Shown: positions 1-64,000 of the stretch, in pieces
How positions within the stretch are numbered: position 1 is the stretch's first letter
Layout of the letters: each line of letters begins with the position of its first letter
NCBI RefSeq assembly: GCF_000382205.1
Contig: NZ_KB907787.1
Span: 1,465,176 to 1,529,175 of the forward strand
Direction: 5' to 3'
DNA from: Dyadobacter beijingensis DSM 21582
GTDB taxonomy: Bacteria; Bacteroidota; Bacteroidia; Cytophagales; Spirosomataceae
Length of the DNA: 64,000 nt
The notes under the pieces: generated by a model
The model's input: the letters and a program-made list of their open reading frames with translations, nothing else
Database searches by the model: none
Told to the model about the DNA's origin: nothing
Program-made: the position numbers and the translations under genes

Positions 1-18
1 AGCAGCTGCGTCGATCAT
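1..18 (-). CDS. start of a phage gene cut by the window edge
   Basis: A minus-strand ATG sits at 18-16, about 16 bases beyond the stop of the preceding phage gene, and opens a frame beginning MIDAAA before the window ends. The spacing fits the tightly packed phage operon, so this is probably the next structural gene. Too little is visible to assign a function. Confidence 0.35.
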
Positions 19-33
19 GGTTTAAAGCGGGTT

Positions 34-507
34 TTAACAAAAAATATGATTTGCCGGGATTCCAAGCCGGGCTTTTAGCTCGTAGCCACAGGTAGCGTCG
101 ACCCCGGTTTGATATTGGACAGGCTCCAAAGTGACCGAATCGAAATCCAGATAGTTTTTTCCTGCGAAGCGGTCGTGCTGCAAGCGGTTAACGATCTTGC
201 AGGCGACGGTTTCGGCGTTGCGATAGGCTTGGTCTTCGGAATTGTGCTCGTCGGTATCGCCTTTGAAAAACACGAAAAGGGTCAGCTCGAAAAGCGCGTT
301 TAAAAGCGCGTTGTCGATAATGTTCCCCCGGTATTTGGGGCGCATGACGAAAATGCCCGGATATACGTCTTCGCTCCGGCTGTCGCCGATTATACGATCC
401 ATTCCGTTCGCGTCGGACATCTTTGAGTAGACGATCCCGGAGTCGGCTTTTTGCTCGTCGAGAATCGGGGAAAGGTATTTCCAGAAAATATCGTCAGTTG
501 GCGTCAT
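34..507 (-). CDS. phage structural protein, function unknown (tail-terminator-like size)
   Basis: This is a 157-aa soluble protein with no signal peptide or membrane segment. It overlaps the upstream gene by 14 bases, which argues for translational coupling in one late operon. The sequence has the mixed alpha/beta character and size of phage neck or tail-completion proteins, and it lies downstream of the portal, holin and DUF5675 genes, so a virion role is inferred from position. I recognise no diagnostic motif. The gene uses the same GC-rich, Gly/Asp/Arg-rich codons as its neighbours and looks intact. Confidence 0.7.
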   Translation of the reverse strand: MTPTDDIFWKYLSPILDEQKADSGIVYSKMSDANGMDRIIGDSRSEDVYPGIFVMRPKYRGNIIDNALLNALFELTLFVFFKGDTDEHNSEDQAYRNAETVACKIVNRLQHDRFAGKNYLDFDSVTLEPVQYQTGVDATCGYELKARLGIPANHIFC

Positions 508-1363
508 TGGCTGCTTGGTTACGCTGGTTTTGCTCTTTGATGTCCTTTTTGTGCTCTTCCAGAAATTGGAATACGTCGTGAATATTTGCGGATTTGGTTG
601 CGTTCATACCGCCGAAAATGTGCTTTTCAGAAAGTAGGTGCTGGTTTTTAACCATTGATTGACCGGGATAGTCTTCGGTCGGGGCTGGCCCTGTTGCATC
701 CGAATCGAACAGATCGTAAAAGCTGAAAAACTCTTTCAGCGTGCCCAAAAAGTACATTAGCACGAGGATTTTTTCTTTGATGTAGCCGTCTTTGATCAGA
801 TCCGCCCGGTGCCGCGCAATGTGCTCGTTATACTGCTCGCGGTGGTCGCCGTTCCAGTCCGGATCATCCATGTAGTTCCCCGACCGGCGCGGCCTGCAAA
901 CGGTAGCCACGAGCATATTCAGGCGCTCGTCGCCTTCGACGAGCTGCTTAATGAAAGCCTGCGCGTTTATGTGCGCATTGGTTAGCTCGCCGAAACTCAT
1001 GCTACGGAAGCCTTCCTCGAAAAGTACCCAACGGGTGCCATCGACGTCGAAGCCTTCGGGAAGCGGGCAGACGGTCAGCTCGCCTTGCCACATCCAGCTT
1101 ATCTGACCGAGCACGCCCTGCAATGCCTGCGCGTTTTCTTCGTGCTGCTCTTCGGTGCGGTGCCCGGCGAAGTAGTGGCACATTAGCTTTTTCCACAGGC
1201 CGGGCGGATAACCGAGAATTGTCCGGAGTATTTCCAGATAGGTGCCGCCGCTTTCGGGGTACACGTAAAGCAGGGTCAGCAGCTCCGGCAGCTGTGCCGG
1301 GTTTACTTCCGTCCAATTCTCGGGCAGCTTATAGCACTTGTCGTTTAAAAAAATTTCGGTCAT
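494..1363 (-). CDS. phage protein of unknown function
   Basis: A 289-aa soluble protein. The N-terminal two thirds are rich in Trp, Leu and Glu, and the last 60 residues are Lys/Gln/Asn-rich and probably disordered. The start overlaps the stop of the DUF5675 gene by 4 bases (ATGA), and the end overlaps the next gene by 14 bases. Position in the late operon suggests a tail or tail-assembly role, but no family is recognised. No frameshift or truncation is evident. Confidence 0.7.
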   Translation of the reverse strand: MTEIFLNDKCYKLPENWTEVNPAQLPELLTLLYVYPESGGTYLEILRTILGYPPGLWKKLMCHYFAGHRTEEQHEENAQALQGVLGQISWMWQGELTVCPLPEGFDVDGTRWVLFEEGFRSMSFGELTNAHINAQAFIKQLVEGDERLNMLVATVCRPRRSGNYMDDPDWNGDHREQYNEHIARHRADLIKDGYIKEKILVLMYFLGTLKEFFSFYDLFDSDATGPAPTEDYPGQSMVKNQHLLSEKHIFGGMNATKSANIHDVFQFLEEHKKDIKEQNQRNQAANDAN

Positions 1364-1818
1364 TTGTAATCAGCTTGTACGGTTATCCAGACTTCTTCAC
1401 CGAGCAGAATGGCGGCTGCGATGTCGGTTTGAAGGTCGAGTGATGCATTTCGGCTTTCTGTGACCATGTAGTCGCCGACCTGCTTTTTCCAACTTCTGCC
1501 CGGCAGCAGACAGCCGTCTGTATCCTTTGCCCAATTCCCGGCATGAATCCGGATTCCAGAAAAGCCCGGCACGCCGATCAGGATCGGTAGTTTCTTTTTG
1601 AACCGTGGCGAGTAGGTGATCTCGACCCGGTAGCGGCCTGTCGGAATGGCGGTTTTGCCCATAACTTTTAGCCCTCTGATCGTTGAGAGCGGCATTTTTG
1701 AGCCTAAACCGCGATCAGTGTCTTCGAGCACGAAGCAATTAAAAATCCCGTCGACCGATAAAATCCCCAGGGTACTATCCTTCCCCTGTTGTTGACGTTT
1801 CAGTAGGATCTCCATCAA
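1360..1818 (-). CDS. DUF5675 family phage protein
   Basis: A 152-aa protein that matches the DUF5675 family: an N-terminal beta-rich half with a 'CFVLED' element, and a central IRIHAGN followed by DTDGCLLPG, which carry the conserved His, Asp and Cys. The arrangement resembles L,D-transpeptidase-like folds, and the family is typical of phages and phage-like elements, often beside lysis genes. Here it overlaps the holin gene by 4 bases. A peptidoglycan-directed role is inferred from neighbours and fold resemblance. It could equally be a structural protein. Confidence 0.8.
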   Translation of the reverse strand: MMEILLKRQQQGKDSTLGILSVDGIFNCFVLEDTDRGLGSKMPLSTIRGLKVMGKTAIPTGRYRVEITYSPRFKKKLPILIGVPGFSGIRIHAGNWAKDTDGCLLPGRSWKKQVGDYMVTESRNASLDLQTDIAAAILLGEEVWITVQADYK

Positions 1819-2285
1819 ATCAGATCTTTAAATTCTCCGGATTCGTCGAACTTTTTCAGGCGGGCGAGAATCTTGGTAGAAACCCCCTTCGGGTCGATCT
1901 CGGCGTAATTTTCTAAAATGCTGATCGATTCCCGGACGATCATCGCGCAGTAGAGCACGTTATCAACCCAATCAAAAAGCCCGGTCACTTTCCCGGAAAT
2001 GGGAAAATTCATTAGCACGTGTGCCATGACCAAAAGCGAGCCGTAGGTCAGCAGTTTTTCGAAAAGCCGGGCATAGGCACGCGATTCGAGGTTCTTTTGT
2101 TTCCATGCCCGGTAGGTGCCCGTCACCGTGTCCACGCCGATAATGACAAGCAGGAACATTACAAAAGCCCAATCGTCGAAAAAGTAGGTGTCGGCGACTG
2201 ATTTCAGAACGGCGAGGGCTGCGGAAACCGACAAAAACGTCTTGTCAGAGAATGTTGCGATAAACGCGGTTAGTGTGTGTTTCAT
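1815..2285 (-). CDS. phage holin family protein
   Basis: A 156-aa membrane protein with three or four hydrophobic segments (about residues 15-32, 38-55, 85-100 and 110-125) and a charged C-terminus. The 'GVDTVTGTYRAW' element after the second segment is characteristic of the phage holin family related to toxin-secretion/phage-lysis holins. Holins permeabilise the inner membrane at the end of infection. It is followed by DUF5675 with a 4-base overlap and preceded by two small spanin-like genes, so this is the lysis group of the element. Confidence 0.85.
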   Translation of the reverse strand: MKHTLTAFIATFSDKTFLSVSAALAVLKSVADTYFFDDWAFVMFLLVIIGVDTVTGTYRAWKQKNLESRAYARLFEKLLTYGSLLVMAHVLMNFPISGKVTGLFDWVDNVLYCAMIVRESISILENYAEIDPKGVSTKILARLKKFDESGEFKDLI

Positions 2286-2294
2286 GTGATCTGG

Positions 2295-2645
2295 TTAAAG
2301 TGCTAATCCAGTTAACAGGGCGATACCGGCAGCGACGATAATCCGTTTCCGGGTTCGTCGCCTTTCGGCCTTGATTTGTTGGGCAAAACTTTCACTTTGC
2401 TGCTCACATCGAAAGGACATAATTTGCAGCTGCATCTGCACGGCGTATTTCTCTTGTTGGATCTGCACATTTTCTTTTTGCAAGTTGTAGGCGATGGGTT
2501 TTAGCATCTCGTAGCGGATCAGGCTATCGAGCAAACTTTCTTCGTATTTGCGACTGAACGCTGTCGCGGTATCTTGTGCGCAGGCTATCCCAGCCCGGAG
2601 CACGCATAGCAGCAGTATCGCGGTAAGCCTTCCAGAGTTCTTCAT
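2295..2645 (-). CDS. small exported phage protein, possible spanin component
   Basis: A 116-aa protein with an N-terminal export signal (residues 1-22, ending GIACAQ), a Gln/Glu-rich coiled-coil middle, a run of basic residues and a C-terminal hydrophobic segment (about 100-116). Cys22 could be a lipid attachment site, although Gly at -3 makes the lipobox weak. A lipoprotein N-terminus plus a C-terminal membrane anchor is the plan of unimolecular spanins. Its first 122 bases lie inside the 3' end of the neighbouring small membrane gene in another frame, as in Rz/Rz1 pairs. The spanin role is inferred. Confidence 0.65.
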   Translation of the reverse strand: MKNSGRLTAILLLCVLRAGIACAQDTATAFSRKYEESLLDSLIRYEMLKPIAYNLQKENVQIQQEKYAVQMQLQIMSFRCEQQSESFAQQIKAERRRTRKRIIVAAGIALLTGLAL

Positions 2646-2829
2646 TTTCGGCGCGGATTATTGCGCCCGCCTGCCGGTGCTCCTGCTCTTTTTGGCGGTA
2701 AAAAGCGAGGCTGTCGACGGCTTCGACGGTCGTGGTGGATTTGGTGCCCGGCCAAAATGCCCAGGCGATGGCCGCGCCGACCAAAACGGCCAGCGCGACT
2801 TTGAAAAATGGTGACCGGGTCAACTTCAT
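2524..2829 (-). CDS. small membrane-anchored coiled-coil phage protein (inner-spanin-like)
   Basis: A 101-aa protein with a single N-terminal transmembrane segment (residues 10-26) and a charged, helical, coiled-coil-like remainder. This is the layout of inner-membrane spanins (Rz type). Its start overlaps the stop of the 775-aa gene by 4 bases (ATGA). Its last 122 bases overlap the next gene out of frame. Together with the holin and DUF5675 genes it forms the lysis group. Sequence identity to known spanins is not claimed; the assignment rests on topology, overlap and position. Confidence 0.65.
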   Translation of the reverse strand: MKLTRSPFFKVALAVLVGAAIAWAFWPGTKSTTTVEAVDSLAFYRQKEQEHRQAGAIIRAENEELWKAYRDTAAMRAPGWDSLRTRYRDSVQSQIRRKFAR

Positions 2830-5153
2830 TGAACCTTCGCGTGGATACCACCGCCCGCCACGGTGTTTTTGACGATTTGACCGTTTGGCAGCTCGACCTC
2901 CAAAGTGTGCGGTTTATTGTCCGCGTACCGGTTCATGTAAAACCACGCGGTAGCCCCGTTTTTCGTTTCGGAGAGTACAAAGCCCCGTTTTTCGTAGTAG
3001 GCGTCGATTACCTCGTTTATCGCGGTTTGGTCGGGCGTGATCCAGCTGCCGCCATCGACGCGGAAGCGCAGGTATTGGCGTTGCCCGCCTGCGGTCTTAC
3101 CGAACGTTAGTGCATATAGGCGCTGGCCGAAGTAGCTTAAATCGGTGCTTCCGGTGTAGCCGAAATAGATCTCGCCGTCATGCTTCCAGAGGTGAGAAAA
3201 GCCGCCCTGCGGAGTGGTCGAGCCGGACGGGTACCAGTCGCCGTTCAGGAAACGGTAATCCAGATTTTTCCCGTCGACTTTGGTCGAGCCGCCCCATTCA
3301 CAAAACAGGTTCCCGTAAACCTGCGAAAGAAACCCGTTTGCAATGTGGGTGCCCGGATCGATCGGCGCTTTATCGTTTCTGAAATAGGTGCCGTCATCGT
3401 AGCGGATTTCGTGTTTATTGTTTGGGCGCGTCTCATACTGCCCGAAAAGGAATACTCCGGCATTGTAGCCCAAATGCTTGAAATAGGCGAGCCGGAAGAT
3501 CAGCTCCAAAGGCTGGCGAAGGGTCAGATCCGGAGCGTTCAGGTAGACCGCTTCGACGATCATCGTCGTGCTCGAAAGCGTGCCGCCCGGCGAGTAAACG
3601 GTCTGCGGCAGCTGCTCTGGCGTTCGCCTGAAAATGCCTTTGTAATAGTCAGCGCCCTTATTATGGACTAGCGATTCGCCACCCAGCCAGAAGTAATTAT
3701 GGCAAATTTCGTAAGGGATACCCCGGCTTTTAAAACGCTCGTCGTACCGCTGGCGCAAGCGGGCGTAAAAGTGGCGCCACATATCCGCGTCGTCGCGTTG
3801 CCATGAGACATTTTCTGATGTTTCCCCGATCCAGATTGCGTCGGAAACGTCGGCCTGATCCGCTTTTTGTATTGAGGTTTCCCGGTCTAATGCGCCATTC
3901 GGCCACCATGACTTCGAGGTGCCATCCGGCCAGAGCCCTTCGGCTCCGGTTGGGTGTAGTCCTAAAAACGCCTCTAATCGCGGGACGTCATTGTACGTTT
4001 TTCCGGCATTTTTCAGTTCAACGACCTGTTTATTACCGTCTGCTTCATTCCACGGCAGCGACAGGTGCGGCAGGTGCGTTACACCCTTCGAGAATACTTT
4101 GTCGACGCCCCACGGTTTCCAGCCATTAATCCAAAAGTGCCCGGTGGGGAGCTGCATGTCTTCGGCGATGTCCGCCCATTGAACCTGTTGGCCGCTCGGG
4201 TCGTAGCCCTGCGGCACGTGGTTTAAAAAGCCCGCAGGATCTTGTGCGGTTCGTGCAAAGAAGGTGTGGAACGGGTAGCTGGTGTTATGACTGAAACTCT
4301 CCCCGGCATCCAGCTGGTAGTAGCCGTTATTGCCCTCGTGCCCGGTGCCCCACTGGTTTATCGTGTTCAGATCCTTGCGCAGCTTCATTTTTAGGAAACC
4401 GATCGGATTGTTTCCGGCCAGAACGTAATTTTTGAGCGGCTTGTCCTGTGTGACGATGTCCGATCCGATCAGGTAGCGGTAATTGTACCGATCGCCCCGG
4501 TCGTCGGCTGATAAGTCACTTACGAGTCTAACCCCCGCAGAATCGCGGGCGGTTAGTTTCATGTGTTCGTCCATGCCCTTCGCGATCGTCAGCAGCTGCC
4601 CCGGCGCGGAGACGTCCGGAGCACTACCACCACCGTCGACGGGTGGTTTCGGGTCGGGTTTGGTTGGAGGGATAACCACGTCCCCGGATTGCTTCGGCAC
4701 GGTAAAGCCCAGCGGGCTGGGTTGGGAGCTGCAATTTTTGCCCTCGTAGATCAGGGTGTAATTGCCTGCGGGCAGTGGCTGGTCGAAACGGATCAGCGGC
4801 TGGGCGTTGTTCGGCGAAACGGAACCGGAGCGCAGACTGTTACCGGCCAGATCCTTAATCGACCAGTTGATCTCGAAAACCTTCTCGCCGTGAAATTGGC
4901 CGATCAGGCTACGATCGGTAACGCTGTAAACGCCGTTCAGAGTTGGCCCGGTTTTGCATGGCTCCTTTGCGGGTGTGGTCGGCTCGACCGGGTCAGGATC
5001 TTTCACGCCACCCTGATCTTTCAGCACGCTACGGACATAGTTTTTAACCCATTCTTTGCCGACCAATGTATCGGGTAGGGTAATGGTCAAATTTTGGGCA
5101 CTCGCGCCCACCTGCCACAATGCGAGCAGGGTCAACAAAAACAACCTTTTCAT
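2826..5153 (-). CDS. large secreted phage-encoded protein, function unknown
   Basis: A 775-aa protein with a clear Sec signal peptide (residues 1-19, cleavage after GASA). It continues with a Pro-rich linker (51-65), a small beta-sandwich-like domain containing two Cys (66-155), a second Pro/Gly-rich linker (160-180) and a large Trp/Tyr/Gly-rich domain (180-775). Elements such as 'AIWIGETSENVSW' and 'YEICHNYFWLGGES' resemble a (beta/alpha)8 glycoside-hydrolase style core, but no family is identified. It overlaps the DUF6712 gene upstream and the spanin-like gene downstream by 4 bases each, so it is co-translated with virion and lysis genes. An exported glycan-active or host-surface protein is one reading. 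Confidence 0.75.
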   Translation of the reverse strand: MKRLFLLTLLALWQVGASAQNLTITLPDTLVGKEWVKNYVRSVLKDQGGVKDPDPVEPTTPAKEPCKTGPTLNGVYSVTDRSLIGQFHGEKVFEINWSIKDLAGNSLRSGSVSPNNAQPLIRFDQPLPAGNYTLIYEGKNCSSQPSPLGFTVPKQSGDVVIPPTKPDPKPPVDGGGSAPDVSAPGQLLTIAKGMDEHMKLTARDSAGVRLVSDLSADDRGDRYNYRYLIGSDIVTQDKPLKNYVLAGNNPIGFLKMKLRKDLNTINQWGTGHEGNNGYYQLDAGESFSHNTSYPFHTFFARTAQDPAGFLNHVPQGYDPSGQQVQWADIAEDMQLPTGHFWINGWKPWGVDKVFSKGVTHLPHLSLPWNEADGNKQVVELKNAGKTYNDVPRLEAFLGLHPTGAEGLWPDGTSKSWWPNGALDRETSIQKADQADVSDAIWIGETSENVSWQRDDADMWRHFYARLRQRYDERFKSRGIPYEICHNYFWLGGESLVHNKGADYYKGIFRRTPEQLPQTVYSPGGTLSSTTMIVEAVYLNAPDLTLRQPLELIFRLAYFKHLGYNAGVFLFGQYETRPNNKHEIRYDDGTYFRNDKAPIDPGTHIANGFLSQVYGNLFCEWGGSTKVDGKNLDYRFLNGDWYPSGSTTPQGGFSHLWKHDGEIYFGYTGSTDLSYFGQRLYALTFGKTAGGQRQYLRFRVDGGSWITPDQTAINEVIDAYYEKRGFVLSETKNGATAWFYMNRYADNKPHTLEVELPNGQIVKNTVAGGGIHAKVQ

Positions 5154-6097
5154 AAAAGAACATGCGGTTTGTGTGTGTAGTCTTCGGTTTCATCGCACGA
5201 AGACAAGGCGATTTTACTTTCGTAGTATTCGGGGAAAATGGTCGGGCTGGCGACTTCTTCCATGAATTCGGTGAGCTGCGACAGGTAGAGCTGCGCGTCT
5301 TGCCAGAGCTGCCGACGTTGCGCCTGTCGGTAGGATTTTTCGCCGATGTCTTCTTCACGGATTCCGTCCTTCTTCCGGATCTGCCGGACGCCTTCGTTAT
5401 CGACCAAAAGCGGCAGGTAGGGGTATGCCTCGTGAAGGGTCAGGAATGCGGCCGCGAAACGGATCTTTTCAATCAGTTCGCGCTCGATCTCGGTTAGCTC
5501 GACTTCGGCATCCTGCCAGCGGGTTTTCAGGGCACGGAATACCGGGCGGGTGATCAGCGGGGCGATGTATTCATTTTCTGCCCGGTTCACAAACTTGATC
5601 AGATCCGCAAAGAACCGGCTGTTTCTGCCCACCAGCGGGGCATAGTGTCCCAGCTCGGTCGCGCTCCGGAGAAACAGCCGGTTCCGTTCGCGGTACGCTT
5701 GCGAGCTTGTCCATGCCTGCGGCATTTCTTCTTCAAGGGTTTCCCAGAAAAATTCCTGAAACAAATCGATCATGGCGACGTTCGCCTCGCGGGTGTCGAC
5801 GTACTCCCATTTTGTAATAGCGACAGTATTGGCAGGCGAGTTTTTCGCCATGCCTAAATCGCCGACGCGGATCTTTAAATGCGGGACGGCCTTGTCGTAA
5901 GCCGCCCAAACGATACACCCTTCGGCGCTCTCCAAAAGGTCGGCAGATAGCCCCGGCAGGGCTGCGAACAATTCCGCGCCGATCGCCTTGCGAAAGTCGC
6001 GCGTGGCGACTTTCACGAAGGGCAGGACGGTGTCCATTTTTAGGCTGGTTTGGACGCCGCCAATGTGTTTTTTTAGTGTGTTTAGTGTGATTTCCAT
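5150..6097 (-). CDS. DUF6712 family phage protein
   Basis: A 315-aa, largely helical soluble protein resembling the DUF6712 family found downstream of portal genes in Bacteroidota prophages. It begins 2 bases after the portal stop and overlaps the next gene by 4 bases. Long helices with acidic stretches around residues 200-230 and 250-300 are visible. The pairing with a portal gene suggests a head-tail connector or adaptor role, which is an inference. The gene is intact. Confidence 0.75.
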   Translation of the reverse strand: MEITLNTLKKHIGGVQTSLKMDTVLPFVKVATRDFRKAIGAELFAALPGLSADLLESAEGCIVWAAYDKAVPHLKIRVGDLGMAKNSPANTVAITKWEYVDTREANVAMIDLFQEFFWETLEEEMPQAWTSSQAYRERNRLFLRSATELGHYAPLVGRNSRFFADLIKFVNRAENEYIAPLITRPVFRALKTRWQDAEVELTEIERELIEKIRFAAAFLTLHEAYPYLPLLVDNEGVRQIRKKDGIREEDIGEKSYRQAQRRQLWQDAQLYLSQLTEFMEEVASPTIFPEYYESKIALSSCDETEDYTHKPHVLL

Positions 6098-6098
6098 T

Positions 6099-7406
6099 TT
6101 ATTGGCCAGTGTTTAAACTTGCTTGTTTGCCGTTCGGGTCGACGTCGAGCGTGGTCAGCTGCACACCTTTTACGGCTGCTACTACATCCTTATAGCCCAT
6201 GAATTTTAGGTGCTGGTTGATCGGTTTTAGCGTCAGGTAGCGGTGGATCGGCGTTCGGTATTCGCTCTGGAAATCGGCCATTACGCGGATCTGGGAACCG
6301 GAGTCATTACCCTTGCCCGGATTCACCCCCGCGAGCGTCGGCAGGATACCGACCGAGTTCGCAATGCTCTGGTGCGCGGTCTGCCAGACTTTGTCGTAAG
6401 CATCGTCGGACATTTCGTTTTTGAGTGGCACCACGTCGACGTTATCGAGCATTTTCCCGTCCGTTCCACGCAGGTACTTAATGAGCATTGACTTATTGAC
6501 ATTGTCAGTACCGGCGAGCCATTTGGAAAGGTTGTCGGAGAAATCGCCCCACCGTTTCTTTGTGTCTTTGGCTTCGACGCTCCGACCGCCCTGGCTATCG
6601 AAATAGTCCTGCGGCATCCTGATCAGATATTTGATATTGTAGCCGTTCAGAATCCCGTTTTTGTGGAATGCCATAATCAGGTTTGCCAGCTCGATCGCGT
6701 CCTGTGCGCACCACCACGAAGCGAAGGCATAGTGCGGTTGCCCGGCGATATTCTCCTTCGCGTGGCTGATCGTCACCGTCCGCGCTTTGTTGTATTCCCA
6801 ATCGAGCCGATTAAATGCCTTGATCCGGTCGGTATCGCTCGAAATGAAGCTCGGAAAGTGGCCGAAATAGGGGTTTACGTGGTACTCTCCGGATCTCCCG
6901 GCCATCGCCCCGATCCGGGTCGAAAAGCTATCCGAAACCGATAGTTTGAACCAGTTGTCGCGCGGGTCGAATTCCCACCGGGTGAAGACGTTCGCGGTGT
7001 CGACGCGCTGGTTTATCGCGGAAATGAAATAGTCCTGCAATTCGGTCGCCTCGCTCCACTCGTCGAGCAGGGCGTCGGTGTAGGGGACTAGTTGCGGCTG
7101 GCCTTTTGCGTCGACCGAGCGTTTGAAAAAGCCGACACCGCTGCCGTAGATCATATCGCGAAGCGATTCGAGCAGCGGGCGCACCATTGTATTGCGGGTG
7201 ATCAGTTTGCGCATGAGGTTCGGCTGGTTGTCGCCGAAGCCCCAGCGGACGTGGTCGAGTAAATCGAGCTGCGGCCAATACGAGCCGCCGAAGCTCGTGT
7301 CGATACCCGCGCCCCCGCCGTATGACGGGCCACCCGTCATTTGCAGCAGGGACGCGCTGGAAGTGCCCTGATTCATCAGGTACAGATTAGATCCGAGTTG
7401 TAGCAT
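6099..7406 (-). CDS. phage portal-like protein
   Basis: A 435-aa protein with portal features: 'NLMRKLITRNTMVRPLL' near the N-terminus, then 'LRDMIYGSGVGFF', a central segment with 'AIELANLIMAFHKNGI', and a C-terminal 'NSVGILPTLAGVNPGKGND' followed by a helical stem-like stretch. This is how portal proteins look in Bacteroidota prophages, where they form the dodecameric DNA gateway of the capsid. The first 20 bases overlap the preceding small gene. No terminase gene lies directly upstream, which is unusual. Confidence 0.75.
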   Translation of the reverse strand: MLQLGSNLYLMNQGTSSASLLQMTGGPSYGGGAGIDTSFGGSYWPQLDLLDHVRWGFGDNQPNLMRKLITRNTMVRPLLESLRDMIYGSGVGFFKRSVDAKGQPQLVPYTDALLDEWSEATELQDYFISAINQRVDTANVFTRWEFDPRDNWFKLSVSDSFSTRIGAMAGRSGEYHVNPYFGHFPSFISSDTDRIKAFNRLDWEYNKARTVTISHAKENIAGQPHYAFASWWCAQDAIELANLIMAFHKNGILNGYNIKYLIRMPQDYFDSQGGRSVEAKDTKKRWGDFSDNLSKWLAGTDNVNKSMLIKYLRGTDGKMLDNVDVVPLKNEMSDDAYDKVWQTAHQSIANSVGILPTLAGVNPGKGNDSGSQIRVMADFQSEYRTPIHRYLTLKPINQHLKFMGYKDVVAAVKGVQLTTLDVDPNGKQASLNTGQ

Positions 7407-7719
7407 ATTCTCCGTTAGTGTGGTCTATGATGTGACCGTCTACCTCGATGAGTAGATCGATCTTTATTCTGAAATGCTTTTTTGAATCGCTGGGCTCGTC
7501 GTGGTTGACGAAAAGGAATTCATGCGCCTCTTTGAGGTCGCCTTTGAATTTGGACGCGCCCGGCAGGTGCCGGAAACTTTTTGACACACGGGCTTTGTAG
7601 CCGATCGTATGGTCGAGCTTGCGGTATTTTACCGAATGAATGGAGGGCTGGCCGCGCGAGTCGTCGGCGCGGAGCCATGCCATTGCTACTTTGCGTTTGA
7701 TTACTTGTTTAACTGCCAC
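7387..7719 (-). CDS. small phage protein upstream of the portal gene
   Basis: A 110-aa basic, beta-rich protein with no signal peptide. It overlaps the portal gene by 20 bases, so it heads the late operon as visible here. A promoter for the structural genes may lie in the 66 bases upstream, between this start and the toxin-antitoxin terminator, but I see no convincing box. Function is unknown; a minor head protein is possible from position. Confidence 0.65.
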   Translation of the reverse strand: MAVKQVIKRKVAMAWLRADDSRGQPSIHSVKYRKLDHTIGYKARVSKSFRHLPGASKFKGDLKEAHEFLFVNHDEPSDSKKHFRIKIDLLIEVDGHIIDHTNGEYATTRI

Positions 7720-7784
7720 GTGCTTTTCTTTTCTGCGAAGTTGCAGCGAAGCGGGGCGCCAGGGAAGGACGGGATTTAAACAAA

Positions 7785-7806
7785 AAGGCCGCCTTATGGC
7801 GGCCTT
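7785..7806 (-). terminator. intrinsic terminator of the toxin-antitoxin cassette
   Basis: A 9-bp perfect stem (AAGGCCGCC / GGCGGCCTT) with a TTAT loop. On the minus strand it is followed by TTTTTG, so it terminates the toxin gene transcript and separates it from the structural operon. Confidence 0.85.
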
Positions 7807-7835
7807 CTGTAATTTGTAGATAAGGTGTAGAGTTG

Positions 7836-8387
7836 TTAGTCGTGCTTGACGCCCTCTTGAAGTAGTGCAATAAGATTCTCTTCGTCGTCGACTTGCTTTT
7901 GAATGGTCGACATTAGCATAAACATCCTTCCACTACCTGGGATGTCAATGAATTCCTTTCGACGGTAAAACTCTCGGGCTTCTTCATCGAGCGGATCGAC
8001 AACGACCGCGAGAGAGCCTACAGAATCGGCATTAGCCAGCGCTTTTTTCAATGCGTGAAACAAAAGTGCCGATCCTCGCCCGTTACCTTGTAACGTATTG
8101 TCAATGCCGAGCCTGCCTAGTAGGGTTGCCGGAAATTCGGTATATGCCTTCGGAAGTTTTGACAGAAGATTTTCTGGCATCCCATCCCTCGGAATAGATG
8201 CGGAAGACAAAGTATAGTAGCCTTTGACTTCGTCTTCTGCGTTCGTTAATACGTAGCAGGCCGATAATAAGCGCCTTACATCTTGGCTAGCCTGCTTCTT
8301 GATGTAATTGTTTAATGGGTCTTTCCCGCAATCAAAGTTCTCTCTCTTACATGAACTGGTTAATAAACTAATTTTCAGTTTCATCAA
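7836..8387 (-). CDS. GNAT-family toxin (TacT/AtaT type)
   Basis: A 183-aa GNAT acetyltransferase. The N-terminus ('FDCGKDPLNNYIKKQA') is typical of toxin GNATs that pair with DUF1778 antitoxins. The acetyl-CoA-binding stretch 'LGRLGIDNTLQGNGRGSALL' (residues about 90-109) has the expected Q/RxxGxG/A pattern, and a C-terminal 'REFYRRKEF' carries the usual Tyr. Known relatives acetylate the aminoacyl group of charged tRNA and stop translation. It overlaps the antitoxin gene by 20 bases. The local sequence is more AT-rich than the flanking phage genes, consistent with a separate cassette. Confidence 0.88.
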   Translation of the reverse strand: MMKLKISLLTSSCKRENFDCGKDPLNNYIKKQASQDVRRLLSACYVLTNAEDEVKGYYTLSSASIPRDGMPENLLSKLPKAYTEFPATLLGRLGIDNTLQGNGRGSALLFHALKKALANADSVGSLAVVVDPLDEEAREFYRRKEFIDIPGSGRMFMLMSTIQKQVDDEENLIALLQEGVKHD

Positions 8388-8658
8388 AATTGTGTTTTAG
8401 GTACGCGATGTGGGCTTTCTTAAGGCCTTCCCCTGGTACCGGAGGGTTCAATAACGCGTTCAGGAAAATCTTCTTGTCTTCGATCGTTTTCAGAATCTGC
8501 TCATTATCCATGATAATTTTACTAGCTTCTACATTCGCGCAATAAACAATAAACTCGGACAGGCTCTTGAATCCTCGGAGCGAGGAAGCATACTTAATCA
8601 GCTCCTTTTGTTCTTTGCTAATTCGAACATCGATGCGGTCGTTGATTAATGTAGCCAT
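8368..8658 (-). CDS. DUF1778 antitoxin (TacA type)
   Basis: A 96-aa protein with an N-terminal ribbon-helix-helix element ('RIDVRISKEQKELIKYAS') followed by the DUF1778 helix and a C-terminal tail that would wrap the toxin. Such antitoxins bind DNA as dimers, repress their own operon and neutralise the GNAT toxin. The stop lies inside the toxin start region, giving coupled translation. A candidate operator lies upstream at 8871-8891. Confidence 0.88.
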   Translation of the reverse strand: MATLINDRIDVRISKEQKELIKYASSLRGFKSLSEFIVYCANVEASKIIMDNEQILKTIEDKKIFLNALLNPPVPGEGLKKAHIAYLKHNFDETEN

Positions 8659-8866
8659 TTTTTATTGATTGGATTGGGTTAGTAAGTAAATCTTACTTCT
8701 ATAATTTGATTGTCTTTTACTTTCGTTTTCTATATCTAATTTTCGATCTTTTCTGATTTTGTTCTTTGTAATTTTCGTTCTGTGAATCTGTTATACGTAT
8801 CTGTCGTCTTATCGTCTAGTCGGTTTCTCGATTTTGTGGAGACCTCCGATGGTCGAATTAGCTCAA

Positions 8867-8891
8867 CAAATGTACGTAATTTTTCCGTACA
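8867..8891 (-). promoter_or_regulatory. candidate promoter and operator of the toxin-antitoxin operon
   Basis: A minus-strand TACATTTG (8874-8867) fits the Bacteroidota -7 box. It overlaps the inverted repeat TGTACG-N9-CGTACA (8871-8891), which could be the antitoxin's binding site. The -33 element is not convincing, and the leader to the antitoxin ATG would be about 200 bases, so this is tentative. Confidence 0.4.
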
Positions 8892-8909
8892 AAAAAAAGT
8901 TTTCGGAGA

Positions 8910-9734
8910 TTATTCGAGAAAAGGTTGGTGTCGGGTTAGTGAGCTTGCAAATTCGACTGCGACCTGCCGATCTTTTACTACTGCCATAAATCCGGAGCCA
9001 TGCCGGAATATAAAGCCGTTGCACTTGGAAATCGTTTCTGGCACCTTGTCGATCGTTGTATCGCGGCTTTGTATCTGCCAGCCGTTAGCGTGCGGCATGA
9101 CGGCGAAAACGTGGTCTTTCTTCGTTTTCCAGTCCGGGTGGTACTCGGTGAGTAGCGCCACATTATTCGGCAGGATCTCACGTCTCCGGTAATCGGTTTC
9201 GAGCCGGTTCCGGAGCAGTGCAAAATGCTTTTCATTCTTGACAATATCGACGGCGAAATCGACGGCAAGGCGAAACTGTTTGTCCTGCTGCGTGGGGTCT
9301 GTTACGTCCCGGTTAAAGCCCTTTATTAAGTTATCCACTGTCCGGAATCCTGCGGGAAGGGCGTCGAGCTGGCCGTAAATATTTCCCCGGTTGGTGTCGA
9401 GCAGATCGATCACCGAAACAAATTCCTCGAAATAGGGCTGCGCTGGCTTCGGACAGATCCGGTCATTAAAGTGTTGATAAATGAGGCTCGCAGCTGACGG
9501 CAGCGCAGTATCTTGGTGATGGTCGAAATTCAGCTTTTCCGGTTCATATTGACCGCCCACGTCGAGCACAACGATCTGCGGGTCGAGAAGTGCATAATTT
9601 AAAATATTCTCGTCCCGCGTCCGGATCAGGTTAAACCCGGCGTGAAATTGTGTGAGCATGGCGACGGCAAAAACGTCGTCAGCGTGAAAGGTTGTATCGT
9701 GGGTAACTACGGTATGAAAATTCATTTTGAACAT
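8910..9734 (-). CDS. MYG1-family (UPF0160) putative metal-dependent phosphohydrolase
   Basis: The start at 9734 (MFKMNFHTV) is chosen because the preceding gene ends at 9748 and an AGG lies about 9 bases upstream; a longer frame from 9794 would overlap that gene. The protein is about 274 aa. It shows the MYG1 signatures: 'HDTTFHADDVFAVAML' at the N-terminus, 'NFDHHQD' in the middle and 'SAASLIYQHF' after it. MYG1 proteins are DHH-like metal-dependent hydrolases, and the eukaryotic member has 3'-5' RNA exonuclease activity. Presence in a phage early or auxiliary region is unusual; a nucleotide-scavenging or RNA-processing role is inference. Confidence 0.8.
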   Translation of the reverse strand: MFKMNFHTVVTHDTTFHADDVFAVAMLTQFHAGFNLIRTRDENILNYALLDPQIVVLDVGGQYEPEKLNFDHHQDTALPSAASLIYQHFNDRICPKPAQPYFEEFVSVIDLLDTNRGNIYGQLDALPAGFRTVDNLIKGFNRDVTDPTQQDKQFRLAVDFAVDIVKNEKHFALLRNRLETDYRRREILPNNVALLTEYHPDWKTKKDHVFAVMPHANGWQIQSRDTTIDKVPETISKCNGFIFRHGSGFMAVVKDRQVAVEFASSLTRHQPFLE

Positions 9735-9747
9735 GGTTTTTGGCCTG

Positions 9748-10185
9748 TTAAAGCTTTTTATAGTTACTGATCCGTGCGTAAGCCTGACCGCCATTTTTTA
9801 CCAGCCATGCGTGCAGCTTTTTCGCGGCTTCCAGCGTGAGTGGTTTAATTTCCCCCGACATCCCGTTAGAAAGCGTTTCCTCGGAAATTGGATACCAGTT
9901 ATTGTCCCCGGTGTGAAAGGCTTCGACCATATACTGCCCAGTTTCGCTGCCGGGATTAGCGGGGTCGACCGTCGACAGAAACAGCTCGGCTGCGTCGATA
10001 AAGTCAGAGCGGTTACTGCGGAAATTATGGTACTTCTGAACCGATTCGCCTGCTTTTTCGAAAAATTTCAAATTACGGATGACCATTTGCGACGGCTCCA
10101 TGCCCGGCTCAAAATCTAACTTATTCCGGATCAGTTGTAGGCGGCTGTGCAGCGTATGCGCCAGCACTGTATAATTGAGTTTCAT
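9748..10185 (-). CDS. phage protein of unknown function
   Basis: A 145-aa soluble, mostly helical protein with no recognised domain. It lies 13 bases upstream of the MYG1-family gene and probably shares its transcript. A 15-bp palindrome sits about 10 bases before its start and may control this gene pair. The C-terminal 'LEAAKKLHAWLVKNGGQAYA' resembles small helical DNA- or RNA-associated modules, but that is not diagnostic. Confidence 0.65.
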   Translation of the reverse strand: MKLNYTVLAHTLHSRLQLIRNKLDFEPGMEPSQMVIRNLKFFEKAGESVQKYHNFRSNRSDFIDAAELFLSTVDPANPGSETGQYMVEAFHTGDNNWYPISEETLSNGMSGEIKPLTLEAAKKLHAWLVKNGGQAYARISNYKKL

Positions 10186-10195
10186 ATAGAATATT

Positions 10196-10210
10196 GATAC
10201 TAATAGTATC
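10196..10210. promoter_or_regulatory. 15-bp palindrome, possible operator
   Basis: GATACTAATAGTATC is a perfect palindrome around a central A. It sits just upstream of the 9748-10185 gene in an AT-rich gap of 92 bases. A regulator-binding site is plausible; there is no other support. Confidence 0.35.
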
Positions 10211-10277
10211 TAAAATGAAGTGTATTTAAGATAACAATAATATCAATTTGCCAGATAAAAGTCAAAAGAATTTTAGG

Positions 10278-10469
10278 TTAAGAGATTCGTCGAATCAGGT
10301 CTTTCTGGTGCTCGTATGCGTCGCTCCAATATCGCCCATTGAGCTGCCAGTATTGACCTTCCGATCGCACCGGCGTCGAGCCGTTTCTCTGCATTACTTC
10401 GTCGATTTTGTGGACTGTTTTGTTTCGGGCTTCCCAGACGTGCCCTGCTTTGATTTGTTCCATTTTCAT
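10278..10469 (-). CDS. small phage protein (63 aa)
   Basis: The start at 10469 (MKMEQIKAGHVW) overlaps the stop of the preceding gene as TAATG, which favours it over a longer in-frame start at 10661 that would run through the neighbouring gene. The 63-aa product is basic and has no membrane segment. It contains 'IKAGHVWEARNKTVHKIDEV', reminiscent of short Bacteroidota proteins that begin with a 'G..W.' beta element. Function unknown. Confidence 0.6.
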   Translation of the reverse strand: MKMEQIKAGHVWEARNKTVHKIDEVMQRNGSTPVRSEGQYWQLNGRYWSDAYEHQKDLIRRIS

Positions 10470-10792
10470 TAAAGTTTTAAGCGATTTTTCATTCCTGCGT
10501 AGTAGTCGATCATTGCGGCCAGTCGAGTCATGTAATCCTTTTCTTTGATTACTATGCAGAGTTTGATCAGGTGCTCGATGTCGAAGTACTCGTCGGGGTG
10601 GCTTTCGGCAGATCCCGACGCCCATGCATTGAAGTTTTCCGAGTCGATGCGAACCAGCCAAGTGTATTCTGTGGGCGATTTTATCTTCACGAAGTAGTGC
10701 TCGCTTCCCGTCCGCAGGTAAATCGGATAGTTAAGATCTGGTGACGGTTGAAGCGCGGTTCTTTTAATCCAGTCGAGAATCATATTTACCAA
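10469..10792 (-). CDS. phage protein of unknown function (107 aa)
   Basis: A 107-aa soluble protein with an N-terminal amphipathic stretch, a beta-rich centre containing several Tyr and Trp, and a helical C-terminus. It ends in a 1-base stop/start overlap with the 63-aa gene and is preceded by the repeat-rich origin-like region. It is the first gene downstream of that region on the minus strand, so it may be transcribed through it from the primase gene. No family recognised. Confidence 0.65.
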   Translation of the reverse strand: MVNMILDWIKRTALQPSPDLNYPIYLRTGSEHYFVKIKSPTEYTWLVRIDSENFNAWASGSAESHPDEYFDIEHLIKLCIVIKEKDYMTRLAAMIDYYAGMKNRLKL

Positions 10793-10818
10793 GTTTGCCC
10801 AGGGGTACCTATTTTACG

Positions 10819-11101
10819 TGCCTACCATGCCTACGGTGCCTACGCTTTCGGTTAGTGCCTGTTTTTTAGTGAGTTATCAATCTTAAGACCGTAGGCAAAT
10901 GCGTTTTAGCGTAGGCAAATGCCCGTTTTTCGTAGGCATTTGCACTTTTGTAGGCATTTCAGAGCCATTTGCCTACGGTTGCCTACGCTTTGCCTACCCT
11001 TTCCTACGCTTTTCTTTCCCTTTGCCATTATATATTTATTTAATAATCAATTATTTAATAGAAATAGAGAGAGAGCGTAGGCACCGTAGGCATGGTAGGC
11101 A
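10819..11101. repeat. iteron-like origin region: GTAGGCA repeats inside a 28-bp inverted repeat
   Basis: A perfect 28-bp inverted repeat (10819-10846 and 11074-11101), itself built from TGCCTAC units, flanks a non-coding interval. Inside are four direct GTAGGCA units at 10891, 10911, 10932 and 10950 (spacing 20, 21, 18), the first three continuing into AAATGC or TTTGC. They are followed by three opposite units starting at about 10970, 10980 and 10991, and then an AT-rich tract at about 11025-11070. The replication helicase gene ends 17 bases beyond. Iterons plus an AT-rich unwinding tract next to a replication gene is how theta-type plasmid and phage origins are built. No gene fits this interval. 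Confidence 0.7.
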
Positions 11102-11117
11102 AGCAAAATCATGGTTG

Positions 11118-14100
11118 CTAAAACGGGTCTGCCTTCCGATTCGCGCCGCCTTTGGTTTTTGATTGATTATCAGCGGATTTGCCTACGCCGCCTACGGCGC
11201 TGGTGTCTGAATCCATTTCCTCGTTCAATCCTTCGAGGCTGAAACTGTCCATCGAATCGGTCATGAATTCGTAGTCGAAAGCGAAGGCCGACGTAGGAGA
11301 GCCGCCGAACTTGACGTTTCGAATGCTGCCATGAAACCCTTTTGAATGGATCAGGTAGTGCTTTAAAGAGCCGGTATCGAGGCCGTTTTTGCCGTACTGC
11401 TTACGGTGTAGTTCGAGGTAAAGCGGCTGAATTTTTCCGAGGCGAAGAAATAGGACTTTCCGGGGCTTGCCGTCGTCGAGCGTCTTTTCAGTGCTTTCAC
11501 CGTTTTCGTAGACCGTAAGGGTCGGGACCGACTTGATCACAAAGTCTTCGTTTTCCTTGATCATGCGCTGGCGGTACATATATTCTACCAGATTCCAGAA
11601 GGTGCTTGTTTCCTTGCTACCGGCAATAAGTGAATTCTGTCTTTTGAGCATTAGCCCCGCAGTCGCCCGGATTTCGGCCTGTGTAAATGGGAATTGCAGC
11701 ACGTCTTTTAGTACCTCGAAAGTTGAGAGCAGCACCGACATATTTTTTACCAGACGGTCGTCGATACCATGTTTCGAAAAGCTGCTTTTCAGGTGCTCGA
11801 ACTGTTCGTTATATACCTCGAAAAACTTGTTTTCGATCAGCTCGCGATGCACCGAGACTTCGGCGGTGATGTGGCCGAATTCGAGGTTTTTTCCGCGCAG
11901 GTGGAAACGGTCGAGCATTTGGCGCTCTTCATGGTTAAAGTCCGTCCGATCGTATTGTAAAAGGATGCACCGGGTAAATAGCGCTATGTCTGCGGTCGGC
12001 AGCTCCTGCCCGGAGACGATGCAGCCAGACGACACCGGGATCGATTTGTTACGGTTGTCCCGGGTCATATCTGATTTTGTGTGCCCGTTGCCGTCGTAGG
12101 CTGTTTTAAGGGATTGAACGCGCCCCCAATCGATGCTATTCAGATACTCGTCGAACCATACGACCGCGTTCCGGAATTCGGCGAAGTGCTTATAAAAGCC
12201 GACCGACGTTCCTGTGTTCAAAGCGAACGGTGGCCGGGCGCGCCCAAACAAATAACTTATCGACCATGCCATCGTAGATTTACCGGTCTGTGGCGGTCCG
12301 AAAAGGAACAGGTGCGGGAAACAGCGGAACCGGTCGAATATAATGTCCCTGAAAATGCAGGATACATAGTATAATAGACCAACACGGCCATTATCACCGT
12401 GCACACCGCAGAAGTCGCGGGCGTACTCCCCGAAAGTGACGGTGCCCTGGTTGAAAATAAACTTTTTGGCGTTCTGGTATTCGTCTTCGTCGTTCTTATA
12501 AATCTTCGAAAGCGGTGGCAGGAAATACCGTTTTTCGCCATGTTCTACGATGCCATAGCCGTCTTTGTCGAGCGGTGTAAACTTTGGCCGGGCGGCTTCG
12601 GCAGCAGAGCTGGCCGGGAGGGTCTGAATGCCGTTGGCATACGCATAAAAGCCGTCTGGATGGTAGCCCAGGGTTTTAACTTCTTCGGCCTCTTTCGACT
12701 CGTCGAATAGTTTAGATTTTACCTTCATAAATTGTAGTTGATTACCCATAAAAATGAAATTGCCCTGCGACTCGACGTTTTTCCGGAAGCCGTCGAGCTG
12801 AACGAATTCGCCCGGTTCCAGATCGACCACTTTCGACTTTTTGTAGCAGTTGCTTACCTCGTAGATCCGTTTCGGGTTGGATTTAGAAATGATTAGGAAT
12901 AGCGGTCGTATCGTGAAATTGCTACCTGCGGAAAATTTGAACGTTTTGCCGTCGTAGGTCGAAAACCAGTAGCGGCCAGCCCATTCGACAAAACCGTATT
13001 TGCGGAACATCTTGCGAATCTCCGGCGTGTGCCAGACCTGCTTCGGAAGTCCTACCTGTGGCGACTCGTCGTCTTCGAAAAAACTCTCGTCTTCTTCGTC
13101 GACTTCTTCAGCATTTATTTTGATGTGACTGTAGGTTACATTAATACCGGCGTCCTGTCCGGCTTCGGGAGCAGCTTCACCCGAATCTGTGGGCGTCGTG
13201 GCCAGCTCGATCGGCTGCTGCTCTGTGCCCGTGCCGCTTCCGTCGACGGTGGCCGCGCTCTGATCAGCGACAGCGCCGGGCTGCTTCGTAGTGGTCGAAG
13301 GCAATTTCGGGCCGACTAGCGTGGCATCGTCCAGGTCGATCAGCTTTTGCCCGCGCTGGTCAATAATGTGGTCGGCAATATCGTAGCCGTCTTCGCGATC
13401 GGGGAAAAGGTCGATAATTTGGTGGCTCACATTGTATGCAGCCAGCTTGCGTATGCTACTGTTACTTTTGCCGGGTCTGCCTGCTTTGTCCGCGTCACAA
13501 AGCCAGATTATGTGGCGACCGAAAACTGCGGGGATCTTTGCGTCGGAAAGCCCGGTGTTTGCACCGCAGGCTAGCCAGTCAAACTGCGGATAGAAATACG
13601 AGGCGATAACGGCCGATTTCTCGGACTCGACAACGATCACCGTCCGGCGCTTGTCCGGATCTAGCAGGTGCTCGCCGAAAAGGCAAATCATAAACCGCTT
13701 GAACGGCTGGTTTTCGTCCTGTTTGAGGCTGAAACTTTCGTGCGCTTTCTCCCGCTTTCCGTCCGTCCGGTACTGCATATATTTTGCATTGACAATACGG
13801 GATTCGCGGTTCCGAAATGCGTAAACCGTTAGCTTGAATTCAGTGCCGACGCCCCATTTTTTAAAATGGCTGTTCGGTATTCCGAGAATGTCCTGCGCGA
13901 AGGTGTGCAGATTGGAGTGCATTCTTTTAATGGCAGAAACGATCCGGTCGAGCTGCTTGCCTTCGGGGAAAACCTGCTCGATCTCTGGCTGTGGCGGGGC
14001 TTCTTTGCCTCCTTCGCTTTTAATCCCCCTCGGTGGGGCGTGGAAACCGCAATTATTTTGCCGGTCGCAGATCCCGAAATCATCCAGTCTGTTTCCGTTC

Positions 14101-14204
14101 AGGTCTTCGTAATACCGGAATACCTTCGGATGTCCGCAGGAAGGGCAGGCTTCTTTTTTCTTTGGGTGTTTTTCGAGCCGGAAAGGATACTCGTTTGATT
14201 GCAT
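11118..14204 (-). CDS. phage replication protein: zinc-finger/Toprim primase fused to helicase (DUF6371-like N-terminus)
   Basis: A 1028-aa protein. The N-terminus carries a zinc-binding motif (CPSC at 20-23, then C46, C52 and H55) like CHC2/DUF6371 primase fingers. A Toprim-like segment follows near residue 185 ('TVIVVESEKSAVIASYF', then 'IIWLCDADKAGR'), then an acidic linker at about 290-400. The C-terminal half holds a P-loop ('LFGPPQTGKST', about 632) and Walker B ('VVWFDEYL', about 680). Together these suggest a combined primase-helicase that starts replication of the element. It lies beside the iteron region, with an intricate inverted-repeat element just upstream of its start. Its 3' end itself contains GCCTACG units. 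Confidence 0.88.
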   Translation of the reverse strand: MQSNEYPFRLEKHPKKKEACPSCGHPKVFRYYEDLNGNRLDDFGICDRQNNCGFHAPPRGIKSEGGKEAPPQPEIEQVFPEGKQLDRIVSAIKRMHSNLHTFAQDILGIPNSHFKKWGVGTEFKLTVYAFRNRESRIVNAKYMQYRTDGKREKAHESFSLKQDENQPFKRFMICLFGEHLLDPDKRRTVIVVESEKSAVIASYFYPQFDWLACGANTGLSDAKIPAVFGRHIIWLCDADKAGRPGKSNSSIRKLAAYNVSHQIIDLFPDREDGYDIADHIIDQRGQKLIDLDDATLVGPKLPSTTTKQPGAVADQSAATVDGSGTGTEQQPIELATTPTDSGEAAPEAGQDAGINVTYSHIKINAEEVDEEDESFFEDDESPQVGLPKQVWHTPEIRKMFRKYGFVEWAGRYWFSTYDGKTFKFSAGSNFTIRPLFLIISKSNPKRIYEVSNCYKKSKVVDLEPGEFVQLDGFRKNVESQGNFIFMGNQLQFMKVKSKLFDESKEAEEVKTLGYHPDGFYAYANGIQTLPASSAAEAARPKFTPLDKDGYGIVEHGEKRYFLPPLSKIYKNDEDEYQNAKKFIFNQGTVTFGEYARDFCGVHGDNGRVGLLYYVSCIFRDIIFDRFRCFPHLFLFGPPQTGKSTMAWSISYLFGRARPPFALNTGTSVGFYKHFAEFRNAVVWFDEYLNSIDWGRVQSLKTAYDGNGHTKSDMTRDNRNKSIPVSSGCIVSGQELPTADIALFTRCILLQYDRTDFNHEERQMLDRFHLRGKNLEFGHITAEVSVHRELIENKFFEVYNEQFEHLKSSFSKHGIDDRLVKNMSVLLSTFEVLKDVLQFPFTQAEIRATAGLMLKRQNSLIAGSKETSTFWNLVEYMYRQRMIKENEDFVIKSVPTLTVYENGESTEKTLDDGKPRKVLFLRLGKIQPLYLELHRKQYGKNGLDTGSLKHYLIHSKGFHGSIRNVKFGGSPTSAFAFDYEFMTDSMDSFSLEGLNEEMDSDTSAVGGVGKSADNQSKTKGGANRKADPF

Positions 14205-14292
14205 GGTAATGTCAAATTGTGGCCGATAATGGCCGCGCGGGTTAATAGATCGGGGGAACGGACAGCCGTAAATGTGGCTGATTGAAAAAATG

Positions 14293-14377
14293 CCGGTAGG
14301 CGCTCAATGCCGGAAAGCTCCGGCACGAGCAGCTGATTTAAACCCTCCTTTCACTCTTGGAAATGAGCGCCTACCGG
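14293..14377 (-). ncRNA. structured element upstream of the primase-helicase gene
   Basis: A perfect 14-bp inverted repeat (CCGGTAGGCGCTCA at 14293-14306 with TGAGCGCCTACCGG at 14364-14377) encloses a second perfect hairpin (TGCCGGA-AAGC-TCCGGCA, 14308-14325). On the minus strand the unpaired part contains AAAGGAGGG, and the outer stem is followed by CATTTTTT. It could be a leader that attenuates or regulates the primase-helicase, a small RNA, or a DNA structure used in replication, since the stem carries the GTAGGC unit. RNA function is inferred. Confidence 0.5.
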
Positions 14378-14384
14378 GCGGGTG

Positions 14385-14735
14385 CTATCGTCGTGGTGAG
14401 AATAGCATTTGAATGTTGGTAGCAATGGCGTAGCGTGTGACTATTTCGGCCTGATCGCTCTCGTCTGCCATAGGCAGTGCTTTTGCCAGCAGCTCGCAGT
14501 ATTCTTGGTTGTACTGCCGGAGCAGCTGCTTTTCTGCGTCGGTGTAATGAACAATAACGCGGGATACGCCGCCCAATCGGTGCCCTAAGTGAGCACCTAC
14601 AATTTTGCTGGCCAGTGAAGCATGACCGGGCGGCTTTTTGCCTGTGGTGTGCATTTCGTGTGATTTTATCATATAGTGTGCTAGTTGAATTTCCCGGATC
14701 GTGAGGGGGATCATGGTAGTGCGGCTCAATTCCAT
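14385..14735 (-). CDS. early phage protein of unknown function (116 aa)
   Basis: A 116-aa protein, helical throughout, with 'TIREIQLAHYMIKSH' near the N-terminus and a basic middle containing 'GAHLGHRLGGVSRVIVHYT'. No signal peptide. It follows the 77-aa gene by 11 bases and precedes the structured element before the primase-helicase. Early position in the left operon suggests a replication or host-takeover accessory. No family recognised. Confidence 0.65.
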   Translation of the reverse strand: MELSRTTMIPLTIREIQLAHYMIKSHEMHTTGKKPPGHASLASKIVGAHLGHRLGGVSRVIVHYTDAEKQLLRQYNQEYCELLAKALPMADESDQAEIVTRYAIATNIQMLFSPRR

Positions 14736-14746
14736 CTTATATAAGG

Positions 14747-14980
14747 TTATGCGAGTGGTAGGAGGTTGTTAATTGCTATTTCCAGACAAGCGTGGATGTC
14801 GGCCAGTAGGTTGTGTTCTTCGATCAGCTTTTCGGCGATCGGCAGATCCGTCGACGCGGCGATCGCTTTCAGGACTTTCATGCCTGCGGCCAAAATTTCG
14901 GCTTCCATGTATCGAAGGGTTTCGAGGTCTGCCGGCAGAGCATTTTTAGCCCACATTCCGACGATTTCTTGAATAGTCAT
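14747..14980 (-). CDS. early phage protein of unknown function (77 aa)
   Basis: A 77-aa acidic, all-helical protein. It overlaps the zinc-ribbon gene by 4 bases (ATGA) and is followed 11 bases on by the 116-aa gene. The Leu/Ala/Glu-rich pattern suggests a small helical bundle. Small acidic early phage proteins are often inhibitors of host enzymes or defences, but nothing in the sequence proves that here. Confidence 0.6.
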   Translation of the reverse strand: MTIQEIVGMWAKNALPADLETLRYMEAEILAAGMKVLKAIAASTDLPIAEKLIEEHNLLADIHACLEIAINNLLPLA

Positions 14981-15180
14981 AGTATCGAATTCCAGTCTTT
15001 TGCGGTGATCATGTGGGTGCAGTTAATGCACCGGTGGAACTTCACCGGGTTCAATCCGGAATACTTAATTTTTGCGATTTGATTTAATAGGCATTTTGGG
15101 CAGACGATCTGGTCGTGCTCGTAGGGAATTTGCTCGTGGTCAGGGACGACGCGGGAGCCGGTGCTTCTTTTCATATTCAT
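14977..15180 (-). CDS. small zinc-ribbon protein (67 aa)
   Basis: A 67-aa protein with two Cys pairs, CPKC and CINC, spaced about 22 residues apart, which is a classic zinc-ribbon layout. The N-terminus is basic (MKRSTGSR) and could touch nucleic acid. It is coupled by a 4-base overlap to the 77-aa gene and overlaps the preceding small membrane gene by 41 bases. A nucleic-acid or protein adaptor role in early infection is inferred. Confidence 0.65.
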   Translation of the reverse strand: MNMKRSTGSRVVPDHEQIPYEHDQIVCPKCLLNQIAKIKYSGLNPVKFHRCINCTHMITAKDWNSIL

Positions 15181-15289
15181 CCATGTTTATCGGGTTTCGG
15201 AGATCCTTTATAATGCCGCCTGTAGCGAATAGCAAAAAGACTGCTACGACGAGCTTAATCAGGTGGTGCAATGCTTCAATTCTTTCCAT
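15140..15289 (-). CDS. tiny membrane protein (49 aa)
   Basis: The start at 15289 (MERIEALHHLIK) is chosen over a longer in-frame start at 15406, which would run out of frame through the neighbouring gene. The 49-aa product has one transmembrane segment (about residues 9-26) and a basic tail ending RLPRRP. It overlaps its neighbours on both sides in different frames, as is common in compact phage operons. Function unknown. The long overlap with the zinc-ribbon gene lowers certainty. Confidence 0.45.
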   Translation of the reverse strand: MERIEALHHLIKLVVAVFLLFATGGIIKDLRNPINMDEYEKKHRLPRRP

Positions 15290-15488
15290 GCTTCTGTTTA
15301 TTGCTTTTGCGCACCGAAAAGGCGACGAGTGAGAAAATGCCGCCACATAGAGCGCCTGTAAAAAAGGTAGAGTTTGAGGCCACAAACTCGGCGATCGCTC
15401 CGGCAACGGTTACGATAGTGAGGGTAGCGAGAGCGCCACCAGTGGAAATGAGAGCGAAGGCGGCGAGGCCGAAGGCTTTGGAGTTCAT
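15276..15488 (-). CDS. small membrane protein (70 aa)
   Basis: A 70-aa protein with two hydrophobic segments (about 5-35 and 42-58) and a basic Lys-rich C-terminus. The start overlaps the stop of the upstream 100-aa gene by 4 bases. It is likely an inner-membrane early phage protein. Superinfection exclusion and holin-like roles are both possible for two-segment membrane peptides, and I cannot choose between them. Confidence 0.6.
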   Translation of the reverse strand: MNSKAFGLAAFALISTGGALATLTIVTVAGAIAEFVASNSTFFTGALCGGIFSLVAFSVRKSNKQKHGKN

Positions 15489-15787
15489 GCTGATACGTGA
15501 TTTAAAAGTGAAGACTGTTTTACGGCAGCTTTTTTAATGCGGGGATCTGTGAAGCATTTGGCAGCTTCTGGAAGGGTGCGGAGTATAATTTCTTTCATGT
15601 CCTCCCTCATGCGGTAAGCCGGTGTGCTGACCATATAGGCGCGAACCGAGGATCGCTTTAAGCCTAGCTCGGCGAGAACTTCACTATTAATTTTTGCCCG
15701 CTTCCATGCGTCGGCTTCGAAGAAAATTTCCCCTAGTGGGGTGAACTTTGACTGATTGTCAGTAGGGTTAACCATTAAGCTGCTCAT
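15485..15787 (-). CDS. first gene of the leftward early operon, function unknown
   Basis: A 100-aa basic protein with a helical centre containing 'LAELGLKRSSVRAYMVSTPA', which could be a helix-turn-helix, though a weak one. It is the first gene after the candidate leftward promoter (15849-15880) and sits opposite the rightward regulator. It may therefore be a Cro-like or early regulatory protein. It overlaps the next gene by 4 bases. Confidence 0.6.
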   Translation of the reverse strand: MSSLMVNPTDNQSKFTPLGEIFFEADAWKRAKINSEVLAELGLKRSSVRAYMVSTPAYRMREDMKEIILRTLPEAAKCFTDPRIKKAAVKQSSLLNHVSA

Positions 15788-15848
15788 TCGTACCTGGTGG
15801 ATTATTTCAAAAAATACTTTTGTGCGATTTGCGTAAACTTTGATACCA

Positions 15849-15880
15849 CAAAGGTAAAGTATTGAAATTAACTAAATCAA
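15849..15880 (-). promoter_or_regulatory. candidate leftward early promoter
   Basis: On the minus strand TTG (15880-15878) is followed after 21 bases by TACCTTTG (15856-15849), an exact match to the Bacteroidota -7 consensus TAnnTTTG. Transcription would start near 15842, about 55 bases before the first early gene. Confidence 0.6.
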
Positions 15881-15917
15881 TAGCTGCGGTAAAAAGTGGG
15901 GTGAGTTTTTTTCATAA

Positions 15918-15980
15918 TGTGGCTAATTGCCACAAAATGGCACATTTTGACACAAAAAAAGTTAACTGTGAAAGTTAACT
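15918..15980. promoter_or_regulatory. operator-like inverted repeats between divergent phage promoters
   Basis: TGTGGC-N5-GCCACA (15918-15934) is a perfect 17-bp inverted repeat, followed by a related GGCACA half-site. Two copies of the palindrome AGTTAACT lie at 15960-15967 and 15973-15980, and a further TGTGGT lies near 16024. Dense repeats placed exactly between opposing promoters are expected for a lysogeny-type switch. Which protein binds is unknown; the 16138-16587 product is the obvious candidate. The 350-base gap from 15788 to 16137 holds only these control elements. Confidence 0.55.
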
Positions 15981-16057
15981 ATTGAATTTAGTGCAGCGAA
16001 ACAGGGGTCGAGACGGTCGATAATGTGGTAAATGGCTGGCAAATAGGGGTAACTGGC

Positions 16058-16088
16058 TTGACTTTTATGCATTTTTAGCCAACCTTTG
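16058..16088 (+). promoter_or_regulatory. candidate promoter of the phage regulator
   Basis: TTG (16058-16060), 20 bases, then AACCTTTG (16081-16088), one mismatch from TAnnTTTG. Transcription would start near 16094, about 44 bases before the regulator ATG. Confidence 0.5.
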
Positions 16089-16137
16089 CACTTAACGCAT
16101 AAAGGCTTATTCAATTATTATCATAAACATCACTATC

Positions 16138-16587
16138 ATGAGTAAATTACCAATAGGAGTAGTGCTTCGCCAAATATTCGATGAAAAGGCTATCACGCCA
16201 TCTCACCTTATGGCGACGCTTGGTAAGTCAAAACCAGCGGTGTATAATAACTTTAAACGTACAGAAATGGATAACGAGGAAATCGCCAACTGGGCGAAGG
16301 CGCTCGGTGTCTCTTCGGAGGAAATTGTTAAAAGGTGGAAGGGGGATTCCGACAAAGGATCTGTGCCCGGAGATTCTGCATATTTGGCAACTTATCTGGC
16401 ACGTCTCGAAGAACATTTTAAGCAGCTAAATGAGCAGCTGCGGGTTCAGCAGGAGCAATTTAATGCGCAGTTGGCGATGAAGGATAGACAGCTCGAAGGG
16501 ATGCAGCGGACGGTCGACGTACTCTTGGGAAAGTATAATCCTGCCGCCGACCGATCGAAAGAGTTTACCTTCCTTCAAGTAGCGTAG
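16138..16587 (+). CDS. helix-turn-helix regulator with coiled-coil tail (probable phage repressor)
   Basis: A 149-aa protein. Residues about 5-65 form an XRE-like helix-turn-helix ('ITPSHLMATLGKSKPAVYNN'), and residues 80-130 form a Gln/Glu/Leu-rich coiled coil for oligomerisation. It is the only plus-strand gene of the element, transcribed away from the early operon across a repeat-rich control region, which is the standard place for a maintenance repressor. There is no LexA-type peptidase domain, so induction would not be by RecA-mediated self-cleavage. An intrinsic terminator follows at 16708-16741. Confidence 0.75.
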   Translation: MSKLPIGVVLRQIFDEKAITPSHLMATLGKSKPAVYNNFKRTEMDNEEIANWAKALGVSSEEIVKRWKGDSDKGSVPGDSAYLATYLARLEEHFKQLNEQLRVQQEQFNAQLAMKDRQLEGMQRTVDVLLGKYNPAADRSKEFTFLQVA

Positions 16588-16707
16588 GCACTTTCGGTGG
16601 CAGAAGGAGACGCCCCGCGCGTTTCAGATCAGAAAGAGTTAATTATCAGTTAATTATGGTGGCAAGAGGTTCCCGGTAAATAGTCCGATATTCTCCACAA
16701 CATAACC

Positions 16708-16741
16708 AGCCACTTACATGTATAATGTAGGTGGCTTTTTT
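16708..16741 (+). terminator. intrinsic terminator after the phage regulator
   Basis: A 12-bp stem (AGCCACTTACAT / ATGTAGGTGGCT, one G-T pair) with a 5-base loop and a T-run on the plus strand. Confidence 0.8.
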
Positions 16742-16748
16742 CTTAAGG

Positions 16749-17198
16749 TCAGCAATAGATCACCAGCGCTTGCGGAGGGATAGTTAGCCGGATCGCCTTT
16801 CCGTTTCTTACTTCAATATTTAATTCTGCCGGGCTCAGGTCGGAGGCAAACAGGCACTTCATCGAGCTGTCTATGGGATGCATGGCCTCATCCACAGTAA
16901 CATACACACAAGCATATTTCTCCTCTGCCAGATTCACGGCACACAGTATTTCATGATCGCCGGATATCCGCGACCATGCGATCACTTCTTTATCGCCGGC
17001 TTCGTCGTCCGGATAACTAAAAGTGTTGCCATTCCGTGAGGTAGACCGGAGAAAAAAAGCGCCGGATACCAAAGTTGGATACTTCCGGATTAAGCTGTCG
17101 AGCCGCTCCATCTGGGTAGGCCGCAACTTTTCCAGGCAGTGCTCGCGCACACCCCAAAAGTCAGGATTTAAATGGATATCGAGCAGGCCTTGCATCAC
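16749..17198 (-). pseudogene. probable remnant of a GH13-type amylase: C-terminal domain only
   Basis: A 149-aa frame that resembles the last part of alpha-amylase-family proteins. It has a helical segment ('MERLDSLIRKYPTLVSGAF'), then a beta-sandwich with 'AWSRISGDHEILCAVNLAEE' and an ending 'LTIPPQALVIYC' typical of GH13 C-terminal domains. The catalytic barrel with its Asp/Glu/Asp residues is absent, and the upstream sequence does not continue it. It sits at the edge of the phage element, so deletion linked to integration is one explanation. It could still be expressed as a stand-alone domain. Confidence 0.55.
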
Positions 17199-17305
17199 AA
17201 AGATCAGGGGTTAACAAAGCGTTTCTTGAAGGTAGACAATTTTGGGTAGAATAAAATATTATTCTAAAAATGTCTAAACAGATTTTTATTTTCAAAATTT
17301 TATTT

Positions 17306-17313
17306 TACATTTG
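17306..17313 (+). promoter_or_regulatory. candidate -7 box of the cold-shock gene
   Basis: TACATTTG matches TAnnTTTG exactly, within a very AT-rich stretch (17245-17335). No clear -33 element is seen, and the leader would be only about 16 bases. Confidence 0.4.
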
Positions 17314-17335
17314 ATAAATATTTTAAAATAAAGTT

Positions 17336-17527
17336 ATGAATAGAGGAACAGTTAAGTTTTTTAATGATACCAAAGGGTTTGGTTTCATTGCTCCGGAAAA
17401 TGGCGGAGATGATATTTTTGTGCACACTACTGGTCTCAATGATGATATCCGTGAAAACGACAGTGTGTCTTACGAAGTAGAAGAAGGTAGAAAAGGCCTG
17501 AACGCAGTTAATGTAACCATTATCTGA
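17336..17527 (+). CDS. cold-shock domain protein (CspA family)
   Basis: A 63-aa single cold-shock domain with both RNA-binding motifs: RNP1 'KGFGFI' and RNP2 'DDIFVHTT'. Such proteins bind single-stranded RNA and DNA and melt secondary structure, helping translation at low temperature or in stationary phase. It is monocistronic, flanked by an AT-rich promoter region and a strong terminator at 17552-17580. Length and motif spacing are standard for the family. Cold induction cannot be judged from the sequence, since some Csp proteins are constitutive. Confidence 0.95.
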   Translation: MNRGTVKFFNDTKGFGFIAPENGGDDIFVHTTGLNDDIRENDSVSYEVEEGRKGLNAVNVTII

Positions 17528-17551
17528 TCGGCAATACATACAAGGTAATGG

Positions 17552-17580
17552 AATCCTCCCGGTGTGGAGGATTTTTTTTG
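17552..17580 (+). terminator. intrinsic terminator of the cold-shock gene
   Basis: AATCCTCC / GGAGGATT stem (17552-17559 and 17566-17573) with a 6-base loop and a run of T. Confidence 0.9.
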
Positions 17581-17595
17581 TTTTAGACCATATCT

Positions 17596-18525
17596 ATGAA
17601 ATCCACCATCCAGCAGCAACACCCGAGATCGTTATGGCGGCTCCTGGCGACGCAATTAACCGATCTGCCATCCAGGTTCCTGAGTAAAGCCCTGCTTTGC
17701 CTGACAGCACTCCTTTCAATTTTACTTTCCTTGCTGCTTCGGTTTGTGCTGCAATACCGGAAAACGGTGATCCGTAAAAATCTGAGAAGTTCTTTCCCCA
17801 CCAAATCCGCCGGGGAGATCCGAAAGCTGATGAGCGCATATTACCGCCATATGAGCGATCTTTTGCTTGAACCTTTTTTGTTCTACCTGGCACCGGAAAG
17901 GCTCAGAAAGCGTCTGGCTAAGTACGTCAATCCGGAAGTCCTGGAATTGCTCCATGCGGACCAACGACCGGTGATCGTCTTCGCGTCGCATTACGGGAAC
18001 TGGGAATACCTGATTAATCTTCCACAGGTGACGGAATACCCGGTTTATACGGCTTACTCGCCAATCAAAAATGGTATGCTCAACAGGATGATGATCAGAT
18101 TACGCTCATTTCTCGGTGTCAAACTCATTCCTAAAAAGGGATTCTACCGGCAGGCATTGTCGCTATTGCGGCAAACGGCTATTCCTAACCTGCTGGTGGT
18201 CATTGCAGATCAGCGGCCAGCGCCTGGCAGCGACAAATTTCATATTTCGTTTCTCGACCAGGATACTGCTGTCCAAACGGGAGGGGAACGGATGGCCGCT
18301 TCATCACAGGCGGCGGTCGTGTACGTCGAATCCAGTAAAAGGTCGCGTTTCAGCTACGAATTCACATTCCGGCTGATGGAGCACCCTGACCGATCAACGC
18401 CGCTGAGTATTACAAAATCCTACTATCGTTTTCTGGAAAAGAGCATCAGCCGTGCGCCGTCTTACTGGCTATGGTCACATAACCGTTGGAAAATTCCGGC
18501 CGCCGCCGCCATCCATTCATCTTAA
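17596..18525 (+). CDS. lysophospholipid/lipid A acyltransferase (LpxL/HtrB-like)
   Basis: A 309-aa inner-membrane protein with one N-terminal hydrophobic segment (about 33-52). It carries the acyltransferase motif 'SHYGNWEY' (HX4E type) near residue 132 and a downstream 'VVIADQRP', as in LpxL/HtrB family members. These transfer a secondary acyl chain to lipid A or related acceptors. Eight bases separate its stop from the GH130 gene, so the two probably form an operon. The substrate is not predictable from sequence. Confidence 0.85.
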   Translation: MKSTIQQQHPRSLWRLLATQLTDLPSRFLSKALLCLTALLSILLSLLLRFVLQYRKTVIRKNLRSSFPTKSAGEIRKLMSAYYRHMSDLLLEPFLFYLAPERLRKRLAKYVNPEVLELLHADQRPVIVFASHYGNWEYLINLPQVTEYPVYTAYSPIKNGMLNRMMIRLRSFLGVKLIPKKGFYRQALSLLRQTAIPNLLVVIADQRPAPGSDKFHISFLDQDTAVQTGGERMAASSQAAVVYVESSKRSRFSYEFTFRLMEHPDRSTPLSITKSYYRFLEKSISRAPSYWLWSHNRWKIPAAAAIHSS

Positions 18526-18533
18526 TACTTATC

Positions 18534-20006
18534 ATGGCCGCACACCTCATTCGGAAAGACACTATTTTTCAACCTGATTCCAGCCGCGTCATCGCGCGAT
18601 TTCTATATAACGGCGAGGATCGAAGCAGGGAGCTGATATCGATCATTCTCGCTCTTGACGAGGGGAGCCAGGTACGGCAGCTGAACAATGTCCTGAGAAA
18701 GTATGCTAAACGGCACCGGAATATTCTCAAGGTATTCGAGCGGCATTTTCGAAAGCTGGAAGTCCTGCTTAAAACCATGAAAATAGACCCGCACGACCTG
18801 GAAACCAAGCAGCGCCTGCTCATTGGCGCTTATTTCACGATGGAATATTCCATCGAAGCCGCGGCCTTTTTCAACCCGTCCATTGTGGCCGATCCCGACC
18901 AGTCAGGCGTCGAACCCGGCGAAACGCGGGTTATCCTCAGCTTTCGGGCCACGGGGGAAGGGCATATTTCGTCTATTGTATTCCGCTCCGCGCTCATTAA
19001 CCAAAACAATGATATTACCGTCGATACCCCTGGCCGGTTGCTCGACTCTCCCGAGCATGTGCGGAACCACATCTATAAGAAAAAGTCGTTTCTGGCAAAA
19101 TTGAGTGAAATGCAGGATTTGGATAATCCCGCATACCCGGCGATTGAAGCAAAGCTGACGGAGACCTTCACCTATGAAGAGCTCAAACGGTATGCGGAAG
19201 AGATCAGCAGGTTACCGGGAATGGATGTTGCCGGCTCGCTGTTTCTACGGGAAGTAATGTGGCTGGCCTCGTCGCATTACGAGATGGATTTTTCCCTGGA
19301 TACCGACATCTCAGAACGTGTGATCTTTCCCATCGCAGATACGGAAAAACGAGGTATCGAAGATGCCAGGTTCGTTTGCTTTACCGACGACAAGCATGAG
19401 CAGACCTACTACGCCACCTACACCGCATATGACGGAGTTAATATCCTGCCCAAGCTGTTGACTACCCGCGACTTTTACCATTTCAAAGTACTGCCTCTTC
19501 ACGGAGAGATCGCGCAGAACAAGGGAATGGCACTGTTCCCCCGTAAGATCAATGGTAAATATGCCATGCTTTGCCGTATCGACGGCGTTAACAACTACAT
19601 TGCCTATTCGGACAATATCAGCATTTGGCGAAAGGCCATTTTGATCCAGACACCGAAATTTCCATGGGAATTCGTTCAAATTGGAAACTGTGGCTCGCCG
19701 GTAGAAACGCGAGCGGGGTGGCTGGTGCTGACCCACGGGGTAGGGCCGATGCGAGAATACGTGCTTGGGGCATCGCTGTTTGAATTGGAAAACCCTGAAA
19801 ATGAGATAGGACGCCTTACGCAACCCCTTCTGATCCCCAACGCAAGCGAGCGCGATGGTTATGTGCCGAATGTAGTTTATTCCTGCGGCGCATTTGTGCA
19901 TAATCAGAGCCTGATTATTCCTTATGCCACTTCCGACTATGCTTCTACTTACGCCGTGGTGGAGTTGGAAGAATTGTTAAAAGACCTCCTCTGCGATAAA
20001 AACTAA
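18534..20006 (+). CDS. GH130 family glycoside phosphorylase/hydrolase
   Basis: The start at 18534 (MAAHLIRKD) avoids overlap with the acyltransferase; an earlier in-frame ATG at 18486 would overlap it. The protein is about 490 aa. It shows GH130 features: 'EKRGIEDARFVCF' with the catalytic Asp of the family, 'NKGMALFPRKINGKYAML', and a C-terminal 'RDGYVPNVVYSCGAF'. GH130 enzymes cleave beta-mannosides, usually by phosphorolysis. The 160-residue N-terminal extension marks the longer subgroup. It converges on two GT4 glycosyltransferases, overlapping the first by 4 bases, so synthesis and breakdown of one mannose-containing glycan is suggested. Confidence 0.88.
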   Translation: MAAHLIRKDTIFQPDSSRVIARFLYNGEDRSRELISIILALDEGSQVRQLNNVLRKYAKRHRNILKVFERHFRKLEVLLKTMKIDPHDLETKQRLLIGAYFTMEYSIEAAAFFNPSIVADPDQSGVEPGETRVILSFRATGEGHISSIVFRSALINQNNDITVDTPGRLLDSPEHVRNHIYKKKSFLAKLSEMQDLDNPAYPAIEAKLTETFTYEELKRYAEEISRLPGMDVAGSLFLREVMWLASSHYEMDFSLDTDISERVIFPIADTEKRGIEDARFVCFTDDKHEQTYYATYTAYDGVNILPKLLTTRDFYHFKVLPLHGEIAQNKGMALFPRKINGKYAMLCRIDGVNNYIAYSDNISIWRKAILIQTPKFPWEFVQIGNCGSPVETRAGWLVLTHGVGPMREYVLGASLFELENPENEIGRLTQPLLIPNASERDGYVPNVVYSCGAFVHNQSLIIPYATSDYASTYAVVELEELLKDLLCDKN

Positions 20007-21013
20007 CGGCGGAGTATTTCTTCATAGACTTTCATGTAATTGTCAACCATCTTTTCTTTCGAAAACATCGCTTTCGCCCACTGGCGGCATTCCTGCCTGT
20101 CGAGCTGTGTAACCTTTTTGACAGCCTGAACGGCTTCATCGATAGTATGAACGAGGAACCCGGTTTTTCCATGGACAATCAGCTCGCACATCGAGCCCCG
20201 ATTGAAGGCAATTACCGGCGTGCCACAAAACATCGATTCAGCCACGCTGAGGCCGAAGGGTTCGTCGAACTGAATCGGATGAAGCAGCGCGAGCGCCTTG
20301 CCCAGTAAAGTCTTGCGCTCGGATGGCCCGACATTTCCAATGTAAAAGACCGATCTTTCGTCGATGCAGGGCTTGATCTTTTGCTCGAAGTAGGCATCGT
20401 CCTGAATCAGTCCCGCGATCAGCAGCACCTTCCCGGACTCCCGGGCTATTTGAATAGCTTCCAGCGTTCCTTTCTCTGGATGGATACGCCCGAAGAAAAG
20501 CAGGTAATCTTGTGGGCTTCGCTCGAAAGGGAAATCCTTCCCTTCGACGCCGTTATACACTGTGGCAATGTAGTCCAGTTCATCGCTGCGATCGGCATTG
20601 CTGATGGATGCGTAAAAACATGATCCATTATACTTCCGGTAGACATCCAGGATTTTCGGAGAAGAAAACCCATGAATCGTTGTCAGCATCGGTGTGCGGA
20701 TCAGCTTCGAGTAGGTTAATGGGAGAAAATCGAAATGATTGTGGATGAGATCGAACCGTGAGGCGTTTTCCATCAAATGGCTGATATGCAGACATTCGGC
20801 CACCTTGGGATCGATGCTCCTGTCTTCCGCGTACGGAGCAGGGGAGGAGCCCTCCAATTTTGCGGTAGTGACCGAATCCGTTGTGGCGAAAAGCGTTACA
20901 TCCACCCCCTTCTCGACGAGCCCTTCCGTCAGATAGGATGCTACTTGTTCCCACGGGCCATATTGCCGGGGTGGCGTTCGCCATGCGATCGATGACAGTA
21001 AAGCCACTCTCAT
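20003..21013 (-). CDS. GT4 family glycosyltransferase
   Basis: A 336-aa GT-B fold protein. The N-terminal domain starts 'MRVALLSSIAWRTPP' and includes 'DLIHNHFDFLPL'. The C-terminal nucleotide-sugar domain has 'LLFFGRIHPEKG' and the EX7E-type motif 'EPFGLSVAESMFCGTPVIAF'. This is standard for retaining GT4 enzymes that use UDP- or GDP-sugars. It overlaps the upstream fused glycosyltransferase by 4 bases (ATGA) and the end of GH130 on the other strand by 4 bases. Sugar and acceptor are unknown; mannose is a guess from the GH130 neighbour. Confidence 0.9.
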   Translation of the reverse strand: MRVALLSSIAWRTPPRQYGPWEQVASYLTEGLVEKGVDVTLFATTDSVTTAKLEGSSPAPYAEDRSIDPKVAECLHISHLMENASRFDLIHNHFDFLPLTYSKLIRTPMLTTIHGFSSPKILDVYRKYNGSCFYASISNADRSDELDYIATVYNGVEGKDFPFERSPQDYLLFFGRIHPEKGTLEAIQIARESGKVLLIAGLIQDDAYFEQKIKPCIDERSVFYIGNVGPSERKTLLGKALALLHPIQFDEPFGLSVAESMFCGTPVIAFNRGSMCELIVHGKTGFLVHTIDEAVQAVKKVTQLDRQECRQWAKAMFSKEKMVDNYMKVYEEILRR

Positions 21014-23253
21014 ACCAGTTCTGCTTCCATCTTCGTGACTTCTTCAAATGCTTCGAGCACGCTCAAATGGGAGATCAGGTAGGCCAAGGTACTTTCAGCT
21101 CCCTGGTTTCGGTTCACGCCCGTGCTTTCCAGCCCGTCGCAGCAGCCTTTTGTTTCAAAATCGTAAAGGCTTACCCGGAGGTCGTTTTCTCCCAAAAACC
21201 ACATGAAACAGGTATATAGCTTCTGAATGTAAGCCTGATCATTGGTAAGCCGGAATGCCTGGTGGAACATCAATACCATCGCAAGTGCATCCAGCGGTTG
21301 CTGGGCAAACATAGATTGCTCGCGGTCTCTGCTGTACCAGTTCTCGTTGCCTACAACCGACAAATACCCATTACGGAGCGTCACATCCGAAAGGAAATCC
21401 ATGCTTTCTATCGCTACTTCCAGTACGCGTGGATCGTGCAAAAACTCAGCCGCATGCAGCAGCGCCAAAGGCAAAAATGCATTGTCGTAGGCCAGCAGCG
21501 ATTCAAACCATTGCCAATCATTGCTGCGGTGAACATCATATTCCATCAGAAGCCTGCCCGTCAGCGCCTCCAATATTTTGATCATTCCTTCGTCAGTCGG
21601 ATTGCTTTTCAGATAATGGCATATTCCGACGATGGTGTTGGCAATACTTCGGATAGATCTGAGACTTGTGAAATTTGGCACGGCGTCAAAGAAAATTTCA
21701 CGGCCGGTCTGGTAATAGGCGTCATTAGGCGCATTCCCGAGCAGATAGCCCAATGACCAGATCGTACGACCAAAAGAGTCTTCCGACCCGACTTCGTCCA
21801 GGAAATTCCGGTTGAAACTCAGGAAGTTTCGGAACATGCCGTCCTGGGTCTGCATGTAATTGATGTAGCTCAGATAGGTGGGCGACAGTTTCAGGGCGAG
21901 CGGATGCTTGTTTCTTTTGTAGGTCATCAGCACCATCAGCAAGGCCCTCGCATTATCATCCAGGCAATACCCTTCTTTCAGATTGGGGATCCCGTATTTG
22001 GCGTGCTGAATAATGCCGGTATCATCGGTGAGACGCTGCACATGATCGAGCAGGAACGGCGGAAGCGTAAGCGGGTCCAGAATCATCGGGTTGCCCGATT
22101 CTATTTCCAGTCCGACTTTCGCTATTGCCTCCGCCAATTCCAGATATTTTTCCCCAATTTTCGGCCAGGTTATCTCGCGGCCATAGTCAAATGCATTTTT
22201 CCGGAGCTGCTGCATTTGCTCGGGATGGTCCAGTAGTTCAAGCAGTATTTCGGTCAGTGCCGGCGAGTCGTGGAAATTGAAAAGGCGCCCCCTGCCATCG
22301 GCGAGCAATTCTGCCGCATGCCAGTAGGGCGTGGAGATCACGGCATTACCAGCGCCGATCGCGTAGGAAAGTGTCCCGCTGGTGATCTGGGCCTCGCTGG
22401 TGTAAGGGGTGATGTAGATATCGGAGGCTGAGAGGTACTTGAATAGTTCGGCCTGACCGATGAATTCGTTCAAAAACACAACGTGTTTTTCGATGCCCAG
22501 CTGTTTGACCAGGCCTGCAAGGAAAACGCGGTACTCTTCCCCGGCATGCCTGACTACGTTGGGATGTGTTTTACCAAGCACAATGTAAACAAGTTGCGGA
22601 TACTTTTTCGCTACCTCCGGCAAGGCCCTCAACACTGTCTCGATCCCCTTATTCCGCCCGATAAAGCCGAAGGTCAACAGGACCTGTTTAGCGGAGAGTT
22701 TGAACTCCTTCTTGGCCATAAGCTGGTCAAAGTGTATATCCGGCACGCCATGCGCGATCCGGGCGATCTTATCCGCGGGCACCTGATAGACATCCGAGAG
22801 CATATCGACTGCGGTCTGGCTCATAACAACAACCGACTGCGCTATTTTGCATATCTCGACCATAACGGCCTTCTGATTGTAGGAGGGTGTTTTCAGGACG
22901 GTATGCAATGTCACGATCAGCGGAATTTTGAGCCGGTACAACAGCGGCAGGATGTAAATACCGTTCTGCCCGCCGAATATGCCGAATTCGTGTTCCAGGA
23001 CGCAAACGTCGGCCCCGCTTAGGTTAATGACGTTGGCCGCTTCCAGGTAATCGGTCTGCTCTTCCTGCCTGATGGCCAGCTTCACCTCTTTGGGATAATC
23101 GTAATGAAGGCCGTTGTCGTCTATCGCGATCACGAAGCCTTGCGAGCCACCTACCAGGGCTTCCTCTCCGACGGTTGAATGAAATAGGTTCTGGGTAAAA
23201 GTACCAATTCCGCACTCACGGGGTGGGTAGGTTCCTATAAATGCAATTTTCAT
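21010..23253 (-). CDS. GT4 glycosyltransferase fused to an (alpha/alpha)6-barrel-like domain
   Basis: A 747-aa two-domain protein. Residues 1-380 form a GT4 glycosyltransferase ('YPPRECGIGTFTQNLF' at the start, 'FGFIGRNKGIETVLRAL', then 'TPYTSEAQITSGTLSYAIGA'). Residues about 395-747 are helical, with repeated short motifs ('YCLDDNARALLMVLM', 'DSFGRTIWSLGYLLG', 'EWNxSRDREQ'-like 'NWYSRDREQSMFAQQPLDA') typical of six-hairpin glycosidase-like barrels. It starts the minus-strand pair with the 336-aa GT4. The fusion suggests coupled building and trimming, or recognition of the same glycan. Confidence 0.87.
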   Translation of the reverse strand: MKIAFIGTYPPRECGIGTFTQNLFHSTVGEEALVGGSQGFVIAIDDNGLHYDYPKEVKLAIRQEEQTDYLEAANVINLSGADVCVLEHEFGIFGGQNGIYILPLLYRLKIPLIVTLHTVLKTPSYNQKAVMVEICKIAQSVVVMSQTAVDMLSDVYQVPADKIARIAHGVPDIHFDQLMAKKEFKLSAKQVLLTFGFIGRNKGIETVLRALPEVAKKYPQLVYIVLGKTHPNVVRHAGEEYRVFLAGLVKQLGIEKHVVFLNEFIGQAELFKYLSASDIYITPYTSEAQITSGTLSYAIGAGNAVISTPYWHAAELLADGRGRLFNFHDSPALTEILLELLDHPEQMQQLRKNAFDYGREITWPKIGEKYLELAEAIAKVGLEIESGNPMILDPLTLPPFLLDHVQRLTDDTGIIQHAKYGIPNLKEGYCLDDNARALLMVLMTYKRNKHPLALKLSPTYLSYINYMQTQDGMFRNFLSFNRNFLDEVGSEDSFGRTIWSLGYLLGNAPNDAYYQTGREIFFDAVPNFTSLRSIRSIANTIVGICHYLKSNPTDEGMIKILEALTGRLLMEYDVHRSNDWQWFESLLAYDNAFLPLALLHAAEFLHDPRVLEVAIESMDFLSDVTLRNGYLSVVGNENWYSRDREQSMFAQQPLDALAMVLMFHQAFRLTNDQAYIQKLYTCFMWFLGENDLRVSLYDFETKGCCDGLESTGVNRNQGAESTLAYLISHLSVLEAFEEVTKMEAELV

Positions 23254-23407
23254 TTCTGCCGTCTGTTGATTTCTTCTAAGGTAACCTAATTAAACGGCAT
23301 TACCCGCGAATATTTCAGCTGCGGCCAAATACTTCGGGAATCTCTGTGATTCACAAAACATGTTGAATATCAAGCAAAAGGACCTACCTTACAAAAAACT
23401 AAAAATC

Positions 23408-23521
23408 ATGTCAACAGAAAAAAGCCAGCAAAAAAGCGACAAGAAAAAACCTGCCAAAAATCTGAAAGAAAAGCGCGCGGATAAGAAGGAGAAGCGGGAT
23501 ACCAAGTCGAAGGTCGACTAG
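23408..23521 (+). CDS. 37-aa lysine-rich protein
   Basis: A frame of 37 codons begins at ATG 23408 (MSTEKSQQKSDKKK...) and ends TAG at 23519-23521, with the next gene's ATG immediately after. Nearly half the residues are Lys, and most of the rest are Asp, Glu, Arg, Gln and Ser, so the peptide must be disordered and strongly basic. An AGG lies in the upstream AT-rich region. Exact abutment with the transglutaminase gene suggests coupling. A nucleic-acid or polyphosphate-binding role, or a Lys donor for crosslinking, are guesses. Confidence 0.6.
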   Translation: MSTEKSQQKSDKKKPAKNLKEKRADKKEKRDTKSKVD

Positions 23522-24361
23522 ATGAAGTGCATTTCAGTCAGGCATCGGATAGACTACCGCTACGATCATCAAGTACTTCTGTCCCCGCACAGATTCCGCC
23601 TGACGCCGCAGCCCGATTCCCATGCGCTCATCGAAGGATACAGTTTTGTGCTGCAGCCTGCCAATCGGCTATACTGGCAACACGACGTTTACGGCAATAA
23701 AATGGTGCGGGCCGATTTCACCGACAGGACAGATTTCATGTCTGTACAGGTTACCCTGGACATCAAACAGAATAGTTTCAATCCTTTCGATGTACTGGTC
23801 GACGATGAGTCCCAGCGCTTTCCATTTCTGTATCCTGCCATCGTTAAAAATGCACTGCTACCTTATTTGCAAATTGTAGACAGGAGTTCTGCCCTCACCG
23901 CGTTCGTTGGATGCACCGAAAAGTTTCATGGTGAAACGCTCTCTTTCCTGGTGAAGCTTAACATGCAAGTCTGCAATCACATCAGATACGTGCATAGATT
24001 AGAGCAAGGCGTCCAATCATGCGAGATGACCCTGAAGGCCCGGACCGGCTCTTGCCGCGATTCTGCCTGGCTGATGGTCCAGGTGCTGCGCAGACTAGGA
24101 TTGGCAAGCAGGTTTGTATCGGGCTATTTGATCCAATTGGATACCGTTTCCGGCGACGCTGTTGAATTGCACGCCTGGGCGGAAGTTTTTATACCCGGGG
24201 CTGGTTGGGTTGGATTGGACACAACATCAGGCCTGTTTACCAGTGAAGGCCATATTGCGCTTGCGATTGGCCCCGGTCCCGAGCAGGTGGCACCGGTAGA
24301 AGGATTAACCGAGCTCTGCTCAGTTTCAATGACCTATCAATTTGAATTGACAAATCATTAG
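23522..24361 (+). CDS. transglutaminase-like family protein
   Basis: A 279-aa protein with an N-terminal beta-rich domain ('RHRIDYRYDHQVLLSPHRFRL' region, as in bacterial transglutaminase-like N domains) and a catalytic domain. The catalytic triad is visible: Cys in 'GSCRDSAW' (about 180), His in 'ELHAWAEV' (about 218) and Asp in 'GLDTTSG' (about 234). There is no signal peptide, so it is probably cytoplasmic. Members act as proteases, amidases or crosslinkers. It directly follows the 37-aa Lys-rich gene. Confidence 0.9.
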   Translation: MKCISVRHRIDYRYDHQVLLSPHRFRLTPQPDSHALIEGYSFVLQPANRLYWQHDVYGNKMVRADFTDRTDFMSVQVTLDIKQNSFNPFDVLVDDESQRFPFLYPAIVKNALLPYLQIVDRSSALTAFVGCTEKFHGETLSFLVKLNMQVCNHIRYVHRLEQGVQSCEMTLKARTGSCRDSAWLMVQVLRRLGLASRFVSGYLIQLDTVSGDAVELHAWAEVFIPGAGWVGLDTTSGLFTSEGHIALAIGPGPEQVAPVEGLTELCSVSMTYQFELTNH

Positions 24362-24588
24362 GCAACAACACGGGTTATTATCCGCGCGAAGGACCGTCGA
24401 TGTCGTAACGGAAATCTGGCAATCCCCTACCTTCTGGCTGCAACCGATACTTTCCCGGTCTGCTTATAGCGATTAATCCGCCCCGGCATTAATTACGGTA
24501 ATTGATTTAATGTAACCGTAAATTAATTAGACGTGCCCCTGTTCGAAAATTTGATTATTTTGTCTGCGCACTATCAAAACATTGAAAA

Positions 24589-25314
24589 ATGAAACACTAT
24601 TCCTTTTTACGACTGATCGCATTTTCGGTCGTCTTTTTCACTGCCATGGCATTTTCCTGCCAGGATCACCATGTTCCCGACCCTGTGACGAATTGCAACC
24701 GTGTGAATGGTACGCCGCGTGCGTTCAATTGCGAATTTGAATTTGTAAAAGCGGAGTTTTTCGAGGTACGGTACGGAATCGGCGATACGGTGCGTTACGG
24801 CACGGTCACGCCTGGCAGCAACCCGACGATCGAACTTAAAGAAGTGGAGACCGGACGGTGGATTCGCAGCTATTTGAGCATGTTCTATTTTATTCCGGTT
24901 AATGTGACAGTGACGATCAAGCGGATCGCGCCGGCTCCTTCTGCATCCAAAAGCTATTTGCTGCGGCAGGATTTCGCGGTTTATCCCGGCGAGGTTGAAT
25001 TTCCTACTACCAAAGATTTTCCTGTTCCCGCGGATGAAAATCTTACCCCGGTCAATATCGATATCCCGGTGGGCGGCACTTACACTTATAACACGGTCTA
25101 CAACTACGTCGGGAATGCGCGTTATTCCGGTGATGACATCGATTATGGGTTGACGCAGGATTATTATCTGCTCGTTCAGAATGTGGAAACTTCGAAAAAG
25201 TTGCAGCAAGCGCCCTACAATTACACATTTTACAGAGATCGGGCGGAAGCGAAATTGATGTTCCGAACTAAAATTATCCCCGGTATTTGTGTCTTTTGTA
25301 AAAAAGGGAGTTGA
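24589..25314 (+). CDS. lipoprotein of unknown function
   Basis: A 241-aa protein with a signal peptide and lipobox ending at Cys24 (AMAFSC), so it is probably an outer-membrane lipoprotein. The mature part is beta-rich with several Cys near both ends (C38, C48, and CVFCKK at the C-terminus). No known domain. It is a single gene, preceded by 227 bases with no other gene and followed by a large hairpin at 25332-25372. Confidence 0.75.
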   Translation: MKHYSFLRLIAFSVVFFTAMAFSCQDHHVPDPVTNCNRVNGTPRAFNCEFEFVKAEFFEVRYGIGDTVRYGTVTPGSNPTIELKEVETGRWIRSYLSMFYFIPVNVTVTIKRIAPAPSASKSYLLRQDFAVYPGEVEFPTTKDFPVPADENLTPVNIDIPVGGTYTYNTVYNYVGNARYSGDDIDYGLTQDYYLLVQNVETSKKLQQAPYNYTFYRDRAEAKLMFRTKIIPGICVFCKKGS

Positions 25315-25331
25315 GAATTTATCCGTGCCGA

Positions 25332-25372
25332 ATAATGACAATAGCTATCTTTCAGGTAGCTATTGTCATTAT
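25332..25372. terminator. large hairpin between convergent genes
   Basis: A perfect 16-bp stem (ATAATGACAATAGCTA / TAGCTATTGTCATTAT) with a 9-base loop lies between the lipoprotein and alpha-galactosidase genes. There is no strong T-run on either side, so termination is likely but not certain. Confidence 0.55.
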
Positions 25373-25412
25373 CAAGCCATGCAATCAATAGGAAGCTATT
25401 TGAGTCTGGCGG

Positions 25413-27539
25413 TTAATCCACTTTTTCAATCCCCAAAACTTTCGCCTCAAATTGTGTTCCAATCTGGACTTCAATGCCTTTTTCAATCAATTCCTTCCCA
25501 CTGAAAATTCCTGCATCTTTCCCGTCTTCCGCAAAATACAGGCGATAGCGATTACCCGGCTCGGCGAGGGGGAATGCAAATGTCCGTTTCGTTTCTACCG
25601 ATCCGTTTCTGAAAAAGAATAGGACGCCGCCCTGTTTTTCCTTATTGAATTTGTAAACGCCGTCCCAATTGCTCATCGTCGGGCGCTGGAAAACGTCGGA
25701 AACGTAAGTGAAGCGGGTAAACTGGTATTTGAGGTCCATCATTTTGAACCATGTATTCCATTTCAGGTACCAGGGTTTCAGCTCTTTCGGCAGCTTGCGC
25801 GTGTCGCCGACGAGGATCGGTTTGACCGACGCGAGAGACATGAAGGTAAATTGCGAATACGGCGAATCCATAAACTGGTTGCCGATCAGGTTTGTGGCGA
25901 CGGGAATGGCACGGCCGCGGTCGAAAGCCATTTGGCGGATGTTGATCGGGCCTACCGGCGCATCGTCGTCGTAATTGGTAAGCCAGTCGTAATCGGCGTG
26001 TTCGATCAATGCGTAATCGTTAATGTAGTACTCACCCCACACTTCATACGTGCAGTCGACGAGCAGATCCGGGAATTCTTTGTGCAGGTCGTCGAAGAGC
26101 TGCAATGCTTTTTCGTAAATGGCGTAATAGGAACTCTCGCGGTCTTTGTGGCTTTTACCTTCGAATTTGTAATCACCTTTTTTGGAATAATCAAGCACGT
26201 AAGCGGAGTTGGCGATGGCGAGGTCGAGCTTAATATACGCAAGCTCGTTCTCGCGCACGTGTCGTTTGATCTTCTCCAATATATAATCGTAATAACCCGA
26301 AGCCAGTGACATGGTCACACGGCCCTTCATTTCTTCGTGCAGATATGCCGGCTCGCCATTCTTGTCATAAATGGTCCATTCGGGGTGCTGCTGAAACAAC
26401 TTGCTGCTTTTGTCGACCGATGCGAGGCCCATCCAGAGACCAGGTTTCATTCCTCTTTTTCTAATGTGATCGGTAATGGGTTTCAATCCATTCGGAAAAC
26501 GTTTCGGATGCGGTTCCCAATCGCCATAATTGTTTTCCCAGCCTGCATCCATGATAAAGAGGTCGGTGCCGGTGCCTTCAAGGCCGTCGGCGAGCTGGGT
26601 GACGAGCGTATCATTGATATTGGTATAAAAAGGCCGCCACGTATTGTAGAATGTAAAGGGGATGTCCTTCCGCTCGAACAATTTCACGCCCAGGCGTGTA
26701 CGTATGAAGTCCGCGAAGGGGCCTTCGAATGCGTCTTCCCATTTCTGGGATTTGACAAGGCAGATGAATGTCCGCGGACTGTCAAACTTTTCCTTTGGTT
26801 CAATCCACTTTTTAAAAGGATAATGATCGGTCAGGCCCGTCATGCCGATCGATATGCGGTGATGATCGGTGTAGACTTCTGTTTTTTTGAGAATGCTGGG
26901 CGCTTCGTTGCCCAGGATGAAGCCCTCTTTAACATAGTTATTATACACAAAGATTGCCGCATCGTGGTGGTCGCCCGTGTAGGGGCGCCAGGCGAAGCGG
27001 GAGCCGTAGTTCGTGTAGAGTTCACTTTGTTGTGAAGATACAGGAACAAGATTCAGCCGCTCCACTTCCAGATCGGCGATGGCGATGGCCTTGGGCCCCA
27101 GATTGGTAATGCTGATCTGCTTGCGGACTACCGGCAGTTCATCGTATACTTCATAGCTTAAATCCACTATGAGATTTTCGGCGGCCGTGCCCGGTTTTCC
27201 AGTCAGCCGGACCCTTACCTGCTGGATGCCGTCATCGGTCCGGGAGACGGTGTGTTTGGTATATTTAAATAATCCATTCTTACCGTTGCTACTCGCAGGT
27301 GTACCGTTAATTGTAAAATAAAACTCCTCCGAGCCAGGGCGGCTGTAATCTTTGTTCGTCAGAAGATGCTGGAAGCGCGAAGTATGGAAAGAATTATCGC
27401 CAATCGTGAATTTTCTTTCCAGAAAGCGGTTTTTAACAATGAGCGAATCTTGCGAAAACGCCTGGTAGGAGGCGAGAATGGCCAGCAAAGCCATGTGCAA
27501 GGCCGCTTGAATAGCGACCCGGATAAATGTGTAGTACAT
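25413..27539 (-). CDS. exported GH36-type alpha-galactosidase
   Basis: A 708-aa protein with an N-terminal signal segment (cleavage near AFSQ, residue 29). It has a beta-rich N-terminal domain and a (beta/alpha)8 barrel from about residue 280. 'FIMDAGWENNYGDWEPHPKR' and 'MKPGLWMGLASVDK' are family hallmarks, and 'YIKLDLAIA' carries the Asp nucleophile of clan GH-D. The acid/base Asp lies in the 'IEHADYDWLTNYDDD' region. It would release alpha-linked galactose from oligosaccharides in the periplasm. An inverted repeat ACTATG-N7-CATAGT (27575-27593) lies 35 bases before the start and may be an operator. Confidence 0.87.
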   Translation of the reverse strand: MYYTFIRVAIQAALHMALLAILASYQAFSQDSLIVKNRFLERKFTIGDNSFHTSRFQHLLTNKDYSRPGSEEFYFTINGTPASSNGKNGLFKYTKHTVSRTDDGIQQVRVRLTGKPGTAAENLIVDLSYEVYDELPVVRKQISITNLGPKAIAIADLEVERLNLVPVSSQQSELYTNYGSRFAWRPYTGDHHDAAIFVYNNYVKEGFILGNEAPSILKKTEVYTDHHRISIGMTGLTDHYPFKKWIEPKEKFDSPRTFICLVKSQKWEDAFEGPFADFIRTRLGVKLFERKDIPFTFYNTWRPFYTNINDTLVTQLADGLEGTGTDLFIMDAGWENNYGDWEPHPKRFPNGLKPITDHIRKRGMKPGLWMGLASVDKSSKLFQQHPEWTIYDKNGEPAYLHEEMKGRVTMSLASGYYDYILEKIKRHVRENELAYIKLDLAIANSAYVLDYSKKGDYKFEGKSHKDRESSYYAIYEKALQLFDDLHKEFPDLLVDCTYEVWGEYYINDYALIEHADYDWLTNYDDDAPVGPINIRQMAFDRGRAIPVATNLIGNQFMDSPYSQFTFMSLASVKPILVGDTRKLPKELKPWYLKWNTWFKMMDLKYQFTRFTYVSDVFQRPTMSNWDGVYKFNKEKQGGVLFFFRNGSVETKRTFAFPLAEPGNRYRLYFAEDGKDAGIFSGKELIEKGIEVQIGTQFEAKVLGIEKVD

Positions 27540-27574
27540 AGTTATGTGTATAGTTATAATTTACTACTAAACTG

Positions 27575-27593
27575 ACTATGAAATGACCATAGT
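27575..27593. promoter_or_regulatory. inverted repeat upstream of the alpha-galactosidase gene
   Basis: ACTATG-N7-CATAGT lies between the divergent alpha-galactosidase and gnd genes. It could be an operator for either. The only support is symmetry and position. Confidence 0.3.
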
Positions 27594-27714
27594 AATGTCT
27601 AATTTAATAAAATACCGGGAACAATTTAAATTTTAAACAGATAATCAACAAAGATGTGAGCTGGTCTTTGAAAAACCCTGATATTGCAGCTTCTTAATTC
27701 AAGACGTTTAATAT

Positions 27715-29127
27715 ATGTCACAGAACTTATTCGATTTTGGAATGATCGGTCTGGGCGTAATGGGGCGTAACCTGTTACTGAACATGGCTGATCATGGTTT
27801 CTCCGTTATCGGTTTCGATAAGGACGAAACCAAAAATTCTGCATTGGAATCAAGTGCCACCCCGGGCACTACGGTAAAGGGCGTTTCGGAACTCGCCCAG
27901 ATGATCCAGCTCCTGGCGCGTCCCCGCAAGGTGATGATGCTGGTACCAGCCGGCCAGCCGGTCGACGACGTCATCGCATCCCTTTTACCTCTTCTTGAAA
28001 AAGGCGACGTGATCATCGACGGAGGAAACTCCCATTATACAGATACGCTCCGCCGCGTGAAATACCTTCGTGAAAAGGACATCCATTTTATGGGAATCGG
28101 TGTTTCCGGTGGGGAAAAAGGCGCCCGCACCGGCCCGAGCATCATGCCGGGCGGCGATAAGGAGGCTTACGCGCACGTACAACCCATGCTGGAAGCGATT
28201 GCGGCGAAGGTGAACGGCGAGCCTTGCGTGGCTTACCTGGGCAAGGAAGGTGCCGGCCATTATGTAAAAATGGTCCATAATGGTATTGAATACGCGATTA
28301 TGCAGCTCATCAGCGAATCGTACGCGATCCTGAAAAAAGCCGGCCTGAGCAACCAGCAATTGCACGAGACATTCAAAAGCTGGAACGAAGGCGACCTGCA
28401 ATCGTTCCTGGTGGAAATTACCGCCGATATTTTCCTGCAAAAAGACGATAAATCCGATGCCGATCTGGTGGATGTGATTTCCGACAAAGCCGGGTCAAAA
28501 GGTACCGGTAAATGGACGTCGCAGGACTCGATGGAGCTGCCCGTGGCCGTGCCGGTGATCGATACCGCCGTGGCAATGCGTACGCTGTCGGGTTATAAGG
28601 ACGAAAGGATTGTAGCCGCCGGGTTGTACGGAGCCAGCGAGCCTATCTCGGCCGAAACCGGGGAGCTCATCCAACAGGTGCACGATGCATTGTACTTTGC
28701 CACGATCCTCGCCTACGCGCAGGGGCTCGCGATGCTGTTCCAGGCGTCGAAAGATTTGCAGATGGATATCCCGCTGACGGACGTAGTGAGCGTGTGGAGA
28801 GGCGGTTGCATTATCCGTTCGTCGTTGCTTTCGGTGTTTACGGATGCTTATAAGCAAACCCCGGAATTGTCCAATATTCTGTTGAACCAAGAGGTAGCCG
28901 CATTGGTTAAGTCAGTGGAAGGTAATACGCGTTCACTGATCGCCCATGCCGCCCAGTCGGGCATTCCGGCGGCTGCGCTGATGTCGTCCCTGGCTTACTT
29001 CGACGCCTACAAAACAGCCTACATGCCAACGAACCTGATCCAGGCGCAGCGTGACTACTTCGGGGCGCATACGTACCAACGTACCGATATCCCTGGTACT
29101 TTCCATACTGAATGGGGTCAACAATAA
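27715..29127 (+). CDS. gnd: 6-phosphogluconate dehydrogenase, decarboxylating
   Basis: A 470-aa full-length enzyme converting 6-phosphogluconate and NADP+ to ribulose 5-phosphate, CO2 and NADPH. The dinucleotide site 'GLGVMGRNLLLNMADHG' starts at residue 12. 'SGGEKGARTGPSIMPGG' (about 131-147) and 'KMVHNGIEY' (about 186-194, catalytic Lys) match the substrate site of the long homodimeric form. It heads the operon gnd-zwf-pgl, with 12 bases to zwf. The order is reversed relative to the pathway. Confidence 0.97.
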   Translation: MSQNLFDFGMIGLGVMGRNLLLNMADHGFSVIGFDKDETKNSALESSATPGTTVKGVSELAQMIQLLARPRKVMMLVPAGQPVDDVIASLLPLLEKGDVIIDGGNSHYTDTLRRVKYLREKDIHFMGIGVSGGEKGARTGPSIMPGGDKEAYAHVQPMLEAIAAKVNGEPCVAYLGKEGAGHYVKMVHNGIEYAIMQLISESYAILKKAGLSNQQLHETFKSWNEGDLQSFLVEITADIFLQKDDKSDADLVDVISDKAGSKGTGKWTSQDSMELPVAVPVIDTAVAMRTLSGYKDERIVAAGLYGASEPISAETGELIQQVHDALYFATILAYAQGLAMLFQASKDLQMDIPLTDVVSVWRGGCIIRSSLLSVFTDAYKQTPELSNILLNQEVAALVKSVEGNTRSLIAHAAQSGIPAAALMSSLAYFDAYKTAYMPTNLIQAQRDYFGAHTYQRTDIPGTFHTEWGQQ

Positions 29128-29139
29128 ATCAGAAATTCT

Positions 29140-30648
29140 ATGCAAAGCAATAAACGTCCCCCTGCCTCGGTCGTCTTTATTTTCGGAGGAAGCGGGGACC
29201 TCAACTACCGGAAGCTCACACCCGCTCTCTATAACTTGTTTCTGGACAATTGGATGCCCGATCAGTTCGCCATCGCGGGTATCGGCCGGAGCGCTTATTC
29301 CAATGAAAAATACCATGAGCATTTGCTCGACGGTGTAACGAAGTTCTCGCGGCGCAAAGGCAAGCAGAATGGCCATTGGACAGATTTTACCCAGCACGTT
29401 TCGTACCTGCAAATGGACGGTGACGACGCGGAAGCTTACCACAAGATCACCGACCTCGTTAAGGAAAAAGAAGAAGAATGGGGCGTGCATCCCAATGTGA
29501 TTTTCTACCTCGCCGTAGCGCCTCAGCTTGTGCCTTCCATCGCTCAGAAACTGGGTGCATTGAAGCTCTGCGGAGAGAAAAGCACTACGCGGATTGTAGT
29601 TGAAAAGCCATTTGGTCATGACCTGGAAAGTGCCCACGAGCTGAACTTGCTGCTTTCGAGCATGTTCGCCGAGGAGCAGATCTTCCGTATCGACCACTAT
29701 TTAGGGAAAGAAACGGTTCAGAATATCCTTGCGCTGCGTTTTGCCAATGCCTTGTTCGAGCCGCTCTGGAACCGCAATTACATCGACCACATTCAGATTA
29801 CCGCTGCCGAAGCAGTGGGTCTGGAAGGCCGCGGAGGCTATTTCGAGCACGCGGGTGCATTGCGCGACATGGTGCAGAACCATATCCTGCAAATCCTGTG
29901 TATGATCGCGATGGAGCCGCCGGTATCGTTCGATGCGAACGAGATCCGTAATAAAAAAGTGGATGTGCTGAATGCGATCCGCCGGATCACCAAAGAACAG
30001 GTACACGATTTCGCCGTTCGCGGCCAATATTCGGGTGGTTGGAAAAAAGGTGAGAAAGTGGTCGGTTACCGCCAGGAAGAAGGCGTGAACCCGCAGTCGA
30101 ATATCGATACGTTCGCTGCTGTGAAGTTCTACATCGACAACTGGCGCTGGCAGGGCGTACCCTTCTACGTTCGTACCGGTAAATACCTGAACCAGAAGGC
30201 GACCCATATCACATTGCATTTCAAACAGGCGCCGCACTATGCATTTCCGCCGGAGTCGGCTGAAACATGGAGATCTAACCGATTGACAATCAGTATTCAG
30301 CCGAATATGGACATCAGCATCCGCTTCCAGGCCAAGCGCCCTGGACAAACGATGATGCTCGATCCGGTGGACATGACATTCGATTACGATGCCGTAGCAG
30401 GCGAACACGCACCGGAAGCCTACGAAACTTTGCTTTTGGATGTAATGGAAGGCGACGCGACACTGTTCATGCGTAACGACCAGGTGGATGCCGCGTGGCG
30501 CGTGATCATGCCGGTACTCGAAGCGTGGGAAAACCGCCCGCCGCAGGACTTCCCGAACTATGCGCCAGACTCATGGGGGCCGGACGCTGCCGATGCACTC
30601 ATCGCCCGCGACGGTCATACCTGGCTTAACCTGCCACCAACCCCGTAA
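29140..30648 (+). CDS. zwf: glucose-6-phosphate 1-dehydrogenase
   Basis: A 502-aa enzyme of the oxidative pentose phosphate pathway, oxidising glucose 6-phosphate to 6-phosphogluconolactone. The N-terminal 'FGGSGDLNYRKL' is the nucleotide-binding signature, 'VVEKPFGHDL' follows, and 'RIDHYLGKE' (about 184-192) contains the active-site Asp-His. Length is normal. Only 3 bases separate it from pgl, so the two are co-translated. Confidence 0.97.
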   Translation: MQSNKRPPASVVFIFGGSGDLNYRKLTPALYNLFLDNWMPDQFAIAGIGRSAYSNEKYHEHLLDGVTKFSRRKGKQNGHWTDFTQHVSYLQMDGDDAEAYHKITDLVKEKEEEWGVHPNVIFYLAVAPQLVPSIAQKLGALKLCGEKSTTRIVVEKPFGHDLESAHELNLLLSSMFAEEQIFRIDHYLGKETVQNILALRFANALFEPLWNRNYIDHIQITAAEAVGLEGRGGYFEHAGALRDMVQNHILQILCMIAMEPPVSFDANEIRNKKVDVLNAIRRITKEQVHDFAVRGQYSGGWKKGEKVVGYRQEEGVNPQSNIDTFAAVKFYIDNWRWQGVPFYVRTGKYLNQKATHITLHFKQAPHYAFPPESAETWRSNRLTISIQPNMDISIRFQAKRPGQTMMLDPVDMTFDYDAVAGEHAPEAYETLLLDVMEGDATLFMRNDQVDAAWRVIMPVLEAWENRPPQDFPNYAPDSWGPDAADALIARDGHTWLNLPPTP

Positions 30649-30651
30649 GCG

Positions 30652-31371
30652 ATGGAGTTGCATATCGAGAAGGATACCAAAGCATTGAGCGCCAGCCTTG
30701 CTGAATGGATTAACAACTACATTCAGCAGGTGCTTGCGAAGCAGGACCGTTTCACGTTTGTACTGTCGGGCGGAAGTACGCCGAAAGCATTGTACGCATT
30801 GCTGGCCGAATCGCCTTACAAAGAATCGATTCCGTGGGAGAAGCTGCATTTCTTCTGGGGCGACGAGCGTGCGGTCCCGTTTGAGGACGCGCGGAATAAT
30901 GCCAAAATGTGCTATGATGAATTGCTGGATAAAGTGCCCGTCAAGGCTGAAAATATCCATATTATGCGCACGGACATTACGCCCGCGGAATCGGCTGCCG
31001 AATATGAGAAGATTCTTAAAACCTATTTCGAAGGCTCGGAAACGACTTTCGATTTCGTGTTGCTTGGAATGGGTGATGATGGTCATACGTTATCGCTTTT
31101 CCCCGGAACGGAGGTGATCCACGAGGAAAACGCACTCGCGACCTCGTTCTTCCTCCAAGCGCAGGACATGTACCGCATTACGCTGACGGCCCCGGTCGTG
31201 AACAATGCGGCTTGCGTGGCGTTCCTGGCAGCCGGAGCGGGTAAAGCGGAGGTGTTGAAGCAGGTTTTGAAAGGAGAGAAGAACGTAGACCTCTATCCAT
31301 CGCAGATCATCCAGCCTGTTAAAGGTGAGTTGCACTGGTTTGTCGACGAGGCTGCGGCTGCATCGCTCTAA
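30652..31371 (+). CDS. pgl: 6-phosphogluconolactonase
   Basis: A 239-aa DevB-type lactonase that hydrolyses 6-phosphogluconolactone. 'LSGGSTPKALYALL' (phosphate binding), 'HFFWGDERAVP' and 'LGMGDDGHTLSLFPG' are all present, the last carrying the catalytic His. It is last in the gnd-zwf-pgl operon and is followed by a strong hairpin at 31397-31426. Typical length. Confidence 0.96.
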   Translation: MELHIEKDTKALSASLAEWINNYIQQVLAKQDRFTFVLSGGSTPKALYALLAESPYKESIPWEKLHFFWGDERAVPFEDARNNAKMCYDELLDKVPVKAENIHIMRTDITPAESAAEYEKILKTYFEGSETTFDFVLLGMGDDGHTLSLFPGTEVIHEENALATSFFLQAQDMYRITLTAPVVNNAACVAFLAAGAGKAEVLKQVLKGEKNVDLYPSQIIQPVKGELHWFVDEAAAASL

Positions 31372-31396
31372 GCTTTATATTGTTATTCCAATGCTG

Positions 31397-31426
31397 CAAA
31401 GCGCGCCGATCCGTCGGCGCGCTTTG
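31397..31426 (+). terminator. hairpin terminator of the gnd-zwf-pgl operon
   Basis: A perfect 13-bp GC-rich stem (CAAAGCGCGCCGA / TCGGCGCGCTTTG) with a TCCG loop. The T-tract is weak, but the stem is very stable. Confidence 0.75.
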
Positions 31427-31471
31427 TGCTGTTTATGGGGTTTTTGAAGCGTTCAACAATGCGCAGAACCA

Positions 31472-31486
31472 TTAGATAAAATCTAA
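31472..31486. promoter_or_regulatory. 15-bp inverted repeat upstream of the small membrane/SPFH operon
   Basis: TTAGAT-AAA-ATCTAA is perfectly symmetric and lies about 50 bases before the 58-aa gene. A weak -7-like TAATTTTA is at 31510-31517. A regulator site is possible. Confidence 0.35.
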
Positions 31487-31538
31487 CGGTCGCTCACTAC
31501 CCCGCGTATTAATTTTACGTAAAACAAACCTCGGTCAC

Positions 31539-31715
31539 ATGATACACATTCTGAAAATCGCGGCGGTTGTCATCGTGGTAACCTACGCGCTAAGGCTCGT
31601 CAACGCCCAGTCCGATCTGCTCGTTTTCAGCGGCCTGGCGATTATCGGGGCAGCATTCTATTTCCTCTGTACTGTTCTCGGACAGGTGATCAACCAATTT
31701 AAATCTAAACTATAA
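31539..31715 (+). CDS. 58-aa membrane protein
   Basis: A frame from ATG 31539 to TAA 31715 encodes 58 aa with two hydrophobic segments (about 4-22 and 27-49) joined by a short 'LVNAQSDLL' turn and a basic tail. It ends 5 bases before the SPFH gene, so the two are almost certainly co-transcribed. It is a small inner-membrane protein that could be a partner or regulator of the SPFH oligomer; that link rests on position only. Confidence 0.65.
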   Translation: MIHILKIAAVVIVVTYALRLVNAQSDLLVFSGLAIIGAAFYFLCTVLGQVINQFKSKL

Positions 31716-31720
31716 TCGAC

Positions 31721-32554
31721 ATGACAAGAAAAATTATCATTGGTATCGTCACATTTATACTCATCATCATGGGGCTGGCCATCCAGCCATTTTCGTTCGA
31801 AAACATCGATGCCGGTAATGTGGGTATCCGCATTAACCTCTACGGCAGCGAAAAGGGCGTCGACAACATCACCCTTGTCACCGGCCGGGTTTGGTACAAT
31901 TCGTGGACGACCAAGATTGTAGAATTCCCTACGTATACGCAGAGTGTTGACTACGAGTCATTTGTAATTACCACCAAAGACGCCGCCGAGTTCAAGGTCG
32001 ATCCGAAGCTGAACTATCACATCAACCCGGAGAAAGTGCCGCAGATTTACCGCCAATACAGACGACCGTTAGCGGAAATCCAGCAGGGTTTTATGAAAAA
32101 TACCATTTACGACGCGTACCGTATCGTGGCCAACTCGTTCACGTCCGACAGCGTCATGTCCAACCGGGAAGTGTTCGAAGACCGTGTGCAGAATGTTTTG
32201 ACCAAAACACTGGGCAAGGACGGCTTCGTATACGACCAACTCACCTCGGCCATCACGCCGCCGCCGTCTCTGCGGCAAATGATCGACGAAAAGAACGCCT
32301 CGATCCAGGCCCGTTTGAAAGCTGAAAACCAGGCAAAGCAAGCGGAAGCCGAAGCAAAAGTAATCATCGCCCGCGCGGAAGGCCAGGCGAAAGCGACATT
32401 GATCAAGGCCAGGGCGGAAGCGGAAGCCAACCAGTTGAGACAAAAGACATTAACCCCTCTATTGATCCAGCAGGAATGGGTTGCGAAATGGAACGGCGTA
32501 CTGCCGACCACAAATGCAGGCGGCAGTACGAGTCTGATGCTGGGCGTGAAGTAA
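31721..32554 (+). CDS. SPFH/Band 7 (prohibitin-family) membrane protein
   Basis: A 277-aa protein anchored by one N-terminal membrane segment (5-22), followed by the SPFH beta-rich domain ('AGNVGIRINLYGSEKGVDN') and a long Ala/Glu/Lys-rich coiled coil (about 190-245). This is prohibitin architecture. Such proteins form large ring oligomers that organise membrane domains and proteases. It is preceded by the 58-aa membrane gene and followed by a hairpin at 32583-32601. Confidence 0.9.
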   Translation: MTRKIIIGIVTFILIIMGLAIQPFSFENIDAGNVGIRINLYGSEKGVDNITLVTGRVWYNSWTTKIVEFPTYTQSVDYESFVITTKDAAEFKVDPKLNYHINPEKVPQIYRQYRRPLAEIQQGFMKNTIYDAYRIVANSFTSDSVMSNREVFEDRVQNVLTKTLGKDGFVYDQLTSAITPPPSLRQMIDEKNASIQARLKAENQAKQAEAEAKVIIARAEGQAKATLIKARAEAEANQLRQKTLTPLLIQQEWVAKWNGVLPTTNAGGSTSLMLGVK

Positions 32555-32582
32555 CCCGAATTTTGAAACTGATCAACGACAG

Positions 32583-32601
32583 CCCCGGGATTACCTCGGG
32601 G
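32583..32601. terminator. hairpin between the convergent SPFH and YtrA-operon genes
   Basis: CCCCG / CGGGG stem with a 9-base loop, followed on the plus strand by TTATTTTGTTG. It overlaps the stop codon of the minus-strand gene ending at 32591. Confidence 0.6.
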
Positions 32602-33286
32602 TTATTTTGTTGTTCTTAATCAGTTTTTTGAGCATGCTGCCTGGTAAGCTGATATATGCGGCGCTGTCTATCACCGGATTAACATCGCCGAAAATATCCT
32701 TTTCCGTATTGAATGTACTTTGGTCGATAATGTCGATATCGGCGGTCTCTACGCGACTGCGCTGGTCGAATCTCAGGTAACCTTTGTGGGCAATCCTCGC
32801 TTTCAAACTGCTCACAGAGCTATTTTGGATTATCAGCGCATCGCCATTTTGCCTGATCGTCAAGCTATCGAACTTAAAACCATTGACCTTAGTCTGAATG
32901 CTGTCGTTAATGATCCCTTCCAGTTTCGGGGTAATGATGTAAATGGAAGCGGCCAGGTAGGAAGCATCGCGGCCGGTGTACATTTGTTTCCAATCCGGTT
33001 TGTAATTGAGCACCAATGTGTCGCCCACGTTCTTGTATTCAATGTATTTGGATAAAGTGATCATCCGTATCTGGGGCGTGGTACCTTGCTGGATCTCGGT
33101 CAATGCAAAGCCTTTTCCTTTGAGATGAACATATTTGAACGCGCCTACCGGATGTTTCGAATACCCGTGAAACCTGTCGTTTTTATCAACTTTGTCAAAC
33201 TTGTTTTTCAGGATAAAATTGGATGACAATGTGACCAGGAAGAATACGGATAATGTGATGATTAACAGGATATTGCTGGTTTTCAT
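32591..33286 (-). CDS. membrane-anchored protein of unknown function in the GntR-ABC operon
   Basis: A 231-aa protein with one N-terminal membrane segment (6-26) and a beta-rich remainder that probably faces the periplasm. The repeating 'ADIDIIDQSTFN'-like strands suggest a beta-helix or auto-transporter-adhesin-like fold, but no family is certain. It begins 4 bases after the GntR stop and is the last gene of the ABC transporter operon, so it may assist or sense the transporter's substrate. Confidence 0.7.
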   Translation of the reverse strand: MKTSNILLIITLSVFFLVTLSSNFILKNKFDKVDKNDRFHGYSKHPVGAFKYVHLKGKGFALTEIQQGTTPQIRMITLSKYIEYKNVGDTLVLNYKPDWKQMYTGRDASYLAASIYIITPKLEGIINDSIQTKVNGFKFDSLTIRQNGDALIIQNSSVSSLKARIAHKGYLRFDQRSRVETADIDIIDQSTFNTEKDIFGDVNPVIDSAAYISLPGSMLKKLIKNNKITPR

Positions 33287-33289
33287 GGC

Positions 33290-33670
33290 TTACTTGGTTA
33301 ACGGGTACATTTCTTCAATGAACTTCTGGTAGAGGCTATGCAGTTCGTCGATTCCGATGTCGAGCAAGTAAAGGTTTTTGAACACCTCAGGCAGGTCGTT
33401 GGTCAGAAACCGTTCTTTGCGGTAGGCAAGAATCTTCGTATTCGCCTGCTCGTCGGCCGAGTAGCCGATGCCGCGTTTGTTGAAAATAATCTCCTTGTTT
33501 TGGAGGAAATCATAGGTCCGCATAACGGTATTCGGGTTGACTTCCATCATGGCCGCAAGGTCCCGTACCGACGGGATGCGCTCGCCCGGCGGCCATTTGC
33601 CCAGTAATATCTGCTCGCAGATGTAATCCGCGATTTGCAGGTAGATGGCTTGTTTATCTTTGAATTCCAT
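33290..33670 (-). CDS. GntR-family regulator, YtrA subfamily
   Basis: A 126-aa regulator with an N-terminal winged helix ('GERIPSVRDLAAMMEVNPNT' is the recognition region, residues 28-47) and a short two-helix C-terminal dimerisation tail. The short tail marks the YtrA subfamily, which nearly always controls an adjacent ABC transporter. It lies 11 bases after the permease gene. A matching operator/promoter is at 35450-35502 in front of the ATPase gene, suggesting autoregulation of the whole operon. Confidence 0.92.
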   Translation of the reverse strand: MEFKDKQAIYLQIADYICEQILLGKWPPGERIPSVRDLAAMMEVNPNTVMRTYDFLQNKEIIFNKRGIGYSADEQANTKILAYRKERFLTNDLPEVFKNLYLLDIGIDELHSLYQKFIEEMYPLTK

Positions 33671-33680
33671 AATAGCACAT

Positions 33681-34493
33681 TTAAATTTCCCGCTCCTTCA
33701 TCTGATAATAAGCACAAATCCAAAGCATTACCGCCAGCCAGATAGCAAATCCCTGTACGGCATACGACATAACTTCGGAATGGGTAACATGATAATAGCC
33801 AACAATATACCGGGGCCTGGGCTGCCCCATTTCCGGATAGAACCACATCTTCCATCCCGATAGCGGGAACGCCGTAATCTTATTGGGCTTATCTCCCAGC
33901 CTGTTACCGAGATCGTAGTTGAAATAGGACAGCAGCGTTGTGAAAAGAATAACAGCAACCGCTGTTTTGATGTAAGCATACTTTTTGAAATAGATCGAAC
34001 CCAGGAACACCGCTGCCTGAATGATGAAATAGGAGCAAACGGTATAGTCAAAAAAGTCGCGGGGAATGTACTTGTATTCGTCGGGACTGCGGGGAATGAC
34101 CGAATTGGCGTAATCCGTGGCCCAATAGTGAAACTGCCAGAAAAAAGCCAGGAACGGGATCACAAATGCCAGGTTGAGCAGGAGCGAGCTCAGGTACTTC
34201 TCGATGCGTGAGGCGGGTACCATCAATGCGGCAATGCCGCTGCTCTGCTGGGAATATTGTGCGAAAGCGCCGCTCGTATAAAGGCTTCCGCCAAAGAGCA
34301 CGACCATAAACAGCGCCGCAAAATGCATGATCGCACGGAAGTTGTTGTATTCATGCGACAGCGTGATCGGGACCATCAATGCGAGCAGGGTGAATAGCAT
34401 CACACCGGCCATGAGCAAATAATTCCGGCCTTTTTCAGCAATTTCAAGTCGCAGCATCAAAACGAAACGGTGAATGTCGAATGTCTGGTTCAT
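33681..34493 (-). CDS. ABC transporter permease-like membrane protein
   Basis: The start at 34493 (MNQTFDIHRF) overlaps the stop of a 34-aa frame as ATGA; a longer in-frame start at 34637 would overlap the ATPase gene. The product is 270 aa with about six transmembrane segments (near 25-45, 52-72, 100-120, 155-175, 180-200 and 245-262). This is the layout of ABC-2 type permeases encoded next to YtrA regulators. It partners the ATPase at 34597-35433. The substrate is unknown; export of peptides or stress compounds is typical for such systems. Confidence 0.85.
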   Translation of the reverse strand: MNQTFDIHRFVLMLRLEIAEKGRNYLLMAGVMLFTLLALMVPITLSHEYNNFRAIMHFAALFMVVLFGGSLYTSGAFAQYSQQSSGIAALMVPASRIEKYLSSLLLNLAFVIPFLAFFWQFHYWATDYANSVIPRSPDEYKYIPRDFFDYTVCSYFIIQAAVFLGSIYFKKYAYIKTAVAVILFTTLLSYFNYDLGNRLGDKPNKITAFPLSGWKMWFYPEMGQPRPRYIVGYYHVTHSEVMSYAVQGFAIWLAVMLWICAYYQMKEREI

Positions 34494-34594
34494 AGCAGGA
34501 TAATGGGGGATGAATGTACAGGGACCAGCGACGGCAAAATGTGCCGGAGCACCAGGGCTAATGCTGCGAGCAGCAGGATAATGATCATTTTCAT
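34490..34594 (-). CDS. 34-aa hydrophobic peptide between ABC ATPase and permease genes
   Basis: ATG at 34594 lies 2 bases after the ATPase stop, and the TGA at 34492-34490 overlaps the permease ATG by the classic ATGA. The 34 residues start MKMIIILLLAALALVL and would form one membrane segment with a short polar tail. The exact fit between the two genes argues for real translation, either as a coupling leader or as a tiny transporter subunit. Confidence 0.55.
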   Translation of the reverse strand: MKMIIILLLAALALVLRHILPSLVPVHSSPIILL

Positions 34595-34596
34595 GG

Positions 34597-35433
34597 CTAA
34601 TAGGCGAATATCTGCCGGATGCGGTCCGGGTTTTCAATTACAGCATTGAACAAATGTTCCAGATCGACACGGCTTTCTTCCTGGGTCGAATTCTCGAAAA
34701 CGGCCTTGTAACCGCGCAGCGAAGGCTCGGAGTACAGCACGCGCTTGTCGTAGTCGATGCTGGCTAACGTGCCGAAGCAGAGACGTTCAGCAATGCTGTC
34801 GAGGCTGTGCTGGATGAGTATTTTACTGTCTTCGAGAATGATAATAGCGTCGATAAGGTTATCGAGGTCGCGGACCTGGTGGGTCGAGATCAGGATCAGG
34901 CGGTCTCGATCGAGCGCCGAGGATACCAGGCGGCGGAACTGGCTTTTCGAAGGAATGTCGAGGCCGTTGGTCGGCTCGTCCATAATCAGCACGCGCGTGT
35001 TGGTGGCCAATGCAAATGCGATGAGCACTTTTTTCTTCTGCCCGTACGACATGCCTGTAAGGTTGTTGCCTTCCGGAATGTCCAGTTCGGCGATGTAGGC
35101 GCGGAAAAGCTGTTCGTCGAATTTCGGGTAGAAAGGCGCCATGAGGGCCAGGTATTGGTCAACCGTTACCGATGGGAGGTAAATTTCCTCCGGTAGGAAG
35201 AAAATGTCTTGCAGGAAAGCCGGCTGCCGTTTGCGGGGTTCGTAACCGGCGACGTCGATCTTACCGTTGAGCGGAAAAAGCAGCCCCGCCATATTGCGCA
35301 GCAGACTCGACTTTCCGGCGCCGTTTTTGCCGAGCAAGCCGTAGATATGCCCCGCTTCAAGGTGCAGGTCGAGGTTTTCAAACAACTTTTTACGCCTACT
35401 ATACCCAAAAGAAACCTGGTTGAGATGAATCAT
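34597..35433 (-). CDS. ABC transporter ATP-binding protein
   Basis: A 278-aa nucleotide-binding subunit. Walker A 'GLLGKNGAGKSSLLRNM' (about 33-49), a signature variant 'LTGMSYGQKKKVLIAFA' (SYGQ rather than LSGGQ) and Walker B 'VLIMDEPTNGLD' are clear, with the switch His in 'LISTHQVRDLDNL'. It is first in the operon ATPase - 34-aa peptide - permease - GntR - membrane protein, and has a candidate promoter/operator upstream. Confidence 0.94.
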   Translation of the reverse strand: MIHLNQVSFGYSRRKKLFENLDLHLEAGHIYGLLGKNGAGKSSLLRNMAGLLFPLNGKIDVAGYEPRKRQPAFLQDIFFLPEEIYLPSVTVDQYLALMAPFYPKFDEQLFRAYIAELDIPEGNNLTGMSYGQKKKVLIAFALATNTRVLIMDEPTNGLDIPSKSQFRRLVSSALDRDRLILISTHQVRDLDNLIDAIIILEDSKILIQHSLDSIAERLCFGTLASIDYDKRVLYSEPSLRGYKAVFENSTQEESRVDLEHLFNAVIENPDRIRQIFAY

Positions 35434-35449
35434 GGCTAGATTGTTTTAG

Positions 35450-35502
35450 TGTATTAGTTAAATAGTACATTGCAAATGTAACTGATGATTCGACTTTCGC
35501 AA
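35450..35502 (-). promoter_or_regulatory. promoter and YtrA-type operator of the ABC transporter operon
   Basis: On the minus strand TTG (35502-35500), 19 bases, then TACATTTG (35480-35473), a consensus match. Transcription would start near 35466, inside the imperfect inverted repeat TGTATTA-N6-TAGTACA (35450-35469). An operator over the start site fits repression by the GntR/YtrA protein of the same operon. Confidence 0.6.
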
Positions 35503-35552
35503 CAGGTGGGCGAAAAAATATTTTTGGAATAACAAATGAATGGTAGTGCTTG

Positions 35553-36146
35553 CTACCGGCCTGTAATCAGCCGGTTATAATCCTGCTTCGTATCGATATC
35601 GATTTCTCCCTGCGGAAAGGGAATGGTGGAAAGGTCGTTCTGATAACGTTTGAAGAGCTTTTTCGCTCCCTCTGCGCCGGTGAGTTGCAGCAATGCAGGG
35701 AAATATTCCGCTGAAAAAAATGCAGGCGTACCCGGCGCACCGGCATAGGCGCAGGCGACGATACCTGCCTGTTTTTGCACCGCAGTTTGAAACAACTCCT
35801 CCAAAAGCGCGGCGGTAACAAACGGCTGGTCGCTCACTGCCAGAATCGCGCCGTTGATATCCGGATGCTGCGATTGCATTGCGGAAATGCCCGTTTTAAT
35901 GGACGCCGACATGCCTTCCTGCCAATCGGCATTGAATGCAAAGCGGCACGGAAGCCCGGCTAGTTCGGCTTCGATAGGAGCGGCATTGGCGCCGGTGACG
36001 ACCCACACATGGCTGGCTGCTACCGCCAATGCGGCCTCGGTAATGCGGCGGATCAGGGTTTTACCTTCGAATGCGAGGAGTTGCTTCGGCTCGCCCAGAC
36101 GCGAGGAATTGCCGGCGGCGAGGATAATGATGCCATAGTTTGTCAT
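35553..36146 (-). CDS. MocA/MobA-like nucleotidyltransferase
   Basis: The start at 36146 (MTNYGIIILAAGNSSRLG) is chosen because it gives the family N-terminus; the longer frame upstream is an Arg-rich shadow of the XdhC gene. The 197-aa product has the NTP-transfer signature 'LAAGNSSRLGEPKQLL' and 'AVSDQPFV', as in molybdenum cofactor cytidylyltransferases. It lies 7 bases after the XdhC gene, consistent with maturation of a molybdenum hydroxylase cofactor. Confidence 0.9.
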   Translation of the reverse strand: MTNYGIIILAAGNSSRLGEPKQLLAFEGKTLIRRITEAALAVAASHVWVVTGANAAPIEAELAGLPCRFAFNADWQEGMSASIKTGISAMQSQHPDINGAILAVSDQPFVTAALLEELFQTAVQKQAGIVACAYAGAPGTPAFFSAEYFPALLQLTGAEGAKKLFKRYQNDLSTIPFPQGEIDIDTKQDYNRLITGR

Positions 36147-36153
36147 GGCCGTG

Positions 36154-37356
36154 TCAGGGAGCGACGGTTTGCACGGCACACAAAAACTCCTCCTTATCGT
36201 CGCGGGCGTAGTCCACGCGCTGGTCGGAGCGGTTGTGGATCGGTTCCGATTTTTCGCGCAGCGACAAGCCCGCCCGCCTGCCCAGCACCGCCTTGATTTC
36301 CGCCAACACCGACAAGGCGATTTCTTCCGACGTTTCAGCCCCGATATCCAGCCCGACCGGGCCGTACACCTTGGCTTTTTGCGCCTCGGAGATCGCCATT
36401 CCTTCGCTTTCCAGCTCCGCATACATGCGTTCGAGCTTTTTCTTGGGGCCCAATGCACCCGCATACTGGCAGGCCTCTACCGCAAGCAACTGTTTCAGTA
36501 GGGCGAGATCGTAGTTGTAGTTGTGGGTCATGAGCAGGAAAAACGTCCGCTCGTCGACAGTAATGTGTTTCAAAACATCCTCTGCGCGCACTACGAGCAC
36601 TTTTCCGGCTTTCGGAAACCGTTGGCGCGTGGCGTGGCCAGTCCGCCCGTCGACCACCGTAATATCCCAACCTAATACGGCCGCCATTTCGGTGAGCGGA
36701 ATGGTGTCATTACCAGCCCCGGCGATCACCAGCGACGGTGGCGTATTGAAATACTCCACAAAACCCGTAAGTGACAGGTTATTTTGGGTAAATGCTTTGA
36801 AAAACGAATCGTTCCGCTGATAGGCGGCCTGCGTTTCGGCCAGGAGCTGCTCGTACATACCCGGCCCTTCGCAATGGCAGGTAACCTGGTCGTCGGTTTG
36901 CAAATGCAGGAAGCACGTGCCCGGCTGCGACCCCGTGCGCGATTGCAGGGAGAACAGCGTCACCAAAACGGCATTCTGGCGCTTGGCAGCCACTTTTTTC
37001 AAGAGCTCCACCGGGTTTTCGGCGTCGTCGGTATGAATGGGTTCGAACAGGATGTGCACAATGCCGTTGCACCCCAGCTGAACGCCCAGGGTAGTATCGT
37101 TTTCGTCGGTGGTGTCGTAGGTAACCAGCTTGTTTTTCTGCTGGGAAATGGCGAGCAGGGCTTTTCGCAGCGCATCACCTTCGAGGCAGCCGCCGCTGAT
37201 AGCACCGGTGAGCTGGCCGTCGTCCGTCACGAGCATGCGTGCGCCCGGCCGCCTGTACGAGGAGCCTTCCACATGCACGACCGTCGCGAGCGCCATGCGC
37301 TTGCCCGAGTGCAATGCCTGCTCATACGACCGGATGATGTCCGAGATTTCTTTCAT
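36154..37356 (-). CDS. XdhC/CoxI family protein (molybdenum hydroxylase maturation)
   Basis: A 400-aa protein. The N-terminal XdhC/CoxI domain is marked by 'VEGSSYRRPGARMLV' and 'AISGGCLEGD' with its Cys. The C-terminal Rossmann-like domain shows 'LVIAGAGNDTIPLTEMAAVL' and 'LGPKKKLER'. XdhC binds molybdenum cofactor and hands its sulfurated form to xanthine dehydrogenase-type enzymes. The start overlaps the cysteine desulfurase gene by 35 bases. No molybdoenzyme gene is in the window. Confidence 0.93.
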   Translation of the reverse strand: MKEISDIIRSYEQALHSGKRMALATVVHVEGSSYRRPGARMLVTDDGQLTGAISGGCLEGDALRKALLAISQQKNKLVTYDTTDENDTTLGVQLGCNGIVHILFEPIHTDDAENPVELLKKVAAKRQNAVLVTLFSLQSRTGSQPGTCFLHLQTDDQVTCHCEGPGMYEQLLAETQAAYQRNDSFFKAFTQNNLSLTGFVEYFNTPPSLVIAGAGNDTIPLTEMAAVLGWDITVVDGRTGHATRQRFPKAGKVLVVRAEDVLKHITVDERTFFLLMTHNYNYDLALLKQLLAVEACQYAGALGPKKKLERMYAELESEGMAISEAQKAKVYGPVGLDIGAETSEEIALSVLAEIKAVLGRRAGLSLREKSEPIHNRSDQRVDYARDDKEEFLCAVQTVAP

Positions 37357-38500
37357 GGCGATGTTGTTTTACAATCCTTGAAATAACAGAAACGGCATGC
37401 GCGACGTCCTCTTCCGTAGAAAAGCGCCCAAAACTGAACCGGAAAGAGTTGTGAATGCGCTCGTCCGAAAACCCCATCGCTTTCAGCACATAACTCGGTT
37501 CCAGGGTTGCGGATGTACAGGCCGAGCTTCGGGAAAATGCCAGGTCGCTGCCTGCTTCGAAAATCAGCTTTTCGCCGTCGACCTGGCCGAATGAGATATT
37601 GGTGCAATGCGGCAAGCGCCGTGCTTCCTCTCCATTGACCTCGATATCCTGCAACATAAGCAGTTCCACTTCAAATGCATTGCGCAACGTAGCCACGCGC
37701 TTGCTTTCGCGCGTCAGTTCCGCTCCGGCGATCTCGCACGCCCAGCCGAGGCCTACAATGCCGGGCACATTGAGCGTGCCGCTCCGCATATTCCGCTCGT
37801 GGCCGCCGCCGTCGATCTGCGCGGTCAATGCAATGGCAGGGTTCTTCTTGCGCACGTATAATGCGCCCACGCCCTTGGGGCCGTAAAGCTTGTGCGCACT
37901 GATCGTCAGCAAGTCGATGCCTTCGTTCTGCACGTTTACGGGGATTTTGCCCACGGCCTGCGTGGCGTCCGAGAGAAAGGGAATCTGGTATTTTTTAGCA
38001 ATGGCGGCAATTTCCCGGACCGGCTGGATCACCCCGGTTTCGTTATTGGCATACATTACCGCAATGAGGATGGTGTCGTCGGTAACGGCATTTTCGAGGT
38101 CGGTGAGGCTGATTAGCCCGTTGGCATTCACCGGCAGGTAGGTGACGGTGCCGCCGCGACGTTCCAAATGCTTGCAGGTGTCCAGTACGGCCTTGTGTTC
38201 GGTGCAAACCGTGATAATATGCTTTCGTTCTTTCCCGGAATTGTCGAAAACACCTTTGATGGCGAGGTTAACAGCCTCCGTAGCACCCGACGTGAACACA
38301 ATTTCATGGGGATGTGCGCCAATAAGGCCGGCAATCTGTTCGCGGGCAATGTCCACCGATTCCTCCGCTTCCCAGCCATAGGAATGCGTACGGCTCGCCG
38401 CATTGCCGAACCGCTCCGAAAAATAGGGGAGCATCTCCTGTAACACCCTGGGGTCCACGGGGGTTGTCGCATTATTGTCCAGGTATACAGGCAGTTTCAA
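37322..38500 (-). CDS. cysteine desulfurase (IscS/NifS family)
   Basis: A 392-aa PLP enzyme that converts cysteine to alanine and carries the sulfur as a persulfide. 'YLDNNATTPVDPRV' starts the fold, 'SAHKLYGPKG' holds the PLP Lys, and 'SRSSACTSATLEPSYVLKAM' holds the persulfide Cys in IscS-like context. It overlaps XdhC by 35 bases, so here it probably supplies sulfur for sulfurating molybdenum cofactor. General Fe-S or tRNA sulfur supply is also possible. Confidence 0.93.
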   Translation of the reverse strand: MKLPVYLDNNATTPVDPRVLQEMLPYFSERFGNAASRTHSYGWEAEESVDIAREQIAGLIGAHPHEIVFTSGATEAVNLAIKGVFDNSGKERKHIITVCTEHKAVLDTCKHLERRGGTVTYLPVNANGLISLTDLENAVTDDTILIAVMYANNETGVIQPVREIAAIAKKYQIPFLSDATQAVGKIPVNVQNEGIDLLTISAHKLYGPKGVGALYVRKKNPAIALTAQIDGGGHERNMRSGTLNVPGIVGLGWACEIAGAELTRESKRVATLRNAFEVELLMLQDIEVNGEEARRLPHCTNISFGQVDGEKLIFEAGSDLAFSRSSACTSATLEPSYVLKAMGFSDERIHNSFRFSFGRFSTEEDVAHAVSVISRIVKQHRHERNLGHHPVV

Positions 38501-38562
38501 GGGAAAAGGTCGGTTTTTAATTCAAAAAGCAAAATGGGCCGGGTTAGTTCAAATTAAACAAA

Positions 38563-38593
38563 AAACCATCTCATTTTAAACATGAGATGGTTT
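38563..38593 (-). terminator. intrinsic terminator after the DabB-like gene
   Basis: A perfect 12-bp stem (AAACCATCTCAT / ATGAGATGGTTT) with a 7-base loop. On the minus strand it is followed by TTTTTTG. It separates the Dab-like pair from the cysteine desulfurase gene. Confidence 0.85.
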
Positions 38594-38679
38594 CCGAAAC
38601 TTAAACGAACAGGTTAACTATAATTATGAAAATCGGTAGTCGGTGGATGTAATTGGTGTTAGTGGGTTATTACAAAAGT

Positions 38680-39594
38680 TTAGGCACGCAGGTATTTCGA
38701 CAGCCGCGCGTACATGCCCCATTCTTTCATATACAGCATATACAGCGTGTATTGGAGCTTTTTAGGCAGCCGTTCCTCCCAGGTGAGGCTATTTTTCAAT
38801 ACGTGTTGCCCCGGTGATTGGCACTCCTGCGATCTGACCAGCTGATACGCCCTCAGCAATGCATTCGCTGCAAAGTGGGCCAGGGCAAGGCTTTTAAAAC
38901 CGGCCGCTACTTCGACAAAAATGAGCCCGGTATGCGTCATGGATGCGTAGGCGATCCGGCGCCTCGCGACCGTTTGTACCCGAACCATTCCTGCCGCCAT
39001 CGCCGCCGCCGCCGTCCCGAGCAATGCAATGAGTACGCGTATCGGCATTTGGTGTTCCCAAAGCGGCATTGTCCGCAGCAGTAGAAATATGCCCATTTGC
39101 ACGGCCAGCGTCGCCAGGAGCATGTTGCCGGCGGTCGAGGAATTTTCCATCGCCTGCGGGAGCCACGCCGACACCGGCAGTTGCGACGCCTGGGCCGAAG
39201 CCGTCATCACGAGCAGCAGGGAAACGAATGTCGTGTTTTCGTGCCAGAGGTGGTGGCTTGCCCACATGGCAAGGAGCAAGCCGACGTCCCCCAGGCGGTA
39301 TATAAAAAAGGCTTTCAGCGTGTTGCCGGGCGTAATGTTACGATGAAGTATGATCAGCAGGAACGACGCGAATCCCATGATTTCCCAGCCTGCAAACAGG
39401 ATTTTCAGGTCGCCGGAAAATATGGTAATGCCGTAACCCGCGCAAAAGAGCGCCAACGTGCAATAGAAGCGCGATATCTGCTCTTTGCTGCGCAGGGTCC
39501 TTCGGCCGTACACTGCGGTCAGGAGCGTTACGACGATCCCTACGAGCAGGTACGAAATGGCAATTCCGTCGAAATGGAAATGGTTTAAAAACAT
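38680..39594 (-). CDS. reduced DabB/NuoL-like proton-channel family protein
   Basis: A 304-aa membrane protein of the proton-conducting NuoL/MrpA/DabB family with about eight membrane segments. 'LFAGWEIMGFASFLLI' keeps the family Glu, and 'YRLGDVGLLLAMW' is also typical. The segment aligned with the key Lys/His helix reads 'AQASQLPVSAWLPQAMENSS', so the usual Lys and 'PTPVSALxH' motif are lost. DabB proteins are normally near 500 aa; this one is short at both ends. It lies 5 bases after the DabA-like gene and is their presumed membrane partner. Confidence 0.82.
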   Translation of the reverse strand: MFLNHFHFDGIAISYLLVGIVVTLLTAVYGRRTLRSKEQISRFYCTLALFCAGYGITIFSGDLKILFAGWEIMGFASFLLIILHRNITPGNTLKAFFIYRLGDVGLLLAMWASHHLWHENTTFVSLLLVMTASAQASQLPVSAWLPQAMENSSTAGNMLLATLAVQMGIFLLLRTMPLWEHQMPIRVLIALLGTAAAAMAAGMVRVQTVARRRIAYASMTHTGLIFVEVAAGFKSLALAHFAANALLRAYQLVRSQECQSPGQHVLKNSLTWEERLPKKLQYTLYMLYMKEWGMYARLSKYLRA

Positions 39595-39599
39595 ATATT

Positions 39600-41132
39600 T
39601 TAATGAACTGCCGCCAGGCGACGATCCGACTTGTACGCAACCATCTTACCATTTCTCAGCACACTCAGCTCCCGCGTATCCGGGTCGACCACGACCAGGT
39701 GCACCCATTCATTCACCAGCCAGCTTCTTGCGCTTCCGAGACGCCCGATCACCTTCAATACCGTTTCGGGGTAATGCTCCGTCACGCACAGCAGGCGCAT
39801 GGGCACATCACGCTCGGCCATACGCGCAGGCAGGCCTGTCCGGAGGTCGCCCTTGGCACCGGATGGCTCGACCAGTCCCGGAGTGTCTTCCGCCGCGGCA
39901 TAGGGCCGGTTGTTCAGGCCGGTGCGGGAGAAGAAATATTCGAGGTTAATGGCCCCGCAGGACGGGATAGCTGTTTCAAAGATTTCGGCGAGTAATTCGC
40001 CCTCGGGGTCGTCGGCGAAATCGTAGGGATTTATGCTCACGAGGTCGTCGGCCGGGAAGTTCCTGGCCAGCAGCGGACCGCCGATGAGGCAGGTCGTTCC
40101 GGGCGCTTTGGCGGCAGGGGATTCCTCCGGCCTGCCATGTGCCGGCCACAACGGGCGGGAGTGCGGCTCCGCGCCCGTGCGATGGTAAAGCCGGCTGAGT
40201 AACTGGTCATAGTAGCTCCATTCCACCGCTTCCTGCCAAATCGCCAGCACTTCATGTTTTTCGCTGGCCGGTACCGGTGCGAAAAGTTTGCCGGGTACCT
40301 CTGCCAAACCGGCCGAAAGTGGCTGCCAGCGATTTTTCAGGCGATGATCGAGCGCGTCTATTTCCAGTAATAATTCAAAAATGACCAGGTCGTACATGGC
40401 AACCATCCGACCTTCGGAAAATAGGCTATTGCGGTCTTCCATTTCCATTACCAGGCCTGACCAGCCCCTGTGGGCAAATTGCTGATCGAAAAGATATTGC
40501 TGGAAATGCGTCTCGTCGCCGACGACGACTTGCAGCAGATCGGCAATGCCGGGCCGGGTATGCAAAAGCAGGTTCCTGGCCCTGACGGTTTTGAATACGC
40601 TTACTAAGCTGTTCGCCTCCATTTCGCGCATGGAGTCGAGAAAGCCCAGGCCGCGCACGGGAAACTGCCAGGCCGCGGTGCGGGGAGCGAGACAAGCGCC
40701 CAGCAGCCGGAACAGGGTAGGATGAACCTCCTCATCCAGGTCGATTTTATATTGTTTTTTCCAGGCTGCCCTCAGTTTCCCGATCCTTGGCGACGCATCT
40801 GCACCGAATTTTTTCATCAGTACCTTATCCTGCCATTCGAATGTGCGCGCGGCGCCTTTCTTTTTCAGCACTACCTTTTCCAGAATGTCCGGTTTTACCC
40901 GTTTGGAATTGTAAAACGCGCGGTACTCTTCGGGCAACAGCGTGGTGCCGATGCCCAGGATTTCGTTCGCTTCGCGGGCCGCGTCATGGAACTTCCTGTC
41001 CTGAAAACCACGAAGGGGATTCTGGTAGGTGAATGTCCGCGACGGTGACATTGCAGGCAGGAATCGCTTCAACTCGTGCAATACCGTTTCTTCATCGAAA
41101 GCACTTTTCCGGGCTGTCATGTCAGAGGCCAT
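39600..41132 (-). CDS. DUF2309 (DabA-like) protein lacking the central zinc-site region
   Basis: A 510-aa DUF2309-family protein; DabA proteins, which with DabB accumulate inorganic carbon, are normally about 800-1000 aa. Residues 1-325 match the N-terminal part ('FLDSMREMEANSLVSVFKT', 'QYLFDQQFAHRGWSGLVME', 'ELLLEIDALD'). Residues 345-510 match the C-terminal part ('SCGAINLEYFFSRTGLNN', 'KGDLRTGLPARM'). Between them a Pro/Ala-rich linker of about 20 residues replaces the region holding the carbonic-anhydrase-like CxD...H...C site. The frame is intact across the junction. It is probably not a bicarbonate-forming enzyme; a different function or decay are the alternatives. Confidence 0.87.
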   Translation of the reverse strand: MASDMTARKSAFDEETVLHELKRFLPAMSPSRTFTYQNPLRGFQDRKFHDAAREANEILGIGTTLLPEEYRAFYNSKRVKPDILEKVVLKKKGAARTFEWQDKVLMKKFGADASPRIGKLRAAWKKQYKIDLDEEVHPTLFRLLGACLAPRTAAWQFPVRGLGFLDSMREMEANSLVSVFKTVRARNLLLHTRPGIADLLQVVVGDETHFQQYLFDQQFAHRGWSGLVMEMEDRNSLFSEGRMVAMYDLVIFELLLEIDALDHRLKNRWQPLSAGLAEVPGKLFAPVPASEKHEVLAIWQEAVEWSYYDQLLSRLYHRTGAEPHSRPLWPAHGRPEESPAAKAPGTTCLIGGPLLARNFPADDLVSINPYDFADDPEGELLAEIFETAIPSCGAINLEYFFSRTGLNNRPYAAAEDTPGLVEPSGAKGDLRTGLPARMAERDVPMRLLCVTEHYPETVLKVIGRLGSARSWLVNEWVHLVVVDPDTRELSVLRNGKMVAYKSDRRLAAVH

Positions 41133-41361
41133 TCGCGTTTAAAAGTAGTGATCCGGGAGGCCGGGAAATGGGCTGAGGGCCGTTTCCTGTTTCCGTTCTC
41201 AAAGGAGCCAAAGAGCAATTAAAACGCAATTAAACAAGACTTAAAATGCGGTTAAAATTGGTTAAACGGAACATTGTCAGCGTATCATGAAGCTGCTGGA
41301 CAGGCGGTTTTCCGCAGGATTTATTAATGGAAGAATTGGGCGTTAAATGAAACTATTTACT

Positions 41362-41369
41362 TAATTTTG
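41362..41369 (+). promoter_or_regulatory. candidate -7 box of the peroxiredoxin gene
   Basis: TAATTTTG matches TAnnTTTG; a TTG lies 23 bases upstream (41336-41338), slightly far. The rest of the 294-base gap (41133-41426) between the divergent DabA-like and peroxiredoxin genes holds no gene; several GGTTAAA/AATTAAA runs are present. Confidence 0.45.
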
Positions 41370-41426
41370 TGTTCTACTCTACAATGTTAGTAGATTAAAT
41401 GTTTCATTCTTTAAACCTTCACCATT

Positions 41427-42062
41427 ATGTCACTTCGATTAGGAGATATCGCACCGGATTTTGAAGCAAATACCACGCAAGGCCCTATTAAATTCCACGA
41501 ATGGCTGGGAGATAAATGGGGATTGCTGTTCTCTCACCCCGCTGACTTTACTCCCGTTTGTACAACCGAATTAGGGAAGACAGCGCTTTTGAAAGGTGAG
41601 TTTGAGAAACGTAATGTAAAAGTGCTCGCCGTGAGCGTGGATGACCTGGATTCGCACAACCGCTGGATTCCGGATATCAATGAAGTCAATAATGCGGAAG
41701 TGAACTTCCCGATCATCGCCGACGAAGACCGCAAAGTGGCTTATCTCTACGATATGATCCACCCGAACGCAAGCGAAAAAGCGACCGTTCGCTCGGTATT
41801 TGTGATCGGACCGGACAAGAAGATCAAACTTACGCTGACTTACCCGGCATCCACCGGTCGTAATTTCAATGAGATCCTGCGCGTGATCGACTCGCTGCAA
41901 CTGACTGCCAACTATTCCGTAGCGACACCAGCCGACTGGAAAGACGGCGAGGACGTGATCGTGGTACCGGCCGTAAGCACGGAAGATGCCCAGAAGAAAT
42001 TCACCAAAGGCCTGAACATCGTGAAGCCTTACTTGCGTTACACACCACAGCCGAATAAGTAA
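41427..42062 (+). CDS. 1-Cys peroxiredoxin (PRDX6-like)
   Basis: A 211-aa peroxiredoxin that reduces hydrogen peroxide and organic peroxides. 'HPADFTPVCTTELG' gives the peroxidatic Cys (about 45) with its Thr and Pro. The C-terminal extension ('GLNIVKPYLRYTPQPNK') and the lack of a second conserved Cys place it in the 1-Cys/Prx6 group. It is monocistronic with a strong bidirectional terminator. It may be under oxidative-stress control, but no OxyR-type site is evident. Confidence 0.95.
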   Translation: MSLRLGDIAPDFEANTTQGPIKFHEWLGDKWGLLFSHPADFTPVCTTELGKTALLKGEFEKRNVKVLAVSVDDLDSHNRWIPDINEVNNAEVNFPIIADEDRKVAYLYDMIHPNASEKATVRSVFVIGPDKKIKLTLTYPASTGRNFNEILRVIDSLQLTANYSVATPADWKDGEDVIVVPAVSTEDAQKKFTKGLNIVKPYLRYTPQPNK

Positions 42063-42078
42063 GGCGCATTTCGTGCAT

Positions 42079-42117
42079 AAAAAAGCGGATGCTCTTCGTC
42101 AGGGCATCCGCTTTTTT
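42079..42117. terminator. bidirectional terminator
   Basis: A perfect 14-bp stem (AAAAAAGCGGATGC / GCATCCGCTTTTTT) with an 11-base loop between the convergent peroxiredoxin and 7TM genes. Confidence 0.9.
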
Positions 42118-42152
42118 GTCATTATATATTTGCAATAATCGGCCGTCAGCGG

Positions 42153-42887
42153 TCACGCCTCCCCTTCACTCGCCACAACTTCCTCCGGCACGATCATCTC
42201 CTCGCCGTAATACGTCATATGCCGCGCGCCCTGGTAGTAGAACCAGATGGAGAGCGACATCGGGATATGCGCAATGTCGTTGTAATTAAACCAATCGCCG
42301 AAGCTGAATTTCAATGCATGGAAACCTGCCGCGATGGCGCCCATCAAGGTAGCCAGGAAGATATTTTTGCTGCCGGGGTCCTTCCGCTTTTTGTACACAT
42401 AAATCTCGATCGTGAAAAGCATGAGGAAAAGCCCGTAGAATGCGTGCACTTCCACGACGCGAAAGTCGAGGGTAATGAATGTCAGTACGAAGAAGACGGT
42501 GAGTTCCACGTAGTTTAACCAGCCCAGGATGAGGCCGTTGCGGCGTTGCAGGAGCGGCTTGATGTGCCAGATGGCAGCCCGCTCGAACAATGCTACGGCG
42601 ATCATGCTTGCAAACCAGCCGGGTATCTTGCCCACTTTACCGGTCATATACAGAAAGCCGTGCCCTAATATCCCGCCAATGGCCGTGGCGATGGCCATAA
42701 ACAGAAAGAAATACTGGATCTGCTTGTACATGCGGTGCGCGCGCCCGAGTCGGTTGAGGTGGATAAACGCGTAAATGCACACGGCGGTCATCACCAGGCT
42801 CGACAGTACCGTCGAGGGCTCCATAATGGTAATTCCGAATAGTTTTATCTGGTGGACTTTGCTGAAATCTATGACGACGTCATTCAT
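42153..42887 (-). CDS. seven-transmembrane protein of unknown function
   Basis: A 244-aa integral membrane protein with about seven hydrophobic helices. Conserved-looking polar residues include 'GHGFLYM', 'DFRVVEVHAFYG' and 'FHALKFSFGDWFNYNDIAH'. The His/Asp-rich membrane pattern recalls the CREST superfamily (alkaline ceramidase-like hydrolases), but the spacing is not verified. The C-terminus is a short Glu-rich cytoplasmic tail. It is a single gene convergent with the peroxiredoxin. Confidence 0.75.
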   Translation of the reverse strand: MNDVVIDFSKVHQIKLFGITIMEPSTVLSSLVMTAVCIYAFIHLNRLGRAHRMYKQIQYFFLFMAIATAIGGILGHGFLYMTGKVGKIPGWFASMIAVALFERAAIWHIKPLLQRRNGLILGWLNYVELTVFFVLTFITLDFRVVEVHAFYGLFLMLFTIEIYVYKKRKDPGSKNIFLATLMGAIAAGFHALKFSFGDWFNYNDIAHIPMSLSIWFYYQGARHMTYYGEEMIVPEEVVASEGEA

Positions 42888-43143
42888 GAACGGAAGAGTA
42901 TGTTAGTGCAAAAGTAAGCTTGTCTTCCCGCTTCACCAAAATTGTACCACATACGCTCCCGCAAGCCGGACGCCCGGCAGCATGGCCTGTCATTTCTGAT
43001 TTGGTATCCCGAAAACGGCTGTTCGCAGATGAAATCGGGGTAGCTATCTATTATCAAATAATAAATATAAAGTATGTTTTTCCTTTGTATCGGGAATTGC
43101 ATTAAAGTAGGACAGCAGCGAAAGCACCCTCTTGATTTAACTT

Positions 43144-45633
43144 ATGGAAACCATGAACAATCCATTGCTATCAGTCGTCAGAATATTCGTTTTGACCTTA
43201 TTTCTGGCCATAACGGCCACATTTACCTTCGCTCAGGCACCGGCGCAGGGTAATTCTAAAATTTCCGGAATTGTGCTGGATTCAGCCGCGGCAAAAGGCG
43301 TGGAGTTTGCCAGTGTTGCATTATTCAATGTTGCTGAAAACAAGCCCATTGACGGTACCACTGCCGACGAGATGGGTAAGTTCGCTATTTCCAAAGTGGC
43401 GCCGGGTTCTTACCGGTTGCTGATCTCGTTCATCGGCTATAAGGACAAATCGGTGGATGTGAAGGTGGAGAAGGGCAAGGATGTGGAGCTGGGTTCCATT
43501 CAGCTGGCTTCCAGCGTGCAGAATTTGCAGGAAGTGACCATTACCGGTGAGAAATCGCTGGTAGAGGAAAAGGTGGACAGGCTCGTTTTCAATGCGGAAA
43601 AGGACATTACTTCCAAAGGCGGCGACGCTTCGGACCTGCTGCGGAAGGTACCGATGCTGTCGGTGGACCTGGACGGTAACGTGTCGCTTCGGGGTAGCTC
43701 GAACATCCGCGTGCTGATCAACAACAAGCCTTCGACCATTATCGCCAGCAATGTGGCCGATGCTTTGAAGCAAATCCCGGCGGATATGATCAAATCGGTG
43801 GAAGTTATTACGTCTCCCTCAGCGAAATACGATGCGGAAGGATCGGGCGGGATCATCAATATCATTACCAAAAAGAACAATTTGCAGGGCCTGACGCTCA
43901 ATATCGACTCGGGCGTGGGTAACCGCGGCTCCAACCTCGGCCTGAACGGCAGCTACCGCAAAGGCAAAATGGGTTTCACACTGGGCGGTTTCGGTCGCGC
44001 ATTCTATAACAAGGCAACCTCCGTGCTCGACCAGACGACCTATTCCGGCGGCAGTTCTTTCCTGACCAACCAGAGCTCGACCGCCAATGACCGCGGGCTG
44101 TTTGGCCAGTATTCGCTGGGCTGGGACTATGATTTGGGTAAAAACCAGGCACTATCGGCCGGTCTGCGCTATGGAACGCGGAATTTTATCCAGAAGCAGG
44201 ACCTGACGATCAATCAATACGAAAACAGCACGCTCAGCAACAGCTCATTGCGCAAGGTAGACCGCAAGGACCTTTCGGGAACGGTGGATTTCAATATCGA
44301 TTACATCCGCACTTTTAAACCACAGCAGGAATGGAGCATTTCGACGCTGTACAGCCGTACGGGTTTGACCAACAACTTCAACACCGACATGCTGAACGAA
44401 TCGGGCGCGGTGGATAGCCGGTTGAAAAACGAGAACAAAAACCAGAACTCCGAGCTGACCCTTCAAACCGACTATCAGACGCCGCTGGGCAAAAACCAGT
44501 TGCTCGAATTCGGTGCGAAAGGCATTTTCCGGACGGTGGACAGCGACTATAAATACCTGACAGCGGGAGAATCGGGTGACTTTGTATTGAGCACAACCAA
44601 TCCGGCCGGTGCTTTGAATTACAAGCAGAATGTGGCGGCGGGATATGTTTCCTACACGCTTTCGACCCAGAATAAATATACCTTCAAATTGGGTACGCGT
44701 TACGAATATACCGGTATTACCGCCGATCTGGGAGACCAGAAGGTGATCGATATTCCTAATTACAGCAATCTGGTGCCGAGCATCAACGTTTCGAAGGCGC
44801 TTTCGGGGAGTACTACTTTGAAAGCGGCCTATAACCGGCGCATGCAACGCCCGGGTATCCAGCAGCTGAACCCGAACGTGAACCTGTCGAACCCGCAGAG
44901 TATCAGCACCGGTAACCCGGCATTGAGCCCCGAACTGACCGACAATTTCGAGTTGGCATTGAGTACCAATATCAAGAAGACTTACATTAATGCTTCGATA
45001 TTTGCCCGCCAGACCAATAATTCCATCACGCAGGTGCGCATGGCCGTGGATACGCTGCAAGGCGCGATCGTGACGACGTACGAGAACATCGGCAAGCAGC
45101 AAGCTTACGGCGCGAACATATTTGCGAACGTGTACCTCACGCCGAAATGGACATTGAACGGCAGCATCGACATGTTGCATTCTTACCTGGAAGGCCAAAC
45201 GACGAGCCTGGAAGGCACTTCGGTGGGTATCAGCAACTCCGGGTTCAATTTCGGGGGCCGGCTGATGTCGCAGATATCTCTGCAGAATGGCTGGGGGGTG
45301 CAGGCATTCGGATTCTATCGTGGGAAGGAAATCCAGTTGCAGGGAACGCGCACGGGCTTCTACCTATATTCACTAGGGTTCAAAAAGGATTTTGCCAACA
45401 AAAAGGGTAGCGTTGGTTTCGCCGCGGAAAATTTCCTGACGAAAGGCGTGCGCTTCACGTCCGACCTGACGTCGCCGCAATTCGTACAAACCGGCGCTAC
45501 ACAGCTTTACAACCGCAATTTCAAGATTACTTTCAGCTATTCGATCGGAAAAATGAGTTTCGATTCGGCAAAGAAAAAGACCAAGTCGGTTAACAATACG
45601 GATGTTGTAGGAGGCGGCGGCCAGCAAAACTAG
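43144..45633 (+). CDS. TonB-receptor-like outer-membrane beta-barrel family protein
   Basis: An 829-aa protein with a signal peptide (cleavage near TFAQA, about residue 30) and a carboxypeptidase-regulatory-like beta domain (about 37-120, 'SKISGIVLDSAAAKGVEFAS'). A plug-like domain follows (about 125-240, 'SPSAKYDAEGSGGIINIITK'), then a C-terminal 22-strand-type barrel. This is the outer-membrane beta-barrel family close to TonB-dependent receptors but without a SusD partner. The substrate is unknown. A second ATG three codons on (43153) is an alternative start. Confidence 0.9.
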   Translation: METMNNPLLSVVRIFVLTLFLAITATFTFAQAPAQGNSKISGIVLDSAAAKGVEFASVALFNVAENKPIDGTTADEMGKFAISKVAPGSYRLLISFIGYKDKSVDVKVEKGKDVELGSIQLASSVQNLQEVTITGEKSLVEEKVDRLVFNAEKDITSKGGDASDLLRKVPMLSVDLDGNVSLRGSSNIRVLINNKPSTIIASNVADALKQIPADMIKSVEVITSPSAKYDAEGSGGIINIITKKNNLQGLTLNIDSGVGNRGSNLGLNGSYRKGKMGFTLGGFGRAFYNKATSVLDQTTYSGGSSFLTNQSSTANDRGLFGQYSLGWDYDLGKNQALSAGLRYGTRNFIQKQDLTINQYENSTLSNSSLRKVDRKDLSGTVDFNIDYIRTFKPQQEWSISTLYSRTGLTNNFNTDMLNESGAVDSRLKNENKNQNSELTLQTDYQTPLGKNQLLEFGAKGIFRTVDSDYKYLTAGESGDFVLSTTNPAGALNYKQNVAAGYVSYTLSTQNKYTFKLGTRYEYTGITADLGDQKVIDIPNYSNLVPSINVSKALSGSTTLKAAYNRRMQRPGIQQLNPNVNLSNPQSISTGNPALSPELTDNFELALSTNIKKTYINASIFARQTNNSITQVRMAVDTLQGAIVTTYENIGKQQAYGANIFANVYLTPKWTLNGSIDMLHSYLEGQTTSLEGTSVGISNSGFNFGGRLMSQISLQNGWGVQAFGFYRGKEIQLQGTRTGFYLYSLGFKKDFANKKGSVGFAAENFLTKGVRFTSDLTSPQFVQTGATQLYNRNFKITFSYSIGKMSFDSAKKKTKSVNNTDVVGGGGQQN

Positions 45634-45655
45634 CTTTTCTGTTAGCTGTCGCAGC

Positions 45656-45688
45656 AGCGCAGGGGCGATACGCCTCTGCGCTTTTTTT
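45656..45688 (+). terminator. intrinsic terminator after the beta-barrel gene
   Basis: AGCGCAGGGGCG / CGCCTCTGCGCT stem (one G-T pair) with an ATA loop, then seven T. Confidence 0.9.
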
Positions 45689-45813
45689 GTGTGTACATTG
45701 TAAAACAGATATTACCACGCACAGATTTTCGTTAATATAGAAAGATATTTTTGTATTTTGTAAATACATTGATACATTGGGAAAGTTAATTTTCAACCGG
45801 TGAGATCGTTGCC

Positions 45814-46515
45814 ATGAAGTGGTCGTTTGTTATTCAGCAGAAGTTGAAAGCTGCGTTTTTGTTGGGAGGGATCATGGTGTTGATCATTGGCGGTACGATG
45901 CTGTCGCGGTACAATGTGCAGGACATCGATCAATGCTTCTCATCCATTTACAAGGACCGGCTCGTCCCTGCGACGACAATCCTGTACCTGACCGAAAACC
46001 TGTACCGGAAGCGTCTGTCGCTCGAAACGTACCTTTTTTCCGAAAAGCGGGAATCGCCCGCACGCGTGAAGGCGCAGTTGCAGGCGTACGACCGCAGCAT
46101 CGATTCGCTGATCCATTCATTTGAAAAGACGTACCTGGTGGACCAGGAGGCGAAAAGTTTACATGCATTTAAAAGTCAGACGGCCCAGTATGCGCGGCTG
46201 GAAGGCCACGTGCTCGCATTGTGCGCGAATGGCTTGGCAGGAGATGCCCGGGAGATGTTTTCGGCGCCGGGAGCGGCCACGTTTGAGAGCACGATTTTGA
46301 ACCTGAACGAGCTGGCAGGTATTCAGTCGACGATCGGGAAGGACCTGATGAGGGCTTCGAAGGTGAATGTGGCCAGTTTCAGCATTATATCGTTTTTACA
46401 GATCGCCCTGGCGATTATTACCGGCCTGGTTGTGATCGTGCTGATCCGCAACTCGCAGATCATCCAGAAACCCGGCCCGGACAGAAAGAAAAGCCAATAT
46501 TTTAACCTAAACTGA
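45814..46515 (+). CDS. orphan four-helix-bundle (4HB_MCP-like) sensor protein
   Basis: A 233-aa protein with two membrane segments (about 13-33 and 190-214) flanking a 155-residue helical periplasmic domain ('LVPATTILYLTENLYRKRLS'), as in the 4HB sensor domain of chemoreceptors. After the second membrane segment only about 20 basic residues follow, so there is no HAMP, signalling or kinase domain. It is a complete gene with its own terminator. It may act through another membrane partner or be a truncated receptor. Confidence 0.8.
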   Translation: MKWSFVIQQKLKAAFLLGGIMVLIIGGTMLSRYNVQDIDQCFSSIYKDRLVPATTILYLTENLYRKRLSLETYLFSEKRESPARVKAQLQAYDRSIDSLIHSFEKTYLVDQEAKSLHAFKSQTAQYARLEGHVLALCANGLAGDAREMFSAPGAATFESTILNLNELAGIQSTIGKDLMRASKVNVASFSIISFLQIALAIITGLVVIVLIRNSQIIQKPGPDRKKSQYFNLN

Positions 46516-46531
46516 TAAAAGGAACGCTCAA

Positions 46532-46567
46532 AAAATAAAAGGTCGGGGTTTCCCGACCTTTTATTTT
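46532..46567. terminator. bidirectional terminator
   Basis: A perfect stem of about 15 bp (AAATAAAAGGTCGGG / CCCGACCTTTTATTT) with a GTTT loop, between the convergent 4HB sensor and lipoprotein genes. Confidence 0.9.
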
Positions 46568-46584
46568 GAATGGCTGCCGGGTAG

Positions 46585-47136
46585 TTACTGGTTCACCTTA
46601 CGTCCTTTCAGCGTTTCGCGCTGGTTCTTCACTTGTTTCAGCAGGTCCTTTTTCACAAAAAGTCGGGCGCCGTTTCCGCTTTGCAGGTCGAATGTACGCT
46701 CCTTGTAATCGAATTTGTTGTTCGGGAGTACATCGAGGAAGTAATTCTGACCGCTGAGGTTAAATTTCATCCCTTTGGTATCCTGCTGGGTATCGTCCCA
46801 CGAAACGTTGATGGTACCGTCGCTGCTACTCAATGCGACGCCGGGTGTGAACGGGAGCACGTTGATCGTCTGAATGCTCTTTCCGTTGCTCATCGTGATC
46901 TGGCCTTCCGGGTTAACCTTGATATCGTTCGGGTCGGTCACCTCACGGCGGATGTTGATCGACTTGTCGTTGAAAAACTGAACTTTCGTGAGGGAAATAT
47001 TGGCAGCTTCGAGGTCGCGACGGAGATCTTCGGTAAATACGGTGTAATTCGAGAGGGGAACGGAGTTCATGGTGGTGCAGGCCGAGAACCCGCTCAATAA
47101 GATGACTCCTGCAAATAGTTTCTTAATCAGATTCAT
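46585..47136 (-). CDS. lipoprotein of unknown function
   Basis: A 183-aa protein with a lipobox ending at Cys20 (GFSAC), so it is lipid-anchored and probably in the outer membrane. The mature part is beta-rich with an unstructured basic C-terminus ('NQRETLKGRKVNQ'). There is no known domain. It is divergent from htpG across 242 bases that contain no other recognisable gene. Confidence 0.75.
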   Translation of the reverse strand: MNLIKKLFAGVILLSGFSACTTMNSVPLSNYTVFTEDLRRDLEAANISLTKVQFFNDKSINIRREVTDPNDIKVNPEGQITMSNGKSIQTINVLPFTPGVALSSSDGTINVSWDDTQQDTKGMKFNLSGQNYFLDVLPNNKFDYKERTFDLQSGNGARLFVKKDLLKQVKNQRETLKGRKVNQ

Positions 47137-47378
47137 GTCAGAAAATTGGTGTTCAGCAGAACAGGTTTGGTGATTTTAGTTGAGTTGTTTACCGGTCGCA
47201 ATATTAGTAAAAAAGCCTTTCAGATACCAATTGATTGATCGTTCGTACCACGTGCTCATGCAGTACTGACAATGTGGCAGCCGGGAGGCGTTTTGATTGT
47301 TATTGGAACGCATATTTCTGGCGCGTATTGCAAAGCGGAAATACATTATTACAATATAAAACAAACGATCATACAACT

Positions 47379-49208
47379 ATGGAATCAGTGATTCAGGAAA
47401 AAGGGAATTTGAGCATTCACACCGAGAACATCTTTCCGATCATCAAAAAATTCCTTTATTCGGACCACGAAATTTTTCTCAGAGAGTTAGTTTCCAATGC
47501 GGTAGACGCGTCGCAAAAGATCAAAAAGCTGGCTTCCTATGGCGAATACAACGGCGAGCTGGGCGATCTGAAAGTGGTTGTCAAGCTGGATAAGGATGCC
47601 AAAACGATCACGATCAGTGACAATGGTATCGGCATGACAGCCGAGGAGATCAAGAAATACATCAACCAGATCGCATTCTCAGGCGCTACCGAGTTTGTAG
47701 AGCAATATAAGGACAAGGGAGAAGGCGATAAGGGCATTATCGGTCACTTTGGTCTGGGTTTCTACTCGGCTTACATGGTGGCGGAGAATGTAGAAATCAT
47801 TACCAAATCCTACAAGGAAGGTGCAGAGGCCGTTCGCTGGGAATGCGACGGTTCGACGGAGTTTGAAATTTCCCCGATCGAAAAAGCGGAGCGCGGTACC
47901 GACATTATCCTGCACATCGCGGCCGATTCGGAAGAATTCCTGGATGAGCACCGCCTTCGCGGCATTTTGGAAAAATATGGCAAATTCCTGCCGATCGAAA
48001 TCGAGTTTGAAGATAAGGTAATCAACAATCCGAGCCCGATCTGGACCAAGAGCCCTGCGGATTTGACGGACGAGGATTACCTGGCATTCTACAAAGAGCT
48101 ATATCCATTCGGAGAAGACCCGCTTTTCTGGATCCATTTGAATGTGGATTATCCATTCAACCTGACGGGCGTACTGTACTTCCCGAAATTACGCAACGAT
48201 TTCCAGGGCCAGCGCGAAAAAATTCAGCTTTACAGCCGCCAGGTATTCATTACCGACGAAGTCAAGGATATCGTTCCCGACTTCCTGCAACTGCTTCACG
48301 GTGTGATCGACTCGCCGGACATTCCGTTGAACGTATCCCGCAGCTACCTGCAAGCGGATGGTAATGTGAAGAAAATCAATGGCTACATTACCCGCAAAGT
48401 GGCTGATAAGCTGCTCGAAATCTTCAAAAACGACCGTGAAGGATTCGAAAAGAAATTCGATGACATCGGTTTGTTCGTGAAATACGGCATTATCAGCGAC
48501 GATAAATTCTATGACAAAGCGAAGGATTTCTGTTTGCTGAAAAACACCGAGGGCAAATTCTTCACATTCGAGGAATACCGCGAGCACATTAAAGAAAACC
48601 AGACCGATAAAAACGATTCGCTCGTGTGGCTTTACACGACCGACGAGAAGAAACAGGACGCATTTATCCAGTCGGCGAAGAAACGCAGCTATGACGTGCT
48701 GGTAATGAACACCGTGATCGATTCGCACTTCATCAATGCATTGGAGCAGAAGCTGGAAAAGATCAGCGTGAAGCGCGTGGATGCCGATACGCTCGACAAA
48801 CTGGTTGAGAAAGAAGTGAAACTGGAAAGCATTCTTTCTTCCGACGATCAGGAGAAGGTGAAGAAGGTTTTCGAAGGCGTTTCGGAAAGCAAAACGGCCC
48901 ACATTACCGTGGAAGCGATGCCGGTGGACGAATTGCCCGTAGTGATCACATTCCCCGAGTTCATGCGCCGCATGACGGACATGCAGGCATCGTCGGGCCA
49001 GCGTTCGATGTTCGGCGATATGCCTTTGATGTACACGGTTTCACTGAACTCGAACCACCCGCTGATCGGCAAAATCGCCGGTTCGGACAGTGAAGACGAC
49101 CAAAAGGCGCTCGCGAAACAGCTGTATGATCTCGCATTGCTTTCACAGGGATTGCTTTCAGGCAACGACCTGACGCGCTTTATCCAGCGCACGGTAAGCA
49201 CGCTGTAA
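47379..49208 (+). CDS. htpG: molecular chaperone HtpG (Hsp90)
   Basis: The start at 47379 (MESVIQEKGNLSIHTEN) gives the standard N-terminus; the in-frame upstream extension from 47235 is not Hsp90-like. At 609 aa the length is normal. GHKL ATPase motifs are clear: 'ELVSNAVDAS', 'ISDNGIGMTAEEI' and 'GHFGLGFYSAYMV'. The middle domain has 'SRSYLQADGNVKKI', with the Arg that contacts ATP. It is a cytoplasmic dimeric chaperone for stress-labile clients. Single gene with a strong terminator. Confidence 0.97.
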   Translation: MESVIQEKGNLSIHTENIFPIIKKFLYSDHEIFLRELVSNAVDASQKIKKLASYGEYNGELGDLKVVVKLDKDAKTITISDNGIGMTAEEIKKYINQIAFSGATEFVEQYKDKGEGDKGIIGHFGLGFYSAYMVAENVEIITKSYKEGAEAVRWECDGSTEFEISPIEKAERGTDIILHIAADSEEFLDEHRLRGILEKYGKFLPIEIEFEDKVINNPSPIWTKSPADLTDEDYLAFYKELYPFGEDPLFWIHLNVDYPFNLTGVLYFPKLRNDFQGQREKIQLYSRQVFITDEVKDIVPDFLQLLHGVIDSPDIPLNVSRSYLQADGNVKKINGYITRKVADKLLEIFKNDREGFEKKFDDIGLFVKYGIISDDKFYDKAKDFCLLKNTEGKFFTFEEYREHIKENQTDKNDSLVWLYTTDEKKQDAFIQSAKKRSYDVLVMNTVIDSHFINALEQKLEKISVKRVDADTLDKLVEKEVKLESILSSDDQEKVKKVFEGVSESKTAHITVEAMPVDELPVVITFPEFMRRMTDMQASSGQRSMFGDMPLMYTVSLNSNHPLIGKIAGSDSEDDQKALAKQLYDLALLSQGLLSGNDLTRFIQRTVSTL

Positions 49209-49226
49209 CAGCGCATTGCAGATACG

Positions 49227-49257
49227 AAAAAAGCCGCTTCAACAGCGGCTTTTTTTA
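49227..49257. terminator. bidirectional terminator after htpG
   Basis: AAAAAAGCCGCT / AGCGGCTTTTTT stem with a TCAAC loop. It abuts the stop of the converging HHH gene. Confidence 0.92.
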
Positions 49258-49773
49258 TTGCCTTCCTGAAATCAGCTTCAATTTTAACTTTTCCAGTTCT
49301 TCCCATTTCTGTTGTTTGGCCAATGCGGCCTGCTCCGGCCAGCTGGATGGGTCGTGCAGCTGATAGCGCGGACCTGCTTTTTTGAGGTAGCCTGCCGTGC
49401 GCAATACGGGTGTTTCTATGAGCTGCTCGTAGGTATGGATGCCTGCATTGTTCAGTATTTCCTCGATTTTCGGTCCGATTCCTTCAATGATTTTGAGGTC
49501 GTCGGGCGCGTGATCGGGGCTGATGTTGGGGTAAACGGTTTTGGAAGCGTTGGTAGCAATCGGGTAATCCACTGTGGTGTTCGTTAAAGTCCGGTATTGA
49601 GCGAGTTCGTATTTTTTCTCTTCAATTAATTCCTGCAAGTTATGGATTCTCCGGTTGATAATCACTTTGGCCAGTATCCAACCGAGCGCGGTGGCGCTGA
49701 TCAGCAGCAGCGCTATTTCCGCTACCGCCACCGGGAGGCTGTCGAGATCGATGGTTAATGGCCCTAGTTTCAT
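49255..49773 (-). CDS. membrane-anchored helix-hairpin-helix protein
   Basis: The start at 49773 (MKLGPLTIDLDSL) overlaps the preceding stop by 4 bases; a longer frame from 50100 would cover the neighbouring gene. The 172-aa product has one membrane segment (about 15-37), a coiled-coil stretch and an HHH domain ('DLKIIEGIGPKIEEILNNAG', about 95-115) of the kind that binds DNA or proteins, plus a Lys-rich tail. Such 'membrane plus HHH' proteins are common in Bacteroidota, with unknown function. Confidence 0.85.
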   Translation of the reverse strand: MKLGPLTIDLDSLPVAVAEIALLLISATALGWILAKVIINRRIHNLQELIEEKKYELAQYRTLTNTTVDYPIATNASKTVYPNISPDHAPDDLKIIEGIGPKIEEILNNAGIHTYEQLIETPVLRTAGYLKKAGPRYQLHDPSSWPEQAALAKQQKWEELEKLKLKLISGRQ

Positions 49774-50123
49774 TGTTTGGATTGATAATAGTCCAGTTCG
49801 CGATCGATCCGATTGAGTTTGTACCGCAAATCCCTCGTCTTCCCGATTTCGTAAGTAGTACCCAGTACAAACCCGAGCACCAATGCGACGGACAACATAA
49901 CGGTATGCTGCCCCAGATGCGTGAGCTGAATATGGTAGGCCGGAAACCCGATGTCTTTGAGCGTGAAATGCAGCTGCCCATGCTGTGCGGGCAGCTCGGG
50001 GAGCAGCGCCTGTGAATTGAAGAACATATCGCAGTACTGCTCGATTTTGCAGACATGCCAATAAATGGAACCTGCTATCCAAAATCCCAGGAAGGTCCAC
50101 CAGAGTGCCTTACTATTGAACAT
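49770..50123 (-). CDS. two-segment membrane protein coupled to the HHH protein
   Basis: A 117-aa protein with membrane segments at about 7-25 and 73-92 enclosing a periplasmic loop with several His residues ('HGQLHFTLKDIGFPAYHIQL'), and a C-terminal coiled coil ('RDLRYKLNRIDRELDYYQ'). The stop overlaps the HHH gene's start by 4 bases. The two proteins have matching cytoplasmic coiled coils and may form one membrane complex. Confidence 0.75.
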   Translation of the reverse strand: MFNSKALWWTFLGFWIAGSIYWHVCKIEQYCDMFFNSQALLPELPAQHGQLHFTLKDIGFPAYHIQLTHLGQHTVMLSVALVLGFVLGTTYEIGKTRDLRYKLNRIDRELDYYQSKQ

Positions 50124-50219
50124 GCGGAACGGAAGTTTGACGGTAGGGAATGTGTGTTTTATTTACCTAAAGATAGGATTCCGCCGGACAAGATGCAATA
50201 GGGGAGCCATGAACGTAAA

Positions 50220-50245
50220 AAAGCCCGGGCTGTCGTCCGGGCTTT
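50220..50245 (-). terminator. intrinsic terminator after rho
   Basis: AAAGCCCGG / CCGGGCTTT stem (50220-50228 and 50237-50245) followed on the minus strand by TTTTTTAC. Confidence 0.88.
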
Positions 50246-50250
50246 CTTAT

Positions 50251-52035
50251 TTATCGGTTCATCGAGATCAGGAACTCTTCGTTGTTCCTTGTCCCTTTCA
50301 TATGTTCGAGCAGGAAATCCATCGATTCCATGGCATTCATATCGGACATGTGCTTGCGGAGTATCCATACTTTTTTGAGCGTTTCCTTGTCGAGCAGCAG
50401 GTCCTCGCGGCGTGTACCGGAAGCCATGACATCGATGGCCGGGAATACGCGTTTGTTGGACAGTTTGCGGTCGAGCTGCAATTCCATGTTACCGGTACCT
50501 TTGAATTCTTCGAAGATCACCTCGTCCATTTTAGAACCGGTGTCGATCAATGCGGTTGCGATAATGGTCAGTGAGCCGCCGTTTTCCACATTCCTTGCCG
50601 CACCGAAGAAACGTTTCGGTTTGTGCAATGCATTGGCATCCACACCACCGGAAAGAATTTTACCGGACGACGGAACGACCGTGTTATACGCACGCGCCAG
50701 ACGCGTAATGGAATCGAGCAAAATCACAACATCGTGACCGCATTCCACCATTCTTTTGGCTTTTTCCAAAACGATGCTCGCTACTTTCACGTGGCGGTCG
50801 GCCTGCTCGTCGAACGTAGAGGCGATAACCTCCGCACGTACGCTCCGCTGCATATCCGTTACCTCTTCCGGGCGTTCGTCGATCAGGAGGATCAGCAGGA
50901 ACACTTCGGGGTGGTTGCGGGTAATGGCGTTGGCGATTTCTTTCAAAAGCACCGTTTTACCGGTTTTGGGCTGTGCCACGATCATCCCGCGCTGTCCTTT
51001 ACCGATCGGCGCGAACAGGTCGAGAATACGGGTTGAATATTGTTCCGGGCGCGAGCTCAGGCGCAGGCATTCGTCCGGGAACAACGGGGTAAGGTATTCA
51101 AATGGGATACGGTCGCGGATTTCTTCGGTTGTCTTACCATTTACCGTCTCCACACGCAGGAGTGCAAAGTATTTTTCTCCTTCTTTCGGCGGACGGATCT
51201 GGCCTTTCACGGTGTCGCCCGTTTTCAGGCCGAACAATTTGATCTGCGAAGGCGACACGTAAATATCGTCCGGGCTTGCCAGGTAGTTGTAATCCGCAGA
51301 CCGAAGGAAGCCGTAGCCGCCGTCTTGCATGATTTCCAGCACACCTTCGTTGACGATCAGGCCGTCGAATTCGCGTACGTAATTGTTGTAGTTGCGTTTA
51401 ATCTTGGAAGAAGGGTCCTCGCGCTGCGGCTGCGGCTGCTGATTTCTGTCCTGGCCTTCGTTCGGCTGGCGGAATGGACGTTCCTCACGCGGCTGCGCTG
51501 CCGGTTCCTGAGGCAATGCAGCCGGTTTTTCCTCCTGCACTTCTTCTGCCGCTGCTGCTTCGGGTTCCGTTTCAGGTTCGGAGGCGGCGATGATTTCTTC
51601 GCGGCCGAGATCGTTGAGGGTATCATTATCCTCGTCGATTTCAAGCGATGTATCTATATTTTTCGGGCGCTCTTCCTGACGTTTCGAAAAAGGATTATCG
51701 AACAATGGCGCAGAAGAGGCGGCGGATTGGTTGTTGTCTTTTTTATTACGGGCAGGGCGGTTATTGCCTCCCTTGTTATTCACCGGTACGGCTACGGGCG
51801 TAGCCTCGACAGGCCTTCTGGCTCGTTTTTTCTTTGGCTCGCCATCACCGGCGAAACCTTCGGCAACGGGAGCTTCCACGGCCACGGGCTCGGCAACGGG
51901 TGCTTCCTGCCGGGACGCAATCCGGTTAACTAGTTCTTTTTTGGGAAGTTTGGCAAAATCGGGTATTCCCAGAGCGCCCGCTATTTCTCGTAGCTCTGAT
52001 AGAAGCTTAATGTTTAAATCATCAATTGTAGGCAT
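50251..52035 (-). CDS. rho: transcription termination factor Rho
   Basis: A 594-aa hexameric RNA helicase. It has an N-terminal Rho_N (SAP-like) domain (8-45), then a long low-complexity Ala/Pro/Glu/Arg-rich insert (about 50-205) seen in Bacteroidota Rho, then a cold-shock-like RNA-binding domain ('[20 protein letters not shown]', about 230-249). The ATPase core follows with Walker A '[16 protein letters not shown]' and Walker B '[16 protein letters not shown]'. The insert may phase-separate or add RNA binding. The gene has a leader of about 300 bases with a consensus promoter. Confidence 0.97.
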
Positions 52036-52348
52036 ACAGAAAATGGAAAGTAAAGGGTCACTTTACCAATTGGACAATAAGATTGTGAATATAATTGGAT
52101 GGAAACAGGACAACGCGCCCTGCGGTCACGTGATGGTCATTGATAGGTTAAATAAGCATTTGTTGTGAAAGTCCGCGCGAAAGACTTTACTCTGCAAAAC
52201 TTTGATGGATCAATCTGAAAAATTGTAACTGGTACAAACAGGAAGTATTGACAATAAATCGGCAGATTGTTGAATCTCGATAACGTTGAGATAGGATGTT
52301 AGCGCGAGATGTAATTTGGATTTAAAAGTCGATACTGACTTGGATGGA
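52036..52348 (-). promoter_or_regulatory. long 5' leader of rho
   Basis: About 305 bases lie between the predicted start of transcription and the rho ATG, with no gene inside. A short symmetric element ATCTC-N9-GAGAT with AACGTT in the loop lies near 52275-52295. Long rho leaders that allow Rho to terminate its own transcript are known in enterobacteria; the same is inferred here. Confidence 0.5.
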
Positions 52349-52380
52349 CGAAAGTAAATATATCTGGTTTAATTTCCAAA
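52349..52380 (-). promoter_or_regulatory. promoter of rho
   Basis: On the minus strand TTTG (52380-52377), 20 bases, then TACTTTCG (52356-52349), one mismatch from TAnnTTTG. Spacing is ideal for the Bacteroidota primary sigma factor. Confidence 0.6.
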
Positions 52381-52529
52381 TGTTTAGCTTAAAAACCGTG
52401 CCAATGGGGCATTTATTGCTTTTTACTGACAAAAAATTCGGGACTAACGTACCATCCTGCTGACTTTACGGCTGTTACTTCCGGAAAGCCTTAGTTTTTG
52501 TGAGCGGAAAATCGGAATTTTGCCGGACT

Positions 52530-53252
52530 ATGAATATTGTTGTGGATTCGGGGAATACCTTTTCGAAGATCGGATGGTTCGAGGGGGAAAAACTTATACG
52601 CTATACGACGCACCTGGAATTCCCGGAACTCATCCGGCACATCAGGGCGGAACTGCCGGAATACCTGTTCTTTTCATCCGTCGGCAGGACGCAGGAAGAG
52701 TTCCAGAATGCATTGAATGAACCGGTAACGATCATCGGTCTCACACCTGACACCCCGCTTCCGATCGGCAAGGATTACGACACCCCGCAAACCCTCGGCG
52801 CCGACCGCATTGCAGCAGCAGCGGGCGCCAATTTCCTTTTTCCCGACGAAGATCTGGTTGTGATCGATATGGGAACCTGCATTACCTACGACCTCATCGA
52901 CCGCAATGCCGTATTTCAGGGCGGATTAATTTCCCCCGGCGTGCGGATGCGATTCAATGCAATGCACACGTTTACTAAAAGACTTCCACTTTTTGAGCCT
53001 GAACAAGAGCCGGAATTAATCGGAAAAAGCACCCGTCAGGCTATGCAAAGCGGTGTGATGAATGGCACACTTGCTGAAATCGAAGGAATTATTGAACGGT
53101 ACCGTCACAAATACCCGTCTTTACGCGTAGTATTATGCGGTGGGGACGCGGCTTTTTTTGAAAGTAACTTGAAACCACCCATCTTTGCGGTGCCAGAACT
53201 GGTTTTAATAGGATTGAACAGAATTTTAACATATAATGTCTCTTTACAGTAG
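52530..53252 (+). CDS. coaX: type III pantothenate kinase
   Basis: The start at 52530 (MNIVVDSGNTFSKIG) gives the ASKHA nucleotide-binding N-terminus directly; an ATG ten codons upstream is less likely. The 240-aa product phosphorylates pantothenate, the first step of coenzyme A synthesis. 'TLGADRIAAAAGA' and 'VIDMGTCITYDLID' are type III hallmarks. The stop overlaps the next gene by 17 bases. coaBC, further along this window, performs the following steps. Confidence 0.95.
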   Translation: MNIVVDSGNTFSKIGWFEGEKLIRYTTHLEFPELIRHIRAELPEYLFFSSVGRTQEEFQNALNEPVTIIGLTPDTPLPIGKDYDTPQTLGADRIAAAAGANFLFPDEDLVVIDMGTCITYDLIDRNAVFQGGLISPGVRMRFNAMHTFTKRLPLFEPEQEPELIGKSTRQAMQSGVMNGTLAEIEGIIERYRHKYPSLRVVLCGGDAAFFESNLKPPIFAVPELVLIGLNRILTYNVSLQ

Positions 53253-54534
53253 AATAGGAATAGTCACGCTTGCCATTGCACTCGGTTCGAGTTGTACAAA
53301 TCTTGCAACAAAACTGCAAGCACAAGGATTGGGCAATTCTCCGTATTCATCTCTTGGCATGGGGGAGTTTTACGGGGATGCATATTCCGATAATACTGCC
53401 ATGGGAGGCTCCGGCGTCAGTACCGGAGGCGGATTTCAGATCAATAATCTCAACCCGGCCCTTTGGGTACGCAACCGGTTTACCACGCTCGACGTCGGTT
53501 TGATCGGCCAATATAAGAACATCGCTGCCGGTAACCTCAACCAGAAAAATGCCGGTGGTAACCTCGCTTACCTGTCGCTTTCCTTCCCGGTGACGCCGCG
53601 GTGGGTGATCGGCGCGAACCTCAAACCATACAGCTTCATCGATTACGAAAATACCTTCACGCGGCCGGTTGCAGGCTCCCCGGGCATTGCCGAGTATACC
53701 GTGGCAGGCAAGGGCGGGGTCAACAAGGCCTCTGTCGTGAATTCGTTTCAAATCGGGCGCTATGTGAGCCTGGGGCTCGAAAGCAGCTACTTCTTCGGCA
53801 ACGTACGCCGGTCGTCCGATGTATCACTTTCGGTCAACGGTATTCAATCCGATTACCTGGTGAGTCTCAATGAGCGCAACACCTATTCCGATGTCGCATT
53901 CCGTGCCGGTGGTGCCGTTCGCATTCCACTGAAAAAAGAGAACAAACTGAACCTGAACATCGGAGGTGCGTATAGTTTCAGCACTTCGTTGAATGCCACC
54001 AAAACCACGTCATTCGAATTGACGCAAGGCTCTTTCCCCGTTGCCGCGCCGGATACGCTGGAAAACAACCTCGGCGGTTCCATGAAAGTGCCTGAACAAT
54101 ACCAGGTCGGAGCGAGCCTCGAATGGCCGTTTAAACTGACTCTATCGGCCGATTTCAGCCACCAGACGTGGTCGCAGTACCGCGGCTTCGGCAATGTGAA
54201 CGAAAGCCTGAGAGACGTGAACCGTATTCACATCGGCGCCGAATACCTTCCGAAATTTACGTCATTGAACTATTTCAGCATCGTGCGCTATCGCCTTGGT
54301 TTCAGCACGGGTAACACGCCTTACACGGTAGGCACGACCAAGATTAATGATACCAACGTCAGCCTCGGCTTTACATTCCCGATGGGTCGCGGCTATGCCA
54401 ACTTCCTATCTGTGGCGCTGGTAGGCGGGCAGAGAGGTACAAACTCAGGCGGCGCAATCCGCGAACGTTACGGACGCATGGTGGTCGGCATTACCCTGTT
54501 GGAAAGATGGTTTGAGAAGAGACGCATTGACTAA
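53236..54534 (+). CDS. outer-membrane beta-barrel protein (FadL/OmpP1-like type)
   Basis: A 432-aa protein with an N-terminal signal (cleavage near KLQAQ, about residue 29) and the motif 'GNSPYSSLGMGEFYGDAYSD'. Such a start is typical of Bacteroidota outer-membrane proteins in which 'NLNPALWV' follows. The rest alternates amphipathic strands and ends in a charged tail. It probably forms a 14-strand barrel for hydrophobic or small solutes. It overlaps coaX at its start and the in-frame extension of lptC at its end, so it is part of a coaX-OMP-lptC operon. Confidence 0.85.
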   Translation: MSLYSRIGIVTLAIALGSSCTNLATKLQAQGLGNSPYSSLGMGEFYGDAYSDNTAMGGSGVSTGGGFQINNLNPALWVRNRFTTLDVGLIGQYKNIAAGNLNQKNAGGNLAYLSLSFPVTPRWVIGANLKPYSFIDYENTFTRPVAGSPGIAEYTVAGKGGVNKASVVNSFQIGRYVSLGLESSYFFGNVRRSSDVSLSVNGIQSDYLVSLNERNTYSDVAFRAGGAVRIPLKKENKLNLNIGGAYSFSTSLNATKTTSFELTQGSFPVAAPDTLENNLGGSMKVPEQYQVGASLEWPFKLTLSADFSHQTWSQYRGFGNVNESLRDVNRIHIGAEYLPKFTSLNYFSIVRYRLGFSTGNTPYTVGTTKINDTNVSLGFTFPMGRGYANFLSVALVGGQRGTNSGGAIRERYGRMVVGITLLERWFEKRRID

Positions 54535-54547
54535 ACGCAGTTTTGCC

Positions 54548-55123
54548 ATGAAGCAGCGTATTCATAAATTCCTGTTCAAAGGAGATAGTTCACTATCTCC
54601 TTTTTGTGTACTTGTACTTTTTTCGTTGCTATTTGTCGCTTGTGAGTCCAAAAAGGACAAAATAGGCGCTGTTTACAACGGCCCGCTGGAAATCGTCAAT
54701 GATCTGGTGGTCAAATACAGTGAGCAGGGGAATATGAAGGTTTATGTCAAAACCCCAAAATCACTGACCTACCAAAACGAAAGCCGCGTTTTTCCGGACT
54801 CAGTCAATATCAGTTTCTTCGATTCACTGGGAACGGTGGTCACTACGTTACGCTCCGATTCGGGGCGTTACGACCGTAATGCGGACGTCTACATTGTAAA
54901 GGGAAATGTGCGAGTGATCAAATCGGAAACGCGGGAAATACTCACTACCTCCGAACTTAGTTGGAGCCCCGGAACGCGCAAGGTGTTTACCGACAAGGCA
55001 TTATCAGTTAAAAATACCGTTACTTCCGAAATTACCAATGCGATCGGTATGGACGCAGAGCAGGATTTCTCCCGCATTAAATTCAGGAAGGCGACCGGTA
55101 TTTACAAGTTTACAGGGCCTTAA
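54548..55123 (+). CDS. lptC: LPS export protein LptC
   Basis: The start at 54548 (MKQRIHKFLF) is preferred; an in-frame ATG at 54512 would overlap the outer-membrane gene. The product is 191 aa with a signal and lipobox (FVAC). The mature domain matches LptC/OstA-like beta-jellyroll repeats ('SDSGRYDRNADVYIVKGNVR'). LptC anchors the periplasmic LPS bridge to the LptBFG transporter. The OstA-like gene at the right edge belongs to the same pathway. The stop overlaps the end of the cytochrome c gene on the other strand. Confidence 0.9.
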   Translation: MKQRIHKFLFKGDSSLSPFCVLVLFSLLFVACESKKDKIGAVYNGPLEIVNDLVVKYSEQGNMKVYVKTPKSLTYQNESRVFPDSVNISFFDSLGTVVTTLRSDSGRYDRNADVYIVKGNVRVIKSETREILTTSELSWSPGTRKVFTDKALSVKNTVTSEITNAIGMDAEQDFSRIKFRKATGIYKFTGP

Positions 55124-55551
55124 TCGGGTTTGCATGAAGCCAAAGCCTGGTGCACGAATTCAATGGGTGTGTAAACGCTGTCTTTCCCCCATTTCATTGA
55201 TACAAAGCTCACGATTTCCGCGATCTCAATCTCGGTCAATTTGGGGTTCGGCGGCATCGGCCGGCTGAACGGCTTGCCATTCACCATAATGGTATCGCTC
55301 ATCCCGTACTGGACAATACAGGCGACTCGGGCCTTATCCGCTATGATCGACGAGCCGGCGATGGGCGGGTAGAGGTTACCCATCCCTTTTCCTTCCATTT
55401 GGTGACAGTTGGCGCAATGCGTCATGTACAGCTGCTGACCCGTCACAAAATACTGCTCGGTTTTCAGCTCTTCCGAACTCTGGCAGGAAGCCAGGCCCAG
55501 CAACAGCAATGCGGCCATTCCGGCGCCCGTGCGAGAGATTACCGCTTTCAT
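55120..55551 (-). CDS. c-type cytochrome, lipoprotein
   Basis: A 143-aa protein with a lipobox (GLASC at Cys23) and a single haem c site 'CANCH', with a distal Met in 'RPMPPNPKLTEIEIAEIVSF'. It should be a membrane-tethered monohaem cytochrome of the cbb3-type fold on the periplasmic side. It is last in the group lipoprotein - SCO - cytochrome c, overlapping SCO by 4 bases (ATGA). This points to copper/haem respiratory electron transfer. Confidence 0.93.
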   Translation of the reverse strand: MKAVISRTGAGMAALLLLGLASCQSSEELKTEQYFVTGQQLYMTHCANCHQMEGKGMGNLYPPIAGSSIIADKARVACIVQYGMSDTIMVNGKPFSRPMPPNPKLTEIEIAEIVSFVSMKWGKDSVYTPIEFVHQALASCKPD

Positions 55552-56210
55552 TTCTTGTACTCGGCCAGCAGCCGCTCCATGTCGTTGAGCAACTTTTTTG
55601 TTCCTTCCTCGGTGGTGCCGTCGTACATGCCGCGCACGTGCTTCTCCTTGTCGACCAGGATGAATGCGCCGCTGTGAATGTAGCCGCCCTGCACGGTAGT
55701 ATCCTCCTTAGCGGTGGACATATAGTTATTCTGCCCGATTTCGTAAATCCGCGATTTGTCGCCGGTCAGGAACTGCCATTGCTGGCCTTCCACGCCGAGA
55801 TCTTTGGCGAATTTATTCAATACCTGAGGCGTGTCATGTTCAGGATCAATGGAGTGGGAGAGGATCATTACATCGGGATTGCCTTTGTAAGCCTCATACA
55901 CTTTGACCATTTGCTTTTTCATGACAGGGCAAATGGTAGGGCAGGTGGTGAAGAAAAAGTCGGTTACGTAAATCTTGTTCTCGACGATTTTCTCCGTAAT
56001 CGTATCACCGTATTGGTTCACGAATGCGAATTTCGGGATCTTATTATAAATGGTGTCAACGACTTCTTTTCCGTCCACGGTCTTCTTCACCCAGTCACGC
56101 TCTCCCAGAATAGGCAGTTTCTTCTCTGAATCGCCGCAGCCGGTTACCGCTGCGAGGCAAGTGGAAACAAATAGGGAGTTGAAAAGAATAGATTTGAATT
56201 TTGAGTTCAT
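55548..56210 (-). CDS. SCO1/SenC family copper/redox protein
   Basis: A 220-aa lipoprotein (Cys at VTGC, residue 25) with a thioredoxin fold. The copper-binding 'CPTIC' lies near residue 90, and the third ligand His is in 'GGYIHSGAFILVD'. SCO proteins deliver copper to the CuA centre of cytochrome oxidase or act as thiol reductases. It is coupled to the cytochrome c gene by 4 bases and follows the 145-aa lipoprotein gene by 7. Confidence 0.94.
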   Translation of the reverse strand: MNSKFKSILFNSLFVSTCLAAVTGCGDSEKKLPILGERDWVKKTVDGKEVVDTIYNKIPKFAFVNQYGDTITEKIVENKIYVTDFFFTTCPTICPVMKKQMVKVYEAYKGNPDVMILSHSIDPEHDTPQVLNKFAKDLGVEGQQWQFLTGDKSRIYEIGQNNYMSTAKEDTTVQGGYIHSGAFILVDKEKHVRGMYDGTTEEGTKKLLNDMERLLAEYKK

Positions 56211-56217
56211 AAACAGG

Positions 56218-56655
56218 TTATTCTAAAAAAGTTTTGGCCTCCTGAATGGATTTGAGGGTGGCCTGTTTTACCAGCAAAATCCGCTCCTTCTCCTTTTCGA
56301 AGTAAGTAATGGATAGCTTGGGATCGAGCTTTTTGGCAGAATCGCCGCGGTATTGATGCATCCAATCCATCATGAGCTTGTCCGCGTCGATCAGTTTCTG
56401 GTTCAGGTCAACGGCTTTGATCCGTTGTTCTGCCATTGTATTGCTGCTCACGCCTACATTTTGCAGGCTATCTATACCCTGGATTTTCTTAGCCAATTGC
56501 GATTTCAGGCCTACGATATCTTCCTGCCTGGGCATTACTTCGTCGTGAATGGCGAGAACCTCGGTTTCGAGGCCGGCGATTTTTTCCTGGTCTTTATCCG
56601 TTCCACAAGCGTAGAAAAGCGTTGCGATAATCGATAGGAGGATGAGGTTTTTCAT
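56218..56655 (-). CDS. small coiled-coil lipoprotein in the SCO-cytochrome group
   Basis: A 145-aa protein with a lipobox at Cys17 (FYAC) and an almost entirely helical, heptad-rich mature part ('LETEVLAIHDEVMPRQEDI'). The centre has 'LMMDWMHQY', with Met and His that could bind copper. It precedes SCO in the same operon, so a role in periplasmic copper handling or oxidase assembly is plausible but unproven. Confidence 0.75.
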   Translation of the reverse strand: MKNLILLSIIATLFYACGTDKDQEKIAGLETEVLAIHDEVMPRQEDIVGLKSQLAKKIQGIDSLQNVGVSSNTMAEQRIKAVDLNQKLIDADKLMMDWMHQYRGDSAKKLDPKLSITYFEKEKERILLVKQATLKSIQEAKTFLE

Positions 56656-56686
56656 AATGAGTTGAGTTAAATGGGTTTGCGTGCGA

Positions 56687-58342
56687 TTACTCCCGCAGGA
56701 TCATCTCACGCGCATTGTGCAGGACAGCTTCCGACGGATTATGCCCGCCAATCATCTGCGCAATTTCCTGTACGCGTTCGTCAATGGTCAGTTTCTTGAT
56801 CCTGCTCACGGTTTTATCCGACGAGTGATCTTTATAAACAAAATAGTGCGCGTCGCCGCTGCTGGCGATCTGGTGCAAATGGGTAATGGCGATGATCTGG
56901 TGATTATGAGCCATATTCTGCATCATTTTGCCCATTTTCTTCGCGATTTCACCGGATACACCCGTATCGATTTCGTCAAAAATGATGGTCGGCAGTTTAC
57001 GTTTGTCGGCCAGTATATACTTAATAACCATCATGAGCCGGGAAAATTCCCCGCCGGAGGCAACTAATTTCAATTCTTGCGGCACAATGCCCTTATTTCC
57101 ACTGAATAGAAAAGTCACCGAATCGATTCCGGTAGGCGAGGGGGACGTTTCGGCGATCTGGATACTCAGCGATGCATTCGGGATGCCCAGTTCAAACAGC
57201 CGGTCGAGAATGAGTTTTTCAATGGCTTTGGTCACCTTTTTGCGGCGATCCGAGAGTGATTTCGCGCCGGCGAGCATCTTCTCCATTGTTTGGGTAACCT
57301 TTTTTTCGGCCGCTGCCAGGTCTTCGTCCAGGTTCATGACAATGCTCAGCTTGCCCTGCAGCGCTTCTTCGATCGCCAGAAGCTGCTCCACGGCCGGTAC
57401 CTGGTGTTTTTTCAACAATGAATAAATCAGGTCCAACCGCTCCTGTACCACTTCCGTCCGTGCGGAATCGAGTTCCACATTGCCATTCACCTGATCGATT
57501 TCTTCTGCCAAATCGCGTAGCTCGATCAACGCGCTCTGTGCCCGCTGGCGCAGCACGTCGTAGTCGTTTACAAGCCGGGAAGCCTGTGTGAGTGAACCAA
57601 CGGCGTTTTTCAGTAAGTCAAGTACCGAATTCTCCGGATTATCGAGGTAGGCATGCGCCAATTGCAGTCGTTCCTTGATCTCGACGGCATTTTCGAGAAT
57701 GGTCAGCTCCTGTTCGAGTTTTTCCTGCTCGTCGGCTTTCAAGCCCGCATTATTCAGTTCCTGGAAAAGAAACTGGTCGTAATCGAATTCCTTGCGGAGC
57801 TGGTGTGCCCTATTTTTAAGTTCTTCGGATGCTTTTACGGCTTCACGATAGGCATTGAAGTCGGATTGGTACTTTTTCAGCAGATCGGCATTTTCGGCAT
57901 ACGAATCTACCACGCGCAGCTGAAACTCGTTGTTACCGAGCAATATGGAATCGTGCTGGGAGTGAATGTCCAGCAACTGCATGCCTATTTTGCGTAACGT
58001 TTCCAGGTTGACGGGCGTGTCGTTGATGAATGCACGGGACTTACCTGCCGCCGATATTTCACGCCGCACAATGCATTCGTCCGAGAAATCCAGGTTTTCA
58101 TCTTCGAAGTTGGGCGCCAGATCGTAACCGGCGAGGTTGAATGTGCCTTCGATGACGCACTTTTCGCTGCTATCATAAAGTGACTTGGCATCCGCCCGGT
58201 TTCCCAGCAGCAGCCCGATCGCGCCGAGCATAATGGATTTTCCGGCTCCCGTTTCGCCCGTGATAATGTTCAGACCGGGATCGGGCGACATTTCCAGGTG
58301 CTTTATCAGCGCGTAGTTTTTGATCAATAAATTAGAAAGCAT
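56687..58342 (-). CDS. recN: DNA repair protein RecN
   Basis: A 551-aa SMC-like ATPase. Walker A 'GETGAGKSIMLGAIGLLLG' (about 30-48) and the C-terminal Walker B 'PTIIFDEIDTGVSGE' with signature 'ASGGEFSRLMMV' are clear, separated by a long coiled coil (about 160-370). RecN holds broken DNA ends together during recombination repair. It follows the Sm-like gene and begins the minus-strand run recN - lipoprotein - SCO - cytochrome c, though a 31-base gap and no overlap make a shared transcript uncertain. Confidence 0.96.
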   Translation of the reverse strand: MLSNLLIKNYALIKHLEMSPDPGLNIITGETGAGKSIMLGAIGLLLGNRADAKSLYDSSEKCVIEGTFNLAGYDLAPNFEDENLDFSDECIVRREISAAGKSRAFINDTPVNLETLRKIGMQLLDIHSQHDSILLGNNEFQLRVVDSYAENADLLKKYQSDFNAYREAVKASEELKNRAHQLRKEFDYDQFLFQELNNAGLKADEQEKLEQELTILENAVEIKERLQLAHAYLDNPENSVLDLLKNAVGSLTQASRLVNDYDVLRQRAQSALIELRDLAEEIDQVNGNVELDSARTEVVQERLDLIYSLLKKHQVPAVEQLLAIEEALQGKLSIVMNLDEDLAAAEKKVTQTMEKMLAGAKSLSDRRKKVTKAIEKLILDRLFELGIPNASLSIQIAETSPSPTGIDSVTFLFSGNKGIVPQELKLVASGGEFSRLMMVIKYILADKRKLPTIIFDEIDTGVSGEIAKKMGKMMQNMAHNHQIIAITHLHQIASSGDAHYFVYKDHSSDKTVSRIKKLTIDERVQEIAQMIGGHNPSEAVLHNAREMILRE

Positions 58343-58470
58343 ATCTAATTCAGGCAGCAGATAGCCGGAGATGTAGCAACCTGCCTGTGATGAAGGAAAT
58401 CAAGATTGTCTCCGGTACGAATATAGCTATGATCTTGCCAATTAGAAAATGCGGCCGGCAGTAACCCGAT

Positions 58471-58725
58471 TTAAATCGTTGGGTGCCGGCTCTTCGGTAC
58501 AATGCCCCTGGCGTCGTCGTACACCAGTTCATAGAGCTCCGAAAGCGCGATCTGATGCAGGTGGTCGCGGGTGTCTTTCAGCACAATGCCGGTGTTATCC
58601 GCAGCTTGCAGGCGGCCGAATAGCGTGTTTCCGTTCGATAGCACGGCATTGATAACGTGTTTTTGTAACTCGGACTGGTTGTCGCGTATTTCGTGTGGCA
58701 GTACCCGGATTAATCTTTTACTCAT
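58471..58725 (-). CDS. Sm/Hfq-like small protein
   Basis: The start at 58725 (MSKRLIRVLPHE) is chosen; a longer in-frame start at 58788 would overlap the DUF4835 gene. The 84-aa product has a short N-terminal helix and a beta-rich core, residues 24-66. The stretch 'GRLQAADNTGIVLKDT' (37-52) closely parallels the Sm1 motif of E. coli Hfq ('GQIESFDQFVILLKNT'), preceded by an NG turn as in Hfq. The Hfq 'YKHA' Sm2 motif is not conserved. It may be a small RNA-binding beta-barrel. It sits 13 bases after DUF4835. Confidence 0.7.
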   Translation of the reverse strand: MSKRLIRVLPHEIRDNQSELQKHVINAVLSNGNTLFGRLQAADNTGIVLKDTRDHLHQIALSELYELVYDDARGIVPKSRHPTI

Positions 58726-58738
58726 TATAATGAAAGGC

Positions 58739-59665
58739 TTACATCGACAGCCGCTGGTAGAGTTGAGTTTTCGAAGGGTCGAGGCCAACCAGCAAGGAGT
58801 AGGCCTGCGCCCGTTGCTCCGGCAGCCCTTCGATCATAATTTTGTATAATTCATCCGATTTCGCGTCGAAGAACGAGTTGATGACCACGCTTGCCGGACG
58901 CAGCTGATTCACTTCTTTCACAGTCGTGAGAAATTCCAGCACTTTCGAACGCGCCTCGGCCGGATTTTGCGTCGCCACGTCCAGGCCCTGGCGGTAATAC
59001 TTATACAAACCTTCGCGGAATGGCGTAAACTGCTGGCTCTGGAGGTTCTCGATCAGCCAGTACCGGTTTTTGGAATCTCCGTTCGAGTCCCAGCCGCGTT
59101 TGTTAGGTGACGAGTTTCTCGCGAGGTTCACAAGGTTAAATGCTTTTTGCACGTATGGCGAGCCGCCCATTTTGCTGAACGAGTCGTAGTCGAATGCCAA
59201 AGCGATGTTGGCGTAAAATGCCAGAATGTAAGGGAGCTCCTCGGTATAGCTGTTTTCGTTGAAATACAGCTGCGTAGTCGGCAAATAGTTGAATGTGAAG
59301 TTTTTATCTACATAAGTAAAGAGCACGGTCTCGTAAGTAGAGTTGTACACTGGCCGCGAAACGACTAGCTGCGCGTTGCCCTCGTAATTCCCCTGGCTCA
59401 ACGAGCGCGTCAGGTTCACATTCAGCTTGCATTTGATTTTCTCCTCCTTATTAAACTGATCGTTAGTCCAGCGGGTATTATTGAGAAAATCGTTCATGTA
59501 AGTTTGCAGCTGGTTCATCGACTGCGGGTCGGTTTTTTGCTGCGCTACCAACTGCTCGTAATTGAGGTTGACCGTGAACTGAAATTCCTGCGCGAGCGCG
59601 GGGTGCCCGAGCGCCGCCAGGAGCAGCGTGAAGGTGAGGATCAATGATTTTATGCTTCGCTCCAT
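58739..59665 (-). CDS. DUF4835 family exported protein
   Basis: A 308-aa protein with a signal peptide (cleavage after ALAQ, about residue 26). It shows DUF4835 features: 'QFTVNLNYEQLVAQQKTDPQ', 'MNDFLNNTRWTND' and a central 'ILAFYANIALAFDYDSFS'. The family is widespread in Bacteroidota and usually encoded directly after coaBC; its role is unknown, probably periplasmic. It overlaps coaBC by 16 bases here, as expected for this conserved neighbourhood. Confidence 0.92.
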   Translation of the reverse strand: MERSIKSLILTFTLLLAALGHPALAQEFQFTVNLNYEQLVAQQKTDPQSMNQLQTYMNDFLNNTRWTNDQFNKEEKIKCKLNVNLTRSLSQGNYEGNAQLVVSRPVYNSTYETVLFTYVDKNFTFNYLPTTQLYFNENSYTEELPYILAFYANIALAFDYDSFSKMGGSPYVQKAFNLVNLARNSSPNKRGWDSNGDSKNRYWLIENLQSQQFTPFREGLYKYYRQGLDVATQNPAEARSKVLEFLTTVKEVNQLRPASVVINSFFDAKSDELYKIMIEGLPEQRAQAYSLLVGLDPSKTQLYQRLSM

Positions 59666-60858
59666 TTGGCTAGTACGATATTGAGAATGTCCTGCGCGAC
59701 AGCCTCTTTGGATTTGAGGTCGAACTGCTGCACGTGTTGCTCCTTGTCAATAACGGTTATTTTGTTGGTATCGTGTGCAAAACCGGCGCCGGGATCGTTC
59801 AGTGAATTTAAAACAATATAATCAAAGTTCTTGCGCGTGAGTTTGTCCAGTGCGTGCCCCAGCTCGTTTTCCGTTTCCAGCGCAAAACCGATCGCAAGCT
59901 GCCCCGGTTTTTTCAACTGGCCCAGCGTTCCGGCAATGTCTGTCGTTTTGGCAAGATCCAGCGACATGCTCTCTCCCTGCTTTTTGATTTTCTGCTCAGC
60001 GACGTGGCGTGGCGTATAGTCGGCTACGGCTGCCGCAAAAATAACGACGTCGTGGCTTTCGAAATGTGCTTGGGTCGCATCGAACATCTGCGCGGCTGTT
60101 TCGATGTGAATCGTGGTGATATTCGGGTGCAAGGTTCTCAGTTGCGTAGGCCCGCTCACGAGCGTCACGAGAGCGCCTGCATCTGCAAATGCTTCGGCGA
60201 TGGCGTAACCCATTTTACCGGAAGACCGGTTGCTGATAAACCGCACCGGATCGATCGGCTCGACGGTGGGGCCGGCTGTGATCAAAACGCGTTTCGCGGC
60301 TGCTATCGGGCGATTGCTCACATATGCATTCAGTATTTGTACGATGTTCTCCGGCTCGGCCAGTCGACCGTCGCCGATGAGTCCGCTGGCCAATTCGCCG
60401 TGTTCCGGAGAGATGAAATGGTTGCCGTAAGCGGTGAGCATTTCAATATTTCGCCGGGTAGACGGATGCCGGAACATGTCTACATCCATCGCCGGGGCGA
60501 AAAAGACCGGGCAGCGTGCCGAAAGGTAAACGGCCGTCAGCAGGTCGTCGCAATGGCCACTGGCACATTTGGAGAGCGTTTTGGCGGTGGCAGGAGCGAC
60601 CACCATCAGATCAGCCCAGATGCCCAGCTCTACGTGGTTGTTCCATTCACCCGCTTCATTTTTGGTAAATGACGTAAGCACCGGGTTTTTGGATAGGGTG
60701 GAGAGGGTTAGCGGCGTAATAAACTCCGTCGCCGATTCGGTCATGACCACCTTCACTTCCGCTTGCGCTTTTACCAGCAATCGTACCAGCAATGCCGATT
60801 TGTAAGCGGCAATGCTTCCCGATACGCCCAGCAGTATTTTTTTGCCTTTCAGATTCAA
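59650..60858 (-). CDS. coaBC: bifunctional phosphopantothenoylcysteine decarboxylase/phosphopantothenate-cysteine ligase
   Basis: A 402-aa two-domain enzyme of coenzyme A synthesis. The N-terminal CoaC flavoprotein ('[19 protein letters not shown]', catalytic His in '[10 protein letters not shown]', '[11 protein letters not shown]' instead of the usual PAMN) decarboxylates phosphopantothenoylcysteine. The C-terminal CoaB ('[15 protein letters not shown]', '[13 protein letters not shown]') joins phosphopantothenate to cysteine. The PAMD variant is worth noting. A terminator separates it from rpoZ, so it has its own promoter. Confidence 0.95.
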
Positions 60859-60921
60859 TGTGCAGGTCTTTCAATATGGCCCTAGGGCCGGTTCAAGGTG
60901 TGTAAATTTACAGAGGAAAAT

Positions 60922-60962
60922 AAAAAGCCCGCCATAAATGTGCTATTCATGGCGGGCTTTTT
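60922..60962 (-). terminator. intrinsic terminator after rpoZ
   Basis: A perfect 14-bp stem (AAAAAGCCCGCCAT / ATGGCGGGCTTTTT) with a 13-base loop, followed on the minus strand by TTTTTATTTT. Confidence 0.9.
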
Positions 60963-60976
60963 GAATTACTGCAATA

Positions 60977-61288
60977 TTATTCTTCGCTTGCTTCGCGGTA
61001 GCTGTGGTAGGTTTTGCCTTCGATGAACTCGTCGATGGCAATGCTTCCTGCTTTCGGCATACGCTCGTAAAACTTCGAAATCTCAATTTGCTCTCTGTTT
61101 TCGAACACTTCTTCGAGGTTATCAACGCCCGAGGCAAATTCGGCGAGCTTGTTGTTGAGCTCTTCCTTCATTTTGCTGGAAATCTGGCGTGCCCTTTTTG
61201 AAATGACAGACACGGATTCATACAGGTTACCTGTTACCGCCGCTATCTTGTCTGTATCACGGGTAATGATCGATGGATTCGTTGCCAT
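60977..61288 (-). CDS. rpoZ: RNA polymerase omega subunit (Bacteroidota type)
   Basis: A 103-aa protein with the omega/Rpb6 core 'VTGNLYESVSVISKRARQIS' (about 18-37), in which the Arg-Ala-Arg-Gln element packs on beta-prime. The C-terminus is the acidic extension usual in this phylum. It lies between bamD and coaBC, the typical Bacteroidota position. It helps assemble and stabilise RNA polymerase. Confidence 0.92.
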   Translation of the reverse strand: MATNPSIITRDTDKIAAVTGNLYESVSVISKRARQISSKMKEELNNKLAEFASGVDNLEEVFENREQIEISKFYERMPKAGSIAIDEFIEGKTYHSYREASEE

Positions 61289-61334
61289 ATTGGTCTGATA
61301 TAGTTTAAATTCTTAAAACAATGTAAAATATGCC

Positions 61335-62258
61335 TTACTGCCCGTTGGGAGCACTAACGGCGGGTGTAGTAACCTTTGCCGGTTTGGTGGCCGGGTCGGG
61401 TTGTGCTACTTTCAATTTCTGTCTTTCGGCTTCCGCTTTCGCGATTACGTCGATTTGCTTCTGGCTGTCGTCGTACATCTTCTCGGCATCGCGGTTATAC
61501 TTGCCGGTCGGGTATTTATCTACCAGCTCCTGATAGAACTTCACAACATCCTGGAAACGTTCTTTCTGCTTGTCGCTGAAACTGTTGGCTGCCAGGTTAT
61601 ACTGCGATTCCACTTTGAGGAAAGCCAGCTCTTCGTTGTATTGCGAATCCGGGAAATCTTTCCGGAAATTTTCAATGGAAATAACCGCCGATTTAAGCGA
61701 CATCGGGTTGAAATCGCTGATCTTGTGGTAAAGCCGTGCACGCTCGTATGCCTTCTTTTCCAGCTTCGACCGCAATTCGAGAATGTACCGGGTACATTCC
61801 TCGCGGAACGGGCTATCGGGATAGGTGTTGATGAAATCCTGCATGGCGGAAATGGCCGTAAACGTACTCGTCTGATCGAGGTTGTACGGCGAAGAATCCT
61901 TATACAGTGAAAACGCGTGCATATACAACGACTCCTGCGCATAATCACTGCGGGCGTAGGTGTCGTAGAATTTCTTAAACAGGAACTGGCTGGTATTATA
62001 CTGAGCCTGATGATATTGCGTATAGGCGTAATAGAATTGCGCCAACTCCGACTCGGTGCTTCCTTTCAACAACGGAATCAACTCCTCAAACAACAGTCCT
62101 GCTCTGTAATAATCCGCCTTTTTATAGTAGGCCATGGCAGCATCGTATTTCTGCTGATCTGTACCCGTCTTCTGTAACTTGGAGAACTTACTGCAGGAAG
62201 TAACAACAAGGATTGCAATGAAAAGCAAGAAATAGCTTGCCGGACTGTTTTTTCGCAT
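61335..62258 (-). CDS. bamD: outer-membrane assembly lipoprotein BamD
   Basis: A 307-aa lipoprotein (lipobox VTSC, Cys22) made of TPR helices, including 'YDAAMAYYKKADYYRAGLLF' and 'YPDSPFREECTRYILELRSK'. BamD works with BamA to insert beta-barrels into the outer membrane. The C-terminal Pro/Ala/Lys-rich tail is disordered. It is 46 bases upstream of rpoZ, with which it probably shares a transcript. Confidence 0.93.
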   Translation of the reverse strand: MRKNSPASYFLLFIAILVVTSCSKFSKLQKTGTDQQKYDAAMAYYKKADYYRAGLLFEELIPLLKGSTESELAQFYYAYTQYHQAQYNTSQFLFKKFYDTYARSDYAQESLYMHAFSLYKDSSPYNLDQTSTFTAISAMQDFINTYPDSPFREECTRYILELRSKLEKKAYERARLYHKISDFNPMSLKSAVISIENFRKDFPDSQYNEELAFLKVESQYNLAANSFSDKQKERFQDVVKFYQELVDKYPTGKYNRDAEKMYDDSQKQIDVIAKAEAERQKLKVAQPDPATKPAKVTTPAVSAPNGQ

Positions 62259-62333
62259 ATTAGCTGCAAAGGTAATAAAAAAAGCTACATCATCCCTAAC
62301 GAATGCGTAGCTGATATAGTGTTAAAAGTTAGC

Positions 62334-62951
62334 CTATTGCTGATGGCGAACGAGCATTTTCTTGGTTGCAACCTTTTTGCCGTCGACCGATAGCTGATAG
62401 AAGTAAAGGCCGGTAGCCATGTCCCTGGTATTGACGCGCAGTTTGCGGTCGGCTTTGTTGAGTGTAAATTCCTGAATTTGTGATCCCAGTACATTGTAAA
62501 ACGTCAGTTTCGCATCCCGCAAACCCGATGAAATCGCGAAATCGATCTCCGCATATTCGCTGGCAGGGTTCGGATAGACGTTCGATACTGAAATTTTGTC
62601 ATTTACGAACAGCAGTTCTTCCGCCTTGATCTGTGCTTCCAGCGCCGGTGACTTTCTCTCACTGCCTTTTTCTGAAACTTCCACGGTCAGCGCATTATTG
62701 TCGGCTGCGTTTGCGGATGAGAAGAGGAACGAAGTGTAGAAACTATTCAGCGCTTTTGGATTTTGCAAAGTCAGCGGCTTGTAGTTGATGCCACTCGAAA
62801 AGTTCGAAAATTTGATGTTCTGGGCTGCGGGGGCTTTCTTCTTGCCGGCGATGTTCAGACGGCTGCCCCCAGAGACGCTTTGGGCCTGTAAACCCTGAAA
62901 GCTCAGGGCTAAGGCTAACGTGATATATATTAAACGTATAGTTCTTTTCAT
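62334..62951 (-). CDS. small type IX secretion cargo protein
   Basis: A 205-aa protein with a signal peptide (cleavage near LQAQ, residue 24) and a C-terminal type A sorting domain: 'VYPNPASEYAEIDFA', 'TFYNVLGSQI', 'MATGLYFYQL' and a terminal 'KKMLVRHQQ'. T9SS moves such proteins across the outer membrane. Only about 100 residues precede the sorting domain, and they have no known domain, so this may be a small surface or gliding-related factor. A consensus promoter lies upstream. Confidence 0.92.
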   Translation of the reverse strand: MKRTIRLIYITLALALSFQGLQAQSVSGGSRLNIAGKKKAPAAQNIKFSNFSSGINYKPLTLQNPKALNSFYTSFLFSSANAADNNALTVEVSEKGSERKSPALEAQIKAEELLFVNDKISVSNVYPNPASEYAEIDFAISSGLRDAKLTFYNVLGSQIQEFTLNKADRKLRVNTRDMATGLYFYQLSVDGKKVATKKMLVRHQQ

Positions 62952-63010
62952 AGCTGCAATCGGATACTTTTGACTAATGCGTTATGTGTTTTTAGCTGAA
63001 AAGTACGCTA

Positions 63011-63042
63011 CAAAAATATAGAGAAATAATTGTATATTCAAA
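63011..63042 (-). promoter_or_regulatory. promoter of the T9SS cargo gene
   Basis: On the minus strand TTTG (63042-63039), 20 bases, then TATTTTTG (63018-63011): exact matches to both boxes with ideal spacing. Transcription would start near 63004, about 53 bases before the ATG. Confidence 0.65.
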
Positions 63043-63119
63043 ACATATTGTGCGAACGGGTAACTTTATTTTTGTATGGTAAAAAATCGTGCCGACAGCC
63101 AGCGGCGGGTACCATTTTG

Positions 63120-64000
63120 TCACAAATTTTTATTTTCCTTCCAGGTTGCCTGTTCTTTCGTCGGTTTCTCCTTGATACGCCAGTTGAAACCGTCCAGTTG
63201 CCGCTCCGCAGGTTTTATTTTCGACGGCGGGATCAGCTTGCCGTCGGGTTTGCCGATGAATGCAATGCGCTGGACCCGGTTATCTTCAAATAGCAGGTTC
63301 ATCCGCCCGCATTCGACCCTGTTCAGACCGATATTTTTCTGCTTATCATCTACCGCATAGTAGGCACTTTCCCCGTTGCCGTCGACCAGGACTTGTTTTA
63401 ACTTATTCCCAGCCTGAAAATAGGCGTTGATCGTCCGTCCCTTCACCTGGTTAAACTGCCTGACGAGCGTGTCCTCCGTAATGACAAAAGACTTGCCTTT
63501 GAGCAGCATCCGGTTCAATTCGTTGCTCACGAGAAACGCGGTGATCGAATCGGCTTCCATCTGGTAATGCTGGTCGCTCCAGAGGATCGGTTTGCGGAAA
63601 AAGCGGATAATGGAATCGGCCGTGTTGTACGTGATCGAATCACATTTTCCCTGAAAATCGGATTTGTAAATGAATACATTCCGGTCTCCGATCAATTTCC
63701 GTGTACTGTCGCGCGTGTTCTCGAACGAGTAGAGCGTGTCGGCGCGGATGTACATGGTGTCTTCGGATACGACATTTCGGACGTAGGCATGCCCGAATAT
63801 TTTCGAGTAACCCTTTGTTTTCCAATAATATCCTTCATCGCCATTCAGGATTGTCCTGTCCTTTTTGGCTATGATAATGACGTTCCCTTTCCCTTTGCCG
63901 TCGTTGGTTTTGCCATCCACGACCAGCGAGTCCGCCGTAAGCGTATATGTCTCGTTGTCAACCGTCGTGCGTGTATGAAATGACGACTGCGTTGATTCCG
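63120..64000 (-). CDS. OstA/LptA-like protein, cut by the right edge
   Basis: The frame runs to the window edge without a start. Upstream of an internal GTG at 63920 it continues ...TYTLTADSLVVDGKT..., so the true start is outside. At least 293 residues are visible, with repeated OstA beta-strand units ('GDEGYYWKTKGYSKIFGHA', 'RADTLYSFENTRDS', 'YQMEADSITAFL'). OstA/LptA proteins form the periplasmic bridge for LPS transport. Bacteroidota versions are longer than E. coli LptA, as here. It links functionally to lptC at 54.5 kb. Confidence 0.88.
   Translation of the reverse strand, partial: ESTQSSFHTRTTVDNETYTLTADSLVVDGKTNDGKGKGNVIIIAKKDRTILNGDEGYYWKTKGYSKIFGHAYVRNVVSEDTMYIRADTLYSFENTRDSTRKLIGDRNVFIYKSDFQGKCDSITYNTADSIIRFFRKPILWSDQHYQMEADSITAFLVSNELNRMLLKGKSFVITEDTLVRQFNQVKGRTINAYFQAGNKLKQVLVDGNGESAYYAVDDKQKNIGLNRVECGRMNLLFEDNRVQRIAFIGKPDGKLIPPSKIKPAERQLDGFNWRIKEKPTKEQATWKENKNL

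Follow-up and report, generated by a model that had tools for sequence, protein, structure and literature searches.

What remains of a DAB complex, and what might it still do, when DabA has lost its carbonic anhydrase (CA)-like core? The question is raised by two adjacent genes of the soil bacterium Dyadobacter beijingensis DSM 21582, in which DabA homology (PF10070) is found beside a NuoL-like DabB (PF00361), as in DAB/DAC systems. Both frames are on the minus strand, separated by 5 bp, and span positions 38680 to 41132 of the window (the whole 64,000-nucleotide stretch analyzed here). An earlier note, made from the letters alone, had reported two intact frames at these places, a dabA of 510 aa and a dabB of 304 aa, and had proposed that both subunits shrank together into a repurposed ion-coupled machine rather than through decay. 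The two frames are indeed as described; the interpretation as a whole is partly supported, as detailed below. The features of the locus are as follows.

37322..38500, minus strand: neighboring class-V aminotransferase/NifS-like gene (Aminotran_5), locus marker
38561..38595, minus strand: terminator-like hairpin 3' of dabB, with a 12-bp stem identical in 11/11 short-form genomes
38680..39594, minus strand: short DabB, 304 aa, NuoL-like, about TM3-11 only (profile match, alignments, and model)
39600..41132, minus strand: short DabA, 510 aa, without the beta-CA-like domain I (profile match and alignments)
41427..42062, plus strand: neighboring 1-Cys peroxiredoxin gene, locus marker

In the Dyadobacter genomes with dab at this locus, the order is peroxiredoxin gene followed by dabA, dabB, nifS, and xdhC. 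The hairpin after dabB was considered as a dab-specific element and rejected, because similar hairpins precede nifS at its 5' side in some genomes that have no dab. An Rfam search over positions 38400 to 41500 returned three matches, every one under the gathering score. A heptamer repeat unit was sought and not found, the actual repeat unit being 15 bases.

Parts kept and lost in the two subunits

The Pfam DabA profile (PF10070, 747 positions) matches the short DabA at profile positions 2 to 282 and 607 to 747 only. In DabA2, as laid out in PMC13144422, the N-terminal domain comprises residues 1 to 280, domain II residues 281 to 336 plus 656 to 827, and domain I residues 341 to 655, the last carrying the zinc ligands C351, H524, and C539, the D353-R355 dyad, and a Glu444-containing membrane finger. 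Aligned to 9rd0_A, a full-length Dyadobacter DabA has all five site residues in place. The short DabA sequences align to this full-length protein until residue 336 to 367 (338 in 5 of the 11 short forms, ends beyond 338 being runs into the linker) and restart at 661 to 672; in the alignment to 9rd0_A the absent stretch extends from about Hn 330/331 to 652-663. The loss therefore coincides with domain I, each of its two limits being off by no more than about ten residues, and the alignment to full-length DabA proposed in the earlier note yields an internal loss that matches one domain. The same note had remarked on the absence of the stretch with the CxD...H...C zinc site, and this proved correct: the C351, H524, C539, D353, and R355 columns are all gaps in 11/11 short DabA, while C351, D353, H524, and C539 are present in 25/25 aligned long DabA and R355 in 24/25. 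Of the two beta-CA-like domains of DabA2, the short DabA lacks domain I and with it the membrane finger (Glu444) stretch; what it retains is the N-terminal domain together with the two parts of domain II. A move of domain I to another place was ruled out, since a profile search of the own genome (7.4 Mb) gave no second PF10070 match.

40323..41132, minus strand: helical N-terminal domain of DabA, about residues 1-270 (Pfam match of residues 19-324 to profile positions 2-282)
40173..40322, minus strand: beta-CA-like domain II, first part (II-a), about residues 271-320 (corresponding to the 281-336 region of DabA2, PMC13144422)
40095..40172, minus strand: linker, residues 321-346, where full-length DabA has domain I (species-variable; median dN/dS 0.61)
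39603..40094, minus strand: beta-CA-like domain II, second part (II-b), residues 347-510

The junction is bridged by a linker, as the earlier note had it, but the Pro/Ala-rich character assigned to it holds for some species and not always, both length and sequence of the linker differing among them. Farther on, two of the short forms (genomes G037 and G010) have lost most of residues 394 to 441, a stretch with the hairpin region that faces DabB. Candidate residues for a zinc site rebuilt elsewhere in the protein are Cys348, conserved in 10/11 short forms, Cys449, in 11/11, and His478, in 10/11; only Cys449 is new to them, as the long Dyadobacter DabA proteins have Cys348 in 8/8 and His478 in 7/8, with Phe or Met at the Cys449 position in all 8.

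An AlphaFold2 model of the short DabA (9 rows; mean pLDDT 68) consists of N-terminal helices plus a small alpha/beta domain, with residues 318-344 and 394-441 at a pLDDT under 50. Foldseek gave no match below an E value of 0.001 for this model. In VIA-align, beta-CAs and a related carbonyl sulfide hydrolase topped the list at Z scores of at most 6.3, a range that possibly reflects a common arrangement; 9rd0 was not among the best 50 matches listed.

Short DabB matches PF00361 and, in the ten short-form genomes that have it (G010 has none), consistently lacks about 80 to 90 N-terminal residues, about 22 loop residues, and about 220 C-terminal residues. It is read as keeping about TM3-11 plus a conserved tail and as having lost TM1-2, the loop, and the last third of the protein with the region of TM12-15, the helix numbering being that suggested by NuoL/full-DabB alignments and a low-confidence model. 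The latter (AlphaFold2, 8 rows; mean pLDDT 55) has nine membrane-length helices and, at this low confidence, matches NuoL chains in Foldseek (best, 7p69_L; E = 9.7e-6).

38821..39567, minus strand: nine helices of membrane length in residues 10-258, taken to be TM3-TM11 (low-confidence model and alignments)
38689..38787, minus strand: conserved DabB C-terminal tail, consensus WEDRLPKKLKYT.YMLYTKEWG.YSRLSKYLR, which stops before TM12 of full DabB

The short DabB is without the complete pair of antiparallel bundles, TM4-8 and TM9-13, of the NuoL/Mrp type. For columns of DabB we use the NuoL position names S250, H254, K305, H334, H338, and K342, which we take to be the corresponding ones. The earlier note had remarked that DabB is without the usual Lys, and indeed the residue equivalent to NuoL K229, Lys in 6/6 full-length Dyadobacter DabB, is Gln in all short ones (10/10). 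It had also reported the HA motif as absent; here the H254 position is Leu in 10/10 short DabB, but this is less telling, as it is Tyr in 6/6 full ones already. At the K342 position, Arg is found in 6/6 full DabB, whereas the short forms are mixed, with Arg in 3/10. The E144, R175, D178, and H334 equivalents are retained in 10/10 short DabB and that of K305 in 9/10, the exception being the DabB of the window, which has Arg. K229, D178, R175, and E144 are among the NuoL residues named in PMC13144422, where DabB TM4-11 are proposed to resemble the NuoL cytoplasmic half-channel, and TM12-13 to form a periplasmic half-channel with the DabA finger. As the finger and TM12-13 have both been cut, both contributors to this same proposed half-channel are gone.

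Distribution and origin of the short pair

A DabA match was found in 16 of 48 Dyadobacter genomes, with the short form in 11, one or more long forms in 7, and both in 2 (G008 and G031); 9 of the 11 short-form genomes, including that of the window, are without full-length DabA. In 15 genomes dab lies between the 1-Cys peroxiredoxin gene and nifS-xdhC, as the short DabA in 11 and as a long DabA of 803 to 862 aa in 4 relatives. Two of the latter (G021 and G014) have full DabA and full DabB at the locus, and in the other two (G020 and G027) the long DabA is accompanied by what is left of DabB, 255 and 132 aa. In another 25 genomes nifS lies close to the peroxiredoxin gene and dab gives no match (E ≤ 1e-3), which makes dab loss an available route. 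The locus tree omits seven Dyadobacter genomes with no peroxiredoxin gene beside nifS and G007, which gave no nifS match at 1e-100.

The search for relatives with the same internal gap, suggested in the earlier note, thus led to 11 Dyadobacter genomes; as these are one per species, the gap in DabA is neither unique to one genome nor an artefact of one assembly. Outside the genus, the gap form was not seen in a PF10070 search of 222 family and 390 order genomes (PF10070 present in 105/222 and 106/390 order-sample genomes, respectively; several of the matches being partial or split, and Dyadobacter being incompletely represented in the sampled order set), and no short DabB was found among the 390 order genomes at E ≤ 1e-40.

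Short DabA is paired with short DabB in 10 of the 11 genomes. The intactness of the frames reported in the earlier note extends to 9/11, in which both are uninterrupted, but not to the remaining two: G043 has a frameshift in dabB, in an assembly that also has a split nifS and a TonB-type gene in two ORFs, and in G010 dabA is interrupted by a stop and dabB is missing, which implies that the pair is dispensable there.

The 11 short DabA sequences form one clade (SH-aLRT 100) in a quick DabA tree of 36 rows, computed without bootstrap and with L067 and L038 dropped for their short frames, and this clade lies nested among the four long DabA of the locus, in a group with an SH-aLRT of 99. The same 11 genomes form one clade (SH-aLRT 99) in a tree, likewise quick and without bootstrap, of three neighbor genes from 40 genomes, on which the states short, long, and none require five changes. 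Because the short form is one clade on both trees, it most likely arose once, at the peroxiredoxin/nifS locus. DabB may have been cut before DabA, since the DabB of G020 and G027 stops close to where that of the short clade does (full residue 403-415); G020 and G027 are not joined with the short clade on the neighbor-gene tree, and DabB loss may have occurred in parallel in the two groups.

Selection on the short genes

Selection on the short pair was estimated by pairwise dN/dS (GY94 with F3x4, own script) and not by a branch model. Over 45 pairs for each gene, many of them synonymously saturated (dS up to 69 in dabA), the median dN/dS was 0.180 in dabA (range, 0.005 to 0.256; LR versus neutrality at least 110) and 0.192 in dabB (range, 0.060 to 0.285; LR at least 45), and neutrality was rejected in 45/45 dabA and 45/45 dabB pairs, including 4 pairs whose paths on the drawn DabA tree have no branch in common. 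Restricted to pairs with dS < 1.2, the values were 0.171 to 0.256 in dabA (19 pairs) and 0.147 to 0.285 in dabB (21 pairs). Third codon positions differ 3 to 4 times as often as second positions. When neutral evolution was simulated from a single sequence (d = 0.24), about 6 to 14 stops per gene were expected, and stop-free frames resulted in 0/400 runs for dabA and in 0.75% for dabB. Together, these data point clearly to purifying selection on both remnants over most of the history of the clade, and plain decay of the clade as a whole appears unlikely. The dN/dS measurement across the group that the earlier note had called for (medians of 0.18 and 0.19, neutrality rejected throughout), the single origin, and the pairing of short with short in 10/11 genomes largely uphold its view that both subunits shrank together and not by decay. 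For one lineage this kind of estimate says little: dabA of G010, despite its stop, gave dN/dS values of 0.046 to 0.190 against the other ten (LR at least 114), so that pairwise dN/dS is blind to a recent loss of function in a single lineage.

The neighbor genes evolve more slowly than the short pair, with median dN/dS values of 0.042 for nifS (36 pairs, G043 nifS being left out), 0.053 for xdhC (45 pairs), and 0.024 for the peroxiredoxin gene (28 pairs from 8 genomes); for G043 dabB, the 279-aa frame was used as is. Within DabA, median dN/dS among 7 close species (21 pairs) was 0.153 in the N-terminal domain, 0.151 in II-a, and 0.197 in II-b. The linker had a median of 0.61 (median LR versus neutrality 0.5, neutrality not rejected) in the 21 close pairs and looks to evolve near-neutrally. 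In DabB, residues 131-245 are the most constrained (0.105, compared with 0.228 for residues 1-130 and 0.246 for 246-304; 21 close pairs). One unsaturated full-length pair, from another locus, gave 0.177 for dabA and 0.181 for dabB; same-locus full-length pairs were lower (0.010 to 0.076 in six dabA pairs and 0.072 in one dabB pair), these being synonymously saturated. By comparison with this single usable full-length pair, on which the domain-wise contrast rests, II-b looks less constrained in the short forms (0.098 in the full-length pair versus 0.197), the N-terminal domain values being 0.209 and 0.153, respectively.

Candidate roles and known relatives

We favor, with moderate confidence, reading the pair as a conserved membrane pseudoenzyme remnant of the DAB complex with a binding or regulatory role; judged from its sequence, the short pair probably has a new, nonenzymatic job. 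In an ancestor of one Dyadobacter clade, DabA lost the stretch equivalent to domain I, with the zinc site, the Asp-Arg dyad, and the finger, and DabB was reduced to about TM3-11; purifying selection has acted on both remnants since. The two stubs would still dock as a membrane-anchored complex, presumably without CO2 hydration, because the zinc site is absent, and without proton passage by the DAB2 route, because there is neither a periplasmic half-channel nor a K229-equivalent Lys. Selection would most likely maintain some binding or regulatory function at the N-terminal domain/domain II surface, with the DabB stub tethering that surface to the membrane. The beta-CA family, with matches above the Pfam cut-off in 48/48 Dyadobacter genomes, probably takes care of CO2/bicarbonate chemistry and would thereby make DAB catalysis redundant.

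Several observations count against this pseudoenzyme reading. The short genes evolve faster than their neighbors; the saturated same-locus full-length pairs have lower dN/dS values, and II-b looks tighter in the one usable full-length pair; Foldseek returned nothing significant for the DabA model; the pair has decayed, and is dispensable, in G010; the DabB-facing region 394-441 is poorly predicted and mostly lost in G037 and G010; and the charges retained in DabB leave room for some ion role. In addition, according to PMC13144422, the main task of the N-terminal domain of DabA is in folding.

The beta-CA matches in all 48 genomes also fit a slow decay, in which beta-carbonic anhydrases would have made the DAB operon superfluous and it is now seen partway to its loss. 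So do the absence of dab from the locus in 25 genomes, the faster evolution relative to the neighbors, the long DabA of G020 and G027 beside remnant DabB proteins (255 and 132 aa), and the decayed short form of G010, invisible to pairwise dN/dS. We nevertheless consider slow decay unlikely given the dN/dS of about 0.2 with neutrality rejected in all pairs, including the four without a shared branch, the three- to fourfold excess of third- over second-position differences, and the presence of dabA in all 11 genomes of the clade, with both frames uninterrupted in 9. The ion-coupled machine of the earlier note, i.e., a stub through which an ion still passes, either coupled to some new reaction or by leakage, can draw on the E144, R175, D178, and H334 equivalents kept in 10/10 short DabB (K305 in 9/10), which make another role for these charges possible, and on the strong constraint on DabB residues 131-245 (dN/dS 0.105). 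However, TM12-15 and the DabA finger, the parts of the proposed periplasmic half-channel, are gone, as is the catalytic domain to couple to; the K229 equivalent is Gln in 10/10, and Arg at the K342 position is down to 3/10 from 6/6 in full forms. Since half-channel parts and the Lys are missing, ions are unlikely to take the DAB2/NuoL route; this part of the earlier interpretation is not supported, and we regard the machine in any form as quite improbable.

The Rossmann-like core of the model, the beta-CAs at the top of the weak structural list, and purifying selection would also suit a sensor, in which domain II, no longer tied to domain I, would bind CO2/bicarbonate or some other small ligand and give rise to a signal at the membrane. 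This is very doubtful, as no signaling partner was seen at the locus and the neighbors (peroxiredoxin, DUF6962, and nifS) are the same with and without dab. More speculative, and to be given little weight, is that the freed dimer face of domain II recruits a separate beta-CA or self-pairs, with Cys449, Cys348, and His478 as a redox or metal site; if true, this would be a split, membrane-docked carbonic anhydrase platform or a redox switch made by deleting its own active domain. Least probable of all is that the pair acts on a coexisting full-length DAB as an accessory or dominant-negative regulator: G008 and G031 do hold both forms, but 9/11 short-form genomes, including that of the window, lack full-length DabA.

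The locus amounts to a domain deletion experiment carried out by nature, on a complex for which a structure appeared in 2026. What the two proteins have lost corresponds to the proposed catalytic center and periplasmic half-channel, with the remainder under selection, and full and stripped versions of the pair are available at one locus. This opens a test of whether the N-terminal domain and domain II of DabA do more than fold the enzyme.

Among titles and abstracts of the literature matches listed, in a search with most subscription papers and preprints outside its coverage, no domain-deleted DabA was found. The Staphylococcus MpsAB system belongs to the same protein families (PF00361/PF10070); MpsA and MpsB of one S. 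sciuri strain appear truncated, and a conserved short form is not described in the available part of that article (PMC8552792). A NuoL-like/COG3002 pair has been proposed as a membrane energy-converting complex (PMC5700660), and a DUF2309 protein of Leptospirillum has been tied to oxidative stress and chromate tolerance (PMC9080137). CsoSCA, the carboxysomal beta-CA, weakly resembles the short DabA model (Z, 5.1 to 6.3), but it is a carbonic anhydrase, whereas the short DabA is without the domain-I zinc ligands. The DAB2 complex of Halothiobacillus neapolitanus (PDB 9rd0; PMC13144422) shares with the pair a homologous DabA N-terminal domain and domain II, a NuoL-like TM3-11, and adjacent genes; unlike DAB2, the short DabA lacks domain I, the zinc ligands, the Asp-Arg dyad, and the finger (Glu444), and the short DabB lacks TM1-2 and TM12-15 and has Gln for DAB2 K235 (NuoL K229). 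The same-locus full pairs of G021 and G014 are orthologous by position and tree and differ from the window pair in having a DabA of 843 and 831 aa and a DabB of 633 and 635 aa, respectively, with the zinc-site residues present.

Interrupted and possible intermediate copies

Two short-form copies have interrupted reading frames. In L050 (genome G010), an in-frame TAA lies within the short DabA gene and dabB is absent; this locus is a short form in secondary decay. In L048 (G043), frameshifts interrupt both nifS and dabB, and two ORFs together make up the TonB-type neighbour, a pattern suggestive of assembly indels.

At the same locus, between the 1-Cys peroxiredoxin gene and nifS-xdhC, G020 and G027 encode long DabA proteins of 862 aa (L053) and 803 aa (L052), respectively, next to which DabB survives as a remnant of 255 aa in G020 and 132 aa in G027. 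The R653 position is altered in both, and R355 (numbering of DabA2, the DabA of Halothiobacillus neapolitanus DAB2) is replaced by Pro in the G027 protein. These two loci are possible intermediates.

Repeats and neighbouring sequences

Upstream of nifS lies the following feature:

38561-38595, hairpin with a run of T residues after it

Its 12-bp stem is identical across the 11 short-form genomes, and a similar hairpin occurs in several genomes lacking dab. Domain II-b of the DabA proteins L045, L046, and L047, from three species, contains an in-frame tandem repeat with a 15-base unit (VGRRS).

Three of the four full-length dab pairs at other loci (L055, L057, and L058) share a small neighbour gene, which in L055, the sole copy tested, encodes an ArsR-family regulator. 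The taxonomic family also has a second DabA type (L062, L065, L078, L082, and L088), matched at profile positions 1-49 and again from about 101-106 onward, the stretch between being unmatched.

The DabA2 Leu658 position in long DabA proteins

The cryo-EM report on DAB2 (PMC13144422) describes Leu658 of DabA2 as strictly conserved among 150 homologues, replacing the canonical beta-CA Gln/His. In our alignment of 25 long DabA proteins, this column contains His in 18 (L037, L039, L040, L066, L070, L071, L074, L080, L083, and L089, plus eight Dyadobacter proteins within L051-L058) and Leu in 7. A Bacteroidota-type DabA may have kept the canonical beta-CA residue at this position.
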